Positions 1 through 64,000 of a stretch of 64,000 bases of DNA are shown piece after piece. This stretch comes from Halarcobacter ebronensis. GTDB lineage: Bacteria; Campylobacterota; Campylobacteria; Campylobacterales; Arcobacteraceae. Where the stretch lies: contig NZ_CP053836.1 of NCBI RefSeq assembly GCF_013201825.1, forward strand, positions 2,294,001 to 2,358,000, written 5' to 3'. A model generated the notes under the pieces. That model did not search any database. It saw only the letters and a list, made by a program, of their open reading frames with translations, and was not told where the DNA came from. A program made the position numbers and the translations under genes. Position 1 is the first letter of the stretch, and every line of letters begins with the position of its first letter.

Positions 1-1
1 A

Positions 2-190
2 ATTGTAATAGCACATAGACTCTCAACCATAGCCCATGCTGATAATATCTTAGTAATAGAAGATGGAAAATTAAAAGAGAGAGGAACACATATTGAATTA
101 ATGGCTAAAAAAGAGAAATACTACTCTATGGTTCAAGCTCAAGAAAGAACTAAAGAATGGAATTCAATAACAAAGAAAAAAAATGAATAA
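2..190 (+). CDS. ABC transporter ATP-binding subunit, C-terminal end (5' truncated by window)
   Basis: Only the last 62 codons are present. The readable segment starts with the H-loop, [20 protein letters not shown], followed by the [14 protein letters not shown] stretch typical of fused permease/ATPase ABC exporters (the ABCB/MsbA-like class). The stop codon lies inside the start of the next gene, so the two overlap by 8 bp and are probably translationally coupled. Next to siderophore genes it may be one of the paired siderophore-handling ABC proteins, as PchH/PchI are in pyochelin clusters. That role is inferred from context, because the membrane domain is outside the window. Confidence 0.85.
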
Positions 191-1436
191 AAAGAAATTA
201 TCAATAAATCAGATAATTTTATTGTTTAGTTTATATACTACACAATATTTGGGTTTAGCATTTTTTAGTGTTGCTCTTATAGGTATTTTAAGACAAGAAG
301 ATATGCCCCTAGAGCAACTAGGGCTGATTTATATGTTAGGACTTTTTTGGGTGTTTAGATTTTTGTGGGCTCCTTTTATTGATAAAATTAAATTTAAAAA
401 TATAGGTCACTACAAAGGATGGATTATAATATTTCAATCCCTTATGGTAATAGTATTAATAGCAATATCTATGTTTGATGTTGCAACCCAATTAAGTATA
501 ATTATTTTTTTAAGTCTATTTTTTGCATTTTTTGCATCTTCACAAAATATTGCTCTGGATGCCCTTGTATATAAAAGTACCTTTAAAAGTCAAAGGTCAC
601 TAGCACTATCAATTAAAACATCAAGTGGACTTATAGGGATGGTATTAGGTGGAGGAGTGGGATTAATTATTTACTCCTATACAAATTGGCAATATACTAT
701 TCTACTTATATCCTTTGTAACCTCACTATCATTAATACAACTATTTTTTTATAAAGAACCACAAATTAAAGAGAAAATAATGGGTGAGAATAAAATTGAT
801 TTCAGACAATATATAGAGTTTTGGAGAGGTAAAAAAAGGAAAATGTGGTTAGTTCTTCTATTAATATATCCTGCAAGTATTGCCTCTGCATATGGAATGA
901 CTACTCCAATTTTGGTAGATTTAGGATGGAGCTTGGATAAAATTGGATACATTGTAAATATTATTGGTTATGGTTTTGGAATTATTGCATCTTTTTGTGC
1001 CACATGGTTTATAAAATATTTTGGTAAAAAAAATAGTTTAGTTATTGCAGCCATTGGTCAAAGTATTGGTGCTCTTCTACTTTTGGTACTTTTTTATGAC
1101 TCAAGCGATTATGTAGTAATGTTTGTTGTTGGATTTATTTTTGTTTTTTATACTCCCTCTGCTGTTATTATGTCAACTTTAATGATGAATCAAGCTTCAA
1201 AAAAATCCCCTGCAGCACAATTTGCTATACAACATAGCTTTTTTATGTTTGCAGGAATATTTTTTACTAGTATTTCCTTAACACTATCAGGTATTTTTGG
1301 TTATTCAAATGTGATTATAATCTGCTCACTTATTGGAGGTTCTGCTGCATTATTATCTTTAAAAATTGAGAATATAACAAAAAAGGAGGTTCAAAATACA
1401 GATGATAGAGCTACTATTATTAGCCCTAGCACTTAG
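183..1436 (+). CDS. MFS siderophore permease, RhtX/FptX-like (paralog 1)
   Basis: A 417-residue membrane protein with about 12 hydrophobic segments and the AmpG/RhtX-like start [20 protein letters not shown] followed by [15 protein letters not shown]. RhtX and FptX are single-polypeptide inner-membrane importers for ferric siderophores (rhizobactin, pyochelin). It is closely similar along its length to the permease at 5348-6568, including shared blocks such as [20 protein letters not shown]. The gene overlaps the ABC gene upstream and the mntP gene downstream, so it sits inside an operon. The substrate is inferred from the TonB receptor and the PchR-like regulator beside it. Confidence 0.75.
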
Positions 1437-1941
1437 CATGGATGCCTTTGCTGTATCCATTGGACTTGGAATAAAAAATACTAAAAATATAAAAATATTA
1501 GCAATTAAAACAGGCCTATTCTTTGGTATGTTTCAGGCACTTATGCCTTTTATTGGTTATATGGGTGGTGTGGGTTTAAAGCAATATATACAAGGATATG
1601 ACTCTATTATAGCTTTTATATTACTTTTGATTATTGGTTCTAAAATGATTTATGAGTCTTTTGGAGAGAATATTGAAGAGGATATCACTTTAATATCTAA
1701 TAAGCTATTATTAATACTTGCAATAGCCACAAGTATTGATGCAATGGCTGCAGGTTTTACATTACATCTTCTAAATGTTACAGTTTATACTGCACTATTT
1801 ATCATTGGAGTTACAACTTTTTTTATATCAATATTTGGAATATATATTGGTAAAAAAGGAGGTAACAAATATGAAAGCAAAGCTGAATTACTAGGGGGAT
1901 TGATACTTATTTTAATTGGTTTTAAAATTTTATTACTTTAA
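1402..1941 (+). CDS. mntP: Putative manganese efflux pump MntP
   Basis: 179 residues with six hydrophobic segments. The N-terminus [20 protein letters not shown] and the repeated ATSIDAMAAGF motif near residue 113 match the MntP (YebN) family, which exports Mn2+ across the inner membrane using conserved membrane aspartates (D14 and D118 region). The start at 1402 is supported by a strong GGAGG ribosome-binding site at 1385-1389, although it lies 35 bp inside the end of the permease gene. Manganese export next to iron import fits metal balance, but the link is only positional. No manganese riboswitch is visible upstream. Confidence 0.9.
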   Translation: MIELLLLALALSMDAFAVSIGLGIKNTKNIKILAIKTGLFFGMFQALMPFIGYMGGVGLKQYIQGYDSIIAFILLLIIGSKMIYESFGENIEEDITLISNKLLLILAIATSIDAMAAGFTLHLLNVTVYTALFIIGVTTFFISIFGIYIGKKGGNKYESKAELLGGLILILIGFKILLL

Positions 1942-2001
1942 TAAAATGCTTTAAATAAATATAAAAATATTTCATACAACTTTTCAAAGTTAGTGTAATC
2001 T

Positions 2002-2034
2002 AACTTATAAAGAGAAAATCTCTTTATAAGTTTT
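2002..2034. terminator. Bidirectional terminator between mntP and the siderophore receptor
   Basis: Perfect 14-bp inverted repeat (2002-2015 with 2019-2032) around an AAA loop, followed by T residues on the plus strand. It lies between convergent genes and abuts the receptor stop codon. Confidence 0.75.
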
Positions 2035-2035
2035 C

Positions 2036-4102
2036 CTAAAATCTATATCTAAGTCCTATTCCAATGGTTCTTTGATCAGCAAAAGTAGCAAGGGATACAA
2101 TTGAACTTGATTGATAATATGTTATATACTCTTCATTTGTTAAATTCTTAGCATATGCAAAGATATCAAAATTTGAATATTTATAACCTACTTTGGCATC
2201 AATTGTCGTATATCCTTTATTTTTTAAGAATTTTTTTTGTCTATCATCATAAAAATATAAAGAACCTTGATTTTTTATATCACCCCTTGCATAAAAACCA
2301 CTTGGATGGTAGTATGATATACTCAAACTTGCTGTATGAGATGGAGTATTTTCTATTTTATTTCCACTAAAATTATAATCCCCTGCATCATAAGAATCAT
2401 ATTTTGTATCTATAAAACCTAATGCTCCATTTACCTCTATTGTATCTGTTGGTAGATAAGTAAAATCAAACTCTATACCTTGAGAATGTGCTTTATCGGC
2501 ATTATCAGTATAATAATTTCCTAATACTTGTTTATAAATATGAATATCATTTATATTCATTCTAAATATTGAAGCATTTAAGATAAGATTATCAAAAATA
2601 CTCTTTATTCCAATCTCATAGTTTGTAGATTTTTGTGGTTCAAATCTGTTATTCTCAACATTTGAAGAAGAAGCAAAGCTATTGAAACCACCTGCCATAT
2701 AACCTTTTGACACAGATAAATAAGTAGATAAATTATCATTTATTTTATAAGATAGCGCACCTTTAGGAATAAACACATCCCATGTCTTATCTGCATTAAA
2801 ATCAAAGCTTGAAGAACCATCCACTGTCATATCTATCTCTTTTTTTACTCTTTGATATCTAGCTCCTAATGTTAAATCAAAACTACTATTTAAAGGTATC
2901 ATCATCTGAGTAAATATTGCACTTGTACTATTGTCACTACTTGAAGTTGCGTTTGCATACGCAGCTTTTACTCCTGATACATAAAGTGTTTGACTATAAG
3001 GATCCTCTTTGATTTTCTCAGAATCAAAATATACTCCCCCTATCCATCTAAGATTCTCACTTTTATTTGATACTCTTATCTCGTTAGTATAAGTCTCAGT
3101 ATTTGTATTTCGAGTCATAAAAGAACCATCAAGAGATGTATTAGCTGTAAAATCAATATCATAAGTACTTTTAAAATCTGTATCTTTATGTGAGGTAATT
3201 GCCTCAATAAGATAGTTATCTGTTTCATATTTCAAATTCAAACTTTGAGTATCTATCTCATTATTTTCAATTGTGGGCATATCAAAATTTGCATTTTTTA
3301 CAGAATTTTTACTAAATTGATCTAAACTTACAACATTTTGCATTACACTATAATTTCCCCAATAATTTTTTCTTTTTTCTCTTTTTATTACCAATTTCGT
3401 AGAAAAATTATCGGTAGCCTTAAAATATAAAGAAGACCCTAACTTATAACTATTCTCCTTTGCAGCTTTATCATTACCATTGTAATTATTTGTAATCCAA
3501 CCTTCATCAGAAGATATTTCACTATTCAAATTCAAAAAAAGTTTATCTTTAAGTATTGGAGTATTTATATTAAAAGTTTCTCTGTTATAGTTATTAGTTC
3601 CATATTCAAAACCAATACTCCCATTTGTTTCATTTGCTGGGGCTTTTGTTATTATATTAATAACACCTCCAATAGCATCCTTACCATACAAAGTTCCTTG
3701 AGGGCCTCTTAATACTTCAATTTTTTCTATATTTTCCATAGAAATTTCAAATGCATTTCTACTACTTGTGGGAACCCCATCCACATAGATTACAATTGGG
3801 TTTGAATTGGTAAACATTGAAGTATTTAATCCCCTAAAATTTATAGCTCCTCCATGATTTTCTGGATTCATATACATATTAGGAATTATATCTATTACAT
3901 CAGAAACCGTTTTTATTCCCTTGTTTTCTATGGTTTCAGCATCAATTATAGTAATACTTTGGGGAACATCTTTAATGTTCTCTTCAATTTTATTTGCAGT
4001 CACTGTGATTTCATCCAAGTTATTAATTGAATTGTTTGCAAAAAGAGTTTGACAATTAATTATTACAAGTAAAAAAATCATTAAATTTTTTTTTGAATAC
4101 AT
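2036..4102 (-). CDS. TonB-dependent siderophore receptor
   Basis: 688 residues. An N-terminal signal peptide ends near ...CQTLFA. A plug domain follows (DEITVTANKIEENIKDVPQS, then RGPQGTLYGKDAIGGVINII), and then a long beta-barrel ending in the aromatic residue F, as outer-membrane barrels do. The plug resembles ferric-siderophore receptors of the FyuA/FptA kind. It is transcribed away from the AraC-family regulator, with the shared operator-like element at 4158-4186 between them. This is the layout of pyochelin/yersiniabactin loci, where the regulator activates receptor expression when ferric siderophore is present. The exact ligand cannot be read from the sequence. Confidence 0.85.
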   Translation of the reverse strand: MYSKKNLMIFLLVIINCQTLFANNSINNLDEITVTANKIEENIKDVPQSITIIDAETIENKGIKTVSDVIDIIPNMYMNPENHGGAINFRGLNTSMFTNSNPIVIYVDGVPTSSRNAFEISMENIEKIEVLRGPQGTLYGKDAIGGVINIITKAPANETNGSIGFEYGTNNYNRETFNINTPILKDKLFLNLNSEISSDEGWITNNYNGNDKAAKENSYKLGSSLYFKATDNFSTKLVIKREKRKNYWGNYSVMQNVVSLDQFSKNSVKNANFDMPTIENNEIDTQSLNLKYETDNYLIEAITSHKDTDFKSTYDIDFTANTSLDGSFMTRNTNTETYTNEIRVSNKSENLRWIGGVYFDSEKIKEDPYSQTLYVSGVKAAYANATSSSDNSTSAIFTQMMIPLNSSFDLTLGARYQRVKKEIDMTVDGSSSFDFNADKTWDVFIPKGALSYKINDNLSTYLSVSKGYMAGGFNSFASSSNVENNRFEPQKSTNYEIGIKSIFDNLILNASIFRMNINDIHIYKQVLGNYYTDNADKAHSQGIEFDFTYLPTDTIEVNGALGFIDTKYDSYDAGDYNFSGNKIENTPSHTASLSISYYHPSGFYARGDIKNQGSLYFYDDRQKKFLKNKGYTTIDAKVGYKYSNFDIFAYAKNLTNEEYITYYQSSSIVSLATFADQRTIGIGLRYRF

Positions 4103-4157
4103 CTATTCTCCTATATTAATGGTATTTTAAGCATAATTATATTTTAATTAATACTAA

Positions 4158-4186
4158 TTATCAATATTTATATATGAATAGAAGGA
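4158..4186 (-). promoter_or_regulatory. Bipartite operator-like element upstream of the receptor gene
   Basis: Read on the minus strand it is TCCTTCTATTCATA, six variable bases, then TATTGATAA, 55 bp before the receptor start. The same two blocks with the same spacing occur at 5244-5272 upstream of the second permease. The first block is a candidate binding site for the neighbouring PchR-like AraC protein. The second (TTGATAAT-like) could be a -10 region or half of a Fur box. Confidence 0.55.
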
Positions 4187-4211
4187 ATATTTTAATGACT
4201 AAAGGTAATAA

Positions 4212-5207
4212 ATGAGCAGATATCTTTCATCAAATCAACTTTGGGATACCATTTGTAAAAAATTATGTTATCCAAATAGTAATAGAGGGAAAAATAATAT
4301 TTCCATTAAAGATGATTATGGAGAAATAAATATTAATCATTTTAGTACAGGATTTGGAATTATTTACTCCTCTTTTATTGCAAATTTCTATGAAGATACT
4401 ATTGTTGAAAATTGTAATTCATATAACTCATCCTTTCTTAGTTTTAATACTGGAAATACAATTTATATGAAAGATTCTTTTATCAAAAACGAGATGCAAT
4501 GGGATTCCAACATTTGTCTAAACGGAGAACAATATTCAGGACATATTTCCCTTTCTAAACACAAAAAAAATCAACGAGTAATGATGCACTATATTGGTTT
4601 TGACAACAGTTTATTTAAAGATTTTACACAAAATAATCAAAATTACAAAAATATAAAACCTCTATATAAGGGTGAAAGAATAGAAGTAAATTTTAATAAT
4701 CATATTAATACTCACCAAAAAACTCTTCTTAATGATTTATTAGTTACCTCTGCATTAGAGGATAAACTTCAGACTCTATATTTAGAATCAAAACTTTTAG
4801 AACTTATTTATGCAAGTGTAAATTCTGTTGAAAATCAAAATAGAACAAATGAGATCTACTTAAGTTCACAAGATATAGAATCTTTAAACAGAGCTAAAAA
4901 AATTTTAATTGAAAATATAACAAATCCTCCATCTTTAAAAGAATTGGCTTACAAATCAGCAATAAATGAATTTAAACTAAAAAAAGGGTTTAAACAACTT
5001 TTTGGGAATACAGTTTATGGATTTCTACAAGAGTATAGATTGAATAAGGCTAAAAAGCTTCTTGAATCCAATGAGATAAATATAAACGAAGCCTCTTTAA
5101 TAGTTGGATATAAATGTTCAAGTCATTTTAGTAGAATATTTAAAAATCAGTTTGGAATAACTCCATTAGAGATAAAAAAAGAGAATCGTTGTAAAGTTTA
5201 TTGCTAA
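4212..5207 (+). CDS. AraC-family regulator, PchR-like
   Basis: 331 residues. The last ~105 residues hold two helix-turn-helix motifs in the AraC pattern (PSLKELAYKSAINEFKLKKG and INEASLIVGYKCSSHFSRIF, ending FGITPLEI). The N-terminal ~200 residues would be the ligand-sensing part, as in PchR and YbtA, which bind the ferric siderophore. The start at 4212 has an AAAGG ribosome-binding site at 4201-4205. It lies between two uptake units that share an operator-like element, so it is the likely activator of both and perhaps of itself. Confidence 0.85.
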   Translation: MSRYLSSNQLWDTICKKLCYPNSNRGKNNISIKDDYGEININHFSTGFGIIYSSFIANFYEDTIVENCNSYNSSFLSFNTGNTIYMKDSFIKNEMQWDSNICLNGEQYSGHISLSKHKKNQRVMMHYIGFDNSLFKDFTQNNQNYKNIKPLYKGERIEVNFNNHINTHQKTLLNDLLVTSALEDKLQTLYLESKLLELIYASVNSVENQNRTNEIYLSSQDIESLNRAKKILIENITNPPSLKELAYKSAINEFKLKKGFKQLFGNTVYGFLQEYRLNKAKKLLESNEININEASLIVGYKCSSHFSRIFKNQFGITPLEIKKENRCKVYC

Positions 5208-5243
5208 TTTATTATTCTAATTTCCCTTTGGAATAAAAAAAAA

Positions 5244-5272
5244 TCCTTCTATTCATACTCTAGTATTGATAA
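5244..5272 (+). promoter_or_regulatory. Bipartite operator-like element upstream of the second permease
   Basis: TCCTTCTATTCATA, six bases, then TATTGATAA, 75 bp before the ATG at 5348. It is identical in both blocks and in spacing to the element at 4158-4186 and is oriented toward the regulated gene in each case, as expected for one activator serving two promoters. Confidence 0.55.
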
Positions 5273-5347
5273 GATCTATTATTTAATATATAAATACTGA
5301 ACTATTTGAAAATAGATTTGATTGTAATATTAAAAGGAAAAAATTAA

Positions 5348-6568
5348 ATGAAAAAAAAACTTAATATTAAAGACTTGTCACTACTACTTAGCCTCTATAC
5401 CTCACAATATATCGGATTAGCTTTTTTTATGCAAGCTCTAATTGGTATACTTAGACAAAATGGTGTTTCCTTAGAAAATTTAGGTATTATTTATATGCTT
5501 GGACTATTTTGGGTATTTAGATTCTTGTGGGCACCATTTATAGATAAAATAGAATTTAAAAAAATTGGTCATTATAAAGGTTGGATTATAATATTTCAAT
5601 TTTTAATGACTATTATTCTTCTTGTTGTATCTATTTTTAATGTAATTAATGATCTTAAAACAATTATTATTTTAAGTATTCTATTTGCTTTTTTATCTTC
5701 TTCTCAAAGTATTGCACTTGATGGTTTTGTCTATAAATCTGTTTTTAAAAAACAAAGAGCAATTGCAATGTCTATTAAAACCTCAAGTGGTTTTATAGGA
5801 ATGGTTTTAGGTGGTGGGGTAGGATTAATTCTTTATACGCATATAGGTTGGATGTTCACACTAATAATTGTTGCTACAACTATGTTTATAGCACTTATTC
5901 AAATGCTATTTTATAAAGAGACAAAAACTAAAAAAGAGAATATACAAAAAAGTATTGATTATAAACAGTATATAAATTTTTGGAAAAGTAAGAAAAAATT
6001 ACAATGGCTAATATTATTACTTCTATATCCAGCCTCTATTAGTGCAGCTTATGGAATGAGTACACCCATTCTAGTTGATTTAGGATGGAGTTTAGATAAA
6101 ATAGGTTTTATTGTACATATTGTAGGTTATAGTATAGGAATACTTGCATCATTTACCAGTTCATGGTTTATTAAAAAATTTGGGAAGAAATATATTTTAA
6201 TTGGCGCTGCAATAGGACAAACATTAGGAACATTACTTTTATTAGTGTTATTCCATGATAGCAGTAATCTAACAACAATTTTAGTAATTGGATTCATATT
6301 TTCATCATATACGCCTTCTATGGTAATTATGTCAACATTTATGATGAATCAATCTTCACAAAAATCTCCTGCATCACAATTTGCCATACAACATAGTATA
6401 TTCTCATTTTCAGGAATAATCTTTAGTTCTTTGTCAGTCTCTTTATCAGGTATTTTTGGATATGAAAATATAATACTTACTTGTTCTTTTATTGGTTTAT
6501 TTGCTGTCTATATGTCAACAAAGATAGATAAAATAGTTAATATAAATACCTATTCTATAAAAAAGTAG
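5348..6568 (+). CDS. MFS siderophore permease, RhtX/FptX-like (paralog 2)
   Basis: 406 residues with about 12 membrane segments. It is a clear paralog of the permease at 183-1436 (shared blocks [20 protein letters not shown] and [20 protein letters not shown]). Unlike the first copy it stands alone, behind its own promoter region carrying the shared 29-bp element. It probably carries the ferric siderophore, or a variant of it, across the inner membrane. Two copies in one locus may mean two substrates, or import versus export. The sequence does not decide. Confidence 0.75.
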   Translation: MKKKLNIKDLSLLLSLYTSQYIGLAFFMQALIGILRQNGVSLENLGIIYMLGLFWVFRFLWAPFIDKIEFKKIGHYKGWIIIFQFLMTIILLVVSIFNVINDLKTIIILSILFAFLSSSQSIALDGFVYKSVFKKQRAIAMSIKTSSGFIGMVLGGGVGLILYTHIGWMFTLIIVATTMFIALIQMLFYKETKTKKENIQKSIDYKQYINFWKSKKKLQWLILLLLYPASISAAYGMSTPILVDLGWSLDKIGFIVHIVGYSIGILASFTSSWFIKKFGKKYILIGAAIGQTLGTLLLLVLFHDSSNLTTILVIGFIFSSYTPSMVIMSTFMMNQSSQKSPASQFAIQHSIFSFSGIIFSSLSVSLSGIFGYENIILTCSFIGLFAVYMSTKIDKIVNINTYSIKK

Positions 6569-6590
6569 TAATCAATTTTTTAAATTTATT

Positions 6591-6620
6591 AAGTTTCTAA
6601 ATGTCAATATTTAGAAACTT
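6591..6620. terminator. Bidirectional terminator
   Basis: Perfect 12-bp inverted repeat AAGTTTCTAAAT / ATTTAGAAACTT with a 6-base loop, between two convergent genes. Confidence 0.75.
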
Positions 6621-6626
6621 TATAAT

Positions 6627-6968
6627 TTATTTTACTTTTGCTAGTTTATCCTGTACAAAATCACTAAAAATATTCAATATAATTTTATTCTCTTTTGTTT
6701 TATAAACAGAGATATGTTGATCTTCTAATTTTTTAACAGGTAAACAACTACCATCAGGAGTAACAAGTACATTAAAATGACTAGTTTTACAATATTTTAT
6801 AAAATTCTTTTTATGCGATGGATTATAAGGGTTAAGAACCATGTCAACAGAGTCAATATTTTGACCTTTGCAACTAATTATAGTAAGATATTTTGACTCT
6901 TCAAAAGAGTTAATAACAGGGGAAATATAACTTAATTTCTCTTGTGTAGGAAATACGATTTTAGTCAT
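6627..6968 (-). CDS. NifX/NifB-type cofactor-binding domain protein
   Basis: 113 residues with no signal peptide. The layout (MTKIVFPTQEKLSYISPVIN, then a compact alpha/beta fold with FNVLVTPDG near the middle) fits the dinitrogenase iron-molybdenum cofactor-binding superfamily (NifX/NafY/VnfX, PF02579), whose small members bind Fe-Mo-S clusters. It is divergent from a DUF134-NifX fusion, which strengthens the family call. No nitrogenase genes are in the window, so a broader metal-cluster role is possible. The assignment is by overall pattern, not by a diagnostic residue. Confidence 0.6.
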   Translation of the reverse strand: MTKIVFPTQEKLSYISPVINSFEESKYLTIISCKGQNIDSVDMVLNPYNPSHKKNFIKYCKTSHFNVLVTPDGSCLPVKKLEDQHISVYKTKENKIILNIFSDFVQDKLAKVK

Positions 6969-7003
6969 ATTTAATTCCTTAAAAAAATAAATAAAGGGAT
7001 TTA

Positions 7004-7090
7004 AAACATCAGTCTTTCGCTAGGATGAGTGAAAAAAAGTAATGACTAGGGAAAAGACAATTATGTGTTATCCTAACTAAACTGATGTTT
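7004..7090 (-). promoter_or_regulatory. Candidate structured 5' leader of the NifX-like gene
   Basis: AAACATCAGT (7004-7013) pairs perfectly with ACTGATGTTT (7081-7090). Inside, TAGGAT (7021-7026) pairs with ATCCTA (7070-7075), leaving an apical region of 43 bases. The element ends 35 bp before the ATG at 6968 (read on the minus strand). It matches no riboswitch class that I can recall. It could be a metal- or cofactor-responsive leader, a hairpin operator, or an attenuator. Confidence 0.4.
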
Positions 7091-7225
7091 AAAAATATAT
7101 TCTGTTAAAGCTAATATTTATATACAATTTGTACAATAACGGGAACCAAAAAGGTCACCAATGAGAGAGATCACAATTTTATATTGCACCAAATGCATTA
7201 ATTAGTCAAACCTAATACTGCTTTA

Positions 7226-7268
7226 TGAACATATGACAGAATTGTATCAACTTTTTGAACATATGTCA
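7226..7268. promoter_or_regulatory. Paired 13-bp direct repeats, candidate operator for the DUF134 gene
   Basis: TGAACATATGACA (7226-7238) and TGAACATATGTCA (7256-7268) differ at one base and are exactly 30 bp apart, about three helical turns. The core ACATATGT is itself palindromic in the second copy. They lie 55 bp before the ATG at 7323, so autoregulation by the encoded helix-turn-helix protein is plausible. Confidence 0.5.
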
Positions 7269-7322
7269 AGTATTATTCAATTAAATTATGCTAAAATTAA
7301 CATTATATAAGAAGGCGTTTGC

Positions 7323-7913
7323 ATGGCAAGAGAGAAGCTTGAAAGAAAGTTAGAGTTAAAGCCCGTATCAAAATATTTCGGACCAAAAGATATTGAAGCA
7401 AAACAAGATGTAATCTTATTGCATGAAGAACTTGAAGCAATTCATTTAATGGACTCTTTTTGTATGTATCAAGAGGATGCTGCAAAAAGAATGAATGTAT
7501 CAAGAGCTACTTTTGCAAGAATTATCAAAAGTGCTAGAAAAAAGATTTCACTTGCGCTTATTACGGGAAGCAATATAAAAGTTCACGAAATAAAAAATGA
7601 ATTTCATGTCGCAGTATGCTCAAATAGTAATACTGAACTAGAATATGCAGATCCAGAAGCTAGGTATATCTGGATATTTTTTATAAAAGATTATAAATTA
7701 AAATCGGTAAACTGTATTAATAATCCTGCATATAATAATGAGGAAGATGCACCTTGTAATATTCTACCAGATGTTTTATACGATTATACAGTAAACTATT
7801 TTCTTGTGGGAGATATTGATTATGATTTAAAAATATCTCTTATTGCAAAAGGTATTTACCCTATTTTACAAGAAGAAGTTACAAAAGATAATATTGTAAG
7901 TATTTTTCAATAG
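7323..7913 (+). CDS. DUF134 (UPF0251) DNA-binding protein fused to a NifX-like domain
   Basis: 196 residues. Residues ~1-95 match the DUF134/UPF0251 family: a short basic start, then a sigma-like helix-turn-helix (YQEDAAKRMNVSRATFARII followed by KSARKKISLALITG). The remaining ~100 residues look like a NifX/FeMo-cofactor-binding domain. DUF134 proteins with this C-terminal domain are known, but I recall no settled function. The obvious inference is a transcription regulator that senses a metal cofactor. It is divergent from another NifX-like protein with repeats between them. The start is supported by a GAAGG-type site just upstream. Confidence 0.75.
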   Translation: MAREKLERKLELKPVSKYFGPKDIEAKQDVILLHEELEAIHLMDSFCMYQEDAAKRMNVSRATFARIIKSARKKISLALITGSNIKVHEIKNEFHVAVCSNSNTELEYADPEARYIWIFFIKDYKLKSVNCINNPAYNNEEDAPCNILPDVLYDYTVNYFLVGDIDYDLKISLIAKGIYPILQEEVTKDNIVSIFQ

Positions 7914-7933
7914 AAGCTTAAATAGCTTCTATT
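7909..7933. terminator. Bidirectional terminator overlapping a stop codon
   Basis: Perfect 10-bp inverted repeat AATAGAAGCT / AGCTTCTATT with a TAAAT loop. The left arm contains the stop codon of the DUF134 gene and the right arm reaches the htpX stop. Confidence 0.75.
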
Positions 7934-8783
7934 ATAAATCAAACTTTAACTCTTCAAGTCTTGCAATTCTATCTTCTGTAGTAGGATGGGTTCTAAACAG
8001 ATTTCCTAAAGAGCTTTTCATACCTGAAAAAGGGTTTATAATAAACATATGCGCAGTTTGTTCTGTTGCATTATGTAAAGGATTACCTCTTTTTGCATAA
8101 TTTTCAAGTTTTATTAAAGCACTTTGTAAACCTTCAACATTTCCTGTCATTTTAGCAGCGCCCTCATCAGCCATAAACTCTCTACTTCTACTAACAGTCA
8201 TTTGAATAACAGAAGCTGCTAACGGCAACAATATAGCCATAAGAATCATTACAATTGGGTTTCCCCCTTGTCTATTATTATTTCCACCAAACATGGCTGA
8301 AAATTGCATCATATTTGCAATCATTGCAATTGCCCCAGCAAAAACTGCTGCAATTGTTCCTATTAACATATCATAATGTTTTATATGTGAAAGTTCGTGG
8401 GCAATAACCCCTTCAAGTTCTTTTTCATTTAACATCTCATACAATCCCATTGTAACTGCAACTGCTGCATTTTCATAGTTTCTTCCTGTAGCAAAAGCAT
8501 TTGGCGTATGATCAGGTATCAAATAGACCTTTGGCATTGGAAGATTTGCTTTTTGTACTAATCTTTTTGTAATAATATAAACAGGATGTCTTGTATCTTC
8601 AATAGGTGTTGCATTATAGTGGCTTAATACCTGTTTATCAGAATAATAATATGCATAAAAATTCATTCCTGCTGCAAGCAAAAATGCAATCAACATTCCA
8701 TTTGTACCACCAAAATAGAACCCAATTGACACAAATAACACTGTTAATAGAGTTAACAAAAAAACTGTTTTTATTTGTTCCAT
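7932..8783 (-). CDS. htpX: Membrane zinc metalloprotease HtpX
   Basis: 283 residues from the chosen ATG at 8783. A longer reading from a TTG at 8795 is possible, but the AGGG site just upstream favours the ATG. The zinc motif HELSH is at residues ~129-133, with the third ligand Glu near residue 202 in [10 protein letters not shown]. There are two hydrophobic hairpins, at the N-terminus and around residues 140-195. HtpX (M48B) degrades misfolded inner-membrane proteins alongside FtsH. The gene is monocistronic and shares a terminator with its convergent neighbour. Confidence 0.93.
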
Positions 8784-8914
8784 ATCTTCCCTCAAATTTA
8801 ATATTAAATATTATCAAAATATTAGCATGATATGGTTAACAAAAATTTAATATTTTGAATTTGCAACAATATTGCAACAAAATGTTAGTAGAATTAAAGA
8901 TTAAGGAGTTTATC

Positions 8915-9232
8915 ATGAAAAAGATTGAATCAGAAAGCTTAACAAATAGTGAAAACTCTGTTGACTACTACAATTACAAAAGTTTTGATTTTGAAAAAAA
9001 TATTGTATTTTCAGTAGTTGATAAATTTCTACCTGTCATTTTTTGGCTAGGACTCTCTATAATATTTATAGAAGCATTACATCAAAATATTGAGATATTT
9101 AATTGGAATTTTTTGGAAGGGTTATTTGGATTTTGTAGAATCTTTATACCTTTTGGATTAGGTCATATCTTACTGTTTTATGTAATTTACTCTATAAAAG
9201 ATATAAAGAAAAGATTAGATGCAAAAAAATAG
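8915..9232 (+). CDS. Small two-helix membrane protein, function unknown
   Basis: 105 residues starting MKKIESESLTNSENSVDYYN. The ATG at 8915 is chosen over an in-frame ATG at 8855 because AAGGAG at 8903-8908 precedes it at the right distance. A polar N-terminus is followed by two hydrophobic segments (around residues 30-60 and 70-95) and a short basic tail (KDIKKRLDAKK). I do not recognise the family. It lies in a short gap between htpX and a response regulator and has no clear operon partner. Confidence 0.6.
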   Translation: MKKIESESLTNSENSVDYYNYKSFDFEKNIVFSVVDKFLPVIFWLGLSIIFIEALHQNIEIFNWNFLEGLFGFCRIFIPFGLGHILLFYVIYSIKDIKKRLDAKK

Positions 9233-9233
9233 C

Positions 9234-9914
9234 TTAGACTAATCTACATCCACAACCTGTAATTGTTTGTATGAAATTAGGATCAGTTTTACATCTAAAT
9301 CTATGGATTAAACTTCTTGTTGTACTATTTGAAACAGCTTTATCTGGCCAAATATAGTTTTCTATATATTCAAAAGTTACAATTCTACCTTTATGCTCGA
9401 CTAAAAGTGTCAAAAAACTCTTTTCAGTTTTACTAAGTTTTATAGGTAAGTCATCATAATACAACATGCTAGTAGAACTTTCATAATAATACCTATCATA
9501 AATATGCTGCATATTTGAGTTAACTTTTTCAACCTTTGTATTTGTCATCTTTTTTATTGCAATTTTTATTGTAGAGTTTAATTCCTCTTTTTTAAAAGGT
9601 TTAACTAAAAATCCAATAGGATCACACTCCAATGCTCTATCAATAGTTGCATCATCACTATATGCTGTTAAAAATATAATAGGAATATCTCTTCTATTTT
9701 TAATATCAATTGCCGCTTGAATTCCATCTTGACTATTTTTTAAATTAATATCCATCAAAATAATATCAATAGGTTTGTTTGCTACATAATCTAAAGCCTG
9801 TTCATAATTTTTTGCATTTGCAACAATATCAAAACCTAAAAGTTTTAATGATCTATTTATATCTAAAGCAACAATGCTTTCATCTTCTACTATTAATATT
9901 TTTATTTTATCCAT
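9234..9914 (-). CDS. Two-component response regulator (receiver plus winged helix)
   Basis: 226 residues. The receiver domain has acidic residues near 10-11, the phosphorylation site D55 (ILMDINL), T83 (FLTAYSD) and K105-P106. The C-terminal ~90 residues look like an OmpR/PhoB-type winged-helix domain (LSKTEKSFLTLLVEHKGRIV ... TRSLIHRFRCKTD). It is an orphan here: no kinase is adjacent, and the nearest lies 11 kb away. A DNA-binding regulator phosphorylated by a distant kinase is the likely role. Confidence 0.85.
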   Translation of the reverse strand: MDKIKILIVEDESIVALDINRSLKLLGFDIVANAKNYEQALDYVANKPIDIILMDINLKNSQDGIQAAIDIKNRRDIPIIFLTAYSDDATIDRALECDPIGFLVKPFKKEELNSTIKIAIKKMTNTKVEKVNSNMQHIYDRYYYESSTSMLYYDDLPIKLSKTEKSFLTLLVEHKGRIVTFEYIENYIWPDKAVSNSTTRSLIHRFRCKTDPNFIQTITGCGCRLV

Positions 9915-10025
9915 ATTTAATTATAACAAAATATAGATAATGTTCCTTAATATTTCATACAATTTCGTATTAATTACTTTTTAATAAAAATAGATATAAT
10001 AAAAAACAATATAAAAAGGTCTCAT

Positions 10026-10526
10026 ATGAAAAGACTCTTCATAATTAGACATGCAAAATCTGATTGGACAAATCCAGATTTGGATGATTTTGACAGACCT
10101 CTAAATGAAAGAGGTAAAAAAGATCTTCCTTTTATGGCAAAAAGAGTTGCCAAAAGAGAGATATGCCCCGATCTTATTATCTCTTCACCAGCTTTTAGAG
10201 CAAGAAAAACTGCAAAAGGTTTTGCAAAAGAGATTGGCTATTGTAAAAAAATTATGTATAATGAATACCTTTATGAACCCTCACTTAGAACAATTTTAGA
10301 TGTTCTAAACTTTATTGATGATCAATATGATGATATTTTTTTAGTTGGGCACAATCCTGGTTTAAATCTATTGGCTTTTTATCTTATTGATTTTAATGAA
10401 AATCTACCTACATGTGGTATTCTTGAAATAAAATTTAAATGTGATTCATGGAGAGAAGTATGTAGAAAAAATGCAAAATTTATATCCTTTGATTACCCTA
10501 AAAAGAATATAAAAAAAGTTCCATAA
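10026..10526 (+). CDS. SixA-like histidine phosphatase (copy 1)
   Basis: 166 residues of the histidine-phosphatase superfamily. The catalytic RHAKSDW places R8 and H9 at the N-terminus, RAR near residue 58-60 gives a second arginine, and H109 lies in LVGHNPG. SixA removes phosphate from histidine in phosphorelay or nitrogen-PTS proteins. The short length fits SixA rather than phosphoglycerate mutase. A second copy follows 80 bp downstream. Confidence 0.85.
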   Translation: MKRLFIIRHAKSDWTNPDLDDFDRPLNERGKKDLPFMAKRVAKREICPDLIISSPAFRARKTAKGFAKEIGYCKKIMYNEYLYEPSLRTILDVLNFIDDQYDDIFLVGHNPGLNLLAFYLIDFNENLPTCGILEIKFKCDSWREVCRKNAKFISFDYPKKNIKKVP

Positions 10527-10605
10527 AAAATTGATATTTTTTCAATTCTATTTTATTTCAAATAGATTAAAATCATAATTATAAATAACCAAAGGCTATT
10601 ACAAA

Positions 10606-11082
10606 ATGAAAGAGCTATATATTATAAGACATGCTCAAAAAGAAAATACCGATAATTACGAATATGATTATGATGTTCCATTAACAAAAAGAGGTATTGA
10701 AGCTGCAAAAAATTTAGGTACTTTACTAAAAAGAAAAAAAGTTTTACCTGATTTAATTGTTTCAAGCCCAGCTATTAGAGCAAGACAAAGTGCAGAGGTA
10801 ATTGCAAAAGAGATAGATTACAACAAAGGGGTAATGTATAATGAAGTAATTTATCAAGCATATCTAAATGAATTAGTTGAATCAATTAGTTATACTTATG
10901 ATAATATTAACTCTCTTATGATAGTAGGACATAATCCTTCATTAACAGCACTAGCGATTACTTTTACAAATTTTAAAACTGAACTGCAAATGGCAACAGC
11001 AATAAAAATTGAGTTTGATTGTGACTCTTGGACACAAATAGATAGAAATAATTCAAGGTTTGTAGAGCTTTACGAACTCTAG
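10606..11082 (+). CDS. SixA-like histidine phosphatase (copy 2)
   Basis: 158 residues, parallel to copy 1 along its length, with R8-H9 in IIRHAQ, RAR at 58-60 and H109 in VGHNPS. The phosphatase residues are intact, so both copies should be active. The pair probably arose by tandem duplication followed by divergence, since many surface residues differ. The stop codon overlaps the convergent flavoprotein gene by 4 bp. Confidence 0.83.
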   Translation: MKELYIIRHAQKENTDNYEYDYDVPLTKRGIEAAKNLGTLLKRKKVLPDLIVSSPAIRARQSAEVIAKEIDYNKGVMYNEVIYQAYLNELVESISYTYDNINSLMIVGHNPSLTALAITFTNFKTELQMATAIKIEFDCDSWTQIDRNNSRFVELYEL

Positions 11083-12320
11083 TTCAAAAGCTCACCAGCA
11101 AGGTTACCACTTGCAAAAGACCACTGAAGATTGTAACCTCCACAAGGGCCGTCTAAATCCATCACTTCACCACAAAAATATAGTCCTTCAATGATTTTAC
11201 TCTGCATTGTTTTTGGATTTATCTCTTTTAAACTTACTCCACCTCTTGTTATCATCGCTTTTTCAAAACCTATATGATCTACAATTGTTAAAGGAGTTGA
11301 AACTAATATCTTAATAAGATTTTGTCTAATTGTTCCTTCTAAATCTTTAAACCGTTTATTATAATCAGCGCCAACCAATTTACAAAGTTCATTTAATACT
11401 GAAAAAGGCAAAAGGTGTTCAAGTACTTCTTTAATATTGGCATCATTATGTTTTAAAGAGTACTCTTTTATATATAAAAAAAGCTCATCTTCATTTAAAC
11501 CTTTTATCATATTTATTATAAGTGGCACTTCTTTATACTTTTCAAGTAGTGGTGTAATTTCTCTAGAAAAATCTAATATAACGGGTCCTCTTAACCCCTT
11601 TGAAGTAAATATTAAATCTCCACAAGCTTTTAGTTTTTTTGCTTTTTTCAAATCAACTCTTATTTGAGCTTTTGCAATTGTATCTGCTCTACAATTTGAA
11701 ACCCAACTCTCTTTGGTTATTAATGGTAACATTGCAGGGTAAAGTTCTGTAATTTTGTGTCCTAAAGATTTTGCAAATTTATAACCATCTCCATTTGCAC
11801 CTAAGCTTGAAAAACCAAGTCCTCCTGTTGCAACAATTACACAAGTTGAATAGTAGTTAGCTATTTGGCTTTTAACCCCTAAAATTTTCTCATTTTCACA
11901 TAAAATATCAACTATTTTAGTCTCTTTTTTTACCTCAATATTTTGTTTTAATATTTCATTTTCTAAAGCGTTTATTATTGTTTCAGAACTGTGGCTTACA
12001 GGAAAAACTCTAAAGCCATCTGGAATATGGGTTTCAACTCCTATAGTATTTAAAAATTCTATCAAACTCTTATAATCAAACTTTTCTAATGCATCTTGCA
12101 TAAAACGTCCATTTTTACCAAAAGAGTTCATAAAATCTTCATTTGTAAGGGTATTAGTTAAGTTGCATTTCCCTCCACCAGTTGCTTTTAATTTAGGTCC
12201 AAGCTTACTTTGTTGTTCACATAAAAGTACTCTTTTACCACTTCTTGCAGCAACTATGGAAGCAATCATTCCAGCAGCTCCAGAACCAATAACTATTAAA
12301 TCATATTGAATTTTTTCCAT
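11079..12320 (-). CDS. NAD(P)/FAD-dependent oxidoreductase, HI0933/BaiN family
   Basis: 413 residues. The Rossmann FAD motif GSGAAGMIAS begins near residue 12. It is followed by the family-specific GPKLKATGGGKCNLTN stretch, and near the C-terminus by GLYFCGEVMDLDGPCGGYNL, which contacts the flavin. This matches the HI0933-like flavoprotein family. The physiological substrate is generally unknown, although BaiN in gut bacteria acts on bile acids. It is a single-gene unit here. Confidence 0.85.
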   Translation of the reverse strand: MEKIQYDLIVIGSGAAGMIASIVAARSGKRVLLCEQQSKLGPKLKATGGGKCNLTNTLTNEDFMNSFGKNGRFMQDALEKFDYKSLIEFLNTIGVETHIPDGFRVFPVSHSSETIINALENEILKQNIEVKKETKIVDILCENEKILGVKSQIANYYSTCVIVATGGLGFSSLGANGDGYKFAKSLGHKITELYPAMLPLITKESWVSNCRADTIAKAQIRVDLKKAKKLKACGDLIFTSKGLRGPVILDFSREITPLLEKYKEVPLIINMIKGLNEDELFLYIKEYSLKHNDANIKEVLEHLLPFSVLNELCKLVGADYNKRFKDLEGTIRQNLIKILVSTPLTIVDHIGFEKAMITRGGVSLKEINPKTMQSKIIEGLYFCGEVMDLDGPCGGYNLQWSFASGNLAGELLN

Positions 12321-12422
12321 GTGGAATATTATCTAAAATCTTTTAATAATTAGTTTTATTGCTTAAATACAAATTTATACTTATTGCTATACAATTCTTA
12401 AATATAGATAAAAGGATAGAAT

Positions 12423-13448
12423 ATGCTAATTGAATCTTACAATCTAAAAATGCAATCAGCAAGTAGTTTTGTACAAAAACATGAATCATCAATAAACAGT
12501 ACTTCAATAACACAAAAAATTAATGATAGGCAAAGTGGAGATGATATAAGTAGTTCAAATATACAACAAGTTGATCATAGTAAATCTTTGGTATTTAACT
12601 CTGAAGAAAATTTGTCTATCAAAGATAGAATGATTAAAACGCTTATTGAGATGCTTTTAGGTAAGTTCAAAGGCAAAAAAACTAAAGAGAGTATCTACCC
12701 TTTTAGCAATGAATTAAAAAACAAAAACTATATTTTTAATCCCTCTTTTTCAAATGGAACTAATATAAACTCATATGGTGCATCATTTGAAACAACAGAG
12801 ACATATTATCAAAAAAGTTCAGTCTATTTTGAAACAAAAGCAACTATTAACACAAATAATGGTTCTTTTAATATAAATCTTAATCTCTCATATACACAAG
12901 AGTTCTATGAACAACACAAAACAAAAATTGAGTTATATGAAGTGAATCTACAAGACCCACTAATAATAAACTTTTCAGATGATGCAAGTGGATTTGATAA
13001 TATTGATAATGAAATGACTTTTAAGTTTGACATTAATAGTAATAAAGAAAAAGAGGATCTCCCTCTTCTAAAAAAAGGGAGTGGATTTCTAGCTTTAGAT
13101 AAAAACAATAATAATGAGATAGATGATGGAAGTGAACTATTTGGAGCAAAAACTGGTGATGGGTTTGAAGAGTTAGCTAAGTATGATGAAGATGGAAATA
13201 ATTGGATTGATGAGGCTGACTCCATTTTTAAAGATTTGAGAATTTGGCAAATAAATGAAAATGGAGAAAATAATCTTATAACTCTTGGACAAGCAGGAGT
13301 TGGCGCAATATTTTTATCAAGTATAGCAAGTGGATTTAGTTATTCACAATCTTATGGAAATCAAACTGCAAGTCTAAAAGAATCAAGCATATTTTTAAAA
13401 GAGAATGGGGAAGCTGGCTTAATTACAAGTGTAGATTTAGTTGTTTGA
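12423..13448 (+). CDS. Hypothetical protein with EF-hand-like calcium loops
   Basis: 341 residues with a low-complexity, Ser/Asn/Gln-rich first ~120 residues. Acidic loops include DKNNNNEIDDGSELFG (residues ~226-241) and YDEDGNNWIDEAD (~254-266), followed by IFKDLRIWQ. This dockerin/EF-hand-like arrangement recurs in uncharacterised proteobacterial proteins, often linked to haemolysin-type secreted proteins. No signal peptide is evident. Calcium binding is likely; the function and location are unknown. Confidence 0.6.
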   Translation: MLIESYNLKMQSASSFVQKHESSINSTSITQKINDRQSGDDISSSNIQQVDHSKSLVFNSEENLSIKDRMIKTLIEMLLGKFKGKKTKESIYPFSNELKNKNYIFNPSFSNGTNINSYGASFETTETYYQKSSVYFETKATINTNNGSFNINLNLSYTQEFYEQHKTKIELYEVNLQDPLIINFSDDASGFDNIDNEMTFKFDINSNKEKEDLPLLKKGSGFLALDKNNNNEIDDGSELFGAKTGDGFEELAKYDEDGNNWIDEADSIFKDLRIWQINENGENNLITLGQAGVGAIFLSSIASGFSYSQSYGNQTASLKESSIFLKENGEAGLITSVDLVV

Positions 13449-13474
13449 AAATAGTCTATTTATATAGACTATTT
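13449..13474. terminator. Bidirectional terminator overlapping the mnmE stop
   Basis: Perfect 11-bp inverted repeat AAATAGTCTAT / ATAGACTATTT with a TTAT loop. The right arm contains the mnmE stop codon. Confidence 0.75.
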
Positions 13475-14809
13475 CCCTAAACAAAAGGCTCCAAACATAA
13501 CATCTAACATCTCATCATTTTCATATGGTCTTGTAATATTTGAAATATTTAGAAGTGCTTCATTTATATGGTAAGCAAAAAATTCCAACTCTCCAGTTTG
13601 AAGAGGAGATGTTGATTGTTCTATATGCGAGAGTGTTTGTTCCACTGCATCGATTTGTCTGGTTGAGATCAGTGTCATATCATCGCTATGAGTATTTAAA
13701 TCTAAAAGTGTCTCTAATTTAAAAATCAAAGGATTAATAGTCTCTTTTGTACTTAATTGAATAAACTCTTCTAATTTGCTTTTATCAAAATTATTATCTA
13801 AATCTGATTTATTTAAAACTTTTATAATCTCTTTATTTGAATACTCTTTTAGAAGAGACAATATTTTTTCATCTTCTCTGTCACAAACTTTGCTATTATC
13901 AAACAAAGCTATTACAATATCTGCTTCTTCTACTGCTTTAATAGATTTCTCAATTCCAATTTTCTCTATTACATCATGTGCATCTCTAATTCCAGCAGTA
14001 TCCACTATTTTAATAATATGAGTTCCTATTTTTACTGACTCTTCTATTGTATCTCTGGTAGTACCTGCAATATCAGAGATAATGGCTCTATCAAAGTTTA
14101 AAAGTCTGTTTAATAGTGAAGATTTACCTACATTTGGTTTTCCAACAATTGCTACTTTAAAACCTTCAATAAGTCCTTCTCTTCTTCTGCTTGCACTTAA
14201 AGTATCTTCTAGTTTTATTTTTATTTTTTCTAACTTATTAGTAATTTGTTCAAAAATATCACTTGGCAAATCCTCTTCGGCATAATCAATATTTACCTCA
14301 GTATATGCAAGCATAAATAGCAAATCTTCTCTTATACTATTTACAAAATCAGTTAATTCACCTTTTAACTGTTTTGCTAATAGTTTAACAGCATCTTCAC
14401 TTCTAGCTTCTATTATTTTTGCTATTGCTTCTGCTTTACTTAAATCTATTTTTCCATTTAAAAAAGCTCTTTTTGAAAACTCTCCTGGTTGAGCTAGTCT
14501 TGCTCCAAGTTTTATCACTTCACTCATAATTATATTTGAAATGGCAATACCCCCATGACACTGAAATTCAACAATATCTTCTCCTGTAAAAGAGAAAGGA
14601 TTTTTAAAATAGATTAAAAGAGCTTCATCTATTATTTCATCTTTAGAGTTATAAATAGAGCTAAGTGTTGCTAATCTTGGAGTTAAGTGGGGTCTTTTTG
14701 AGAGTTTAAGAGCAATATCTAAAGCAGCAGTTCCACTTACTCTTACAATAGATATTGAACCTATACCGTTTGCTGTAGCAATTGCTACAATTGTATCTTC
14801 ATTTAGCAA
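13469..14809 (-). CDS. mnmE: tRNA modification GTPase MnmE
   Basis: 446 residues. The N-terminal folate-binding domain (DTIVAIATANGIGSISIVRV) is followed by the inserted G domain with P-loop GKPNVGKSSL (~222), GTTRDT (switch) and NKSD. The C-terminus is FCLGK, carrying the conserved cysteine. With MnmG it installs the 5-carboxymethylaminomethyl (or taurino-type) modification on wobble uridine 34. It ends the rpmH-rnpA-yidD-yidC-jag run, a layout shared by many bacteria, and begins 2 bp after the jag stop. Confidence 0.96.
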   Translation of the reverse strand: MLNEDTIVAIATANGIGSISIVRVSGTAALDIALKLSKRPHLTPRLATLSSIYNSKDEIIDEALLIYFKNPFSFTGEDIVEFQCHGGIAISNIIMSEVIKLGARLAQPGEFSKRAFLNGKIDLSKAEAIAKIIEARSEDAVKLLAKQLKGELTDFVNSIREDLLFMLAYTEVNIDYAEEDLPSDIFEQITNKLEKIKIKLEDTLSASRRREGLIEGFKVAIVGKPNVGKSSLLNRLLNFDRAIISDIAGTTRDTIEESVKIGTHIIKIVDTAGIRDAHDVIEKIGIEKSIKAVEEADIVIALFDNSKVCDREDEKILSLLKEYSNKEIIKVLNKSDLDNNFDKSKLEEFIQLSTKETINPLIFKLETLLDLNTHSDDMTLISTRQIDAVEQTLSHIEQSTSPLQTGELEFFAYHINEALLNISNITRPYENDEMLDVMFGAFCLGK

Positions 14810-14811
14810 TT

Positions 14812-15696
14812 TTATTGCTCTTTACTTCTGTACTCGTTTACAAGTACATATTTGTCTCCCTTGATATTTGTTTTAACTGCAACATATTTATCAGGGAATT
14901 CATCTCTTAATTTTTTAAGTGCTATATGAACTAAAATTCCATCTAAAGGTTTTGTTTTAAAACTACCTTTATCTTTTATTGTTTCAATCACTGGTCCTAA
15001 ATATGTATGGATAGCTGTCTCTTGGTTTTTCAAAAACTCTGCAACCTCTAATCTTAACATAAGTCCATATTTTTCATTTATCCAGTTAAATAAGATATAA
15101 GATAAAGCTTTATATCTATATCCCTCTTTACCTATTAGAAGTGCTGAATCTTCTCCTGTAAACTCTATATAAAGAGTCTCTTCATCAAAAAATTCAACTT
15201 TGATATTATCTATACCATAACAGGTATCTTTAAATAGTGAGATTAAACCTTCATTAACCTCATTTACTATCTGCTCTTTATCTTTTTTAACAATAATTTT
15301 GGAAATTGTTCTTTTCTCTTCAGCTTCACTATAGAAGTTATCAAAGATTTGCTCTTTTGATTCTACTTTTGGAACAGATTTAAATCTGTCATCTTTTTTT
15401 CTTTTATCTTCAGCTCTTTTTTCATCTTTTCTATTTGAATCTTCAATTCTTTTAGAAAAATCTTCAATCTTGATATCTTTTTTCTTAAATCTATTATGCT
15501 CTTTAGATTTATTAAAATCTCTTTTTCTATTTCTTTTGGGAGTTGCAATAATAATTGCACCTTTTTTCCCAATTCCTAAAAACCCTTTGCTTGGTTGTTG
15601 AACTATATCAATATCAAGTTCTGTAATAGAACAGTTAAACTCGTTTGATGCCTGTGCATAAACCTCTTCTAAACTCTTACCCTCAAATTGTTTCAT
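14812..15696 (-). CDS. jag: RNA-binding protein Jag/KhpB
   Basis: 294 residues. A Jag_N domain at the N-terminus (FEGKSLEEVYAQASNEFNCS and GFLGIGKKGA) is followed by a highly charged Lys/Arg/Glu linker (~55-115), then a KH domain (LLIGKEGYRYKALSYI) and an R3H-like C-terminus. The last part lacks a clear R-x3-H at the usual place (it reads VHIALKKLRDEFP), so R3H is degenerate or shortened. It lies between yidC and mnmE with 14 bp and 2 bp gaps, as expected for the family. Confidence 0.88.
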   Translation of the reverse strand: MKQFEGKSLEEVYAQASNEFNCSITELDIDIVQQPSKGFLGIGKKGAIIIATPKRNRKRDFNKSKEHNRFKKKDIKIEDFSKRIEDSNRKDEKRAEDKRKKDDRFKSVPKVESKEQIFDNFYSEAEEKRTISKIIVKKDKEQIVNEVNEGLISLFKDTCYGIDNIKVEFFDEETLYIEFTGEDSALLIGKEGYRYKALSYILFNWINEKYGLMLRLEVAEFLKNQETAIHTYLGPVIETIKDKGSFKTKPLDGILVHIALKKLRDEFPDKYVAVKTNIKGDKYVLVNEYRSKEQ

Positions 15697-15710
15697 TATA
15701 GTATCTCCTA

Positions 15711-17324
15711 CTACTTTTTAGCAGCTCTTTGTCTCTCAAAAATTTTATTAATGCTATATTGTTGACCAATTGTAAACAAGTTGTTTGTAAACCAATAAAG
15801 TGTCAATCCAGCTGGGAACCACAAGAAGAAGAACGTAAATATAATTGGCAACATTTGGAAAATTTTCTTTTGTGTTTCATCTTGCATTGTATTTGGTGTA
15901 ATTTTTTGTTGGATAAACATAGATACACCCATTAAAATTGGTAATACATAATATGGATCCATTTCAGCTAAGTCATGAATCCATAAAATCCACTCTGCAC
16001 CTTTTAACTCAATTGAATTTAATAAAACCCTATAGATTGCAAAGAATACTGGGATTTGTAAAAGTAGTGGTAAACATCCACCCATTGGGTTTGCACCGTG
16101 CTTCTTATACAACTCCATCATATGCATAGATTGTTTTTGTTTATCATCTTTATATTTAGTTTGAATCTCTTTCATTTTTGGAGCTAAATCTTTAAGCTTT
16201 TGCATAGATACCATACCTTTGTATGATAATGGATATAAAATAAGCTTAATGATAATTGTAAGAATAACAATTGTCCAACCCCAGTTACCAACATAAGTGT
16301 GAACAAACTGTAAGAATGTAAACATTGGTTTTGCAATAAATGTAAACCAACCATACTCAATAACATCAGTTAATTGTGGATTTAAAGCTTTTAAATCATT
16401 AAAGTTTTTTGGTCCCATATAACCTGAGAAATCAATCTCCCCTTGAGCATGAACAAACGCTTGAGGATTTTGTTCACTATCAGGCATAAGTGAAACTTGA
16501 AGAGATTTATCAAAGTTATAAATTACTGTTGCATAATATCTATCAAAGTTTGATACAAATTTAATTCCAGTATATGATTTAATTTTGTCCAATTTTTCAT
16601 CTGAAGTTAATTCCATTGTTCCATCATTTTGTTTAACATAAACACCATGATCTGCATACATATCAGCTAATACATTTGGTCTAAATCCATTTGTGATAAA
16701 AAACTGCTCTTTTTGTGATGTTTTAACTTTTAAGTCATAGTGACCATCAGGATAAACTGTAAAATCTTTAGTTAAAACTAAACCATCAATATCTTGTGTC
16801 AAAGTAAATTTTTGAACATTTTTTGTTGCATCAACAACCTCTGCTGTTGTTGTATAATTAACTTCAAAGGCTTTATTATTTATATCTGTATTTGCAAATC
16901 TAACTTCAAGGGGTCTTAACTGATCTGCTTCAAAAAGCTTAATCTCTTTACCCTCTTCATCTTTATAGATACTTTGTAAAAGTGTTACTTGTGCAACTCT
17001 TCCTAATCTATCAATTAAAATTCTATTTTTTGCTGTTGTAATTGTTGTAATAATATCTGAACTACCAACTGCTTTACTTGAAAGACTTGAGATAGAGTTA
17101 CTCATATTATTATTTGTTGGTGCACCTTGAATTGATGTATCTGTTGTTGTAACATCAGGAGCTGCATTTTGACTTTGTTGTTTTTCAACTTCTGCTTGTT
17201 TAGCTCTTGCTTCTTGTTGCGGTTTTAAAACCAAAAATTCATAAGCTATAAAAAACACAAATACAACAAGTGTCATTATTAACATTCTTTTTTGCATACC
17301 ATTATTCTGATTAAGATTATTCAT
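15711..17324 (-). CDS. yidC: Membrane protein insertase YidC
   Basis: 537 residues, the Gram-negative form: an N-terminal membrane anchor, a large periplasmic domain (~60-330), and the conserved five-helix insertase core (GWTIVILTIIIKLILYPLSY, then NPMGGCLPLLLQIPVFFAIY). The hydrophilic-groove arginine should be near K/R in LYPLSYKG. It inserts membrane proteins alone or with SecYEG. The start overlaps the yidD stop by 8 bp, so translation is coupled. Confidence 0.96.
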   Translation of the reverse strand: MNNLNQNNGMQKRMLIMTLVVFVFFIAYEFLVLKPQQEARAKQAEVEKQQSQNAAPDVTTTDTSIQGAPTNNNMSNSISSLSSKAVGSSDIITTITTAKNRILIDRLGRVAQVTLLQSIYKDEEGKEIKLFEADQLRPLEVRFANTDINNKAFEVNYTTTAEVVDATKNVQKFTLTQDIDGLVLTKDFTVYPDGHYDLKVKTSQKEQFFITNGFRPNVLADMYADHGVYVKQNDGTMELTSDEKLDKIKSYTGIKFVSNFDRYYATVIYNFDKSLQVSLMPDSEQNPQAFVHAQGEIDFSGYMGPKNFNDLKALNPQLTDVIEYGWFTFIAKPMFTFLQFVHTYVGNWGWTIVILTIIIKLILYPLSYKGMVSMQKLKDLAPKMKEIQTKYKDDKQKQSMHMMELYKKHGANPMGGCLPLLLQIPVFFAIYRVLLNSIELKGAEWILWIHDLAEMDPYYVLPILMGVSMFIQQKITPNTMQDETQKKIFQMLPIIFTFFFLWFPAGLTLYWFTNNLFTIGQQYSINKIFERQRAAKK

Positions 17325-17652
17325 TACTACTCTTCCACTCCCGATTTTTTACTATGAGGTATTTATTGTTAGCTATTGGCACAAACCAATACTTAACTTT
17401 TATCTTTTTAAAATTGATATTATTATGTTTTACAACTTTTGTTACTACTGGATAATCAAACCCACCATCAAAAAGTTGATTACATTTTAATATGCGCAAT
17501 ATTGTAAAATAAATTGCCTTAAAAAAAGTATTGTTCTCTATTTGCCAGATTGCATAATTGGAACAAGTTGGATAATATCTGCAACTACCAAATGATATGA
17601 CAGATAGATATTTTTGATAAAATCTAATTAAAAGTTTAATTAGGGTTTTCAT
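17317..17652 (-). CDS. yidD: Membrane protein insertion efficiency factor YidD
   Basis: 111 residues with the family core IRFYQKYLSVISFGSCRYYP, then TCSNYAIWQI and FDGGFDYPV, and three conserved cysteines. The C-terminal tail is longer than in many YidD proteins (70-85 residues). It overlaps rnpA upstream by 17 bp and yidC downstream by 8 bp. YidD acts near YidC to help membrane protein insertion. Confidence 0.93.
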   Translation of the reverse strand: MKTLIKLLIRFYQKYLSVISFGSCRYYPTCSNYAIWQIENNTFFKAIYFTILRILKCNQLFDGGFDYPVVTKVVKHNNINFKKIKVKYWFVPIANNKYLIVKNREWKSSNE

Positions 17653-17986
17653 TTTTGATTAATTGAAGTTTCTTCATTGCATAATTAAAATCTTTTTTAA
17701 GCTCTTCAAAGCTCTTTTCAAAAAGTTTCTCTTTTGCAACAAAAATATATTTTCCCTTTTGAATTTTATTCTCATTTTCCAGGCACAAAGCTCTAAGAAC
17801 TCTTTTTGCTTTTGCTCTTTTTATAGCATTACCAACTTTTTTTGAAGCTACATAAGCTATATGAAAATTTTCATAAGGCGAAAAAAAAGCGACAAATGAG
17901 TGGGTGTGCCACTTTTTGCCGCTTTTATAAAGCTTGTTAAAATCTTTAGAATTTTTTAAACGGTGTTTTTTGCTTAAACAGCTAAT
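17636..17986 (-). CDS. rnpA: Ribonuclease P protein component RnpA, apparent ATT start
   Basis: Translating the minus strand from 17986 gives a 116-residue product beginning (M)[19 protein letters not shown] and including [20 protein letters not shown], which is the RnpA RNA-binding signature. The length is normal for RnpA (110-120). An in-frame TAG lies three codons before, and no ATG, GTG or TTG occurs until codon ~68, past the start of the fold. The best start is therefore the ATT at 17984-17986. It follows AAAGG (17996-18000) by nine bases and overlaps the rpmH end by 13 bp. RnpA assists the RNase P RNA in cutting tRNA leaders. ATT initiation is an inference. Confidence 0.85.
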
Positions 17987-18108
17987 CTTTTTCTACCTTT
18001 AGCTCTTCTAGCCTTGATAACTTTTCTTCCGTTTTTAGTTTTCATTCTAATTCTAAAACCGTGCGTTCTTTTTCTCGGTGTGTTATGTGGTTGATACGTT
18101 CTTTTCAT
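17974..18108 (-). CDS. rpmH: Ribosomal protein bL34
   Basis: 44 residues beginning [18 protein letters not shown] and ending KGRKRLAV, a clear bL34. An ATG two codons earlier (18114) is also possible, but the AAGGGA site is better spaced for 18108. It is the first gene of the rnpA-yidD-yidC-jag-mnmE run. dnaA is not in the neighbouring sequence, so this is not evidence of a replication origin here. Confidence 0.95.
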
Positions 18109-18194
18109 ATTCATAGTCCCTTATTGACGAATTAAGTCGCGTATTATATTTAAAGAATCCTTAAACTTTCTTTAGTTTAAGTCATTTATAATAT

Positions 18195-20771
18195 TTAACT
18201 TATTTTTACAACCACCTCATCACCTTGAACATCAAACTCCACACTTGAGCCCTCACCTATTTTATCTTCTAAAATTAAATCCGCTAATTTATCCTCAACA
18301 ATCTCGTATATTGCTCTTTTTAGTGGTCTTGCACCGTATACAGGATCAAATCCAACTTTTGCAATAAACTCTTTTGCAGCTTTTGTTAAAGAGATATTTA
18401 TATCTTTTTGCTCTACTCTTTTTTTAATACTTTTAAATAATATATCTACAATATTTGTAATCGCTTCAAGTCCTAATTGTTCAAATATAACAATATCATC
18501 AAGTCTATTTAGAAATTCTGGTCTAAAATATGCTTTTAATTCATTTAAAACCTCTTTTCTTCTTGCCTCTTTATCACTAATTTCAATAATTTTAGAACTT
18601 CCTATATTTGAAGTTAAAATTATTATAGTGTTTTTAAAGTCAACTGTTACACCTTTATTATCTGTTAATCTTCCATCATCTAATACTTGTAAAAGAATAT
18701 TAAATACATCAGGATGAGCTTTTTCAATCTCATCAAATAAAATTACACTATAAGGTTTTCTTCTAACTGCTTCTGTTAGTTGTCCACCCTCTTCATATCC
18801 AACATATCCAGGAGCAGCTCCCACAAGTCTGCTAACTGCATGTTTTTCCATATATTCACTCATATCAAATCTAATAAGAGCTTTTTCATCATCAAACAAA
18901 AATCTTGCTAATGTTTTTGCACTCTCAGTTTTACCAACTCCTGTTGGCCCTAAAAACATAAATGAACCAATAGGTCTAGACTCTTCACTTAATCCTGCTT
19001 TATTTCTTTTTATGGCTCTACTTATTGCTTTAAGGGCTTCATCTTGTCCAACAACATCTTTTTTTAGTTCATCTTCTACTTTTAAGATTCTCTCTTTTTC
19101 AGAATCCATCATTTTATTTACAGGGATTCCTGTCCATCTACTTACAATACTTGCAATCGCCTCTTCATCAACAGAGTTTCTAAGAAGTGTTCCCTCTTTT
19201 TGCATTCTTTCCCATTTTTCATGGTTCTCTTTGATTTTTGCTTCAAGGGATGGAATCTCTCCATACTCAATTGAAGCAGCTTTTTCAAAATTTGATTCTC
19301 TTTTTGCCCTTTCTGCTTGGGTTTTAAGTTCATCTATTTTTGCTTTTAGTTCACTAGCTGCATTAAAAGTTTGTTTTTCATTGTCAAACCTTGCTTCAAG
19401 ATTTTGTTTCTCTTCATTTAAGTTTGCAAGCTCTTTTTCTATTTGCTCTAATCTCTCATCATTTTTTTTAGTTTTTTCCATTTTAAGAGCCTCTTTTTCA
19501 ACATTTATTGTTTGAATCTCTCTTTTAATGGTTGATAGTGCAATTGGCTCACTCTCAATTTGCATTTTAAGTTCAGCAGCTGCTTCATCAATTAAGTCGA
19601 TTGCTTTATCTGGTAAAAACCTATCACTTATATATCTATCACTTAATTTTGCTGCTGCAACAAGGGCTGAATCATTTATAGTTACATTATGGTGTGTTTC
19701 AAGTCTTTGTTTGATCCCCCTTAAAATTTGTAAGGCTTCATTTACGCTTGGTTCATCAACATTAACAGGTTGAAACCTTCTTTGCATTGCGGCATCTTTT
19801 TCAAAATATTTTCTATACTCTTTTAATGTTGTTGCACCAATTGTATGAAGTTCACCTCTAGCCAAACTTGGTTTTAAAATATTTGCAGCATCCATCGAAC
19901 CTTCACTAGCTCCAGCTCCAATTATTGTATGAATCTCATCGATAAAAAGAATAATATTTCCAGCTTTTTTAACCTCATCAATTACTTTTTTTAATCTATC
20001 CTCAAACTCACCTCTGTATTTTGCCCCTGCAATTAGTGAACTCATATCTAAAGTTACAACTCTTTTATTTAATAGTGAAGTTGGAACATCTTTATTTACA
20101 ATTCTTTGTGCAAGTCCTTCAGCAATGGCAGTTTTTCCTGTTCCTGGTTCCCCTAATAAAATTGGATTGTTTTTTGTTTTTCTTATTAGAATTTGCATCA
20201 TCCTATTTATTTGTTCATCTCTACCAATTACTGGATCAAGTTCACCATCAATAGCCTTTTTGTTTAAATCTATTCCATATTTTCCTAAAGCTTCAAGATT
20301 TTCATCTGCGCTTGCACTATCAATAGTACTTCCTGCTCTCATTGCTTCAAGCTCTTTTTTTGCATCAAGTAAATTTATATATTTACCTAATACCTCTTTT
20401 AATACTTTTGAATCAAAGTTTGCAATAAGCCAAGTATCAACAGCTATAAATTTATCCCCTGTTTTTGCCATTAGCCCTTCTGCTTTTTGTAAAGATTCCA
20501 CAAAATTTCTTGAAAGTTTTATATTCTCTTTTGTTAAATTTGAAACAGCCGGAAGTTTACTTGCATAAGATTTAGCTTCAAGTTCAATTGCAGCTTTATC
20601 TTTATTCATTTTATTTAAAAGTTGATTTAATACAGAGTTTGTATTTGTTAATAACGCCCATAAAAGATGTATAACTTCAACTTCTTGATTTTTATTATGT
20701 AAAGCCAAAGCTACTGAAGAATCAATAGTTTCAGCTAGTTGATTTGTTAGTTTTTCAAATAGTTTATTCAT
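18195..20771 (-). CDS. clpB: ClpB disaggregase (AAA+ chaperone)
   Basis: 858 residues from the ATG at 20771. A GTG three codons earlier lies inside the Shine-Dalgarno region and is not a likely start. Order: N-terminal repeat domain, NBD1 with Walker [10 protein letters not shown] (~residue 205), the coiled-coil M domain (~400-520, rich in Glu/Lys), NBD2 with GPTGVGKTE (~605), and the C-terminal domain. ClpB with DnaK extracts proteins from aggregates. The upstream sequence has a consensus promoter overlapping CIRCE half-sites, so HrcA-type heat-shock repression is expected. Confidence 0.96.
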
Positions 20772-20773
20772 AT

Positions 20774-20833
20774 TTAGCACTCCTAATGTTTAATTGCTAA
20801 GAGTATTATACTACTTGAGTGCTAATTTGTCAA
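20774..20833 (-). promoter_or_regulatory. clpB promoter with CIRCE-type repressor sites
   Basis: On the minus strand TTGACA (20828-20833), 17 bp, TATAAT (20805-20810): an exact sigma-70 consensus. A perfect CIRCE right arm GAGTGCTAA (20774-20782) lies at the Shine-Dalgarno, with TTAGCAATT (20792-20800) nine bases before it as an imperfect left arm. A perfect left arm TTAGCACTC (20817-20825) sits inside the promoter spacer. Repressor binding would block both promoter and early transcript. Confidence 0.75.
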
Positions 20834-20834
20834 G

Positions 20835-22994
20835 TTAAATTTCAAAAGTATATGAATGTGAGATGTTTTTAGGCAATTTTATTGTAAAACAGCACCCTTT
20901 ATAGTTTTTATCTTCAACCTTATAATTGATATTTTTTACATAAAACTCACCTCTCATATGGTCAACTATTATCTGATGGGACATATAAAGACCAATTCCA
21001 GTACCTTGTGATTTATGTTTTGTAGTAAAATATGGATCAAAAATTTTAAGTAAAATACTATCAGGGATCCCTCCTGCATTATCACTAAATTTTAATTTAT
21101 AAGAGTCTCTATTTACAAGCTCTCTAATCTCTATTATTCTAGGAGAGATATCATTAGCAATAAAGGCATCTTTTGAGTTGTTAATTAGATTGATAATTAC
21201 TTGAATAAACTCATTTGGATAACCTTCAACTTCAAACTTTTTATCTAAAAAATCTGTTTTAATAACCAAATTATGATTTTTTATACTTGCTTGGAGTAGT
21301 TTTAATGCCTTATCAATTGAGTCTCTAATTTCAAATTTTTCTAAACTTTTGTCAATTCTAAAAAAGTTTCTAAAGTCATCAATTGTTTTTGAAAGATACA
21401 GAGCATTTTGAACAATCATATCCATTGCTATATCTATTTGTTTATCTTCTAATATTCCAAACTCTTTTTCAAGTTTAATACTACTTGCACTTGTACTAAT
21501 AACATTTAATGGTTGTCTCCATTGATGGGCAATATTTCCAATCATCTCTCCCATTGATGCCATTTTTGTTTGTTGAAATAAAAGTTTGTCTTTACTTTTT
21601 ACATCACTTATATCTATTAAAGCAGAAACCCTAATATTTTTACCATCTAGTTTTAAAAATTTACCTTGAACCAATCCATTAATTATAGTTCCATCTTTTC
21701 TACAAAAATCAACTTCATAGGGTTCAAGAATATTCTTTTTAAATCTCTCTTTTACAAGCTCTTTATAATCTTCACTTACAAAATCCAATACATTTCTACC
21801 TATGGCTTCCTCTTTTGATTCAAAACCAAAAATTTCAACAGTTACATCATTTAAGTCAATAATATCATATCCAGAAGAGAGTACAATTGACTCCATAGTA
21901 GAGTTAAAAAGTGCTTTAAAGCTACTTAGAGATTGCTCTAATTTATCTTCTCTTTTATCAATCTCTTCTTGCATTTTGCTAAAACTATTTAGCAGTTTGT
22001 TAAACTCATCATAATACATATCTTTATGTTCTAAACTATAGTGTCCATCTGCAATTTTTGAAGTTATTGTATGAAGATTATCAAAAGATTTAAATATCTT
22101 TTTAGAAATTTTAAATGAAAAATAGATTGACAAGGCAATAAAAAAAATGATTAATAAAATAAAAACTACTACAATATAGTATATTGGTCTCATTATCTCA
22201 TTGTAATTATTTCTTACTATAAGATACCAGCCTGTTCTACTATTTTGCCAATAGGAACCATATTGCTTCTCTCCACTTACATTTGATTTGAAAACCCCAT
22301 GAGAGTCAGGACTTTTTTTATTAATAAGTTCAGTAAAAACCTCTGAAGAGCTTGCATCATATCTTTGTGAAATCAAAGCTTTTGTATCTGGATTCATTAT
22401 AATAATTCCATTTCTATCAAAAACTCTAATCATATGAGAACCATCTTGATTTTTAAACTTTATTACAAATGTAGACAAACTTGACAAATCTATTAAAACT
22501 ACCCCTATTTTATTGCCCATTTTAAAGCTATATGAGATAGTAGGAGTTTCATCAACAGATGAAAGAAACACATTTGACCAATAAACATTTGTACTTTTTA
22601 ACTTTTTATAATACTCTTTATTTGAATAATCAAAACCTTTATAAACATTTTGTTGTACTGACTTTGAATAGAAGTTTTCAACAGTACCATCTTTATTTAA
22701 AACCAGAATTGAAGAGATAAAACTTTTTAACTCTAAAAGATTGTTTATTGAACTTTTATCATCTAAACCATAATTTCTCTTGATATATCTTGATACATCA
22801 TCAATCTCATTAATCAGTTCATTTATCTTTGTATTTACTTGCTTTAACACAAGGCTTTGATTAAAATTTATCAACTCTTTTTTTGAATTATAAATATTTA
22901 TAATCGACAATGTCCCTACTGTAATAATTACTGAAATAGTAATCAACATTAGCAGATGAAGTATCTGCTTATTTAAACTCTTCTCTTTCATCAT
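20835..22994 (-). CDS. Membrane sensor histidine kinase
   Basis: 719 residues. One membrane helix (~14-36), a periplasmic domain of ~240 residues of the dCache kind ([11 protein letters not shown]), a second helix (~272-296), HAMP, and PAS ([18 protein letters not shown]). Then come the H-box [18 protein letters not shown], the N-box [11 protein letters not shown], and G boxes SDNAGGIPD and [11 protein letters not shown]. All catalytic motifs are intact. It directly follows a periplasmic binding protein gene (3-bp gap), so the two are likely a ligand-sensing pair. No response regulator is adjacent. Confidence 0.87.
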
Positions 22995-22997
22995 AAC

Positions 22998-24101
22998 CTA
23001 TTCTATTTTAACAAAATTCCCATTTTTCACTTGGGTTAAATATTGTTCTTTATTTACATCACCAAATTCGTCAAATAGTATATACCCTTGCAAACCCTGA
23101 AATTTTTTTATTTTCAATAACTCATTTTTAAACTCTTTTATATTTTGATTTTTTCTTAAAACCTCCAAAATAATAAGTCCTGTTTCGTATCCTTGGGCAG
23201 AAAAAGTGGTTGGAATTGTATTAAACTTTTTTTTATATTTATTTACAAAATCTAAATATCTCTCTCCTTTAGAGTTTTCATCATATGAAGATAAAAATAT
23301 TGTTCCTTCTATATTTTTTCCACCCTCAGTTATAAACTCAGTAGTTTGTGCCCAAGCTGAAGTTATGATTTTTTGTTTAATACCATTTATTCTAAGATAT
23401 TGAATCAACTTTGAAGAGTCCAATGAACCTGCAACAATAAGAAGGGCATCCACTTTTTTAAGAGCTTTTATTTTCTTTAATATCTCTTCAAAACTTTCAT
23501 CAAAGGTGCTAACTGAAAGATAATTTTTCCCAAGACTACTAAAAAGTGATTTTTGCATATTTTTAATATAACTGTCTGAATAATCCTTATTTTTTAAGTC
23601 ATAGATTGCATAAATATCAGTTAGATTATTTTTAATTAGATATTCTAAAAGTATCTCAAATTTTTTTTGTGATTGTGCCATTTGCACTCTTAAAAAATTA
23701 TCATCAATCCCACTAAAAGTGCTACTGCTTGCTGAAGGTGAAATAAAAACTATATCGCTATTTTTTGTTTCCTCTAGGGATACTTTTACCATTGAGCTTG
23801 TTGTATTACCAACTACCAAAGAGATTTTTTCTTCTTTAAAGAAATTAATAATTTTTTTTGCTTGACTTTCATTTTGCATATCATCTTTTACTAAAAGTCT
23901 AAGTTTGGTATTACCTATTTTGTAATCACTATCTTCAAAAGCTAATCTAAGCCCATTTAAAACCGAATGTCCTAAATCAGAGTATTTTCCACTTAGTCCA
24001 CCAATGAAACCTATTCTAATTTGATCGCTTTTTTTTATAAAAAAAATAAACAGTAAGAAACAAGTAAAAAAAATAATTAATAAAATAATAGTTTTTTTCA
24101 T
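22998..24101 (-). CDS. Periplasmic substrate-binding protein, Leu/Ile/Val (LivJ) class
   Basis: 367 residues. An N-terminal hydrophobic segment (signal or anchor, ILLIIFFTCFLLFIFFI) precedes a type I periplasmic-binding fold starting RIGFIGGLSGKYSDLGHSVL. The fold contains the usual VGNTTSSMVKVSLEE and ISPSASSSTF stretches. A GGAGAG site supports the start. No permease or ATPase is nearby, and it is followed at once by a sensor kinase, so it probably delivers a ligand signal to that kinase rather than serving transport. Confidence 0.82.
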   Translation of the reverse strand: MKKTIILLIIFFTCFLLFIFFIKKSDQIRIGFIGGLSGKYSDLGHSVLNGLRLAFEDSDYKIGNTKLRLLVKDDMQNESQAKKIINFFKEEKISLVVGNTTSSMVKVSLEETKNSDIVFISPSASSSTFSGIDDNFLRVQMAQSQKKFEILLEYLIKNNLTDIYAIYDLKNKDYSDSYIKNMQKSLFSSLGKNYLSVSTFDESFEEILKKIKALKKVDALLIVAGSLDSSKLIQYLRINGIKQKIITSAWAQTTEFITEGGKNIEGTIFLSSYDENSKGERYLDFVNKYKKKFNTIPTTFSAQGYETGLIILEVLRKNQNIKEFKNELLKIKKFQGLQGYILFDEFGDVNKEQYLTQVKNGNFVKIE

Positions 24102-24197
24102 TTTCTCTCCATTGTTATAATTAATTATACAATTTCAAACCTATATTTATCTTTCTTTACAAAAAATCATACTAGAATTCAACTCTTAGGAGATTAT

Positions 24198-24764
24198 ATG
24201 AAGTGTGGTATAGATGAAGCAGGAAGAGGTCCACTAGCTGGTCCCTTAGTTGTGGCGGGTGTAGTTATAAAAAAAGAGATAAAAGGCTTAAATGACTCAA
24301 AAAAGCTAACAGAAAAAAAAAGAGAAGAGCTTTTTGATGTTATTATTAAAAATTGTGATTTTCATATAGTTTTTAAAAGCGCTAAAGAGATTGATGAAAA
24401 AGGTATTAGCTCATGTCTAAAAAGCTCAATTTTGGAGATTATGGAAAATATTGAAGCAAATTCTTATCTAATGGATGGAAATACCTCTTTTGGAATAAAA
24501 ACACTTCAACACAAAATAAAAGCAGATGCTACAGAAGAGGAAGTTAGTGCAGCCTCTATTTTAGCTAAAGTTAGTAGAGATAGATTTATGTGTGAGATTG
24601 CTTCAAAATATCCAAACTATAACTTTGAAAAACACAAAGGATATGGCACACAAGAGCATGTTGATACAATCAAAAAGTTTGGAAGATGTGAACTTCATAG
24701 AAAAAGCTTCAAACTAAAAGCCTTGGGTGAAGAGAGCCTAGGAGTTCAAAAAACTCTCTTTTAA
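24198..24764 (+). CDS. rnhB: Ribonuclease HII
   Basis: 188 residues. The catalytic DEAGRG at residues 5-10 (GIDEAGRGPLAG) and the later acidic residues, including the D in LMDGN and in KADATEEEVSAASI, fit RNase HII. It cuts RNA of RNA-DNA hybrids and removes misincorporated ribonucleotides. AGGAG at 24189-24193 supports the start. It is a single-gene unit between divergent and convergent neighbours. Confidence 0.95.
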   Translation: MKCGIDEAGRGPLAGPLVVAGVVIKKEIKGLNDSKKLTEKKREELFDVIIKNCDFHIVFKSAKEIDEKGISSCLKSSILEIMENIEANSYLMDGNTSFGIKTLQHKIKADATEEEVSAASILAKVSRDRFMCEIASKYPNYNFEKHKGYGTQEHVDTIKKFGRCELHRKSFKLKALGEESLGVQKTLF

Positions 24765-24767
24765 ACC

Positions 24768-25088
24768 CTATTTTGAAACTTCACCAATTTTGTTTTCAAT
24801 TGACTGAACTTTCCCTTTTAATCTATTACTATGACCTTTTCTAATATCAAAAGTGATTGGAGAATAAACTCTGTTACAACCTAATTTATCCAAGGTATCA
24901 TAACATTTTTGGATTATTTCTAAAGCTTTTGAAAGTTCTTCTGTTTCAATAATTGTTGCCATTGGAGTTAATTGATAAGAAACCCCTGAATCTCTAATTA
25001 CTTTTATAACCTCTGCCACATATTCACTTTTGCTCTCACTGCCGTCTGTTGGGAACATTGCCATTTGTAATAATACGCTCATTTTCAA
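24768..25088 (-). CDS. MTH1187/DUF77-family thiamine-binding protein
   Basis: 106 residues with a ferredoxin-like alpha/beta pattern: SVLLQMAMFPTDGSESKSEY at the N-terminus, then YQLTPMATIIETEEL in the middle. This fits the MTH1187/YqgV (DUF77) family, whose members bind thiamine. The partner or pathway is not shown by the neighbours, and there is no thiamine gene nearby. Its stop is 3 bp from the rnhB stop, with no terminator between. Confidence 0.8.
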   Translation of the reverse strand: MKMSVLLQMAMFPTDGSESKSEYVAEVIKVIRDSGVSYQLTPMATIIETEELSKALEIIQKCYDTLDKLGCNRVYSPITFDIRKGHSNRLKGKVQSIENKIGEVSK

Positions 25089-25239
25089 CCTTATTAAATA
25101 ATATATTTTGAGTAATTATATTACATTAAATTTTAAGTGAAAATATTTAAATTTTAAAAAAATATTTATTTTATTAATTTAAGACATCTTCATCAAATTT
25201 ACGTTAATATGACAAAATAAATATTTAAAAAGGAGCAAT

Positions 25240-25578
25240 ATGCAACTAGAAGTTTCACCTGAAGTTCTACTATCACAACTTGGCTACACAAAAAGTGATT
25301 CAGCACTAAAACAAGCACAAACAATAATGAAACAAACAAAAGAGTTTGATAAGTTTTCAAAACATATCATAAGTTTAAATGACAATTTAAAAAAAATGAA
25401 TGCCTATGTGGCTCTATCTAACTCATCAGAATACTTAAAAATTAAATGTGATGAAAATGACGCAGATGAAATATTAGAAGAGTTCCATGATTATGTTAAT
25501 CAATGGGCAGAAAAATATAATGTTGATCTTCAAAAACTTGATAAAAAAGAAGTTTATTATATTTTAGGAACAAAATAA
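25240..25578 (+). CDS. Conserved small hypothetical protein
   Basis: 112 residues, predicted mostly alpha-helical, with no signal or membrane segment. AAAGGAGC supports the start and a strong terminator follows, so it is a single-gene unit. I recognise no motif. The codon use and length look like a real gene rather than an accidental frame. Confidence 0.7.
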   Translation: MQLEVSPEVLLSQLGYTKSDSALKQAQTIMKQTKEFDKFSKHIISLNDNLKKMNAYVALSNSSEYLKIKCDENDADEILEEFHDYVNQWAEKYNVDLQKLDKKEVYYILGTK

Positions 25579-25584
25579 CACTCT

Positions 25585-25610
25585 AGGGGGATCTTATTCC
25601 CCCTCTTTTT
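25585..25610 (+). terminator. Intrinsic terminator
   Basis: AGGGGGA / TCCCCCT 7-bp stem with a 6-base loop followed by CTTTTT. It ends the preceding 112-residue gene. Confidence 0.85.
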
Positions 25611-25662
25611 AATTTATCATATATAATTCAAACTTATAATTTAAATATAATTATTTAAATTA

Positions 25663-25694
25663 TTGACAAACGCTATATATTATATTATACTACG
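25663..25694 (+). promoter_or_regulatory. Sigma-70 promoter with ModE-like dyad, globin operon
   Basis: TTGACA (25663-25668), 17 bp, TATACT (25686-25691). Overlapping the -10 is CGCTATATA-N6-TATACTACG (25671-25694), a 9-6-9 dyad. The same left arm precedes the operon at 29225. The form resembles the ModE operator of the molybdate system. Confidence 0.6.
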
Positions 25695-25748
25695 AAGTTC
25701 ATTTACTTAAACTACTTGCATTTTTCACAAATTAAGTAAAGGACAAAT

Positions 25749-26348
25749 ATGAATGCAAAAAATTCATACCAAAATTTGGATTATGAAAATCTTCCAAATA
25801 TAAAAAAATTCACTGCATGTGATATTACACAAAAATTCAATCCTACTGGAATAAAAGAACCAATGATTGATTTTGTATTTCCTGAAATCCCCTTCCCTCC
25901 AAAATATTTTTATGAAGAGTTAGGAGAAGAGAAAATTAGAGAACTGGTTTTTTATCACCACAATTTAATGAGAAAAAGTGCCATTGGACATCTCTTTACC
26001 CATGAAGAAGATAAGTTTAAAATTGTACTTGACAGAACTGCTGATTTCTTTCTTGAAGCTTTAGGTGGTGGAGAAAAATACTCTTCAAAATATGGACATC
26101 CTCACTTAAGAGCTAGACATTTCCCTTTTACAATTGACGAAAAAGCAAGAGAGATTTGGCTTATGTTTTTTAAAAAAGCTTTAAAAGATTTAGATGTTCC
26201 AAAAAAATATATAAAAGCTTTTTGGGAGTGGTTGGAGCCAATGTCCCTTAGAATGATAAATAGAAGAACAATGATGGAACTTCCTAAAAGATACCCTTTT
26301 GAAGCAATTGCCAATGAGTTTGGCTTAGGAGAAAATAATGAAAAGTAG
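25749..26348 (+). CDS. Truncated haemoglobin (globin-fold haem protein)
   Basis: 199 residues. The C-terminal ~130 residues fit a group II-like truncated globin: REL...YHHNLMRKSAIGHLF, then SKYGHPHLRARHFPFTI, in which the His of the last motif is the likely proximal haem ligand, and a Trp-rich end helix WEWLEP. The N-terminal ~60 residues are an extra, family-unknown extension. It heads an operon with a FecB-like binding protein, overlapping it by 11 bp, under a promoter with a ModE-like dyad. A role in oxygen, NO or redox handling linked to metal uptake is inference. Confidence 0.78.
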   Translation: MNAKNSYQNLDYENLPNIKKFTACDITQKFNPTGIKEPMIDFVFPEIPFPPKYFYEELGEEKIRELVFYHHNLMRKSAIGHLFTHEEDKFKIVLDRTADFFLEALGGGEKYSSKYGHPHLRARHFPFTIDEKAREIWLMFFKKALKDLDVPKKYIKAFWEWLEPMSLRMINRRTMMELPKRYPFEAIANEFGLGENNEK

Positions 26349-27378
26349 TAAAATACTAATATATCTTCTCCTTTTTTGTTTTATAAATTTATCACTGCAA
26401 GCAAAAACCATAACTGATATGAGTTACACAAAAGTTGAGATTCCAGATAAAATAGAAAAGGTTTTTGGTTCTGCACCACCAACCACATATTTAATCTCGC
26501 TTTTTAATCCAAATATTCTTGTAGGGCATAACTTCCCTGTTTACAATATAAATAACTTTGCTTCAAAAGAGTATGTGGGTGAATATTTTATGAATCTTCC
26601 TATTTTAGGAGGATGGCAAGGGAACCAAAAAGGTGCAAGTATTGAAAAACTTTTAAGTTTAAACACTCAAGTTATCTTCTCTTGGCAAAATGATTTTTTA
26701 CTAAAAAAAGTTGAGAACAGTTTAAAAAACATTAATATACCTGTTGTAATGGTTGATGCAGACAACTTAGAAAAGATGCCTGAAACTTTCAAATTTTTGG
26801 GAGAAGTTCTAAATGATGAAAAAAGAGGAGAGGAACTATCATTATATGCAAAAAACTCTATCTCTTATATAAAAAGTATTACTGAGAATATTAGTGATAA
26901 AGAGCAAAAAAGCTTTTATTATGCAGAAGGAAATGAAGGGCTTCAAAGTGACTGTACCTACTCTTTTCATACTACGCCATTTAGATTTATAAAAGCAAAA
27001 AATATCTATATGTGTGCACAAAAAGATACCATGGGGATGGAGAGCATAAATTTTGAAACAATTTTAAATGCAGACCCTGATTTTATAATTGTTCAGTCTC
27101 CAAAGTTTTATAAAAAGATATTTATAGATGAGAAATGGAAAATTTTAAAAGCTGTAAAAAATAGAAATGTTTATCTAGTCCCAAGAGTTCCTTTTAACTG
27201 GATAGATAGACCTCCTTCTTTTATGAGACTTATTGCAATTCATTGGTTAAGCAAAATCTTCTATCCTAATAGATACACAAAAGATATCAACGAAGAGATA
27301 AAAGATTTTTATAAACTCTTCTTTAATAAAGAGCTAAATACTATAGAGTTACAAAGTATCATAAAAGAGGCTTTTTAA
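26338..27378 (+). CDS. Periplasmic metal(-chelate)-binding protein, FecB/BtuF class (copy 1)
   Basis: 346 residues with signal peptide ILIYLLLFCFINLSLQA. It is of the helical-backbone type III class: GSAPPTTYLISLFNPNILVG, then PDFIIVQSP, and near the end VPFNWIDRPPSFMRLIAIHW. Blocks such as FYYAEGNEGLQSDC are shared with its paralog at 28149-29108. It is the likely receptor for the FecCD/ATPase pair at 30141-31894. FecB-like MolA of Haemophilus influenzae binds molybdate/tungstate; iron, cobalamin or another chelate is the alternative. Confidence 0.8.
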   Translation: MKSSKILIYLLLFCFINLSLQAKTITDMSYTKVEIPDKIEKVFGSAPPTTYLISLFNPNILVGHNFPVYNINNFASKEYVGEYFMNLPILGGWQGNQKGASIEKLLSLNTQVIFSWQNDFLLKKVENSLKNINIPVVMVDADNLEKMPETFKFLGEVLNDEKRGEELSLYAKNSISYIKSITENISDKEQKSFYYAEGNEGLQSDCTYSFHTTPFRFIKAKNIYMCAQKDTMGMESINFETILNADPDFIIVQSPKFYKKIFIDEKWKILKAVKNRNVYLVPRVPFNWIDRPPSFMRLIAIHWLSKIFYPNRYTKDINEEIKDFYKLFFNKELNTIELQSIIKEAF

Positions 27379-27381
27379 ACC

Positions 27382-27407
27382 TAAGAAGATACCAAAGTAT
27401 CTTCTTA
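27382..27407. terminator. Bidirectional terminator
   Basis: Perfect 11-bp inverted repeat TAAGAAGATAC / GTATCTTCTTA with a CAAA loop, between convergent genes. The right arm overlaps the methyltransferase stop codon. Confidence 0.75.
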
Positions 27408-28145
27408 AGCTATATCCCAAACTAAAACTCCAATACTAGAGAAAGTCTCTCTTATAACTTTGCCCTCTTTTTCATAAGGTCTTAAAAATTCAATTGCCTC
27501 ATCAATAGAGATATCCATATCTTTTAATTTTAGATGTTCCACTACATCTTTTGCAATCTCTTCTATTGTTCCTTCTTGAGTCCAATTATGCTCAAAAAAC
27601 TCCTCTTTTGTTTCATATCCTAAAGAGTTAAGATACTCTTTTGTCATATTAAACTTATTTACTGTTCCTTCAAACTCATATCCTAAAAGTTTCATTATAT
27701 CATCCATAATTGGACTATGTCTATCTTTAGAAAAAGAGACAAAAATACAGCTTTTTTTTGATAAATTCATCATTGTATGCAAATCTTCAATAGAACTAAT
27801 AGCTGGTGTCATTGCACTTAAAACAATATCATACTGTTCATCTGTATTAAACTTTTTAAAATCCTCTTTTATCAATCTTATATTATCAATTGCATTTTTA
27901 TCAATATACTCTTTAAAACGACCTAACATTCCACTAGATAAATCAACTCCTAAAATAGAACTTGCATCTTTTGATATTATTGAACTATATAATCCAGTTC
28001 CACAGCCAATATCCAATACACTTTTATTGCTAAAATCTACTCCAAACTCTTTTACTCTTTTTAAAACTCTATTTGGAGTAATTAATCCCTCCTCTTCCAT
28101 TGGTGTTGGATAATTTTTTGATTTAAAATCCCAAAATTGTTCCAT
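27405..28145 (-). CDS. Class I SAM-dependent methyltransferase
   Basis: 246 residues. The S-adenosylmethionine-binding motif VLDIGCGTGLYSSI lies near residue 43, followed by an acidic residue at LGVDLSSGM. The substrate is not evident. It begins 3 bp after the stop of the binding-protein gene upstream on the same strand, so they form a two-gene unit within the metal-uptake island. A role in making or modifying a metal chelator is possible but not shown. Confidence 0.82.
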   Translation of the reverse strand: MEQFWDFKSKNYPTPMEEEGLITPNRVLKRVKEFGVDFSNKSVLDIGCGTGLYSSIISKDASSILGVDLSSGMLGRFKEYIDKNAIDNIRLIKEDFKKFNTDEQYDIVLSAMTPAISSIEDLHTMMNLSKKSCIFVSFSKDRHSPIMDDIMKLLGYEFEGTVNKFNMTKEYLNSLGYETKEEFFEHNWTQEGTIEEIAKDVVEHLKLKDMDISIDEAIEFLRPYEKEGKVIRETFSSIGVLVWDIA

Positions 28146-28148
28146 TTT

Positions 28149-29108
28149 CTACTCTCCTTTTAATAAATTTATAATTTTTTCATCATCTAATGAAACATCT
28201 AAAAAGAGTCTATAAAACTCTTTAACTCTACTATTTATATTGAAACTATAAATATCTTTATAAACAAGATTCCCAAGCCACTGTGCCCCAAGTATTTTCA
28301 TAAATGAAGGTGGTCTGTCAAACCAACTAAAAGGTGAACTAGGTATTAGATATACCTCTTTGTTTTTTACAGCTTTGATATCTTTAAATTTTTCATTTTT
28401 ATAAATATTGTTATAAAAATTTTGCTCTTGTGTTATGATTACATCTGGATTATAAAGTAGCAGTTGTTCTAAAGAGATTCTATCTCTTCCAAAGCCCATT
28501 TTATTACTACACTTGTGAGGGTTCTCTGCACCAATGTATTCAATTAAATCTGCATGAATAGATTTATCACACTCTGTTAATAACCCATCTGTTCCTTCTG
28601 CATAATAGACACTCTTTCTCATTTTTATTTTTTTTTGCAAATTTTCAATCTCTTCTAACTTTGTTTTTGTATATTCTGATAGTAGTTTTGTTCTCTCTTC
28701 CATAAAAAGAGCTTTCCCTATTTCATCATAAACTTTTACATAATCTTTTAAAGAGCTAAGATTTACTTCAAAAGTTTTAAATCCCAAACTATTTATTTTC
28801 TCATTTACCTGTTTAAATCCATTGTTATAGTTCCAAGTTACTACAAGATCAGGATTTACTTTTATAAGTGTTTCAAAGTTTGGAGTTTTTCCTTGCCCAT
28901 ACCAACCACCTATAATAGGCAAACTTCTCATCTCTTCTTTTAAATAAAGCAACTCTTTATCTCTAAATGCATAATTTGTCCCAGCAATTAACTTAGGATT
29001 TATTGAGTATAAAAAGTATGTTGCAGGAGGAGAAGCACCAAAAATAGTAAGATTATCCTTTGAGTAAAGAAAATCTAAAACTAGCAAAAATAAAACCAAT
29101 TTTTTCAC
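28149..29108 (-). CDS. Periplasmic metal(-chelate)-binding protein, FecB/BtuF class (copy 2)
   Basis: 319 residues with signal peptide LVLFLLVLDFLYS. It is a paralog of 26338-27378: both contain a YYAEGxxGL-x2-xC motif, an Asn-x-Phe-Tyr element and a WFDRPPSFMKILG end block. It starts in the divergent region that carries the ModE-like dyad at 29180-29203. The two paralogs may serve one importer with different ligands or affinity. A conserved Cys pair (TECDKS...NPHKC) is shared with the other copy and may form a disulfide. Confidence 0.8.
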   Translation of the reverse strand: MKKLVLFLLVLDFLYSKDNLTIFGASPPATYFLYSINPKLIAGTNYAFRDKELLYLKEEMRSLPIIGGWYGQGKTPNFETLIKVNPDLVVTWNYNNGFKQVNEKINSLGFKTFEVNLSSLKDYVKVYDEIGKALFMEERTKLLSEYTKTKLEEIENLQKKIKMRKSVYYAEGTDGLLTECDKSIHADLIEYIGAENPHKCSNKMGFGRDRISLEQLLLYNPDVIITQEQNFYNNIYKNEKFKDIKAVKNKEVYLIPSSPFSWFDRPPSFMKILGAQWLGNLVYKDIYSFNINSRVKEFYRLFLDVSLDDEKIINLLKGE

Positions 29109-29166
29109 AAAAACTCCTTTTTTGTAATTTTGTATATAAAATAAACAAAATTTATTTTATTTTGTG

Positions 29167-29203
29167 TTGACATTTTATTCGCTATATATTACAATATACA
29201 ACG
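29167..29203 (+). promoter_or_regulatory. Sigma-70 promoter with ModE-like dyad, monooxygenase operon
   Basis: TTGACA (29167-29172), 17 bp, TACAAT (29190-29195). The dyad CGCTATATA-N6-TATACAACG (29180-29203) covers the -10, a repressor-like position. It lies in the divergent region between the two binding-protein and monooxygenase units. Confidence 0.62.
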
Positions 29204-29224
29204 AAAAATTGCAAGTAGGTTGAA

Positions 29225-30136
29225 ATGAATATAGGTTTAATGCTTTTGTATGAAAATTGGGATAACAACTATTCAAATGCTTTCCAACAACAACAGGAAT
29301 TAATATTGTTAGGTGAAGAGCTAGGTTTAGATGAAGTTTGGATAACTGAACATCATTTTAATAAATTTAGTTTAAGCTCATCAATTTTAACTCTAATGGC
29401 ATATATAATTGCAACGACAAAAAAAATAAGAGTAGGAACAGCCTCAATACTTACTCCTATTTATAGTCCAATAATTGTTGCTGAGGCAATTGCGACTCTT
29501 AATGTCCTCAGTAACAACAGATTCAATTTTGGCGTTGCAAAAGGTGGTCCCTTCAAAAAACAGAATGAGTTGTTAGACTTTGAAAACTCAAGGGAGAGAA
29601 TGCTTCACTCTCTTGATGAAATATTTTCATATTTAAAAGAAGAAAGCTCTGTATTTCCAAAACCTATTAGCAATATTCCGACTTTTATAGCTTCTAAAGA
29701 TGAGCAATCTATTACCTATGCAGCCCAAAATAACATAGGATTAATGGCTGCTCATTTATGGTCTACTGAAATTATTAAAACCATGATTGAGCAATATAAA
29801 AAAGCCAATTATCGGAACCTTCCTCCCCAAATTATGTGTTCAAGAGGGTTTTATATGGCAAGTAGCAATGAAGAAGCTATAAATGAAGCGCTTCCCGCGC
29901 TTATAAGATTTAGAGAACAGATGGAAAAACAAGGAATTAGCAGTCCAATTTTTTATGATGAAAATTATTGGATTGAAAATGGAATAATTGGGGATAAAGA
30001 AACGTGCATTAAAAAAATCAAAGAATTGAAAGATTTAGGCATAACAAACTTAGCATTAAAACCGATTTCAAATGATGTAGAAAAAAACAAAACCTCTTTA
30101 GAAAAATTTGCTAAAGAGATTTTACCTAGCTTTTAA
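29225..30136 (+). CDS. Luciferase-like flavin monooxygenase
   Basis: 303 residues in the LLM class: the TIM-barrel start MNIGLMLLYENWDNNYS, the EHHFNKFSLSS stretch, and VGTASILTPIYSPIIVAEAI. These enzymes use reduced FMN and oxygen on small organic substrates. It is the first gene under the promoter with the ModE-like dyad, just before the permease and ATPase. It may act on the imported or exported metal ligand. Which substrate it uses cannot be read here. Confidence 0.83.
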   Translation: MNIGLMLLYENWDNNYSNAFQQQQELILLGEELGLDEVWITEHHFNKFSLSSSILTLMAYIIATTKKIRVGTASILTPIYSPIIVAEAIATLNVLSNNRFNFGVAKGGPFKKQNELLDFENSRERMLHSLDEIFSYLKEESSVFPKPISNIPTFIASKDEQSITYAAQNNIGLMAAHLWSTEIIKTMIEQYKKANYRNLPPQIMCSRGFYMASSNEEAINEALPALIRFREQMEKQGISSPIFYDENYWIENGIIGDKETCIKKIKELKDLGITNLALKPISNDVEKNKTSLEKFAKEILPSF

Positions 30137-30140
30137 TAAA

Positions 30141-31136
30141 ATGAAATCGATTTTAGTTCTATTTATACTATTAGTATTTATCTCTATTTTTTCACTCTCA
30201 TTGGGGCAATATCATTTAGAAATATCACAAATTTTTGATTTTTTTCTTTATAAAGTTGGTTTAAAAGAGATTGATAATTTCCAACTACTACAAAATATAA
30301 TTATGGAGATAAGATTTCCTCGTATTGTTGCCTCAATATTAATTGGTGCTTCATTGGCAATCTCTGGAGTTGCTTTTCAATCAATGTTTAAAAACCCATT
30401 AGTTTCCCCTGGTATTTTAGGAGTACTTTCAGGCGCTGCTTTTGGCGCTGCTTTAGGAATGATATTTTTTAAAAAGTTTTTATTAATTCAAGTTTCATCT
30501 TTTGTTTTTGGTGTTTTAGCTGTATTTATTGCACTATTTATCTCTATGTTTAATAGGCAAAATCAACTAATCCTATTGATTTTAGGAGGAGTTGTAAGTT
30601 CAGCATTTTTTAGTTCTATGCTCTCAATTACTAAATATATGGCAGATCCTTATAATGAGCTTCCTGCAATTGTATATTGGCTAATGGGAAGTTTGGCACT
30701 CATTGATAAACAGACTATTTATATAATCTCAATTCCAATTTTATTGGGAATTTTCCTAATGATACTTCTCTCAAAATATCTAAATATATTAAGCTTGGGA
30801 GATGAAGAGGCAAAAAGTTTGGGAGTAAATGTAAAACTTATAAGATTTGTTATTATCCTAATTGCCACATTCATTAGTGCTTTAACTGTAGTTTTAGCAG
30901 GAATGATAGGATGGGTAGGTTTGGTAATACCACATATTGCAAGACTACTTTTTGGCTCTAATAATATTATTATAGTTCCTATCTCTGCACTTCTTGGAGG
31001 AATTTATCTATTAATAATAGATAATCTATCTAGAACACTTTTTAGTGTAGAAATCCCTATAGGCATTTTAACTTCACTTATTGGAATACCTTTCTTTGCT
31101 TATGCTTTAAAAAATGTAAAAAAAGGATGGGGTTGA
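30141..31136 (+). CDS. FecCD-type ABC importer permease
   Basis: 331 residues from the ATG at 30141. A TTG eleven codons earlier is in frame, but it overlaps the monooxygenase gene and has no clear ribosome-binding site. About ten membrane segments, with the family markers RFPRIVASILIGASLAISGV and GWVGLVIPHIARLLFG. This is the BtuC/FhuB-FecCD fold used for cobalamin, haem and siderophores, and also by MolB for molybdate. Its stop is fused to the ATPase start as TGATG. Confidence 0.87.
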   Translation: MKSILVLFILLVFISIFSLSLGQYHLEISQIFDFFLYKVGLKEIDNFQLLQNIIMEIRFPRIVASILIGASLAISGVAFQSMFKNPLVSPGILGVLSGAAFGAALGMIFFKKFLLIQVSSFVFGVLAVFIALFISMFNRQNQLILLILGGVVSSAFFSSMLSITKYMADPYNELPAIVYWLMGSLALIDKQTIYIISIPILLGIFLMILLSKYLNILSLGDEEAKSLGVNVKLIRFVIILIATFISALTVVLAGMIGWVGLVIPHIARLLFGSNNIIIVPISALLGGIYLLIIDNLSRTLFSVEIPIGILTSLIGIPFFAYALKNVKKGWG

Positions 31137-31894
31137 TGTTTAGAGCAGAAAATCTAAAGTTCTCTTATGGGAAAAAAGAGATTTTAAAAGGCATTAGTTT
31201 TGAAATTAATAGCTCCGACATAGTATCTATTTTAGGTCCAAATGGATGTGGGAAGACTACTCTTCTAAAAATAATGTTAGGTTTTTTAAAACCCACAGAA
31301 GGGAAAATATATTTTGATAATAAAGAGATACATAAAATAAAACCTAAAGAGCTTTTTCAAAAAGTAGCTTATATACCTCAAATACATGATGGTGCCTTTG
31401 GATATTTGGTAAAAGATGTTGTTTTAATGGGAAGAATGCCCTATAAAACTCTCTTCTCAAACTATAACAAATATGATAAAGAGATTACATTAAAAGCTTT
31501 AGATACTTTAGGAATTTTAGAGTTAAAAGATGAAATATATACCACCTTAAGTGGAGGTCAAAGACAGTTAGTGTTAATTGCAAGAGCTATAACACAACAA
31601 GCTGATATATTTATTATGGATGAACCAGTAAATGGCTTAGACTTTGGAAATCAATATAAACTACTCAATAAAATCAAAGAGTTATCAAAAAAAGATTTAA
31701 CCTTTATAAAAACAAGTCACTACCCAGACCATGTTTTTTTTGTTTCAAATGAAGCACTTTTTTTGGATAGAGGTAAAATCCTTGAAAAAGGAGATCCAAA
31801 TTTAATAATAAGAGAGGAGAATATAAAAAGAGTGTATAACATTGAATCAAAGATCACAACTGTTTATAATAGAAAAGTTTGTTTAGCAATGTAA
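31136..31894 (+). CDS. ABC importer ATP-binding protein, FecE/BtuD/MolC class
   Basis: 252 residues from the ATG in TGATG. Walker A GPNGCGKTTLLK (~residue 35), Q-loop YIPQ, signature LSGGQRQLVLIARA (~137), Walker B FIMDEPVNGLD, and an H-loop in TSHYPD. It completes the importer with the FecCD permease and the binding proteins. An earlier in-frame ATG at 31127 is less likely because of the coupled TGATG. Confidence 0.88.
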   Translation: MFRAENLKFSYGKKEILKGISFEINSSDIVSILGPNGCGKTTLLKIMLGFLKPTEGKIYFDNKEIHKIKPKELFQKVAYIPQIHDGAFGYLVKDVVLMGRMPYKTLFSNYNKYDKEITLKALDTLGILELKDEIYTTLSGGQRQLVLIARAITQQADIFIMDEPVNGLDFGNQYKLLNKIKELSKKDLTFIKTSHYPDHVFFVSNEALFLDRGKILEKGDPNLIIREENIKRVYNIESKITTVYNRKVCLAM

Positions 31895-31908
31895 AATTTT
31901 TTTATTAT

Positions 31909-31932
31909 CGTTATATACAAAAGTATATAACA
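31909..31932. promoter_or_regulatory. ModE-like dyad upstream of the first TonB receptor
   Basis: CGTTATATA-N6-TATATAACA. It is the most symmetric of the three sites: only the last base breaks the dyad. It lies 55 bp before the receptor start at 31987. It fits the CGyTATATA-N6/7-TATAryaCG type of ModE operator. Confidence 0.62.
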
Positions 31933-31986
31933 ATTTTGTGACTTATTTTACAAATTTGAAAAGATATAGATTTTAAAGGAGAAAAA

Positions 31987-33918
31987 ATGAAGAAAACAAT
32001 AATTTGTTCAATCTGTTTAGCTTCACTTCTATATGCAAGTGAAAGTGAAGAGTTTAGTTTAGGTGTAATAGATATTAATGGGAAAAAAGATGTAAACAGT
32101 AAAGAAGAGATTTATAGTGAAGATATTGAGTTACACAACTATAGTGATATCTCTGAAGCATTAAGTGAAACAAGTGGGATATTTTTATCAAATAGTGGAG
32201 CAAGAGCTGAAAAAACAATCTCAATTAGAGGTTTTAGTTCAACAAGAGTTGCTGTATTTATGGATGGAATTCCTATTTACATGCCTTATGATGGTAACTT
32301 TGATTATGCAAGATTCACTACTGCTGATTTGTCAAAAATTGACATCTCAAAAGGCTTTTCATCGGTTAGATATGGTGCAAATACTATGGCAGGAGTAATA
32401 AACCTCATCTCAAAAAAACCAACTAAAGAGTTTGAAGGAGATATTAGTTTAGGTTCAAGTTTTGATGATGATTTTGGATTAAGCGAATATACAACAGCAA
32501 TAAATTTAGGAACAAAACAAGAGAATTACTACTTACAATTTTCAGGAAGCATAAGAGACAGAGATCATTTTGATTTATCTCATGATTATCAAGCAACAGC
32601 AAATCAACCTAATGGAGAGAGAATTCAATCCTCTTCAAATGATAAGAAATTTAGTATTAAAGGTGGTTGGACACCAACAGAGGATAGTGAATATGCTCTT
32701 ATGTACTCTAAAACAGATGCCCAAAAAGAGCAACCAAAAACTACAATAGCCAATAATGCTTTAGCAAGAGCTAGAGAGTGGGATTGGCCACAATGGGACA
32801 AAGAGGGAATTTATGCATTTACAGATAATAAATTTGGCGACAACTATTTAAAAACTAGATGGTTTTATGATAAGTTTGACAACTATTTAGTTCAATATCA
32901 AAATAATTCAAATTGGAAAAACTTTCAATGGGGAAGCAGATATGATGATTATAGTTACGGAGGTTCAATAGAGTTTGGTATGCCAATTTCTAACCATGAA
33001 ATTGTTTCATCAATTAGTTATAAATATGATTCACATAAAGCCTATGATGAAAGTGATGTAAAAGATGAAGATTATGCAGATAAAACACTCTCTCTTGCTT
33101 TGGAAGATAGCTATTTTATAACAAAAGATTTAACCCTTGTTACTGGACTTAGCTACGATAGATTAGATGATGATAAAATCTGGGATAGTACAGGAACTTA
33201 TTCAATAAAAAGTATGGATAGTTTTAATCCTCAAATTGGAATATTTTACGACATAAACGAGAGACAAAAAGTAAGTTTTACTGTTGCTAGAAAAACTCAC
33301 CTTCCTACAATGAAAGAGAGATACTCTGAAAAAATGGGTACAGGATTAGCAAATCCTGATTTAAAAGAAGAAGAGGCTACCCACTACGAACTCTCTTACT
33401 CAAATATGTTAACTGATTACTTAAATCTAAAAACAAATCTTTTTTTAATAGATTATAAAGATGCTATTCAAAGTGTAACTGTTTTAGGACTAGACCAAAA
33501 TCAAAATATTGGAGATTTTAGACATAAAGGAGTAGAAGTTGAACTAAACAGCAGTTTTGAAAGACTTACTACAGGTTTAAACTACACTTATATTGATATT
33601 GACAATAGAAATGAAAGTGATTATATAAGAACAGGTATTCCAAAACACTCTATCTTTTTATATGGAAAATATGATTTAACAAATGATCTATCTTTGTATG
33701 CAAATCTAAAAATTGAAGATGATACATATTTACAATATAGAGATAATAGTTATGATAAAAATAGTTATACAACCGTTGATACAAAACTTACTTATAAATA
33801 TGAAAATATGACACTTGAAGCAGGTGTAAAAAACCTTTTTGATGAAAACTACTACTATGACTTGGGTTATTATGAGGCTGGTAGAGAGTACTTTATAAAT
33901 ATGAAATATACATTTTAA
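31987..33918 (+). CDS. TonB-dependent outer-membrane receptor (metal island, copy 1)
   Basis: 643 residues. Signal peptide ...SICLASLLYA, a plug with ISIRGFSSTRVAVFMDGIPI and ISKGFSSVRYGANTMAGVIN, then a barrel ending in an aromatic TF. It is BtuB/siderophore-like in the plug. The upstream ModE-like dyad links it to the import genes before it. AAAGGAG supports the start. It would pass a metal complex across the outer membrane, powered by the ExbBD-TonB set encoded after the second receptor. Confidence 0.85.
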   Translation: MKKTIICSICLASLLYASESEEFSLGVIDINGKKDVNSKEEIYSEDIELHNYSDISEALSETSGIFLSNSGARAEKTISIRGFSSTRVAVFMDGIPIYMPYDGNFDYARFTTADLSKIDISKGFSSVRYGANTMAGVINLISKKPTKEFEGDISLGSSFDDDFGLSEYTTAINLGTKQENYYLQFSGSIRDRDHFDLSHDYQATANQPNGERIQSSSNDKKFSIKGGWTPTEDSEYALMYSKTDAQKEQPKTTIANNALARAREWDWPQWDKEGIYAFTDNKFGDNYLKTRWFYDKFDNYLVQYQNNSNWKNFQWGSRYDDYSYGGSIEFGMPISNHEIVSSISYKYDSHKAYDESDVKDEDYADKTLSLALEDSYFITKDLTLVTGLSYDRLDDDKIWDSTGTYSIKSMDSFNPQIGIFYDINERQKVSFTVARKTHLPTMKERYSEKMGTGLANPDLKEEEATHYELSYSNMLTDYLNLKTNLFLIDYKDAIQSVTVLGLDQNQNIGDFRHKGVEVELNSSFERLTTGLNYTYIDIDNRNESDYIRTGIPKHSIFLYGKYDLTNDLSLYANLKIEDDTYLQYRDNSYDKNSYTTVDTKLTYKYENMTLEAGVKNLFDENYYYDLGYYEAGREYFINMKYTF

Positions 33919-33930
33919 TAGGAGAATTTT

Positions 33931-34389
33931 GTGAAAATAATAGTTCTATTTACCTTAACTTTTTTAAATCTTTTTGCATACTCATTGAGTATACAAGGAG
34001 ATATTAAAGAGCCCTACTCTTTAGATGAAAAAGAGTTCAATCTTTTAACACACACTACACTTAAAGATGTAAGTGTGGTGTGTGCATCAGGGGAAGAGAA
34101 ACAAAAACCAAAAGATTTAAATGGTGTTTTATTAATGGATTTGGTACAAAAAGCTAAAGTTGCTATAAAAAGTAAAAAAAAGCTAAATCAAATTATAGTT
34201 TTAGCAAAAGCAACAGATGATTATGCTGTTGCTTTTAGTTATAACGAAATATTCAATACTGATATTGGAAACTCCATAATTGTAGTATATGAAAACAATA
34301 GCTTTTCTCTATATTCTAAAAAAGATTTTTTAACTGGACCTAGACACGTTTATTCTTTAGATGAAATACAAATTAAGTTAATTGAATAA
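33931..34389 (+). CDS. Small exported SUOX-fold (molybdopterin-domain-like) protein
   Basis: 152 residues from a GTG start 12 bp after the receptor stop, with AGGAG before it. The signal peptide is IIVLFTLTFLNLFAYS. The rest resembles the oxidoreductase molybdopterin-binding (sulfite oxidase) fold: VVCASGEE with the cysteine at the site where SUOX ligates Mo, DLNGVLLMDLVQKA and DFLTGPRHVYSLDEIQI. It lacks the rest of a SUOX enzyme. Such small proteins may act in the periplasm as binders. That is inference. Confidence 0.6.
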   Translation: MKIIVLFTLTFLNLFAYSLSIQGDIKEPYSLDEKEFNLLTHTTLKDVSVVCASGEEKQKPKDLNGVLLMDLVQKAKVAIKSKKKLNQIIVLAKATDDYAVAFSYNEIFNTDIGNSIIVVYENNSFSLYSKKDFLTGPRHVYSLDEIQIKLIE

Positions 34390-34480
34390 AGGAGAGGATT
34401 AGATGTAAAAAAAGAGTTCCTAAATTAATGTTATTTACAAAAGGTTGCATGAGATAACAATAACTAAAAAAAGGAAAACA

Positions 34481-36478
34481 ATGAAATATACACACACAAG
34501 TCTAATTACAGCACTATTTTTAAGTAGTACACTTTATGCTACACAAGAGTTTAAACTTGAGCAAATAGAGGTTACTGATACTTTGTCAGCAAAAACAATG
34601 GATGAGATAAAATATGAGCAGTTAAACGATCCTCAAGTGCCAACAGCTAGTTCAACTTTATCAACAGAGACATTTACAAAAAGTGATATTGAAAAAATCA
34701 AACCAAAAAATGTTTATGAAATATTAAATAGTGCCCAAAGTGTTAACATCTTATATATGGGAAGAAAACACCCTTATACAATCTCTTTTAGAGGTAGTTC
34801 AACAGGAGTTGGTGCTAGTTCTTTTGGCATTATTTTAGATGGGGCTTTACTTAGTGATAATACAGCAATGAGAATTTTAGAGGTTTTACCTCCTGAAATG
34901 ATAGAGTCTTTACAAATTGTAAGAGATTCAAGTGCCCTAAGTCTTGCACCAATGCAAGCTTTTGGTAATCCAAATGGTTCACCTCTTCAAGGCTATATTG
35001 TAATAAAAACTAAAAAACCACTCAAAAATGAGGGTGGATTAAAAGTTGCTTACGAGAGTTTCAATACAAAAAAGACAAACTTTTTTTATGGTGGAAGAAG
35101 TGATGATATCTACTATATGGGTTCAATTGATGCAGTTGATAGCCAAGGTAAAGATGGGTATAACACTGCAAAAGAGGGAGCAAGTGGTTTTTTTAAAGTT
35201 GGTATGGATAAAGATGATTTCAATATTGAACTAAGTGGTTTTTATTCAAGATATTTTCAAGAGATTCAAAAAGCCAATTTGCCAATTAGTAGGTTTTACA
35301 ACGTATATTGGAAATACCAACCTTTCGAAAATGGTTTAATAAGTCTTAGTATGACAAAAAACTGGAACAGTAATCAAAATACCAATATAACACTATCTCA
35401 CGCAAAATCAAACTGGACACACAATCAAGATACAACAGGGGTAACTTATACCTATTTTGTTGGTTCACAAACTAATGATTCAGTTAATATCAAACATACA
35501 ATGAAACTTGCTGATACAATCTTAAAAGTTGGTGGACAAGCTATCTGGTATGATTCTCCAAATGGAGAACTTTTTTATGAAGGATATGAGAGAAAAGAGC
35601 AAATTTATGGTGCTTTTATCCAAGCTCAACACTTTATTAGTGACAAACTTATAATTGATGAAGCAATTAGAATTGATAAAAAACATATTGATTCTCTTTT
35701 GGAAAGATATAGCCCAAATACAGATCTTAGTTATCCTGGGAATCTAAATAATACAAAAGTTTCAACTATAAATGATAAATGGGCAAAAGCAACACTAAAT
35801 CTAGCTCTTGGTGCCTTATATAAAATTGATGATAAAAATACACTAACAGGTAAATTTGCTTATGCTTCTAACTCTGTAACAAGTGATATAACAACATCAG
35901 AAGTGGGAACTGCTCTTGAAAAAGAGGAGCAATATAGATATGAGTTGGGATATGAATACAATTTTGCAAAAGCAGTTGCAAAAGCAAATGTTTTTTATTA
36001 TGATATAAATAATTTAAAATCCCCATATTATATTGGAACTGCTGCAAACCCACAAATTGTATTCTCACAATATGACCAAGAGAGATATGGTAGTGAGTTA
36101 TCTTTTGAAGGGAAAATTGACTCATTTGATTATTTACTTAATTATTCATATGTTAAAGCTGACAATAAAAACAATGAAATTCCAAATCATATAGCCTCTG
36201 CAAAATTTGGTTACACATATAAAGATATTAACACAAACATAACAACAAAATATGTTGATGGATACGAATCAAACTTCTTTACAACAGATAATAATTATCA
36301 CAAAGTTGGGGATTTTGTAGTTGTTGATATGGGAGTTGATTATAGACATAAACTCAATGGATATGATGCAATAGCTTCTATATATGGAAAAAATATAACA
36401 GATAAAAAATATATGACAAAAATTGGTTGGGAAGATGTTGGAGCAATTTTTGGAATAAGTTATTCAATTAAATTTTAG
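34481..36478 (+). CDS. TonB-dependent outer-membrane receptor (metal island, copy 2)
   Basis: 665 residues from the ATG at 34481, with AAAGGA before it; an upstream in-frame ATG at 34445 has no such site. Signal peptide SLITALFLSSTLYA. The plug has TISFRGSSTGVGASSFGIIL and LQIVRDSSALSLAPMQAFGN, which is unusual because the normal glycine-rich GxxSxxxG plug motif is replaced. The barrel ends in KF. Neighbours downstream are ExbB, ExbD and TonB in one unit. Confidence 0.83.
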   Translation: MKYTHTSLITALFLSSTLYATQEFKLEQIEVTDTLSAKTMDEIKYEQLNDPQVPTASSTLSTETFTKSDIEKIKPKNVYEILNSAQSVNILYMGRKHPYTISFRGSSTGVGASSFGIILDGALLSDNTAMRILEVLPPEMIESLQIVRDSSALSLAPMQAFGNPNGSPLQGYIVIKTKKPLKNEGGLKVAYESFNTKKTNFFYGGRSDDIYYMGSIDAVDSQGKDGYNTAKEGASGFFKVGMDKDDFNIELSGFYSRYFQEIQKANLPISRFYNVYWKYQPFENGLISLSMTKNWNSNQNTNITLSHAKSNWTHNQDTTGVTYTYFVGSQTNDSVNIKHTMKLADTILKVGGQAIWYDSPNGELFYEGYERKEQIYGAFIQAQHFISDKLIIDEAIRIDKKHIDSLLERYSPNTDLSYPGNLNNTKVSTINDKWAKATLNLALGALYKIDDKNTLTGKFAYASNSVTSDITTSEVGTALEKEEQYRYELGYEYNFAKAVAKANVFYYDINNLKSPYYIGTAANPQIVFSQYDQERYGSELSFEGKIDSFDYLLNYSYVKADNKNNEIPNHIASAKFGYTYKDINTNITTKYVDGYESNFFTTDNNYHKVGDFVVVDMGVDYRHKLNGYDAIASIYGKNITDKKYMTKIGWEDVGAIFGISYSIKF

Positions 36479-36487
36479 GATATTTAA

Positions 36488-36925
36488 ATGATAGAGTTAA
36501 TTAAAATATATATCGAATACTCGATAATCGGGATTTTAGGATTTATGAGTTTTTTAACTTTATGGTTTGGTTTAGAGAGAGTTTTTTATCTAACAAAAGT
36601 GGATATAAGAACTTTTGAAAAAAGAGGTGAGCTTGAAAATAGGCTCACTTCAAACCTTACCATAATCTCAACAATCGCGTCAAATGCACCATATATTGGT
36701 CTTTTAGGAACTGTATGCGGGATTATGATTACCTTTTATAAAATCTCACTAGATGGTAACTTTGAGACAAATAGTGTAATGTTAGGTCTTGCTTTGGCTC
36801 TTAAAGCAACAGCTATAGGGATTTTAGTGGCAATACTTGCAACAGTTATTTATAATATGTTGGCAAGAAAAGCAGAAGTATTAATAACAAGATGGGAAGA
36901 TTTAAATGAAGATCAAAAAATTTGA
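36488..36925 (+). CDS. exbB: ExbB-type energy-transducing subunit
   Basis: 145 residues, shorter than canonical ExbB (~230). Three membrane segments, with SNAPYIGLLGTVCGIMITFY and LALALKATAIGILVAIL, the MotA/TolQ/ExbB-type core. It is the short single-domain form common in TonB systems of this phylum. AGGATATTTA supplies the ribosome site. With ExbD it uses the proton motive force to drive TonB. Confidence 0.9.
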   Translation: MIELIKIYIEYSIIGILGFMSFLTLWFGLERVFYLTKVDIRTFEKRGELENRLTSNLTIISTIASNAPYIGLLGTVCGIMITFYKISLDGNFETNSVMLGLALALKATAIGILVAILATVIYNMLARKAEVLITRWEDLNEDQKI

Positions 36926-37286
36926 CTCTATGAATGTAATCCCTTTCATTGATATTATGCTTGTATTATTGACTATTGTACTTACTTTTTCAACTTTTAT
37001 AGCACAAGGAAGATTACAATTGCAACTCCCAAAATCAACAACAAGTGAACAAATTGATTTAAAACTAAAAGAGTTGACAATAGATAAAAATGGCAGTGTA
37101 ACATTTGAAAAAGAGATTGTAACATTACAAAATCTAAAAGAGAAGTTAATACCTCTTTCAAAAGAGACAAATATCTCCATAAAAGCTGATGAAAATACAC
37201 CTTTTAAAACTTTTGTTTATGTTATTAGTATTTTCAAAGAACTGAAACTAGAAAAAATATCAATAATAACAGAAGTAGAAAAATGA
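36906..37286 (+). CDS. exbD: ExbD-type energy-transducing subunit
   Basis: 126 residues: one N-terminal membrane helix with the proton-path aspartate in IPFIDIMLVLLTIVLTF, and a periplasmic domain. It overlaps exbB by 20 bp and tonB by 4 bp. The set is dedicated to the receptors upstream, though one ExbBD-TonB can serve others. Confidence 0.92.
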   Translation: MKIKKFDSMNVIPFIDIMLVLLTIVLTFSTFIAQGRLQLQLPKSTTSEQIDLKLKELTIDKNGSVTFEKEIVTLQNLKEKLIPLSKETNISIKADENTPFKTFVYVISIFKELKLEKISIITEVEK

Positions 37287-37960
37287 AATACTCTGTTATT
37301 GCTTTTATAATCTCTTTGTTTGTTCATAGTCTACTTGTAGCTGCATACTTTTCTATTAATACTACAAAAGAGAAAAAAGAGATAATAGTTTTAAATATGA
37401 ATATGATTGATAAGATTATTGAAACAAAAAAAGTAGAAAAAGCAGAACAAAAAATCAATACTAAAGATGAAAAAAAGAGTGTTGAAAGAATTGAAAAGAA
37501 ACCTTTAATAAAAAAAGAGAAAAAGATAGTAAAAAAAACTCTAGAGAAAGAGAAAATTAAAGAGGAACAAAAAGAAGAGTTAAAAAAGATAGTAAAAAGT
37601 AAAGAGATAGAGAAAAAACCTATAATAAAAAAAGAAGAAGATAGTATAAAAAGAGTGAAAAATGGTGAAAACTATCAAGAAAAATATATAAAATCAAATT
37701 TATCAAAAATAATTGCTGCCATAAAAAAACATAAAAAGTATCCTTACTTAGCTAAAAAGATGCAAATGGAAGGAAAAGTTATTATCAAATGTATAATCAC
37801 CTCAAAGGGTGAAATTAGAAATATAGATTTTGTGGAAAAATCATCTTTTGAAATTTTAAATAAAAATAGTATTGAGATTTTAAAAAAGGCTTCAAAAGAG
37901 TTTGAAGCTCCTAAAAAAGAGATTGAGTTAACAATCCCTTTTAACTATGAACTAACTTAG
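37283..37960 (+). CDS. tonB: TonB protein
   Basis: 225 residues. An N-terminal membrane anchor (VIAFIISLFVHSLLVAAYF), then a long Lys/Glu-rich linker (~45-140; usual TonB linkers are Pro-rich), and the C-terminal TonB domain KYPYLAKKMQMEGKVIIKCI. Its stop overlaps the convergent msrBA gene by 4 bp. The linker is more charged than proline-rich, which is common in Campylobacterota. Confidence 0.92.
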   Translation: MKYSVIAFIISLFVHSLLVAAYFSINTTKEKKEIIVLNMNMIDKIIETKKVEKAEQKINTKDEKKSVERIEKKPLIKKEKKIVKKTLEKEKIKEEQKEELKKIVKSKEIEKKPIIKKEEDSIKRVKNGENYQEKYIKSNLSKIIAAIKKHKKYPYLAKKMQMEGKVIIKCIITSKGEIRNIDFVEKSSFEILNKNSIEILKKASKEFEAPKKEIELTIPFNYELT

Positions 37961-38817
37961 TTAAAAATTTTATGATGGGTATGGCAATATGGAATCTTGC
38001 CATTTTTTTCGTAGTAGTTTTGATGATACTCTTCTGCTTCATAAAATTTTGAAAAATCATATAAAGAGGTTGCAACTTTATATCCCATATCTTCAAGTTC
38101 ATCAATTAGCTCTAAAGTAGCTCGTTTTTGTTTTTCATCTGTATAAAATATTGCAGAGAGATATTGATTCCCTATATCTGGTCCTTGTCCATCTTTTTGG
38201 GTAAAATCATGGATTTCAAAGAAGTGTTTTGCTAACTCTTTAAAAGAGATAATACACTCATCATACTCTACTCTTACTGTCTCTAAATGTCCAGACATTC
38301 CACTACATACAACTCTATAGGTTGGATTTTCATAATGTCCCCCCATATAACCAGAAACAGCTGAATGAACCCCTGGTAATTTCTCAAAATGGTACTCTAC
38401 ACCCCAAAAACAGCCAGCAGCAAAATATGCAAAAGCGTGCTCTTCGCAGCACTTCTCTTTCCCTTCAAATTTCAAAGAGATAGAGTTAACACAGTGTCTT
38501 GTATTTTTTTTAGTAAAACCTTCACCTTCAAATACATGACCTAAATGTGCATCACAGTTTGCACAAACTATTTCAACTCTTCTTCCATCTCTATCTCTTA
38601 CTCTTTTTACGGCACCTTTTATTTCGTCATCAAAACTAGGCCAACCACAGCCAGAGGTAAATTTATCTTTTGAACGGTATAGTGCAGCACCACACTTTTT
38701 GCAAAGATAAGTGCCCTCTTCATAAAAATCATTATATTTGCCAGAGAAGGGTCTTTCAGTTCCTTTGTTATCTATGACATAAGACTCTTCTGTAGTTAAT
38801 TTGTTATAACTCATCAT
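37957..38817 (-). CDS. Bifunctional peptide methionine sulfoxide reductase MsrB-MsrA
   Basis: 286 residues. N-terminal MsrB: zinc CxxC pairs CKKC and CANC, GCGWPSF, and the catalytic cysteine in RHCVNSISL (near residue 110). C-terminal MsrA starts near residue 130 with catalytic GCFWG, then YHFEKLPGVHSAVSGYMGG. The MsrB-first order differs from the MsrA-first order of many pathogens. The enzyme repairs oxidised methionine. No signal peptide is seen, so it is probably cytoplasmic. Confidence 0.93.
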   Translation of the reverse strand: MMSYNKLTTEESYVIDNKGTERPFSGKYNDFYEEGTYLCKKCGAALYRSKDKFTSGCGWPSFDDEIKGAVKRVRDRDGRRVEIVCANCDAHLGHVFEGEGFTKKNTRHCVNSISLKFEGKEKCCEEHAFAYFAAGCFWGVEYHFEKLPGVHSAVSGYMGGHYENPTYRVVCSGMSGHLETVRVEYDECIISFKELAKHFFEIHDFTQKDGQGPDIGNQYLSAIFYTDEKQKRATLELIDELEDMGYKVATSLYDFSKFYEAEEYHQNYYEKNGKIPYCHTHHKIFN

Positions 38818-38916
38818 TTCCTCAAATGGTAATTTTTAGGAATTCTAACAAATTGATAGACAATATAAGAATAAAATTTACATATAATTTTTATCTTTAA
38901 TACTTAGTCAAACTTT

Positions 38917-40068
38917 TCATTTAAAGAACTTAATGTTAAAAGAAAATAACCCATTTTCTTCATCTACATATACCAAAGCATTGTTTTTTTCGGCAATTAT
39001 TTTTACCAAATGTAGACCAAAATAGTAGTTAGCAGAAGAGTCTAAATCAAACTCAATTTTATCAAACAACTCTTTGATATATTTTGTATTTTTACTATCT
39101 ATATTTGTCTTCAAATCAAGCTGTATATAGTCATTATACTCACTAAAAAATAGTTCTATTTTCTTATCTTTTTGTTTAATCTCTTCAAATAAATATACAA
39201 TATTAAACAGTAGTTTTATTAAAATATGTTTCAACTCAGCCAAAACAAAATTTACATGAATATTAATATCACCTTTAATTGTTGTTGTAATCTTACCTTT
39301 TATAAATATATCTTTAAAAAAGAGGACTGCACTGTTTACCATAACATTCAAACACAATCTTTCATTTTGTGCATCGGTTTTGAAAAAGCTTTTAAAGTCA
39401 TCAATTGTAAGATTTAGATGTTCTAATTGATTAAAAGTTAGTTCAATAGTTTTTTCTATCATCTCTTTATTTAAGTCATCATTTGAAATCATTATCTCTA
39501 ATGCTTGATTTTGTAACTTTATAAGTCCTAAAGGATATGTTAGTTGTTCTGTCATCATCTCAATCATTTCAGTAATAGCAAGCATTTTTGACTGTTTAAA
39601 AAGAAGTTCATCTTTTTTTCTAATATCCAATAGTTGTTTTTGAACAATACTGTTTAGATTTTTATTAACTTGACTTAACTCTTTTATAGTATGGGTAAGA
39701 CTTAAATGAAGCTCAACTCTTTTTAACAAAACTTGAGAAGAAAATGGTTTAGTTATATAATCAACGGCACCTTGATTTAAGCCTTTTACAATATCTCCTT
39801 CTTCATCTTTTACTGTTAAAAAGATTATAGGAATATCTCTTGTTAGTACGTTTTCTTTTAATATTTTACACACTTCAAAACCACTTAGTGTAGGCATAAC
39901 AATATCTAAAAGAATCAAATCAAAATAGTTTTTTTCAACTAACTCTAAAGCCTTCTCTCCACTTTGTGCATAGATAACATTGTAATCTTTTAATATGTTC
40001 ATTGCAACTTGTAGATTTTTTGCATCATCATCAACAAGAAGTATCTTCTCTTCAAATTTTTTTTCCAT
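38917..40068 (-). CDS. Receiver fused to a degenerate histidine-kinase-like domain
   Basis: 383 residues. The N-terminal receiver is intact: DDD (12-14), LILLDIVMPTLSG, FLTVKDEEG and KPF. A coiled linker (~130-175) leads to a region aligned with kinases, but the usual [16 protein letters not shown] has become ITEMIEMMTEQLTYPL, so the phospho-histidine is lost. The DNAGG and GTGIGL ATP-site boxes are not recognisable. It is probably a regulatory pseudokinase reading the receiver state. It follows another receiver and a hybrid kinase. Confidence 0.8.
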   Translation of the reverse strand: MEKKFEEKILLVDDDAKNLQVAMNILKDYNVIYAQSGEKALELVEKNYFDLILLDIVMPTLSGFEVCKILKENVLTRDIPIIFLTVKDEEGDIVKGLNQGAVDYITKPFSSQVLLKRVELHLSLTHTIKELSQVNKNLNSIVQKQLLDIRKKDELLFKQSKMLAITEMIEMMTEQLTYPLGLIKLQNQALEIMISNDDLNKEMIEKTIELTFNQLEHLNLTIDDFKSFFKTDAQNERLCLNVMVNSAVLFFKDIFIKGKITTTIKGDINIHVNFVLAELKHILIKLLFNIVYLFEEIKQKDKKIELFFSEYNDYIQLDLKTNIDSKNTKYIKELFDKIEFDLDSSANYYFGLHLVKIIAEKNNALVYVDEENGLFSFNIKFFK

Positions 40069-40073
40069 ATTAA

Positions 40074-40475
40074 TTACTCCCTTTCACTTTGCATCTCTTC
40101 TAGCTTTTTTAGTTTTATATAATTTCTAGCTTTTGTTAATAACTCAATTGAGATGAAAGGTTTTACAACATAATCAATCCCTCCACACTCATAAGCTAAT
40201 TCAATATCATTTGAAGACTCTTTCCCTGAGAGAAAAATAATTGGTATTTTACAATTTTTTGAACTCTCTTTTATAATTTTACAAACCTCATAACCATCTA
40301 AATCAGGCATCATTATATCAAGCAAAATAAGATCAAAACTGTTTTCATCAATTAGTTTTAATGCAGCTTTGCCACTCTTTGCATAAAACATTTTATACCC
40401 TTCACTTTTTAGGATATTCATTGCCATTTGAATATTTTTTGGTGTATCGTCTACAATTAGTATATTTGCAATCAA
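40074..40475 (-). CDS. Single-domain response regulator (receiver only)
   Basis: 133 residues with LIVDDTPKN, phospho-site D in LILLDIMMPDLDG, FLSGK and KPF. The predicted start is a TTG. The gene overlaps the hybrid-kinase stop by 4 bp, so it is translationally coupled. It has no output domain and probably passes phosphate on or acts by binding. It belongs with the kinase upstream and the receiver-pseudokinase downstream. Confidence 0.87.
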   Translation of the reverse strand: MIANILIVDDTPKNIQMAMNILKSEGYKMFYAKSGKAALKLIDENSFDLILLDIMMPDLDGYEVCKIIKESSKNCKIPIIFLSGKESSNDIELAYECGGIDYVVKPFISIELLTKARNYIKLKKLEEMQSERE

Positions 40476-43400
40476 TTCATATCCTTTAGTCTTTTTATAA
40501 GCTCTTCAAAACTATTTAGAAGAAAATCAACCTTCTCTATATCAAACGCCTCAATATCTTTTAGCATTTCATCACTGTAATCTTTTAAAATATAAATATC
40601 ATACTCTAACGCTATTGCCTCTACTCTTTTTGCAAATTGTTCGATTAGTGTAAAATCTCCACCATCTTTTATCTCTTGCCAATCCTCTTTTAAGTCCTCT
40701 TCCAAAATAGAGATAACTTTTATAAGAGAATTTTTATCTATTTTTTTCTCTTTTGTCTCAACACTACTACTATTTGTTTTAAAACTATATTTTAAATATT
40801 TTGCTAACTCTTCAATCAAATCTTTTAATACAACTGGTTTCCTTAAATATCCATCAAAGCCATATTCAGAAACCTTCTGTAAATCTTTTCCCATAACAGA
40901 AGCAGTAAGGGCAACAACAGGTATTTCTTTTAGTTTTTTATCCTCTTTTATCTTTGTAACCGCTTCATATCCATCCATAACAGGCATTCGTAAATCCATC
41001 AATACCATTTGAACACTTACATTCTTTAACTTTTCAAGAGCATCTTGTCCATTAATTGCAGTTATAATTTCAATATCATAATCTTTTAAAGAGGCTTTTA
41101 CTAATTTTCTGTTTTCTTCTATATCATCAACTACTAAAATCTGTGCTTTTTCAAACTCAATATTATCTGTTTCTAAAGTGTTTTGGCTCTTCTCTTCAAC
41201 CATTGAGCTAACAGGTATATCATAGATATGAACAGTAAATTTAGAACCTTTGTGTTTTTGGCTTTCAACACTTATTTTTCCATTCATCATCTGTACAAGT
41301 TTGGTACAAATTGCAAGTCCCAAACCTGTTCCTCCATATTTGACACTATCTGTGCTGCTCTCTTGTTCAAAAGCATTAAAAATTAGTTCAAGGTTCTTTT
41401 CATCAACCCCTATCCCACTATCTTCTACACTGAAAATCAAATCTACTTTACTTTTAATTTTATCTTTATAGATATTCTCAACTTTTAGTTTTATAAAACC
41501 TTTTTCAGTAAACTTTATTGCATTTCCAATTAGATTAAAAAGAATTTGTCTTAATCTAACTCCATCAATGATTATATATTTAGGTATTGTTTTATCAATA
41601 TCTACTATAAAACTTATATTTTTACTTATGATTTTAGAGTGAAAAATAGACTCAATTTCCAAGAATAGTGAAGTTGGATTTAAAGACTCATTTTTTATTT
41701 CAAGTTTTCCAGCCTCAATTTTTGACAAATCTAAAATATCATTTATAATTCTTAAAAGAGAGCTTCCTCCCTTTTTTATAGAGTCCAAATACTCTTTATG
41801 TACAGGATCTTTTATCTCTTTATCCAAAATCTCTGCAAATCCTATAACTGAGTTCATAGGAGTTCTTATCTCGTGGCTCATATTTGCCAAAAACTCACCC
41901 TTTTGTTTTGCAATATTTTCAGCCGAATTTTTTGCTTTTATTAACTCTTTATTTAAAGCCTCAATATGATTTCTCTCATCTTCAAGTTGCTCTTGCATCT
42001 TCTCTTTTTCAATTATTTGGAATTTCAATTTTCTATTCCAATAAAAAGTTCCAAATAAAACAAAAAATAAGATAATCCCTATTTTCCACATCAAAGTATA
42101 ATCAATACCTTGTTCATAATCTAGTTTAATCCACTTTCTATAAATCTCATCTCTTTTAACTTGAGGAACTTGTTTTAAACTCTTTTCTAGTATAGATAAT
42201 AACTCTTTATTTCCCTTGGCAACTGCAAAACCATACTCACTTTCATAACCCGTTGGTCCAACTATTTTAAGATTGCTAAGATTATATTTTTTTGAGTAGT
42301 ATTCAAAGGTTGGTATATCAATAATAAAATAGTCGATTGTATGAGAAGAGAGAGATTTCAACGCTTGCTCTGTAGTACTAAACTGAACATACTTTTCTAT
42401 TTTTGGATTACCTTTTTTTATTTTTTCAACAATAGAGTAATTTTCAACCACTCCAAGTTTTATCTTTTGTGGATTTGGTAAATTTTGTATTGAACTAATG
42501 TATGATTTGTTATTTTCATTTCCAATTATTACAATTGGAGATAGTATGTATTTAGAAGTAATATCTAAAAATTCACTCTTCTTTTTATTTAAAGAGACTG
42601 CATCTAATACTTGTACTTTGCCCTTTTTAAGAAGATCTATACTCTGTGTCCAACTATTGCTTGTAACTGTTTTAAAATTCACTTTACTAATCTGGCTCAT
42701 ATAATGTATTAAATCAGGAACAATCCCCACATATTTCCCATTTTCTACATATGAAAATGGTGGCCAGGCTGGATCTCCTGCAACTAAAATTTCTCTATTT
42801 TTTTTCAACCAGTTTAGCTCTTCAAGAGTAAAATCTATACCATGAAATCTTAACTCTTTTTCAAATACCCACTTTTTATTTATCTCTTTTTTTTCACTAT
42901 CTTTAATACTGTTTAAAACTTTATTGATAATATCATTTAAAACACTCTTCTCTTTTAGTGTTGCAATTGCAACCTTTGATTGACCAAACTCTTTAACACT
43001 AAACTTTATTTCAAGATTTGTTAATAAATCTTTTTCTATATAATAGTTTACCACAGGCAGATTATCTATATAAATATCCGCATTTCCATAGGAGATTAGT
43101 TTTAGTGCCTCCTCATTTGATGTTGCATAAATAAATTTAATATTGGGAAATTTTTCAAGTAAAAGTTCATAGATGTAGTCACTTTTTTGAACCACAACTC
43201 TAAACTTTTCTATTTCATCTAAGGAACTAATTTTAAAATCTTTTCTTGATACAAGAACTTTATCAAAAACTAAATAAGCAGTTGAGAAATTTAGATACTC
43301 CAATCTCTCATTTGTTTCAACAGCACAAGATAGAGCATCTAATTCCTTATTTTTTATCTTTTTCATTACACTACTCCAATCATTGGAGTAGATTTCAAAT

Positions 43401-43636
43401 TTCAAACCTGTTTTTGCGGAGATTTGTTTCAAATATTCAGATGAAATCCCTATGTGCTCACCCTTCTCATCAACAAATTCAAAAGGGGGCCAACTGGAAT
43501 CAACACCTATTTTTACAATAGGATTACTCTTTATCCAATTCTTTTCATCTTGGGTCAATAGGTTTTTATCATTTGCAAAAAGAACTAATATAAATAAAAT
43601 ATTAACAATAAGAAATCTCAACAAAAACCCCCACAA
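40472..43636 (-). CDS. Hybrid sensor histidine kinase with two periplasmic SBP_bac_3-like domains
   Basis: 1054 residues. N-terminal hydrophobic segment, two tandem periplasmic bacterial-solute-binding-like domains (~30-260 starting KIGVDSSWPPFEFV; ~270-500 starting AGDPAWPPFSYV), a membrane helix (~517-535), HisKA with FLANMSHEIRTPMNSVIGF, HATPase with GGTGLGLAI, and a receiver with VLMDLRMPVMDGYE. A ~75-residue tail follows and has no visible phospho-histidine. It is built like EvgS-type kinases. No ATG fits; the start is TTG (43636) or a nearby TTG (43624 or 43621). Confidence 0.85.
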   Translation of the reverse strand: MWGFLLRFLIVNILFILVLFANDKNLLTQDEKNWIKSNPIVKIGVDSSWPPFEFVDEKGEHIGISSEYLKQISAKTGLKFEIYSNDWSSVMKKIKNKELDALSCAVETNERLEYLNFSTAYLVFDKVLVSRKDFKISSLDEIEKFRVVVQKSDYIYELLLEKFPNIKFIYATSNEEALKLISYGNADIYIDNLPVVNYYIEKDLLTNLEIKFSVKEFGQSKVAIATLKEKSVLNDIINKVLNSIKDSEKKEINKKWVFEKELRFHGIDFTLEELNWLKKNREILVAGDPAWPPFSYVENGKYVGIVPDLIHYMSQISKVNFKTVTSNSWTQSIDLLKKGKVQVLDAVSLNKKKSEFLDITSKYILSPIVIIGNENNKSYISSIQNLPNPQKIKLGVVENYSIVEKIKKGNPKIEKYVQFSTTEQALKSLSSHTIDYFIIDIPTFEYYSKKYNLSNLKIVGPTGYESEYGFAVAKGNKELLSILEKSLKQVPQVKRDEIYRKWIKLDYEQGIDYTLMWKIGIILFFVLFGTFYWNRKLKFQIIEKEKMQEQLEDERNHIEALNKELIKAKNSAENIAKQKGEFLANMSHEIRTPMNSVIGFAEILDKEIKDPVHKEYLDSIKKGGSSLLRIINDILDLSKIEAGKLEIKNESLNPTSLFLEIESIFHSKIISKNISFIVDIDKTIPKYIIIDGVRLRQILFNLIGNAIKFTEKGFIKLKVENIYKDKIKSKVDLIFSVEDSGIGVDEKNLELIFNAFEQESSTDSVKYGGTGLGLAICTKLVQMMNGKISVESQKHKGSKFTVHIYDIPVSSMVEEKSQNTLETDNIEFEKAQILVVDDIEENRKLVKASLKDYDIEIITAINGQDALEKLKNVSVQMVLMDLRMPVMDGYEAVTKIKEDKKLKEIPVVALTASVMGKDLQKVSEYGFDGYLRKPVVLKDLIEELAKYLKYSFKTNSSSVETKEKKIDKNSLIKVISILEEDLKEDWQEIKDGGDFTLIEQFAKRVEAIALEYDIYILKDYSDEMLKDIEAFDIEKVDFLLNSFEELIKRLKDMN

Positions 43637-43650
43637 AATCTATTTTTTAT

Positions 43651-44268
43651 TTAGATTGCTTTGTAATTCTCTTCTACTATTACTTTTTTATCTAATAATA
43701 TTTTACCTAAAAAAGTGTCACCAATTTTAAATGAACCAACTCCACTTGGTGTTCCACTCATTAAAATATCCCCATCTTCAAAACTTAAAAAAGTATTTGC
43801 CTCTTTAATCATCTCATTTGGTTTATTTATCATAAGTGAATAATCACCTTTTTGTTTTAGTTCATTATTAATATAGAGTTCAATTGATAATTTAGAGATA
43901 TCTTCTTCCGAAATCGGCACAAATTTAGAAAAAACAGCTGAATTATTAAAAGCTTTTGCTCTTTCCCAAGGAAGACCTTTGGTTTTTAATTTACTTTGTA
44001 CCTCTCTTAAAGTTAAATCCAAACCAAAAGCTACTGCTGTTATTTTATTCTCTTCAATTAAAAAAGAGATTTCTGCTTCATAGTGGCAACTGTTTTGTTC
44101 TTTGGGAAATAATAATTTATTTGTAATAGCAGAGTTTGGTTTTATAAAAAATACCATCTCTTCAGGAGTTTCATTATTTAACTCTTTTATATGTTCAGTA
44201 TAATTTCTTCCTATACATACTACTTTTGATGGATAAATTAATTGATTTTCTAAAATTATATGATTCAT
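43651..44268 (-). CDS. Fumarylacetoacetate hydrolase-family protein
   Basis: 205 residues of the FAH (YcgM-like) family. VVCIGRNYTEHIKELNNETP, then the metal-binding EAEISFLIEENK and the end motif DGDILMSGTPSGVGSFKIGD. Members split C-C bonds of acylpyruvates or decarboxylate oxaloacetate. The substrate is not shown. It is 15 bp upstream of the hybrid kinase on the same strand, but there is no clear reason to link them. Confidence 0.85.
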   Translation of the reverse strand: MNHIILENQLIYPSKVVCIGRNYTEHIKELNNETPEEMVFFIKPNSAITNKLLFPKEQNSCHYEAEISFLIEENKITAVAFGLDLTLREVQSKLKTKGLPWERAKAFNNSAVFSKFVPISEEDISKLSIELYINNELKQKGDYSLMINKPNEMIKEANTFLSFEDGDILMSGTPSGVGSFKIGDTFLGKILLDKKVIVEENYKAI

Positions 44269-44341
44269 TTTTTTCCTTTTTTACTAACATAATATTATAA
44301 TTTCATAACAAGAAATTATTATATCTAAAGGTTTTAATAAA

Positions 44342-44683
44342 ATGAAAGAAAATCTGCTTATTGTTTGGTCAAATGGTGATAAAGAGGTAGCAAACAAGTT
44401 TCCACTTCTGTACTCATCAGTTCTTTTGGAGAGAAATTATTGGAATAGTTGTCATCTAATGCTTTGGGGACCATCAATACTTTTGGTAAAAAAAAGTAAA
44501 AAAATTAGAAAAAAATTAATAGAGATTCAAAAAACTGGTGTAACAATGAGTGCTTGTATTGTTTGTGTAGAAGATTATAAAGCAGTTAAAAAATTGGAAA
44601 ACTTAAATATTAACATTGAACATACAGGAGAGCTTTTAACTAAAGCTTTAAAAGATGAGAGTTGGGCTGTAATGACTATTTAA
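44342..44683 (+). CDS. DsrE-family protein
   Basis: 113 residues with an alpha/beta fold like DsrE/DsrF (KENLLIVWSNGDKEVANKFP, ending GELLTKALKDESWAVMTI). Two conserved-looking cysteines in MSACIVCVED lie in the family's usual position. DsrE proteins relay sulfur or have unknown roles. Its end overlaps the convergent Nudix gene by 8 bp. Confidence 0.72.
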   Translation: MKENLLIVWSNGDKEVANKFPLLYSSVLLERNYWNSCHLMLWGPSILLVKKSKKIRKKLIEIQKTGVTMSACIVCVEDYKAVKKLENLNINIEHTGELLTKALKDESWAVMTI

Positions 44684-45332
44684 ATTTTTTTAATAGTTCA
44701 TTTATTATTACAGCTGTAAGCCCCCAAATAACTTCACCTTTGTAGTTATAAACCCACACCTTGTGTCTTTTATGTCCCCAAGGTTTGTGGTATGTTTTGG
44801 GTAAGTTTAACTCTTGGACAGGAAAATGTATCTCTTTATTTCCATCTTTATCTATTGAATAAGGATGAACTTCATATTTTAAAGTATATTCAACAGCAGG
44901 ATTATTTTTAAAAAATTCTATGGGAACTAAAAGAGTCTTTTCTACCTCATTTTTATCAATCTTCATACTCTTTAAAGCTCTCTTTTTTACCCTTGCAACA
45001 AAAGGTTCAACAACTGCACCAATAGGTGCCACATAGGTATCAAGCTGTCCAAAGATTTTTATATCTCTCTTTTTTATTCCTAACTCTTCGTATGTCTCTC
45101 TAATTGCAGTGTTTTCAAAGGTAATATCTTCTTCCTCAAATCTTCCGCCAGGGAAGCAAATATCTCCACCTTGTCGTATATTTTCTGCTCTTTTTTGAAA
45201 AAGGATATAAAATTTTTTATCTATTTTTATAATAGGTATTAAAACTGCTGAGTTTAAATATCTATCCCTTGCCATTACATTTGGATATTTTGGCAAACTT
45301 TTAATTAATTTTTTAAATTCACTTTTTTTCAA
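44676..45332 (-). CDS. Nudix hydrolase, CoA-pyrophosphatase-like
   Basis: 218 residues. The Nudix box appears as GGRFEEEDITFENTAIRETY followed by EELGI. An upstream GGDICFPGG resembles the NudL/CoA-diphosphatase motif (UPF0035). These enzymes cut coenzyme A to 4'-phosphopantetheine and a nucleotide. The gene starts 14 bp inside the end of the kinase gene upstream, so they are co-transcribed. Confidence 0.85.
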   Translation of the reverse strand: MKKSEFKKLIKSLPKYPNVMARDRYLNSAVLIPIIKIDKKFYILFQKRAENIRQGGDICFPGGRFEEEDITFENTAIRETYEELGIKKRDIKIFGQLDTYVAPIGAVVEPFVARVKKRALKSMKIDKNEVEKTLLVPIEFFKNNPAVEYTLKYEVHPYSIDKDGNKEIHFPVQELNLPKTYHKPWGHKRHKVWVYNYKGEVIWGLTAVIINELLKKFK

Positions 45333-47934
45333 TATTCTGTTCTTTCTCTAAATAGATTATAAAAGATGCACCCTTATAAACTTTGTTATTATACTTATAT
45401 GTAATATTTTTACCCTCTATTGAGCCATGCATATGTTTATCAATTATCTGTTTACACATATATAGACCAATTCCTGTACCATGATATTGATGTTTTGTAG
45501 TAAAATATGGTTCAAAAATTTTATCTATAATCTCCTCTTTTATTCCACCTGCATTATCTCTTACTTCAATCAAAATAGCTTTTTCAAGATTTTTTGCACT
45601 TATAAAAATATACATTTCACCTTCTGTTTTTTCTTGTGCAAAAGCATCTTTAGAGTTGTTTATTATATTGATTAATATTTGAATCAGTTCACTTTCATAA
45701 CCTTTTATTGTTACACTATTTATATCTTTTATAATATTTATTTTTCTCTTATTTAGATGATCATTAAATAGTGAAAGAGTTTTATCAATGGTCTCTTCAA
45801 TTTTAAATTTGCTCTTATTCTTATTTGGTTTAAAAAAATACATAAAATCATCAATTGTATTTGAAAGGTGAGAAGTTGTATCAATAATTCTACTTAATGT
45901 GTCATCAAATAACTTATCATCAATATCTCCATTTAACTCTTTTTCTAGTTTTAACCCACTTGCACCAGTTGAGATAATAGATAGTGGTTGTCTCCATTGA
46001 TGGGCAATATTTTGTATCATCTCTCCCATTGCTGCAAATTTGGCTTGTCTTGATAAAATACTATCTTTTTTTAAGTTCGCTTCAACCTCTTTTTTTACCC
46101 TTTGTTCCAACTCTTGATTTATCTGTTTTAGCTCTTTTGTTTTCTCTTCAACCTTCTCTTTAAGGGTATCATTCATATTTTTAAGTAATCTTTGTTTATA
46201 AACAATTACTGAAACAATCAAAACAAAAATAATTAAAAATTTCCATAATAAATCATAATCAAACTCTTTTTTATATTCTACATTTTGCCATTTTCTAAAG
46301 ATTTCCTCTCTCTCTTTTTTTGAGATACTTCCCACAGCTTTTTCCAAAATTGCATATAAAGTAGGTTCCTCTTTTTTTACAGCAATTGAAAGGGGCGTAT
46401 TTAAGTTAAGCTTTGCAGATATTTTAAGATTTCCAAACTCTTTTTCAACAATTTTATTCCAAGAGCTAAGGATTAAATCCACATATCCATATATCTCATC
46501 TCTGTTTATTCTATTTATTGCATCATCAATACTATCAACATCCACAAAACCATTTTCTGGATAGTTTTCTCTTAGTTTTTTATTAAAAGAGTAGTGCTTA
46601 TATATTCCTATTTTTTTATCTTTTAGTATAGATAAATCATCAATAAATGATCCACTATTTTTTGTTATTAGAACCAAAGAGACATTTATATATGGCTTTG
46701 TAAAATTAAAAAACTCTTCTCTACTTTTTATATTTTCAGCTGCACTAAGAATATCACATTTGCCCTCTTTTAGATACTCTAAAGAGTCTTTAAAAGTCAT
46801 TGTATTTATTAATTCAAATTTCAATGAACTCTTTTTTGCAACTAAATTCATGTAATCAGCAACAATTCCAGAGAATGTTCCATCATCCACAAAACTATAT
46901 GGTTTAATATTTGGAATAATACACATCTTGATTTTTTGATTCTTATTTACAAAATTGCTCTCTTTTCTATTTAGATAGATTTGAGAACTTCCATCTCCAT
47001 TTAAATATAGTTTGTGAGGATCAATTTTATGGCTTACTAAACCCATTACATTATATAAATCATAAATCCTTTGTATCTTATCAAGTTTTATATCGCCTAA
47101 CTTATTGTTTCCATGATAAGCCAACTCTTTAAGTTTTTCACCCTCATAAATTAAAGCCTCTAAACTTAGATTTTGAGTATTATATTTTTCATAAATTAGT
47201 TTTGCACTCTCTTCTATATGAGAAAATGCATATTCCCACCCTTTTAATGATGCCTCTTTAAAAGCTCTTACACTATAAATATCACTCTTTACAAAGTCAT
47301 CATTTGTAATTAAAAAATCACTATACATATCAAAACCATAATCTTTTGGTGCAAAAATATTAAAATCAACACCTATCTTTTTTAAATCATAGGGTGTTTT
47401 TGATATATATGCAGAGATTACATCAGTTTTATTATTAACCAAATCCATAATATTGTGGCTGTGTTTTATAAAATCTAATTTTGAAAAATCTAAATTTCTA
47501 GATAAAAGCATGGCTTTTATAGATACTTCACTTGCATCATCAATGGTAGTCATTATTCTTTTATTTTTAAAATCTTCAATATTATTTATACCACTGTTTT
47601 TTAAAGAAAGAAGTATTAAAGGTGAGTTTTGGAAAAGAGCATAAAGTGCAACAACATTTTTGCCTTCAACCCTATCTAAAATCAAAGTCTCCCTTGCAAT
47701 TGAGAAGTCAGCTTTTTTTGAATTTACATCATCTACAACATTTATTCCAAATTTAAAAGGTTTGATATCTACATCTAGTCCATAGTTTTTGTAAAAGCCT
47801 TTTTCTTTTGCAATATAATACCCAGCAAATTGAAATTGATCAAACCATGAAAGTTGTAAAGATACTCTTCTTAAGTCTTTTGAAAAGAGGGTTGATAAAG
47901 ATAATAATAGAACAAAAAAAACTCTCAATAACAT
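45319..47934 (-). CDS. Sensor histidine kinase with NMT1/THI5-like and SBP_bac_3-like sensor domains
   Basis: 871 residues. Signal/anchor, then an NMT1-like domain (RRVSLQLSWFDQFQFAGYYI ... ~20-310), a second solute-binding domain (~335-560, KIMCIIPNIKPYSFVDD), a membrane helix (~567-583), a coiled coil, and the kinase with [37 protein letters not shown] and [12 protein letters not shown]1 domains bind pyrimidine precursors or aromatic sulfonates in transporters. Here one is used for sensing. It overlaps the Nudix gene. Confidence 0.83.
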   Translation of the reverse strand: MLLRVFFVLLLSLSTLFSKDLRRVSLQLSWFDQFQFAGYYIAKEKGFYKNYGLDVDIKPFKFGINVVDDVNSKKADFSIARETLILDRVEGKNVVALYALFQNSPLILLSLKNSGINNIEDFKNKRIMTTIDDASEVSIKAMLLSRNLDFSKLDFIKHSHNIMDLVNNKTDVISAYISKTPYDLKKIGVDFNIFAPKDYGFDMYSDFLITNDDFVKSDIYSVRAFKEASLKGWEYAFSHIEESAKLIYEKYNTQNLSLEALIYEGEKLKELAYHGNNKLGDIKLDKIQRIYDLYNVMGLVSHKIDPHKLYLNGDGSSQIYLNRKESNFVNKNQKIKMCIIPNIKPYSFVDDGTFSGIVADYMNLVAKKSSLKFELINTMTFKDSLEYLKEGKCDILSAAENIKSREEFFNFTKPYINVSLVLITKNSGSFIDDLSILKDKKIGIYKHYSFNKKLRENYPENGFVDVDSIDDAINRINRDEIYGYVDLILSSWNKIVEKEFGNLKISAKLNLNTPLSIAVKKEEPTLYAILEKAVGSISKKEREEIFRKWQNVEYKKEFDYDLLWKFLIIFVLIVSVIVYKQRLLKNMNDTLKEKVEEKTKELKQINQELEQRVKKEVEANLKKDSILSRQAKFAAMGEMIQNIAHQWRQPLSIISTGASGLKLEKELNGDIDDKLFDDTLSRIIDTTSHLSNTIDDFMYFFKPNKNKSKFKIEETIDKTLSLFNDHLNKRKINIIKDINSVTIKGYESELIQILINIINNSKDAFAQEKTEGEMYIFISAKNLEKAILIEVRDNAGGIKEEIIDKIFEPYFTTKHQYHGTGIGLYMCKQIIDKHMHGSIEGKNITYKYNNKVYKGASFIIYLEKEQNIEKK

Positions 47935-48018
47935 ATTAATTCTCCATGCAATCTTTTCATTTTAGCATAAAATTTTCTTATTTATTCATTAAAGTTGCTT
48001 ATTTTATTTAAAAATTTA

Positions 48019-49290
48019 TTATATATTTTCCTCGATTGCTTTTATTGCTTCAACCATTGTTTTTATAATTTTTCTAAGCTCTTCTTCACTGATTATATAG
48101 GCAACAATTGAGTATACAAGTTTTCCAAATGGTCTAATCCAAACTCCCTTTTTAACACAATACTCTTGTATTTTTTGAGCATAAGAGTCATCTTTTAACT
48201 CAATTACTCCAATTACTCCAATATTTCTAACATCTGCAACTAGCTTTAGATTTTTTGCTTCACTTAGCTCTTCTGTAAAAATATTCTCAATATTTTTTAC
48301 CCTTTCTTGCCAAGAGCTTTCTAAAAGTAGGTTTACACTCTCTATTGCAACACTACATGCAAGTGGATTTCCCATAAATGTTGGACCATGCATCAAAGCC
48401 CCTAAGGTTGAGTTTGAGATAGTTTCACTTATATTTTTTGTTGTTATCATTGCTGCCATTGTCATATAACCGCCAGTTAACCCCTTACCAAGAGTCATAA
48501 TATCTGGTTTAACTCCTGCCCATTGACAAGCAAACATTTTCCCTGTATGACCAAATCCTGTTGCAATTTCATCTGCAATCATTACTAAATCATATTTATC
48601 ACAAAGTTCTCTTACTCTTTTTACATAAATAGGATTATAAATTCTCATTCCACCAGCACCTTGAACAACAGGTTCAATTATAATTCCTGCACACTGCTTA
48701 TGGTGTTTTTCAACACACTCTTCTAAGGCTCTAATTGATTCACTGCAATCAGCATCAAATCCAAGTTCTGGAGCTTTTGTAAAGATATGTTTTGGCAAGT
48801 ATGTTCCATATATAGAGTGCATTGAATTTTTAGGATCACAAACACTCATTGCTGCTAAAGTATCTCCATGATAAGCATGTTCTAAGGCAATAAATTTATA
48901 TCTTTTTTCACCCAAAGCCTCTTGGTATTGAATAGCTGTTTTTAATGCAACTTCCACAGAAACTGAACCAGAATCACATAAAAATACACTATGAAGACCT
49001 GTTAAATCAACTAAGATTTTTGATAAGGTGGCAGCTTTTTCATGACTTAAACCACCAAACATTATATGAGGCATAATCTCAACTTGACTCTTTAAAGCCT
49101 CATTTAATCTTAGGTTGTTATATCCATGAATAGCACTCCACCATGAACTCATTCCATCAATTAGCTCACTGTTATCTTCCAAAATAATTTTTGTTTTATC
49201 TGTCTTTTTAACTGATAAAATAGGTGTTTTAGAAGGTAAACTATTATAGGGATGCCAAACATGTTCTTTATCAATCTCTTGCCAACTCAT
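48019..49290 (-). CDS. bioA: Adenosylmethionine-8-amino-7-oxononanoate aminotransferase BioA
   Basis: 423 residues of fold-type I aminotransferases: HVWHPYNSLPSKTPILSVKK at the start, DGMSSWWSAIHGYNN, LCDSGSVSVEVALK, and the PLP lysine in LGKGLTGGYM. The WHP and SWW blocks are typical of BioA, which makes 7,8-diaminopelargonate in biotin synthesis from KAPA and SAM. No other biotin gene is adjacent. Confidence 0.94.
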   Translation of the reverse strand: MSWQEIDKEHVWHPYNSLPSKTPILSVKKTDKTKIILEDNSELIDGMSSWWSAIHGYNNLRLNEALKSQVEIMPHIMFGGLSHEKAATLSKILVDLTGLHSVFLCDSGSVSVEVALKTAIQYQEALGEKRYKFIALEHAYHGDTLAAMSVCDPKNSMHSIYGTYLPKHIFTKAPELGFDADCSESIRALEECVEKHHKQCAGIIIEPVVQGAGGMRIYNPIYVKRVRELCDKYDLVMIADEIATGFGHTGKMFACQWAGVKPDIMTLGKGLTGGYMTMAAMITTKNISETISNSTLGALMHGPTFMGNPLACSVAIESVNLLLESSWQERVKNIENIFTEELSEAKNLKLVADVRNIGVIGVIELKDDSYAQKIQEYCVKKGVWIRPFGKLVYSIVAYIISEEELRKIIKTMVEAIKAIEENI

Positions 49291-49357
49291 GCAAATCCTT
49301 TATCTTTAAAAACTATTCTAGCGAAACTTCATATAAAATCTTAGTTATGAAATAGCT

Positions 49358-50671
49358 CTATTTTATTCTATTTTTTATAAATTCAATCACTCTTGTTGCA
49401 CTTAATTTAGAACCATATAATGAACTATCAATAGTTAAATGATAATTTGTTGCATCTCTCCACTCTTTTTTTGTAAAGTGGATAGAGTAATTTGCCCTTT
49501 GTTCATCAGATTTTTCTAAATCAGCTTCAGTAAAGGGTGGTACCCTTTTGTATTGATTATTTATTTTATCAATTCTATACTCATTATTTGCATGAATAAA
49601 GATATTTATGGCATTTGGATGGTCTTTTAAAATAAAGTTTGCGCAACGACCAACAATAACACAAGACTCTTTTGCACATATATCTCTTATAATTTTACTT
49701 TGTATTAGAAAAAGTACATCTTTTGGAGGAAGTTCATCATTTACATAAGAGTAGTTTTGCTCATACAAATCATATAATAATGAGTTTGTAAGTTTTTGTT
49801 CATTCTCTTGAATATACTCCATATTATAACCTGTTTGCTCTGCTGTTAATCTAATTAACTCTTTATCATAAAAAGCAATTCCTAACTCTTTTGCAATAAG
49901 TTTTCCTATCTCATGCCCTCCACTACCAAACTCTCTTGAAATTGTAATAACAAAACTATTATTATATTTGCTAAATTCTTCTTTTGCTACTTGCGGTGTA
50001 GGCATACCTTTTGAAATCCATTTCTCCACAAAAGGCAATTTTGTATTATAAAATTTAATTAAAACTCCAACGGTAAGAGCTGCTATAATACTTCCCTCTC
50101 TAATTCCTTGAAGACTGTTTAAAAGAACAAAAGAGCTTAGAACTCCAACAATAACCATTGTGCTATCAATAGATATTTTTACCTTACCAAACTCCAATTT
50201 AAATGTTTGAACAAGAACAATCACTAAACCCTCAATTGGAAGATAGGTAAGTCTTGTTTTAACTAAAAGAAAAATTCCAAAAGCCAAAGTGATACAAGCA
50301 ATAATACATAAAAGTAGTTGCTCTATATAGTTTGTTGGTATTAAATTAGTAATAAAATACATGGTAATATCAATACAATAACCAAAAACAATTACAGCTG
50401 GCAGTTGTACAAGTTGAAAAATATTATAGTTTTTACGTGCTACTGCAATTTGAAGCATAATAAAAAATATATTTAAAAGTATAGTCAACTCACCAACAGT
50501 AAGGGGAAGACCCAAACTATAAACATAAGGCACACAAGATATGGGAGAGACACCAATATCAGCCTTTATGGACAAGGAAACTCCAAGTGCCATAATAAAA
50601 AGTCCAATAGTAAAAATAATTAATTTTTTTGCAAAATTGGCATTAAAAATTTTATCTTTTTTTATCGTCAT
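49358..50671 (-). CDS. YczE/YitT-like membrane domain fused to a cytidylate-kinase-like domain
   Basis: 437 residues. Residues ~15-220 form about five membrane helices (GLFIMALGVSLSIKADIGVS; YczE/DUF6198-like). From ~238 a kinase domain follows with P-loop-like ISREFGSGGHEIGKLIAKEL, FYDKELIRL and later IFIHANNEYRIDKI, matching cytidylate-kinase-like (CMP kinase 2) proteins. The usual GKS P-loop is altered to GGHEIG, as seen in this subfamily. The fusion is of unknown function. Confidence 0.78.
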   Translation of the reverse strand: MTIKKDKIFNANFAKKLIIFTIGLFIMALGVSLSIKADIGVSPISCVPYVYSLGLPLTVGELTILLNIFFIMLQIAVARKNYNIFQLVQLPAVIVFGYCIDITMYFITNLIPTNYIEQLLLCIIACITLAFGIFLLVKTRLTYLPIEGLVIVLVQTFKLEFGKVKISIDSTMVIVGVLSSFVLLNSLQGIREGSIIAALTVGVLIKFYNTKLPFVEKWISKGMPTPQVAKEEFSKYNNSFVITISREFGSGGHEIGKLIAKELGIAFYDKELIRLTAEQTGYNMEYIQENEQKLTNSLLYDLYEQNYSYVNDELPPKDVLFLIQSKIIRDICAKESCVIVGRCANFILKDHPNAINIFIHANNEYRIDKINNQYKRVPPFTEADLEKSDEQRANYSIHFTKKEWRDATNYHLTIDSSLYGSKLSATRVIEFIKNRIK

Positions 50672-50934
50672 TATAATTTCCTTTGGTTTTCAAATAGGGA
50701 TTCAAATAACTTTTGTAATAAGTAATTTTTGTATAAATATACGGAAAGCCGTGATTTATTGAGCTTCTAGAATCTGTTAATTTTGAAGATTATACTACTA
50801 AGCTTCTTTATGATTTATTAGATTAAAAACAAAAAACTGGTTTTAAATGGTTACAAAATGGCTTCATCAAAATCAATACAACTTAAGTAATAACCTGCCA
50901 TTATGCCAGCAAATTTTTATTTTGGAGAGAATTT

Positions 50935-51156
50935 ATGTCATTTATTCCAGCATCAGTACAGTTTTTAAATGCAATAAAATCAAACAACATAAGTGAAGTT
51001 GAAGAGCTAATTTTAAACTCTGATTCAAGAAAAGAGTTATTAATAGAACATATCTCTTATCATGGAAAAGATTTTTTAGTAAATATCTTACCTCAATTTA
51101 GAAGTAAAGGTTTAATCTTAGATATCAAAAAGATTCTAAATATAGAAGAAGACTAA
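50935..51156 (+). CDS. Small hypothetical protein
   Basis: 73 residues, predicted helical, acidic C-terminus (NIEED). GGAGAG supports the start. I recognise no family. It is flanked by noncoding sequence upstream and by the mgsA end, with a 4-bp overlap of stops. Confidence 0.6.
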   Translation: MSFIPASVQFLNAIKSNNISEVEELILNSDSRKELLIEHISYHGKDFLVNILPQFRSKGLILDIKKILNIEED

Positions 51157-51569
51157 AGTTTTCTATTTTGATACTTTGACCAATCTGGCATCTCATGAAT
51201 ATACCCTTCAAACAGTGGTGAAGAGATTATAAAATCTGCTGTTTGTCGGTTTGTTGCAATTGGTATTCTATAGGTATCACATATTCTTCTAAGAGCTGTA
51301 ATATCTGGTTCATGGGGTTGTTGAGCCATTGGATCAACAAAGAAAAAAAGAATATCTACCCTACCCTCAGCTATCATTGCTCCAATTTGTTGGTCACCAC
51401 CTAAGGGACCTGATTTTAATCTATGAACACCAAAACCTTTCTCTTGTAATAACTTACCAGTAGTACCTGTTGCATAAATCACATGTTTTTGAAGAGTTCC
51501 TTTGTTAAAAAGTGCCCAATCAATTAAATCATGTTTCAAATTGTCGTGTGCTACTAGTGCTATAGTCAT
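51153..51569 (-). CDS. mgsA: Methylglyoxal synthase
   Basis: 138 residues from the ATG at 51569; an in-frame ATG 13 codons earlier has a poorer ribosome site. IALVAHDNLKHDLIDWA at the start, TGTTGKLL, GPLGGDQQIGAMIAEGRVDI, and DPMAQQPHEPDI hold the phosphate-binding and catalytic residues, including the aspartates. It converts dihydroxyacetone phosphate to methylglyoxal and phosphate, an overflow step when phosphate is short. Confidence 0.93.
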   Translation of the reverse strand: MTIALVAHDNLKHDLIDWALFNKGTLQKHVIYATGTTGKLLQEKGFGVHRLKSGPLGGDQQIGAMIAEGRVDILFFFVDPMAQQPHEPDITALRRICDTYRIPIATNRQTADFIISSPLFEGYIHEMPDWSKYQNRKL

Positions 51570-51763
51570 TTTTATACCTTTTACTTTTATAGTTTCAATA
51601 TAATACACTAATTCACATATTGATTAAATATAATTATGTGGAAAAATTAAGCAATCTTTACCAAAGCTAAAAATCTATCTTAAAAACAACTATTGGGCAT
51701 TTAATATTAATAAATTATTTATACAATAATGCTATAATCCAACAAAAAATCAAAGAAGTACCC

Positions 51764-52672
51764 GTGCCAATAGTTATACCAAAAGAGTTACCAGCAGTTG
51801 AAATTTTAAACCAAGAAAATATCTTTGTGATGAATGACATTAGAGCAGTGGAACAAGATATAAGACCTCTAAAAATCATCATATTAAATCTTATGCCAAA
51901 TAAAATAGAAACTGAAACACAATTATTAAGATTGTTAGGGAATACCCCTTTACAAACGGAGATAACTCTTTTAAAAACAGCAACTTACAAGTCAAAGCAC
52001 ACTTCAGAAGACCATTTAGAGAGTTTTTATAAAACCTTTGATGAGATAAAAAAACATACCTTTGATGGACTTATCATAACTGGTGCTCCAATTGAAACTA
52101 TGCCTTTTGAAGAGGTTTCTTATTGGGACGAATTAACAAAAATTATGGATTTTTCTAAAACAAATGTTACTTCAACTCTGCATATATGTTGGGGCTCACA
52201 AGCAGGTTTATATTATCATCATGGAATTCAAAAATATGAACAAAAGAAAAAAACTTTTGGTGTATTTGAACATGAACTTTTTAATAAAACAAATCCTCTT
52301 TTAAGAGGTTTTGATGATGAAGCATATATTCCACACTCACGATATACAACTGTTTTAAAAAAAGATATTGACAAAATTGATGAGTTGGAACTTTTACTTT
52401 ACTCAGAAGATTCAGGGGTATGTTTAGTTGCTTCAAAAGATAGAAAACATGTCTTTATGAGTGGACATTTGGAATATGATACAAACTCACTAAAAAAAGA
52501 GTATGTAAGAGATGTGAAAAAAGGTCTTGATATAGAGATACCAAAAAACTATTTTAAAGATAATGACCCTAAACAAAAAGTAAAAGTAAAATGGCGCTCT
52601 TCTGCCCATTTACTATTTGCAAACTGGCTTAACTATTTTGTATATCAAGAGACACCATTTGAATTAAAATAA
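51764..52672 (+). CDS. metA: Homoserine O-acyltransferase, MetA family
   Basis: 302 residues from a GTG start with AAAGAAG upstream. Starts [20 protein letters not shown], with the active-site cysteine in [12 protein letters not shown] and the His in SGHLEYD. This is the MetA (GATase-like) family that activates homoserine with acetyl- or succinyl-CoA for methionine synthesis. Which acyl group is used depends on one active-site residue that I did not assign. Confidence 0.93.
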
Positions 52673-52701
52673 AAGGTTTAACTATAAACTATATTTCTTT
52701 G

Positions 52702-53265
52702 CTATGCAAAAAGTATATTTTTAGTTTTTGTCTCTGCTATTGTATCTTTAAAAGAGAGATTTGAAGATTGTAAACTATCACTAATTTTCAGTTCTTGTTT
52801 TTTGTCTCTTATCTCTTTTACTATCTCTTCTGCACCTTTGATATATGGCATCTCCACATTTCCTCCAGGAGAGTATAATATTACTGTTGCATAGTCAAAA
52901 TATTTTCCAAGTAGCGTTGTCATAATCTCTATATTTTCAACATGAACAAACTCTAAGGTATCATTTACTCTTGGATGTAAGCCCCTTTTTACTGTAATTC
53001 TATCCTCATATTGTAAAACTTCAACCGTACAAGGATCAATAATTTGACCACAATCTCTTAGTACATAAAGTGCTGGAAGTAATAAAAGGCTTAGCAAAGT
53101 GTCATTGGATGCATCTTTTACCAAAACAGTAGTAATTAGCCAATTAAAGATAAGATAAACCAAGTAGATTGAAAACAATCTAAAGATTATCTCAATAATT
53201 GCTTCAATTGTACGAATGATTTTTGAACTATTTAGTTTTTTAAATTTTAAATTTGTATTTTTCAC
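52702..53265 (-). CDS. Membrane protein with bacterial PH-like domain
   Basis: 187 residues. Two hydrophobic segments at ~25-50 and ~60-75, then a beta-rich ~75-residue stretch (CTVEVLQYEDRITVKRGLHP, NIEIMTTLLGKYFDYATVIL) that looks like a YdbS/bPH2-like PH domain, followed by a charged tail. The role is unknown. It stands alone. Confidence 0.6.
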   Translation of the reverse strand: MKNTNLKFKKLNSSKIIRTIEAIIEIIFRLFSIYLVYLIFNWLITTVLVKDASNDTLLSLLLLPALYVLRDCGQIIDPCTVEVLQYEDRITVKRGLHPRVNDTLEFVHVENIEIMTTLLGKYFDYATVILYSPGGNVEMPYIKGAEEIVKEIRDKKQELKISDSLQSSNLSFKDTIAETKTKNILFA

Positions 53266-53341
53266 AAAATTGGATAATATACCCTTTAGGCTTAAAAGAT
53301 ATTTAAATAATTAGATTATCTTTTATTAGAATTATAGAAAA

Positions 53342-53611
53342 CTAATCACCGTAGTGAGTCCACATTCTTAAGATTCTAACAATCTTTTGCTCCTCTTTTA
53401 CTTCATAAATGATTCTATGTTGAATATTTATTCTTCTAGAGTAAGCCCCTGTTAGATTCCCAACAAGCTTTTCATATGGTGGTGGATTTTCAAAGGGATT
53501 TTTTTTGATTATCTCTATTAACTCTTTTGCTTTTTTATCTAATTTAGCGCCTGTTAGATTTTTTGCATCCTTTTGAGCTTGTTTGCTGTAAAGGATTTTA
53601 TACTCTACCAT
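53342..53611 (-). CDS. Txe/YoeB-family toxin
   Basis: 89 residues with the RelE-superfamily fold: YKILYSKQAQKDAKNLTGAK at the start, GAYSRRINIQHRIIYEV, and the C-terminal RMWTHYGD that supplies the YoeB histidine and tyrosine. YoeB cuts mRNA in the ribosome A site. It overlaps the antitoxin gene by 7 bp. Confidence 0.9.
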   Translation of the reverse strand: MVEYKILYSKQAQKDAKNLTGAKLDKKAKELIEIIKKNPFENPPPYEKLVGNLTGAYSRRINIQHRIIYEVKEEQKIVRILRMWTHYGD

Positions 53612-53850
53612 TTGATATCTTCACTAAACTCATCATCACTTTGTGCCATACCCTCTTGGATAGATTTTGCCATATTTGGAATAGAGTTTAAATATAAAGT
53701 CTCCTCAATAGCATTCCAATCCTCTTGAGAGAGCATTACAGCATTATTTCTTTTACCTGTAATTAGTATTGGCTCATGTGTTAATGCTGTTTCATCCATA
53801 AGATTATATATATCTGCTCTAACTTGGCTTGCTGGCATTACTTTTGTCAT
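53605..53850 (-). CDS. YefM/Phd-family antitoxin
   Basis: 81 residues: an N-terminal DNA-binding fold (VMPASQVRADIYNLMDETAL, then EPILITGKRNNAVMLSQEDW) and an acidic C-terminus that binds the toxin. It lies upstream of and overlaps the YoeB-type gene, the normal order for this system, and should repress their promoter. Confidence 0.9.
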   Translation of the reverse strand: MTKVMPASQVRADIYNLMDETALTHEPILITGKRNNAVMLSQEDWNAIEETLYLNSIPNMAKSIQEGMAQSDDEFSEDIKW

Positions 53851-53929
53851 ATTTAGCCTTTTGTTTTTTTAATATTGTACTTGATTACGTACGGTTTGTC
53901 AAGGATAGTGGAAGAATAAAAGCTGTGAT

Positions 53930-54130
53930 TTAAAACTTTTGGCACTTGCTACGCAAGGTGCTAAATCTACGCAAAAAGTTTCCTTGTGACATTAAGTCAC
54001 AAGATTTCCTTTTCTTCTGTGCACACATTCGTGTGTCACGATTACAACCTTTTTGCCTGCAAGCAGGATTACATATTGAAAAAGGTTGTGCCTTGTGCTT
54101 GCACTCTCTTTGAGAAAAGCAAGCAAACTT
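53930..54130. repeat. Hairpin-rich noncoding block
   Basis: Several inverted repeats follow each other. GCACTTGC-TAC-GCAAGGTGC lies near 53940. CTTGTGAC-ATTAA-GTCACAAG lies near 53983. A GTGCACACA/TGTGTCAC dyad lies near 54019. ACAACCTTTTT pairs with AAAAAGGTTGT around an inner CCTGC-AA-GCAGG (54045-54091). The block is richer in G+C than its surroundings and has no gene-like frame. It lies beside the toxin-antitoxin pair and the peptide-maturase gene. Confidence 0.55.
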
Positions 54131-54141
54131 TATTAAAACTG

Positions 54142-55611
54142 CTATACTTTAGTTTTAATTTTTTTATTAAATTTTCTTATTACATTTTTATTAATATTTG
54201 CAACATTACAATAAAACTTATTTATGACTAAAGGGTTCCCAGATATATCTTCATTTGCATTTCTTACCATACACATAGTGCAATACTCTTTATCTGAACA
54301 TGTTAAACATTGTGGAAAATCTTTTTTCTTTAAATCTCTTAAATAATTAACTTTTTCAGAGTTATACCAAATGTTTTTAAGAGAAGCATTTAATATATTT
54401 CCTACTGAGTAATCTTGCCAACCTGCACAAGGATATACATTACCATTTTCAGAAATACAAATTGACGAATGACAAACACTACAAACAAAATCATTTTCTG
54501 AAATATTCTTTTTTTTCTCAGCTTCTTTTTCTATTTCAATAACATATTCTGAATCATTTTCAACTATATTTTCAATTATCTCATTTACATCGTCAATTGA
54601 TAGACGATGCTTTAAATTTTCGCAAGAATGATTATATTTTGCTAAAATTAAATAATCATTACCAACAGATATATTATTTTTTTTAGCCCATTTTACGACA
54701 TTATTATGACAGTTTTTATTCTCTTTCAATATGGGACAGCTTATCTTTAATGGAATATCATTTTCAACAAGTTTTAAAATTGCATTCTTTGTTTTTTCAA
54801 AACTTCCTTTCATTTGAGTTATTTCATCGTGAATATTTGGATTCATTGAATATAGTGAGACTTGAACACCCAAAAGAGGATTAGATTTCATTTCTTTAAG
54901 AATTTTTTCATTTAATAAAGTCAAATTACTAAGTACACTAACAGAAAAATTATTTTTTCTACATTCTTTTAAAAAATTACAAAAATCTTTATGCAACATT
55001 GGTTCTCCACCACTGATAGTAATGTGCAATAAATTCATTTCTCTACTTTGATTCAAAATATTATAAAATAAATCAGAATCAATATTATTAATTTTATTTT
55101 CATGAGGAATATAACAATGAATACATCGTTCATTACACTTACTTGTTATTTCAATATGTAAACTTGTTAATTGTGGTTTATTATTAAAAAAAGCTTGAAA
55201 ATAATCTTGAGTTGACATTTGATTATTTGATAAATTCTTTTTAAAAGTTGTATCTAGTATTTTAGTATATGAAAACTTTTCATCTTTTTCATCACATTCT
55301 CTAAAAGTATCTCCAGAAGTAATAAATCCAGCTTTTTCAAGAGTACTGTAAAACTCTATCACATCTCTTTCTAATAACTTAATATTTATATCAGAATAAA
55401 TATTACTGATTTTTATTAATAATTCACCAATAATTTGAGGATGATTATCTAAAACAGAAAAAAAAACTGCTCCACTCTCTGATAATATTTTATCACCAAT
55501 ATCTTCCCTATTATCATCTAATCGTTTATATGCAAAATTTCTATTATCTGTTATATATCCAAAAGAATCATAATATCTAAACAATATGTTAGATTTTTTT
55601 TTAAAAAACAT
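54142..55611 (-). CDS. Radical SAM/SPASM peptide maturase with PqqD-like N-terminus
   Basis: 489 residues. Residues ~1-100 form a PqqD-like leader-peptide-binding domain (ILSESGAVFFSVLDNHPQII). The radical SAM core starts near 150 with CNERCIHC (C159, C163, C166), which holds the catalytic 4Fe-4S cluster. The C-terminal ~110 residues contain a cysteine-rich SPASM domain (VCSVCHSSICIS, then CLTCSDKEYCTMC) for auxiliary clusters. Directly upstream is the small precursor-like gene at 55668-55787. This is the architecture of RiPP maturases that form thioether or C-C cross-links. Confidence 0.85.
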   Translation of the reverse strand: MFFKKKSNILFRYYDSFGYITDNRNFAYKRLDDNREDIGDKILSESGAVFFSVLDNHPQIIGELLIKISNIYSDINIKLLERDVIEFYSTLEKAGFITSGDTFRECDEKDEKFSYTKILDTTFKKNLSNNQMSTQDYFQAFFNNKPQLTSLHIEITSKCNERCIHCYIPHENKINNIDSDLFYNILNQSREMNLLHITISGGEPMLHKDFCNFLKECRKNNFSVSVLSNLTLLNEKILKEMKSNPLLGVQVSLYSMNPNIHDEITQMKGSFEKTKNAILKLVENDIPLKISCPILKENKNCHNNVVKWAKKNNISVGNDYLILAKYNHSCENLKHRLSIDDVNEIIENIVENDSEYVIEIEKEAEKKKNISENDFVCSVCHSSICISENGNVYPCAGWQDYSVGNILNASLKNIWYNSEKVNYLRDLKKKDFPQCLTCSDKEYCTMCMVRNANEDISGNPLVINKFYCNVANINKNVIRKFNKKIKTKV

Positions 55612-55667
55612 ATTATATTTCCTTTAACCCAGGTAATGCTTTTTAATACACACTACCTGATAAAATA

Positions 55668-55787
55668 TTATTTACCTCCACGTGGTCCAGGTGGATTACA
55701 AGGTCTACCACTAGGCTTACTATTTGGACGGCAATCAGCCATTTGAATAGTACTTTCTGCCAATATCATTGGTTTTTCATAAGCCAT
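55668..55787 (-). CDS. RiPP precursor-like peptide (39 residues)
   Basis: 39 residues starting MAYEKPMILAESTIQMA and ending CNPPGPRGGK, with two cysteines (19 and 30). The first half is leader-like: EKPMILAES recalls the EKPxIxAxN leaders of several radical-SAM-linked peptides. The second half is rich in Pro, Gly and Arg with the two Cys. AAAGGAG lies six bases before the ATG. It ends 56 bp before the maturase on the same strand. This gene is too short for normal annotation but has every expected feature of a substrate for the maturase. Confidence 0.75.
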   Translation of the reverse strand: MAYEKPMILAESTIQMADCRPNSKPSGRPCNPPGPRGGK

Positions 55788-55920
55788 TCTTTACTCCTTT
55801 CCCCTATTATAATATTTTAGAATATTATGATAAAGTAAATAATAAATATATTATCAAAATATATTTAAAAAATAATAATTTTAATTAAAAAAAGTGATTT
55901 AAATGATTAGATTTTGAAAG

Positions 55921-56004
55921 AAATAAAGGCGGAGAGGAAAACAGATTATAGGAGTTTACTGAAGTAAATGACTATATCTGTTTTTCTATCCAACGCCTAT
56001 TTAT
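55921..56004. repeat. Nested inverted repeat downstream of purH
   Basis: Three nested arms: an outer imperfect AAATAAAGGCG / CGCCTATTTAT, a middle perfect AAAACAGAT (55938-55946) / ATCTGTTTT (55976-55984), and an inner TTTACT (55955-55960) / AGTAAA (55963-55968). As RNA it would fold into one long hairpin. It may be a MITE-like element or a small structured RNA. Confidence 0.5.
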
Positions 56005-56010
56005 GAGAAA

Positions 56011-56031
56011 AGATGATTATTTAAATCATCT
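56011..56031. terminator. Terminator after purH
   Basis: AGATGATT / AATCATCT 8-bp stem with a 5-base loop, followed by T-rich sequence on both strands. It lies just past the purH stop codon. Confidence 0.75.
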
Positions 56032-56039
56032 TTTTCTGA

Positions 56040-57572
56040 CTAGTGTAAAAAGTGTCTAATTCCTGTAAAATACAATGCCATACCATATTCGTCTGCTGCA
56101 GCAATAACCTCATCATCCCTAATACTTCCACCTGGCTCAATAATACATTTAACACCAGCTTTATTAGCTTCATCAATTGAGTCTCTAAATGGGAAGAATG
56201 CTTCAGAAGCAAGAACTGAACCTGTTACATCAAGTCCCATATCTTCTGCTTTTCTTAAAGCTGCTTTTGCCGCATCAACTCTGCTTGTCATACCCATACC
56301 AACAGCAACCATAGCTGAATTTTTGATATAAACAACACAGTTAGATTTAGTTCCTGCTGCTACTTTTACAGCAATTTCCATATCTTTTATCTCTTGAGCT
56401 GTTGCTGCTCTTTTTGATTTAAGTTCTGCATTTGTAACTTCATTTTCTAAAACTTTATCAGACTCTTGGTAAACAAATCCACCATCAACCATTTTAAAGT
56501 TGTATGGATCATTTGCAAGTTCTAGTTTTTTTGTACCTTGTTTAAATAGTTTGATTCTTTTCTTTCTGCTTAACTCTTCAACTGCTTCTTCTGTAAAATC
56601 AGCCGCAAAAACAACCTCTAAGAAGATTTCGTTCATTTTAACAGCCAAATCAAAATCAACTGTTCCATTTACTGCAACAACTCCACCAAATGCTGAAACT
56701 GGGTCACATTTAAGTGCTTCTGTGTAACTTTCTAAAAGTGTATCTTTTATTGCAAAACCACATGGATTTCCATGTTTTACAATACAAACTGCATTATCAT
56801 CACCAAATGAAGCGGCAATTTTAGCAGCACCACTAATATCACCCATATTATTAAAACTTGGCTCACCTTTTACAACAATAAATTTATTTGTAAATTGAGT
56901 TTCAAACTCATATAAAGCACCTTTTTGGTGTGGGTTTTCTCCATATCTTGTATCAAATACTTTTGTTCCAACAATAAACTGTTTTGCTCCCATTCCACCA
57001 TTGAATCTTTTATTCATATAGTTTGCAATCATAGAGTCATAAGCTGCTGTATGCTCATAAGCTTTTATCATTAAATCTCTTCTAAACTCTACACTGTTTG
57101 TTCCATTTTTAAGATTATTTAATACTAGATCGTAATCAGCAACGTCTGTTACAATAATTACACTGTCAAAGTTTTTAGCTGCACTTCTAACCATTGCTGG
57201 TCCACCAATATCAATATTTTCAATAATCTCTTCAAAATCATCAGTCTTTTCAATAGTTGCTTTAAAAGGGTATAAGTTTACACAAACCAAATCAATACCT
57301 TCAACACCCAACTCTTTTGCTTGGTCTAGGTGTGATTGTTTATCTCGTCTATGTAAAATTCCCCCATGAATATATGGATTTAGAGTTTTTACTCTTCCTT
57401 CAAAACACTCAGGGAACTTAGTAACTTCATTCGCTTCAACTACAGCTATTCCAGCCTCTTTTAACTTGTTATAAGTTCCACCTGTAGATATTATTTCATA
57501 ACCTAAAGATACTAACTCTTTGGCAAAATTCTCTACTCCACTTTTATCGCTAACACTAATTAGAGCTCTCAA
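56040..57572 (-). CDS. purH: Bifunctional AICAR formyltransferase/IMP cyclohydrolase PurH
   Basis: 510 residues. N-terminal IMP cyclohydrolase ([47 protein letters not shown]), then the AICAR formyltransferase domain ([25 protein letters not shown]; the C-terminal [10 protein letters not shown]). It catalyses the last two steps of IMP synthesis. The length is normal. It stands as a single-gene unit with a terminator after it. Confidence 0.97.
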
Positions 57573-57726
57573 AATAAATCCTCTGTTATCTTAATTTTTT
57601 TGCGATTATACTCAAAAGTTCATTAGTCTTTTCTTGTTTAAACCTTTGTATATTTTATATATAACTATAAGATTTTTTACTGTCTAGATTTTGTTATGAT
57701 TTATAAATTATTTTTTGGAAAACAGT

Positions 57727-59541
57727 ATGAGTGAAATAAACCTTTTATGGATATTATTAAGTTCATTTTTAGTTTTTCTAATGCAATTTGGCTTCTCTTT
57801 AATAGAAACTGGAACTGTTAGAACTAAAAATACAATTAATGTTGCCATGAAAAATCTAATTGATACTATCTTTAGTGTTGTGTTTTTCTGGCTTATTGGT
57901 TTTGGATTGATGTTTGGTACGGATAGTTTTGGACTAATTGGTACCGATAAATTTTTAATTGATGGCTCTGATTTTGAATTAAATGCAATCTTTCTTTTTC
58001 AAGCAATGTTTGCTGCAACAGCAACTACAATTATTTCAGGAGCTGTAGCAGAGAGAATAAAATTCAATGGTTATATTGTTGTTGCTATTTTAGTAACTGC
58101 TTTTATCTACCCAATAGTTGGTCACTGGGCTTGGAATAGCCAAGGTTGGCTTGCCAAATTAGGTTTTATAGATTTTGCAGGTTCAACTGTTGTACACTCA
58201 GTTGGAGCTTGGATAGGGTTAGCAGGAACAATAGTACTTGGACCAAGACTTGGAAAATTTAAAAATGGTCAAGTTAAATATTTCTCTCCTAGCAATCATA
58301 ATCTGATAGTTTTTGGAGTATTTATGCTCTTTTTTGCTTGGTTTGGCTTTAATGGTGGAAGTTTATTAGCAATCGACTTTAGGGTTACTTCAATTTTAAT
58401 GAATACACTTATCTCTGCAGTATTTGGAGGAGTTGGTGCTTGGTTTATCTCTTTAGTATCTAAAGAAAAACTTGAAGTTGAAATATTAAGTTTTGGAATA
58501 ATTGCCGGACTTGTTGGAATAACAGCAGGTTGTAATAATTTGACTTTATACGAATCAGCTTTTGTTGGTTTTGTCTCAACTTTTATAATGCATTTTTCAG
58601 ACCAATTTTTAACAAAAAAATTAAAAATAGATGATCCGTTAAGTGCTGTAAGTATTCACGGATTTGCAGGAGTTTGGGGAACTATTGCAGTTGGAATTTT
58701 TGCAGTTCCAGCTGAAGGCATGACAAGATTTGATTTTATAACTATACAAACAATAGGTGTTTTAAGTGCTTTTATCTTCTCTTTTATTTTAGGTCTTGCC
58801 CTATTTCTTTTTTTACATAAATTAAATCTGTTAAGAGTTAGAAAAAAACATGAAGTTCTTGGACTTAATACAAGTGAACATAATGCAAGACTTCCTTGGG
58901 TTGAAACTATTGAGAGTATTATTGGTATTATGAAAACAGGGAATATTCAAAAAAAGATATATGAAGAGAGGGATACAGAAGTAGGTATTGTTGCAAAATT
59001 TTTTAATATTCTTTTAGAAAATTTGCGAGAAAGAAACACAGAACTTACAACAAATAATAAAACTCTTCAGCAAAAAGCCTATTTTGATACCTTAACAAAA
59101 GTGTTAAATAGAAGTGGTCTTTTTGAGAAGATAAACAAAGAGTTAAACAATGAAGAGTATTGTGTTTCAATACTTGATATTGACAAATTCAAATTAATAA
59201 ATGACACCTATGGACATGATGTAGGTGATGTTGTTTTAAAAGAGTTGGCTTTTTTAATCTCTAGCAAAATAAGAGTTGATGATATTTTTGCAAGATGGGG
59301 AGGTGAAGAGTTTATTTTGATTATAAACAATAATAATCTTACTATTGCCGAGTCTCTTTGTGAAAAAATAAGAAAAGAGGTTGAATCTAATACTTTTTCA
59401 AAAGTTGGCAAAGTTACAATATCTCTTGGAATTAGCAACTTTAAAAATAGTAGACAAAAATTTGATGACGTCTTAAAAAATGCAGATAAAGCTTTATATG
59501 ATGCAAAAGATGCAGGAAGAAACAGAGTTTTTGTATTTTAA
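57727..59541 (+). CDS. Ammonium transporter fused to a GGDEF diguanylate cyclase
   Basis: 604 residues from the ATG at 57727; a TTG four codons earlier is in frame. Residues ~1-385 are an Amt protein: 11 helices, the FGFSLIETGTVRTKN start, the GHWAWNSQGWLA vestibule, the twin His in HSVGAW and IHGFAGVWG. A linker (~400-440) leads to a GGDEF domain with DTLTKVLNRSGLF and an active-type RWGGEEF near residue 524. It would make cyclic di-GMP in response to ammonium. Confidence 0.9.
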   Translation: MSEINLLWILLSSFLVFLMQFGFSLIETGTVRTKNTINVAMKNLIDTIFSVVFFWLIGFGLMFGTDSFGLIGTDKFLIDGSDFELNAIFLFQAMFAATATTIISGAVAERIKFNGYIVVAILVTAFIYPIVGHWAWNSQGWLAKLGFIDFAGSTVVHSVGAWIGLAGTIVLGPRLGKFKNGQVKYFSPSNHNLIVFGVFMLFFAWFGFNGGSLLAIDFRVTSILMNTLISAVFGGVGAWFISLVSKEKLEVEILSFGIIAGLVGITAGCNNLTLYESAFVGFVSTFIMHFSDQFLTKKLKIDDPLSAVSIHGFAGVWGTIAVGIFAVPAEGMTRFDFITIQTIGVLSAFIFSFILGLALFLFLHKLNLLRVRKKHEVLGLNTSEHNARLPWVETIESIIGIMKTGNIQKKIYEERDTEVGIVAKFFNILLENLRERNTELTTNNKTLQQKAYFDTLTKVLNRSGLFEKINKELNNEEYCVSILDIDKFKLINDTYGHDVGDVVLKELAFLISSKIRVDDIFARWGGEEFILIINNNNLTIAESLCEKIRKEVESNTFSKVGKVTISLGISNFKNSRQKFDDVLKNADKALYDAKDAGRNRVFVF

Positions 59542-59568
59542 ATAAAAGAGGAGTTCTCCTCTTTTATT
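59541..59568. terminator. Bidirectional terminator
   Basis: Perfect 13-bp inverted repeat AATAAAAGAGGAG / CTCCTCTTTTATT with a TT loop, shared by the amt-GGDEF and NosL-like genes. Its arms overlap both stop codons. Confidence 0.8.
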
Positions 59569-60265
59569 ATCTTCTTGATAGATAAATTCCTACAGCTTGT
59601 AAATTTTTACCTTTCATATTTCCACAAAGACCACTCTCTACTAAATATGCTTTAGCTTGTGCAGTTGATGTGAATTTCATATCAGTTTTTTTACACATTT
59701 TGTTATAAACTTTTTCACCCATCATTTGCATTTTTGCTTGATTTTTTGCAATCATCTCTTTCTCTTTAGCTAAAGAGCTTTTTACCATTGCGTAAACTTG
59801 ATCAAAATTTTTAATCTCTCCACCATTTTGTGCTTGGAAAGCTTTTGCATCATCACCATTTGCAAAGGCATATTTACTAACCATACTCATAGTTCCTGGT
59901 TTAGAACTTCCAACTACATATGTTGCATCTTTTACACTGATTAATTTTAGAGATTTGTTATCAACAACTCTCATATCACTTAGTTTTGCACCATTTAGTT
60001 CTAAATCTTCAACCATACAATGAATAGAACAATATTGTTTCTCTTTTCCTTCATGATTTGCCGCATGATTTGTTTTATAAAACATTGGTAGTGTCATTCC
60101 ACAAACAGGGCAATAACTCTTCTCTTTTCCTTCTTGTACAAGTGTTGCTTTATTCATTGGCACAGCTTGATATGCCATTTTTGGTTTCTCTTTTTCTGCT
60201 TCACTTGCAGTTAAAAGGCTCATTGTCATAGCTAAAGCTACTACAATTGTAAATAGTTTTTTCAT
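59567..60265 (-). CDS. NosL-like periplasmic protein with degenerate cytochrome-like tail
   Basis: 232 residues from the ATG at 60265 with AAAGGA before it (a start eight codons earlier is weaker). Signal peptide VVALAMTMSLLTASEA. NosL-type motif SYCPVCGMTLPMFYKTNHAA, followed by YCSIHCM. The C-terminal third (GEKVYNKMC ... LCGNMKGKNLQAVGIYLSRR) looks like a cytochrome c fold that lost CxxCH. NosL carries copper(I) to nitrous oxide reductase. A copper role is plausible, but no nosZ is in the window. Confidence 0.75.
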   Translation of the reverse strand: MKKLFTIVVALAMTMSLLTASEAEKEKPKMAYQAVPMNKATLVQEGKEKSYCPVCGMTLPMFYKTNHAANHEGKEKQYCSIHCMVEDLELNGAKLSDMRVVDNKSLKLISVKDATYVVGSSKPGTMSMVSKYAFANGDDAKAFQAQNGGEIKNFDQVYAMVKSSLAKEKEMIAKNQAKMQMMGEKVYNKMCKKTDMKFTSTAQAKAYLVESGLCGNMKGKNLQAVGIYLSRR

Positions 60266-60394
60266 CTTATTTCCTTTTGATATTTTCAAAATAATTATAA
60301 TCTTTCAACTGTTAATTAAATGTTAAATTTAAGTAATATTTAACTTTTACTTAACATTACTTTGCTATTATTTGAAAAAGTATAAGGTAAAATA

Positions 60395-61525
60395 ATGCAT
60401 AAACTTCTTATTATTCTTTCAATTTTTTTAATAATAACAAATACTCAAGCAGATGGTAACTTTAGCAAAGAGGCTCAGAAAGAACCTATATTACTTCAAA
60501 AAGGAAGTGAAAAACAATGGTGTCCTGTTTGTGGGATGAGTATAAAAAAGTATTATAAAACTTCACATACTGCAAAACTAGAAAATGGTACTCAAAGACA
60601 ATACTGTTCCCTTGCATGTTTGGTAAAAGATAAAGAAGAGTATGGAATCTTAGAAGAGAGTATCCAAGTTGTTGATGCAAAAACAGAAAAATTAATCCAA
60701 GCAAAAAATGCTTTTTATGTAATTGATAGTAGAATAAAAGGAACCATGAGTATGGTTAGCAAACTAGCTTTCCAAAATAAAAATGATGCACAAGATTTTA
60801 TTAAAAAATATGGTGGAAAACTAGCTACTTTTGAAGAGGCTCAAAAACTTGCCCAAGAGAGTATGAAAAATGATTTAACAAAAATCAAAACCAAAAAGAT
60901 AAAAAAAGTCTACCCAATGGGGAAAAAGATTTTTGAAAAACTCTGCAATAAAGATATTGACCCAACGCAATATATTGAGATAAATGAACTAAAAGCCAAT
61001 ATAGTACAAAATGGTCTGTGTAAAACCCTTGATGAAGAGAAACTTCAAGCAGTTGCTCTTTATCTTTGGGAAGTAAAAAGATTTGGAGATTTAGAAACAA
61101 ATGAGAATAGAATAAAAGTTGAAGAGAAAGAGAAATGTCCTGTTTGTGGAATGTTTGTAGCAAAATACCCTAGATGGGCGGCACAAATCTATTATAAACA
61201 TGGTGATCATGAACACAGATTCTCTTTTGATGGAGTAAAAGATATGTTTAAATTTTACTTTAACCCTAAAAAATGGGGAGACTATCCTGTTTCAAAAGAT
61301 TTGATTAGTAAAATCTTAGTTACAGACTACTATTCTCAAAATGCCATTGATGCAACAAAGGCTTTTTATGTAATTGGCTCTGATGTATATGGTCCTATGG
61401 GACATGAACTGATACCTTTTTTAAATGAAAATGATGCAAAAACATTTAAAAAAGACCATTTAGGGAAAAAGATTGTAAAATTTGATACTGTAAAAGAGAG
61501 TGAGATTTATAAACTGGATGAATAA
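60395..61525 (+). CDS. Double NosL-like protein
   Basis: 376 residues. Signal peptide LLIILSIFLIITNTQA. The first half parallels the protein at 59567-60265: QWCPVCGMSIKKYYKTSHTA and YCSLACLV, then the degenerate cytochrome-like GKKIFEKLC ... LQAVALYLWEVK. The second half has another NosL motif, KCPVCGMFVAKYPRWAAQIY, and a His-rich HGDHEHRFSFDG. It starts an operon with the ABC transporter genes downstream. It probably binds copper or another soft metal in the periplasm. Confidence 0.75.
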   Translation: MHKLLIILSIFLIITNTQADGNFSKEAQKEPILLQKGSEKQWCPVCGMSIKKYYKTSHTAKLENGTQRQYCSLACLVKDKEEYGILEESIQVVDAKTEKLIQAKNAFYVIDSRIKGTMSMVSKLAFQNKNDAQDFIKKYGGKLATFEEAQKLAQESMKNDLTKIKTKKIKKVYPMGKKIFEKLCNKDIDPTQYIEINELKANIVQNGLCKTLDEEKLQAVALYLWEVKRFGDLETNENRIKVEEKEKCPVCGMFVAKYPRWAAQIYYKHGDHEHRFSFDGVKDMFKFYFNPKKWGDYPVSKDLISKILVTDYYSQNAIDATKAFYVIGSDVYGPMGHELIPFLNENDAKTFKKDHLGKKIVKFDTVKESEIYKLDE

Positions 61526-61838
61526 AAAGAGTAAATATTTAATATCAATTCTATCTTTAACAATCATTGCAATCTTTTTTGAAATCTTTTATCTAAGTAG
61601 TTTTAAAAGTTTAAAACAAACACAGATAGATGAAAAGTTGTCACTACTAAAAGTTACAGCCTTACCAGATTTGGCAATCTCAACTGAAGCCATGTATATA
61701 AGACATAGAAGTTTGGCTGATACCTTCTCTATTTTTAAAGAATCTCCGGAACTAAGAGAGTATTTCCCTTCAACTTTTGTCTATTCCCATTCACATATTT
61801 TTTCAAATACACCATCAAAGGTAATTAATGAAAAGTAA
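61518..61838 (+). CDS. Small membrane-anchored protein in the NosL/ABC operon
   Basis: 106 residues from the ATG overlapping the stop of the NosL-like gene (ATGAATAA). One membrane helix (~10-28), then a periplasmic stretch with AMYIRHRSLADTFSIFKESP and YSHSH. I do not know the family. It overlaps the permease start by 11 bp, so it is translated with it. Confidence 0.6.
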   Translation: MNKKSKYLISILSLTIIAIFFEIFYLSSFKSLKQTQIDEKLSLLKVTALPDLAISTEAMYIRHRSLADTFSIFKESPELREYFPSTFVYSHSHIFSNTPSKVINEK

Positions 61839-63015
61839 AATAAATCTGTATCTAATAGAGTATGCAATAAACTCTATTTTAAGACAAAAATTCAAAAATA
61901 TTTTTATTCTTTTTATTTTTATTTTGTTAACTTCAATATTAGCTTCAATATTTTTTATTTCAAACTCAATTAAGTATGAACTAAACTCAACACTAAAAGC
62001 TCTTCCACAAATAACAGTGCAAAAACTAAAAGCTGGAAGACATTATGATATAAATACAAATGTAGTTGATGAGATAATAAATATTGCAGGTGTTACTGAT
62101 GCTATTCCAAGAGTTTGGGGATACTACTATTTTGCAAATTTGGGAGCAAACTTTTCAATTATTGGAATTGATGAGTATGAAAACCAATATAAAACCTCAC
62201 TAAATAAAATTATCAAAGAGTTTGATTTTTCTAAAGCTTTGGAAAACAATTCTATGATTGTGGGAGAAGGCGTAAAAAAAGCTTTAAATGAGAACTACTA
62301 CAATGAATATTTTAACTTTATAAAACCCGATGGAACTTTCAAAAAAGTTAATATTGCAGGAGTATTTAAAAGCTCTTTGGAGCTTGAATCAAATGATACA
62401 ATTCTTCTTCCAAAAGAGTTAGCTCTTGAGATTTTTGGAATGGATGACTCAAAAGCAACAGATATTGTTGTTAAAGTAGCAAACCCAGAAGAGATACCAA
62501 CAGTTGCAAATAAAATCAAACTTCTTTATCCAGATACAAGGGTAATTACAAACAAAGATTTGGAGATTAGTTATCAAAATATTTTTGACTATAAAGGGGG
62601 GATTTTTTTAGCTGTGTTTATTGTTGCAATTTTCACCTTTTTTATAATTGTTTATGATAAAGCAAGTGGTCTAAGCTCTGAAGAGAAAAGGGAAATAGGA
62701 GTTCTAAAAGCTTTAGGCTGGAAAATAGAGGATGTTTTAAAAGAGAAGTTTTATGAGAGTTTTATAATCTCATTTTTTGGTTATATTTTTGGAGTTTTAA
62801 TTGCTCTTACTTTTGTATATGTTTTCAATGCTCCTCTTTTAAGCAATCTTTTTAGCGGTTACTCTGAACTAAAAACAAGTTTTCAATTGCCTTTTGTATT
62901 GGATGTAAATACTCTGTTTTTACTATTTTTTCTAACAGTACCAATATATATAGCCTCAACTATAATTCCTTCTTGGAGAAGCGCAACAATTGAAACTGAT
63001 AAGGTTTTAAGATGA
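61828..63015 (+). CDS. MacB/FtsX-family ABC transporter permease
   Basis: 395 residues. One N-terminal membrane helix (~24-46), a periplasmic MacB-like core domain (~50-250), and three helices at the C-terminus, the first near 255-280 and the rest after ~310. GVLKALGWKIEDVLKEKFYE is the FtsX-type coupling helix. This class extracts lipoproteins or exports small molecules with an ATPase like LolD, which is the next gene. It overlaps the ATPase by 4 bp. Confidence 0.85.
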   Translation: MKSKINLYLIEYAINSILRQKFKNIFILFIFILLTSILASIFFISNSIKYELNSTLKALPQITVQKLKAGRHYDINTNVVDEIINIAGVTDAIPRVWGYYYFANLGANFSIIGIDEYENQYKTSLNKIIKEFDFSKALENNSMIVGEGVKKALNENYYNEYFNFIKPDGTFKKVNIAGVFKSSLELESNDTILLPKELALEIFGMDDSKATDIVVKVANPEEIPTVANKIKLLYPDTRVITNKDLEISYQNIFDYKGGIFLAVFIVAIFTFFIIVYDKASGLSSEEKREIGVLKALGWKIEDVLKEKFYESFIISFFGYIFGVLIALTFVYVFNAPLLSNLFSGYSELKTSFQLPFVLDVNTLFLLFFLTVPIYIASTIIPSWRSATIETDKVLR

Positions 63016-63680
63016 TAATATTAAAAGATTTAACAAAAGTTTTTGAACTAAATAAAAACAATAAAACTGTTGCTGTAAATAGTGTGAATTTAGAGATAAA
63101 AGAGTCTGAGTTAATTGTTTTAAAAGGGGCTAGCGGAAGCGGTAAAAGTACAATATTATCTTTAATTGCAGGATTATCTAAACCAACAACAGGTGAGGTT
63201 GTTATTGGTGAAAATAGAGTATCAAAACTTCCTGATAACTTTGCCTCACTCTTTAGAAGAGAAAATATTGGTTTTATCTTTCAAAAATATAATTTAATAC
63301 CAACATTAAGTGTTAGTGAAAATATTTTAGTTCCTTTAATTCCTCAAAATCCTTCAAACCTTGAGGCAAAAGAGATTTTAAAAAGAGTTATGAAAAAATT
63401 TAAAATTGAACATAAAAAAGATGAGATTGTAAAGAATCTATCAGGTGGAGAACAACAAAGAGTAGCCATTGCAAGAAGTCAAGTTAATAATCCAAATATC
63501 ATAATAGCAGATGAACCAACTGCAAACTTGGACAAAGAGTTATCACTTCACTTTATTGAGATTTTAAGAGAGTTAAAAAACGATGGAAAAACTATAATTG
63601 TAGCAACCCATGACCCACTCTTTTTTGACCTTGATTTTGTTGATAGAGTAATTGAAGTCTCAAATGGGGAGATTTTATAA
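63012..63680 (+). CDS. LolD/MacB-type ABC ATPase
   Basis: 222 residues with Walker A KGASGSGKSTILSLIAGL (~38), signature LSGGEQQRVAIARS (~141), Walker B IIIADEPTANLD, and H-loop ATHDP. It is the ATPase of the FtsX-type permease before it. The stop lies directly at the start of the next gene, with no gap, as in a tight operon. Confidence 0.92.
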   Translation: MIILKDLTKVFELNKNNKTVAVNSVNLEIKESELIVLKGASGSGKSTILSLIAGLSKPTTGEVVIGENRVSKLPDNFASLFRRENIGFIFQKYNLIPTLSVSENILVPLIPQNPSNLEAKEILKRVMKKFKIEHKKDEIVKNLSGGEQQRVAIARSQVNNPNIIIADEPTANLDKELSLHFIEILRELKNDGKTIIVATHDPLFFDLDFVDRVIEVSNGEIL

Positions 63681-64000
63681 ATGCTTTTAACCCCTGAAGT
63701 ATTGACAATTATCATAATAAATTCAATCTTTCTAATCTTTGGAACGGTTGCCTTTTTATTAAGTATAAAGATTTTTTTCAATTGGGATATAAACTCAACT
63801 TCAAAATTGCAATATAGTTTGGAAAACCAAAGTTATCTAACTGCAACAATCATAAAATATATTCTATTTTTAAAAATACTTATCTTTATCTTTTTTATCT
63901 TTACTTTAGACAAAATATCAAATGTTCTAACAGGAGCCATGTGTGCAGCAGGAGTTGTAGATGCTACAAGTTATGGTATCTATTTGCTTCTATTTAAACT
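63681..64000 (+). CDS. Membrane protein of the NosL/ABC operon (3' truncated by window)
   Basis: The first ~106 residues, starting MLLTPEVLTIIIINSIFLIF. Two hydrophobic segments are visible, and a GAMCAAGVVDATSYGIY stretch begins at the window end. I do not recognise it. It follows the ATPase with no gap, so it belongs to the same operon and may be a membrane partner of the transporter. Confidence 0.6.
   Translation, partial: MLLTPEVLTIIIINSIFLIFGTVAFLLSIKIFFNWDINSTSKLQYSLENQSYLTATIIKYILFLKILIFIFFIFTLDKISNVLTGAMCAAGVVDATSYGIYLLLFK

Follow-up and report, generated by a model that had tools for sequence, protein, structure and literature searches.

A predicted ModE-controlled, TonB-dependent island for molybdenum or tungsten uptake in Halarcobacter ebronensis

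In a 64,000-nucleotide stretch of the Halarcobacter ebronensis genome (contig NZ_CP053836.1; here called the window), we found a gene island that is probably an accessory, high-affinity uptake system for molybdenum (Mo) or tungsten (W), controlled by ModE and dependent on TonB. Judging from the sequence, the island is almost certainly under ModE control, and Mo or W is very probably its cargo. ModE-regulated, TonB-dependent import of Mo, W, or their chelates had been proposed in a preliminary description of this DNA, and the proposal is now backed by conserved operators, by linkage to genes of the mod, tup, and wtp types, and by a common receptor group. Molybdate is usually viewed as entering through a porin and then through ModABC, and to our knowledge Mo/W uptake is not a job usually ascribed to TonB. 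A literature search, with most subscription journals outside its reach, found no description of a TonB/ModE/molybdate system.

Domain searches bore out the gene content described earlier: two Peripla_BP_2 binding proteins, a FecCD permease, an ABC ATPase, two plug-bearing receptors, ExbB, ExbD, and TonB (Table 1). The TonB-dependent transport set (plug/barrel receptor, ExbB, ExbD, and TonB) and the BtuCD/FecCD-type (type II) importer set (Peripla_BP_2 binding protein, FecCD permease, and ABC ATPase) are both complete. The island additionally encodes a globin, a methyltransferase, a luciferase-like monooxygenase (LLM), and a small SUOX-fold protein, none of which was on the earlier list. An Rfam scan of the window, Moco riboswitch included, returned no RNA at the gathering score. 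An element of both leaders (CTACTTGCA) was discarded; it has two exact copies in the window, and at up to two mismatches its count is at chance level (9 versus 6.7 expected).

Table 1. Genes, promoters, and predicted operators of the island (positions are those of the window)
Feature	Position	Strand	Details
ModE operator 1 (predicted)	25671-25694	.	CGCTATATATTATATTATACTACG; 19.0 bits
ModE operator 2 (predicted)	29180-29203	.	CGCTATATATTACAATATACAACG; 20.9 bits; between divergent SBP2 and monooxygenase genes
ModE operator 3 (predicted)	31909-31932	.	CGTTATATACAAAAGTATATAACA; 22.5 bits; between ATPase and receptor genes
Promoter of globin/SBP1 unit	25663-25691	+	TTGACA-N17-TATACT, 11/12 match
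Second promoter	29167-29195	+	TTGACA-N17-TACAAT, 11/12 match
Bacterial-like globin	25749-26348	+	PF01152; closest solved chain 4nk1
SBP1, FecB-fold binding protein with WIDRPPSFM	26338-27378	+	PF01497; closest solved chain 4pag
SAM-dependent methyltransferase	27405-28145	-	PF13649
SBP2, FecB-fold binding protein, divergent from second promoter	28149-29108	-	PF01497
Luciferase-like (LLM) flavin monooxygenase	29225-30136	+	PF00296; TIGR03558 under cutoff
FecCD/BtuC-type permease	30108-31136	+	PF01032, E 4.9e-85
ABC ATPase	31127-31894	+	PF00005
TBDT1, TonB-dependent receptor, Mo/W-linked group	31987-33918	+	PF00593, PF07715; tree
Small SUOX/PruR-fold protein	33931-34389	+	Structure model; no Pfam/NCBIfam match
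TBDT2, second TonB receptor, outside Mo/W-linked group	34445-36478	+	PF07715; tree
ExbB	36488-36925	+	PF01618
ExbD	36906-37286	+	PF02472
TonB	37283-37960	+	PF03544

Three dyads of the form CGyTATATA-N6-TATAyaaCG had been reported in the island. All three lie where they were placed, except that operator 3 ends in CA where that form has CG. Operators 1 and 2 each cover the -10 element of a TTGACA-N17 promoter, as had also been claimed. For operator 3, no TTGACA-type promoter was seen, and the nearest plus-strand 10/12 match (31842-31870) precedes the operator. Promoter-like matches in the region as a whole were hardly above those in shuffled sequences (82 versus 69.3; standard deviation, 9.1); three of the 82 reached 11/12, namely, the operator 1 and operator 2 promoters and a third on the minus strand (27723-27694). 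With up to two mismatches, the dyad pattern gave six strand-matches (0.14 expected from shuffles), and across the 3.17-Mb genome, only the three window sites fell within one mismatch of the typed pattern. At up to three mismatches, the typed pattern was not enriched genome-wide (39 matches versus 79 for a control pattern), so the case for the operators is built on the strong sites together with a position-weight test. The motif for this test was learned de novo from modE promoters in 20 other genomes, all lacking an SBP2 match (relatives without the island), and was scanned on the window and on the fetched loci and stretches. The operators took ranks 1 to 3 in the window with 19.0 to 22.5 bits, the next place scored 6.4 bits, and none of 100 simulated 64-kb sequences went above 17.3 bits.

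A modE gene in the same genome had been named as a check on the proposal, and one full-length ModE is encoded there, in nifDK-modE-modA-mop-modBC, beside nitrogenase genes; two sites, scoring 28.1 and 17.8 bits, belong to this modE. The protein has a helix-turn-helix (HTH) and two Mop/TOBE domains and scores above the cutoff of TIGR00637 and under that of the equivalog model NF007957. Among 22 loci fetched from this genome, only the modE promoter and the island exceeded 12 bits. The island's operators resemble those at the modE promoters of relatives and lie over or beside a promoter, except that operator 3 is without a clear one. ModE occurs in 88 of the 104 genomes of the family, so its mere presence is weak evidence. 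Since the genome has modABC and a second modA/modB-type pair as well, molybdate entry as such does not depend on the island.

The comparison within the Arcobacteraceae started from 22 genomes with a match and used stretches from 18, leaving out the genome under study and three weak cases (G016, G045, and G049). Most operators are retained in five orthologous islands. TTGAC, the 17-base spacing, and the operator are kept in five orthologous promoters at operator 1 (six aligned, our own included) and in three at operator 2 (four aligned, our own included). Thirteen stretches from 12 genomes carry DRPPS-type binding proteins; 12 of these contain sites of at least 15 bits (25 sites; 0.05 expected), and seven stretches that carry other FecCD sets had no such site. 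In 8 of the 13 stretches, the importer genes come immediately after the modC gene of a modA-mop-modB-modC run. A full-length ModE stands in front in six of the eight; in the other two, the contig starts near the ModE place (L066) or a two-Mop protein without the HTH occupies it (L067). In four stretches, a sister FecCD set lies downstream of genes whose best matches are TupA and MoeA and runs in the same direction, and in three of these Wtp parts were also matched, with only WtpA, of the TupA, Wtp, and MoeA models, over its cutoff.

A scan of GTDB genomes yielded 430 relatives of the binding-protein family, and related importers were found in Campylobacterota and Desulfobacterota. We examined 77 wider loci, which come from the best 80 of the 430 places and are not a random sample (five of them, L098, L152, L122, L137, and L148, are contigs of the Arcobacteraceae survey). 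We set our own BLAST thresholds for calling open reading frames and mod genes and sorted the lineage types by hand, using the titles of the records. A mod gene was present in 27 loci, a site of at least 15 bits in 29 (47 sites; 0.1 expected), and either one in 44. Neither was seen in the other 33, some of them on short contigs; 25 of the 33 are of the Desulfobacterota type, for which ModE motifs are reported to differ (PMC545781). The related islands have several receptors and binding proteins per permease, and 53 of the 77 loci include a methyltransferase of the types compared. The accessory enzymes divide by lineage, with a luciferase-like monooxygenase or globin on one side and DUF364 and FmdE on the other. 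LLM or globin genes occur in 24 of 28 Campylobacterota loci versus 0 of 41 Desulfobacterota-type loci, whereas DUF364 occurs in 0 of 28 versus 18 of 41 (18 of all 77).

The receptors point to the same metals. TBDT1, three orthologues, eight mod-linked receptors, and four W-linked receptors form one group in the tree (support, 100/100), set apart from 18 other receptors of the same genome, TBDT2 included, many of whose rows end early, cut by the 3-kb loci. Eleven of 49 rows were left out of this tree (TBDT1/TBDT2 duplicates, the long or distant own_L195 and Oth_L077, and seven other island receptors), and in a quick tree the seven island receptors fell into two further groups apart from TBDT1. 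Two receptors inside the TBDT1 group (L072 and L076) had no Mo/W gene among their scanned neighbors. TBDT2 and the further receptors of related islands, lying outside this group, may carry something else.

The SBP2 model (m5c34a71cebba) resembles 4pag, a Sulfurospirillum deleyianum protein by its entry title, with a Z score of 33.9 over 308 residues. Compared with MolA of Haemophilus influenzae, the island's binding proteins reach a Z score of 23.0 at 19% identity over the structural alignment, and their matches to it are distant (E values of 5.7e-9 and 2.7e-13). Besides 4pag, the chains 4hn9 (26.8) and 4ovk (25.6) are closer in fold than MolA, and 4mo9 is tied with it. The binding-protein family conserves a WxDRPPSFM motif and paired cysteines that are absent from the MolA alignment.

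The small SUOX-fold protein has 152 amino acids, a GTG start, and a beginning that by eye is signal peptide-like. Its model (pLDDT, 82.5) matched 2bii and the PruR structure 7kom in Foldseek (E values of 4.5e-5 and 6.0e-5), with Z scores of up to 13.8 to SUOX enzymes (SoxC) and 12.7 to PruR. In PruR, a Trp takes the place of the Cys that ligates Mo in SUOX enzymes (PMC13259868). In the island family, a Cys (residue 51 from the GTG start) is conserved in 22 of 23 rows and 19 of 20 distinct members, and the modeled fold together with a weak nitrate reductase profile match (E value of 0.058) suggests that it is probably the Mo-ligand position.

With Mo (or W) in sufficient supply, ModE would sit on the operators, two of them over -10 elements, and repress the transcription units, as the operator positions and known ModE biology suggest. 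Under scarcity, ExbB-ExbD-TonB would energize TBDT1, and perhaps TBDT2, to bring an Mo/W compound into the periplasm, and SBP1 and SBP2 would pass it to the FecCD-type permease and ATPase. The ligand would then be processed and the metal freed by the LLM monooxygenase and globin in this island, by other enzymes in anaerobes, and in most cases with a methyltransferase.

As cargo, a chelate seems somewhat likelier than an oxyanion, because several receptors and binding proteins share one BtuC-type permease and because the accessory enzymes seem suited to processing a ligand and so releasing the metal. The permease type is itself no proof of a chelate, since MolBCA, a BtuCD-type importer, is able to carry free molybdate. 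It is conceivable, if unlikely, that the cargo is specifically Mo or W complexed with an organic ligand, perhaps resembling a pterin or a flavin; this could be a molybdophore dedicated to the purpose or a molybdopterin-type compound obtained by salvage. In that case, the SUOX-fold protein, which retains its Cys, would bind or act on the complex, and the two phyla would differ in how they open one and the same ligand, with an O2-using LLM enzyme and globin in Campylobacterota and with DUF364 and FmdE in Desulfobacterota.

We consider it possible, though rather doubtful, that the same system carries free molybdate or tungstate or an inorganic thiomolybdate and that extremely low concentrations are the reason for using TonB. 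The linkage to ModABC and Tup/Wtp-type genes, the products of which carry oxyanions, fits a free oxyanion, as does MolA, which binds molybdate according to its entry title; many organisms in the GTDB scan are named for sulfur or sulfate metabolism, and thiomolybdates may form there. The several receptors and binding proteins per permease and the lineage-split accessory enzymes (LLM/globin versus DUF364) suggest an organic ligand instead.

Quite improbably, the genes might belong to the ModE regulon for a different purpose, with Mo shortage inducing uptake of some other nutrient (an iron siderophore, heme, vanadium, or a corrinoid) for Mo-free alternatives. The best family models for TBDT1 are siderophore and hemin receptors, under their cutoffs, and the binding proteins match ferrioxamine, IsdE, and BtuF models, far under cutoff. 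A precedent comes from Azotobacter, in which three TonB receptor genes depend on VnfA1, the activator of V-nitrogenase (PMC9542535). Another nutrient is hard to reconcile with the same receptor group and importer type standing beside modABC and also beside tungstate-type transporters and MoeA. In addition, the E. coli-type Fur consensus had no match in the window at up to three mismatches, although this lineage may have a different Fur box. That the dyads are chance AT-rich palindromes in an ordinary iron-siderophore locus is very improbable and was rejected; matches to the degenerate pattern do not, indeed, outnumber those to its control in a genome this rich in AT, but the sites are strong (19.0 to 22.5 bits versus a simulated best of 17.3), the motif is independent, and sites recur at the same places in relatives (25 versus 0.05 expected) and are absent from the seven other FecCD stretches.

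If Mo/W uptake is indeed the island's role, then Mo and W would be hunted like iron in the habitats of Campylobacterota and Desulfobacterota, Mo/W chelates would be a currency there, and a TonB system may be what nitrogen fixation and other Mo/W enzymes rely on. The receptor group and the binding-protein family, for which the best family models here are siderophore, heme, and B12 ones, gain a testable substrate hypothesis. Should the ligand prove pterin- or flavin-like, sediment anaerobes and microaerobes would share a widespread, ModE-governed equivalent of the siderophore world.

Several known systems share parts of this arrangement. DUF364 (PF04016) has been linked by genome context to iron, tungstate, vanadium, and molybdate transport, with a flavin/pterin-type chelator proposed (PMC2954201); it recurs in related loci, whereas the island in the window is without it and the genome's one match lies elsewhere. 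PruR, a periplasmic pterin-binding protein, agrees with the SUOX-fold protein in size, fold, and signal peptide-like start and differs in having Trp in place of the conserved Cys. MolBCA (HI1470-1472) of H. influenzae is likewise a BtuCD-type importer with a FecB-fold binding protein, and MolA is among the nearer folds; closer folds exist, however, MolA differs in the motif, cysteines, and sequence noted above, and the TonB receptors and ExbBD-TonB belong to the present island. TonB-dependent siderophore and B12 uptake through FecCD-type importers has the same receptor, TonB-ExbBD, Peripla_BP_2, permease, and ATPase components, to which the island adds ModE operators, Mo/W gene linkage, and its own receptor group. 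The E. coli-type ModE regulon has in common with ours a full-length ModE (HTH and two Mop domains), control of modABC, and the operator form; in this genome, ModE sites additionally lie in a TonB receptor/FecCD island far from modE.

The window spans positions 2,294,001-2,358,000 of the single-contig, 3.17-Mb genome of H. ebronensis, a member of the Arcobacter family. Its island encodes a globin, two FecB-fold binding proteins (SBP1 and SBP2), a methyltransferase, a luciferase-like monooxygenase, a FecCD permease, an ABC ATPase, two TonB-dependent receptors (TBDT1 and TBDT2), a small protein that matches no known family, ExbB, ExbD, and TonB. The three dyads placed here by the preliminary description were found again in the sequence at the same positions. 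Its two TTGACA promoters were also confirmed, with 17-base spacers and the -10 of each lying under its operator; both are among the three promoter matches at 11 of 12 bases in the region. Operators 1 and 2 are each closely followed on the 3' side by a 14-base element, CTACTTGCAxTTTT, whose two copies face opposite ways; most of it is conserved in relatives.

Coordinates of the features discussed (window positions unless a locus is named)
Feature	Position	Strand
Island	25663-37960	
Operator 1	25671-25694	
CTACTTGCAxTTTT, first copy	25712-25725	+
Operator 2	29180-29203	
CTACTTGCAxTTTT, second copy	29205-29218	-
Operator 3	31909-31932	
Small protein	33931-34389	
modE locus of H. ebronensis (L023)	G000:C1:44000-60500	
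Two-TOBE molbindin gene	L025:6891-7307	
~244-aa protein, L074	L074:10123-10857	
~244-aa protein, L153	L153:14656-15390	
~244-aa protein, L067	L067:3502-4233	

A modE gene in the same genome was the first thing that the preliminary description proposed to look for; one ModE was found, with an HTH scoring over the TIGR00637 cut-off and two Mop domains. Its locus reads in one direction as nifD-nifK-modE-modA-mop-modB-modC-modA2-modB2-modD (the 3' part of nifD was seen; modA2 and modB2 are a second modA/modB-type pair). A two-TOBE molbindin gene stands by itself elsewhere in the genome, and a weak, overlapping pair of ModE-like dyads (9.4 bits) lies upstream of it.

The dyad form as originally typed, CGyTATATA-N6-TATAyaaCG, gave 39 genome-wide matches at three mismatches versus 79 for the control. 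Since this pattern by itself discriminates poorly in AT-rich DNA, we learned a motif blind to the island by a palindromic EM search of 330-bp regions that lie 5' of the ModE domain and come from 20 Arcobacteraceae genomes lacking an SBP2 match. The resulting motif, CgTTATATAtttaaaTATATAAcG, had a log-likelihood of 259.6, compared with 37.5 to 46.1 on five permuted sets. Its top three places in the window were the three dyads (22.5, 20.9, and 19.0 bits, with the fourth place at 6.4), and the maximum on 100 simulated windows was 17.3 bits. Only the sites at modE (28.1 and 17.8 bits) and in the island exceeded 12 bits among 22 own-genome loci, which were picked by the typed pattern, so that strong sites missed by that pattern could exist elsewhere. 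An independently learned motif thus supports the dyads as candidate ModE operators, and ModE control of the island is predicted about as firmly as sequence allows.

Relatives of SBP2 occur in 22 of 104 family genomes, and we compared 20 stretches from 18 of these 22. Binding proteins with WxDRPPSFM are encoded in 13 of the stretches (12 genomes), and 12 of those 13 hold 25 motif sites of at least 15 bits (0.05 expected). The seven stretches without WxDRPPSFM have no site at this threshold; the looser pattern gave a single two-mismatch match in them, in L076. Orthologous islands are present in five stretches (L058, L059, L060, L065, and L070), all with typed-pattern sites 5' of the globin, 5' of the monooxygenase or permease, and 3' of the ATPase; 13 of these 15 sites exceed 12 bits, the exceptions being the sites 5' of the permease gene in L065 and in L070. 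The aligned promoters have conserved TTGAC, spacing, and operator. The L058 island has four receptors, four binding proteins (the fourth cut by the stretch end), and one permease; that of L065 has three receptors, two binding proteins, and one permease.

In eight stretches (L061 to L064 and L066 to L069), the importer set lies directly 3' of modC, and in six of them a full-length ModE heads the mod gene run that the importer follows. The L066 contig starts near the expected ModE place, and L067 has there a 143-aa two-Mop protein without an HTH, the genome's ModE match lying elsewhere on the contig. Seven of the eight have a motif site (12.7 to 24.1 bits) in the gap that follows modC; L064 has neither a motif site nor a receptor in that region.

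Scanning GTDB genomes with the binding-protein alignment returned 430 relatives, and we analyzed the 77 best-scoring loci among them. These come from Campylobacterota (including Sulfurospirillum, Sulfuricurvum, Sulfurimonas, and Sulfurovum) and Desulfobacterota (including Desulfobacter, Geobacter, and Desulfobulbus), with a few loci from other groups. A mod gene is present in 27 of the 77 and a site of at least 15 bits in 29; 44 have either and 33 neither. Such sites number 47 (0.1 expected), 42 of them intergenic. With lineages assigned from record titles, a mod gene or site was found in 24/28 Campylobacterota, 16/41 Desulfobacterota-type, and 4/8 other loci. ModE motifs are reported to vary among deltaproteobacteria (PMC545781, available text), so missing sites in Desulfobacterota-type loci are weak evidence either way. 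The predicted ModE regulon of Geobacter sulfurreducens takes in several transport systems, and a word search of the paper's main text did not return "TonB" (PMC2700814, text as available).

Four further FecCD sets (L071, L073, L074, and L075) adjoin genes best matched by TupA and MoeA, and Wtp parts and a TonB gene also lie beside three of them (L073 to L075); all four are without the DRPPS motif and ModE sites. In L074, MoeA, WtpA-C-B, TupA-B-C, TonB, FecCD, ATPase, and binding protein genes are codirectional with small gaps. The curated cut-off was passed by WtpA only; matches to the Tup, WtpB, WtpC, and MoeA models were strong but fell below it. These sets are apparently the tungsten-side counterpart of the island. 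Neighboring proteins of ~244 aa without a Pfam match were seen in L074, L153, and L067; that of L074 weakly matches methanogenesis marker protein 11, far below the cut-off.

In a tree of 38 receptors, one group (100/100) unites TBDT1 and three orthologues with eight receptors linked to mod genes (in seven stretches), four tungstate-linked receptors, and those of L072 and L076, which had no Mo or W genes among the neighbors scanned. Outside it fall 18 other H. ebronensis receptors, including TBDT2 (the genome has 20 plug-bearing receptors; own_L195 was excluded from the tree).

Accessory genes, detected with profiles each seeded by one Pfam-confirmed protein, differ between lineages. Luciferase-like monooxygenase (LLM) or globin genes occur in 24/28 Campylobacterota versus 0/41 Desulfobacterota-type loci, and DUF364 and FmdE each in 0/28 versus 18/41. 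On the basis of its structure and genome context, the available text of PMC2954201 ties DUF364 to the chelation of metals by a compound resembling a flavin or pterin and lists iron, tungstate, vanadium, and molybdate genes as neighbors. One importer type, accompanied by O2-using enzymes in one lineage and by others in anaerobes, fits an organic ligand on the cargo, which lineage-specific enzymes would open after import.

The small protein, with no Pfam or NCBIfam match, has relatives at 13 of the best 77 loci. Its predicted model (pLDDT 82.5) has a sulfite-oxidase fold (SoxC, Z 13.8; sulfite oxidases, about 13; PruR, 12.7). PruR is a periplasmic pterin-binding protein in which Trp replaces the Mo-ligating Cys (PMC13259868, available text); in contrast, this family conserves a cysteine in 22/23 rows (19/20 with three repeated genomes counted once), which a weak profile match (E = 0.058) aligned near a cysteine of a nitrate reductase. 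By eye, the protein start is secreted-like in Campylobacterota but not in the Desulfobacterota members shown, so the site of action may differ.

The best explanation of the island, and a very probable one, is that it would import Mo or W; for the cargo we lean toward a chelate over the oxyanion. No TonB system under ModE control was described in the literature that we searched, which included few subscription journals, and a word search of a 2024 review of TonB substrates (PMC11658791) found neither "molybd" nor "tungst". The SBP2 model (pLDDT 84.7) is nearest to 4pag, a Sulfurospirillum deleyianum solute-binding protein (Z 33.9); MolA (3psa, Z 23.0) comes after 4hn9 and 4ovk, level with 4mo9. 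Two cysteines and WxDRPPSFM, invariant across 19 binding-protein members, are not seen in the MolA alignment; the fold is common to MolA and the island family.

Follow-up and report, generated by a model that had tools for sequence, protein, structure and literature searches.

The streptide maturase SuiB and SkfB, the maturase of the sporulation killing factor, combine an RRE with a radical SAM and a SPASM domain. In SuiB and related enzymes the leader of the precursor docks on the PqqD-like domain. The sactipeptide and ranthipeptide maturases AlbA, StsB, PapB and CteB have the same domain layout and a substrate with a cysteine-containing core. GeoRSP, ACGX and other hypothetical NCBIfam systems are likewise based on radical SAM/SPASM enzymes that are presumed to modify short peptides.

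The locus described here lies in a 64,000-nucleotide stretch of the Halarcobacter ebronensis genome, the whole of which is referred to as the window. A gene for a 39-residue peptide is followed on the same strand by a radical SAM/SPASM maturase (Table 1). Most RiPP cores vary fast. The core of this peptide, by contrast, has hardly changed between several phyla, although the enzyme has drifted to about half identity. The best explanation overall, with a probability of roughly 0.6, is a mobile RiPP cassette in which the leader would dock on the enzyme and thioethers at the core cysteines are the likeliest modification.

Table 1. Features of the locus in the window and of related loci (L numbers)
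Feature	Position	Strand	Evidence
Radical SAM/SPASM peptide maturase, 489 aa	54142..55611	-	ORF, profiles, fold
Probable N-terminal PqqD-like (RRE) region, residues 1 to about 100	55312..55611	-	Weak profile match and fold
Radical SAM domain, residues 153-308, C159/C163/C166	54688..55155	-	Profile and alignment
SPASM region, residues 377-468	54208..54483	-	Profile and alignment
Hairpin between precursor and maturase, 10-bp stem	55630..55659	-	Folding z -2.1
Precursor peptide gene, 39 aa, MAYEKPMILAESTIQMADCRPNSKPSGRPCNPPGPRGGK	55668..55787	-	Sequence/ORFs and homologues
Putative leader, residues 1-18	55734..55787	-	Comparison of 17 precursors; leader/core border inferred
Core, residues 19-39, CRPNSKPSGRPCNPPGPRGGK	55671..55733	-	Comparison of 17 precursors
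Ribosome binding site of precursor, GGGGAAAGGAG	55793..55803	-	Sequence
Promoter-like site TTATCA-16-TATAAT 5' of precursor	55806..55833	-	Consensus match only
Phage precursors, two lineages	L018 351-467 (-); L063 ~5962-6078 (-); L064; L067 (start codon cut off)		
TPR-DUF2971 protein directly 3' of maturase	L003 9583-11379; L005 9502-11034; L071 4248-5765 (-)		

The precursor gene and its surroundings

The original prediction named the peptide gene together with a strong ribosome site, and that site is present (ggggaaaggag). Neither Pfam nor NCBIfam contains a family that matches the peptide. Among 17 distinct precursors the leader positions Y3, P6, A10, M16 and A17 are invariant, as are C19, P25, G27, R28, P29 and C30 in the core, and position 24 is always K or R. 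Mean identity was 0.89 in the stretch from C19 to C30 vs 0.64 in the leader. The core pattern C-x-x-N-S-[KR]-P-S-G-R-P-C thus has 89% mean identity, while the maturases have drifted to 46-65%. The cores are 18-21 residues long with a net charge of +2 to +6, five or six prolines and almost no hydrophobic residue.

The two genes are separated by 56 nt. The intergenic hairpin is found in the same place in the E. coli plasmid copy L014 (z -1.9) and in L003 (z -6.8). Promoter-like sites are no commoner than in shuffled sequence, and the candidate 5' of the precursor is assigned from the consensus alone. A long imperfect hairpin was observed between purH and the cassette (window 55905-56030, z -5), with short stretches of its arms repeated at three other sites in the genome. 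It may be what is left of a small mobile element, or else it may terminate purH. The only Rfam match, a microRNA model on the upstream palindrome, was below threshold and was taken as chance.

Domains and fold of the maturase

The predicted radical SAM and SPASM domains were both recovered with profile scores above the cut-off (Radical_SAM PF04055, 78 bits, cut-off 29.5, E 1e-21; SPASM PF13186, 40 bits, cut-off 21.5, E 4e-10). The three cysteines assigned to the radical SAM cluster (CNERCIHC) are invariant across 11 maturase homologues, and so are C377, C380, C385, C395, C435, C438, C444, C447 and C468 of the SPASM region. For the PqqD-like domain, which had also been predicted, the profile match is weak. 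The PqqD profile gave 15.7 bits at the N terminus (E 0.019), which is under the Pfam cut-off of 23.4. The predicted model of the enzyme, of medium confidence (mean pLDDT 71), begins with strands and then three helices. SuiB aligns with this model over residues 2-469 (Z 21) and SkfB over residues 9-450, and the top Foldseek ranks were SuiB, SkfB and a sactipeptide enzyme (5why). A PqqD-like N-terminal region is thereby supported by the modelled fold despite the low profile score.

None of the named radical SAM maturase families in NCBIfam gave a score above cut-off, the best being 98 bits vs 500. PqqE (82.7 bits vs 381) and MftC (80 vs 265) are among those under which the enzyme falls. The plasmid maturases and that of the distant Bacteroidales relative L072 are likewise under every NCBIfam family cut-off. 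The sole matches to models of defence systems were to viperin, through the shared radical SAM domain, and the enzyme is not called viperin.

Conservation of the pair

Relatives of the maturase were sought in 84,980 species genomes. Eleven were found, 58-68% identical over the matched part, ten of which have upstream DNA and could be checked for a precursor. This search for the precursor next to the maturase had been set beforehand as a refuting test, which the original reading withstood. In nine of the ten loci the same peptide is encoded 55-71 nt upstream of the maturase; the remaining locus, from a Peptococcaceae MAG, retains just a broken maturase that lacks the N-terminal part. The genomes with the pair belong to several Bacteroidota families and a Deferribacteraceae MAG, and one contig was binned as Parcubacteria but may be misbinned. 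The tree does not settle in which order the copies of the Bacteroidota, the window and the Deferribacteraceae branched.

In 13 precursor/maturase pairs the mean amino acid identity was 0.73 for the precursor vs 0.61 for the maturase. Four-fold degenerate sites differ by 0.54 in the precursor and 0.55 in the maturase. Equal divergence at these sites together with a higher peptide identity means that the precursor is neither younger than the enzyme gene nor held at the RNA level, and that the residues are what is kept. As judged from these substitutions, selection acts on the peptide at the amino acid level. A recent spread as the cause of the fixed core was rejected, because the four-fold sites of the precursor are as diverged as those of the maturase.

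A more distant pair was found in a Bacteroidales genome (G440, locus L072), with a maturase 42% identical (4899-6350) and a short upstream ORF encoding the precursor MKKYQKPKVVAKNNPQGSYAAGCPAKGTGTSTYCRSCERSS. The leader type Y-x-K-P-x-V-x-A is kept in this peptide; the core is unrelated but contains cysteine. A leader type kept with a different core corresponds to the usual split between leader and core in RiPPs. NCBIfam holds no family model for this sister system. Pattern matches in L065, L066 and L069 were taken as chance, the frame not being precursor-like.

The original reading of the two genes as precursor and maturase is borne out by the persistence of the pair in distantly related bacteria as well as on plasmids and in phages, by the leader/core pattern, by the selection on the peptide and by the fold of the enzyme. 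That they form a real RiPP pair can be held with high confidence.

Mobility of the cassette

The cassette of the window is situated between mgsA and purH, where the compared species have other genes. Close to the window it is rare: the maturase was absent from all 119 other relatives, and 297 other genomes of the phylum all lacked the core pattern. In Bacteroidales the maturase was found in five of 295 genomes, the distant relative in G440 included.

F-type conjugative plasmids from E. coli, Salmonella and Photobacterium damselae carry maturases with 53% identity. The precursor MSYSKPTVLAKSSTYMAQCRPNSKPSGRPCNPPGPSGR lies 75-77 nt upstream of the maturase in the four records read and is unannotated in them, so the pair would not appear as a RiPP system in standard annotation. 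A tblastn search of plasmids with the 39-residue peptide gave no match although copies exist; the low-complexity filter or the length of the peptide probably masks them. The plasmid copy gave no match in complete E. coli genomes either, and since the plasmids concerned are in PLSDB the outcome depends on the collection.

A resolvase gene is located upstream of the cassette on the E. coli plasmids, with a diverged partial copy of it downstream. In L014 these form direct repeats around the cassette (7289-7599 and 9608-9917, 77-84% identity), possibly a trace of how the cassette moves. A Mu-like phage contig has a G+C content of 65-67% and the cassette inside it 38%. A viral contig has tyrosine recombinases on both sides of the cassette and a precursor variant with three cysteines, CRPNRRPCGRPC. 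The two genes are best read as a self-contained, horizontally mobile cassette. The plasmid, phage and recombinase settings suggest a trait useful to mobile DNA, in competition, defence or signalling.

Two further features were observed in the window. A YefM/YoeB-type toxin-antitoxin pair is directly downstream of the cassette (53342-53850, minus strand), and an ammonium-transporter-like protein with a fused C-terminal GGDEF-type domain, as recognised by eye, is encoded at 57715-59541 (plus strand).

Phage precursors without a maturase

In two phage lineages the precursor is encoded but the records contain no full maturase. The first is a 93.9-kb contig with the precursor MIYTKPKILAQSTVQMAECRPNSRPSGRPCNPPKPGGV, in which one weak radical SAM-like match was found (E 7e-6, 75 residues). 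The second comprises contigs of 34, 25 and 5 kb with the precursor MNYSKPRILAQSTLPMAQCITPSRPSGRPCNPPTPSGR, the start codon being cut off in the 25-kb contig. Genes for a terminase and an HslV-like peptidase adjoin the precursor in this lineage. All these phage records may be fragments. The phage precursors may borrow the host enzyme, serve as decoys or act unmodified. They are an oddity that could reveal the purpose of the peptide.

Neighbouring genes

As had been predicted, the window has neither a transporter gene nor a RiPP protease gene next to the pair. The ORFs and annotations read around the copies in the window, on plasmids and in genomes showed no protease, exporter or immunity gene; a classical bacteriocin cluster has a dedicated exporter and an immunity gene beside the precursor, and no such arrangement was found in the copies read. 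Cleavage and any export must then rely on the host, or else the peptide works inside the cell that makes it.

A TPR protein is encoded 35-108 nt downstream of the maturase in five Bacteroidota (L003-L006 and L071). All three of those scanned have a C-terminal DUF2971, and in L004 and L006 this place is taken by a shorter TPR gene. Nothing was read from the predicted fold of the DUF2971 half (pLDDT below 50). No such gene stands next to the cassette in the window, on the plasmids, in the Deferribacteraceae and Odoribacter loci or in the Mu-like phage. The TPR-DUF2971 protein is possibly a receptor or effector, not a core part of the system. Downstream of the maturase in the Odoribacter locus (L010) lies a protein kinase gene (8799-11129) whose product has a weak HD-associated match at the C terminus and matches the kinase models of defence systems.

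Mechanism and alternative explanations

In the mobile RiPP cassette proposed here, the intergenic hairpin probably leads to more precursor than enzyme. Leader residues 1-18 would dock on the N-terminal PqqD-like domain, and the radical SAM cluster and the SPASM auxiliary clusters would modify the core CRPNSKPSGRPC. The invariant cysteines would most likely be joined to backbone or side-chain carbons nearby, giving sactionine- or ranthionine-type thioethers with a change of about -2 Da each. The leader would presumably be cut off by a host protease encoded elsewhere. The product would be a small, polar and cationic peptide rich in proline, glycine and arginine.

A modification centred on the cysteines is probable, and for a thioether in particular the odds are about even. 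Both C19 and C30 are kept in all 17 precursors, conserved core cysteines being a trait of sactipeptides and ranthipeptides. F, W and Y are absent from the core in all 17, and with them the aromatic acceptor of cyclophane-type (triceptide) RiPPs, which makes aryl cross-links unlikely. The Glu-Tyr or Val-Tyr substrate of PQQ/mycofactocin-type systems is not found, tyrosine being absent from the core. Thioethers are thus the likeliest type, as there is no aromatic acceptor and the cysteines never vary.

The enzyme could instead target a different residue, leaving the cysteines to form a disulfide or bind a metal. It might, for example, act by epimerisation or oxidation, or cross-link Arg, Lys, Asn or Pro through a C-C or C-N bond. 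The heptad [KR]P[SC]GRPC varies no more than the cysteines do, and no named sactipeptide or ranthipeptide maturase matches near its cut-off. The same fold also serves many chemistries, both SuiB (Lys-Trp) and the epimerase EpeE matching the model. Such a non-thioether modification nevertheless seems the less probable choice, since the two cysteines persist in every precursor while Asn22, Ser23 and Asn31 vary.

The near-fixed core suggests one conserved target, as is implied by its constancy while the enzyme drifts. Bacteriocins seldom have a core as fixed as this, which counts against the best explanation, as do the low PqqD score, the medium confidence of the model and the absence of a protease or exporter gene beside the pair. 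An antibacterial product, perhaps acting inside the target cell like proline-rich antimicrobial peptides, would fit the length, charge and proline content of the core, its near lack of hydrophobic residues and its presence on plasmids, where bacteriocins are often found. It is an unlikely product all the same, as the copies read showed neither an immunity gene nor an export gene beside them and the sequence varies very little, unlike that of most bacteriocins.

Somewhat more doubtful is a cofactor-like or signal molecule for the producing cell, sensed for example by the downstream TPR-DUF2971 protein in several Bacteroidota. TPR proteins are known peptide receptors (RRNPP systems), and the near-fixed core, the lack of exporter and immunity genes and the TPR genes close downstream in the five Bacteroidota agree with such a role. 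The copies that have no TPR gene beside them speak against it, as does a core without the tyrosine or other aromatic residue used by PQQ and mycofactocin precursors.

A cassette active in host-phage conflict, with an intracellular modified peptide and precursor-only phages that supply a decoy substrate or borrow the host maturase, is improbable. The idea that the short ORF is an attenuator leader peptide regulating the radical SAM gene, suggested by its position just 5' of the hairpin upstream of the enzyme gene and its many Pro and Arg codons, can practically be dismissed given the selection along the whole peptide (Y3, P6, A10, M16 and A17 included), its presence in phages without the gene and the peptide-maturase fold of the enzyme.

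With its few parts, small size and natural copies on E. coli plasmids, the RiPP cassette lends itself to direct tests of chemistry and function in a laboratory strain.

Comparison with known systems

The system had been predicted to be undescribed, and this holds in the sources covered: no peptide family in NCBIfam or Pfam, no NCBIfam equivalog for the enzyme. The core string is absent from the open-access papers searched, the closed-access radical SAM RiPP atlas, which may include the family as an uncharacterised cluster, being outside this search. Searches of the literature on such systems and a look at a Bacteroidales RiPP survey gave no description.

SuiB and SkfB are the best structural matches to the maturase, with 13-18% identity in the structural alignments, and their substrates show no sequence relationship to the precursor. 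SuiB forms a Lys-Trp bond, whereas Trp does not occur here. The structures 5why and 5wgg are also among the matches to the model. The AlbA, SkfB, StsB and PapB profiles match the maturase with 62-65 bits vs cut-offs of 300-850. In contrast to the sactipeptide and ranthipeptide systems, the core has only two cysteines and six prolines, and no exporter is nearby. GeoRSP- and ACGX-type models give 71-95 bits for the maturase vs a cut-off of 400, and none of their peptide models recognises the precursor. The L072 pair has the leader type in common and the core unrelated. The pair is best read as a new family within the radical SAM/SPASM RiPPs.
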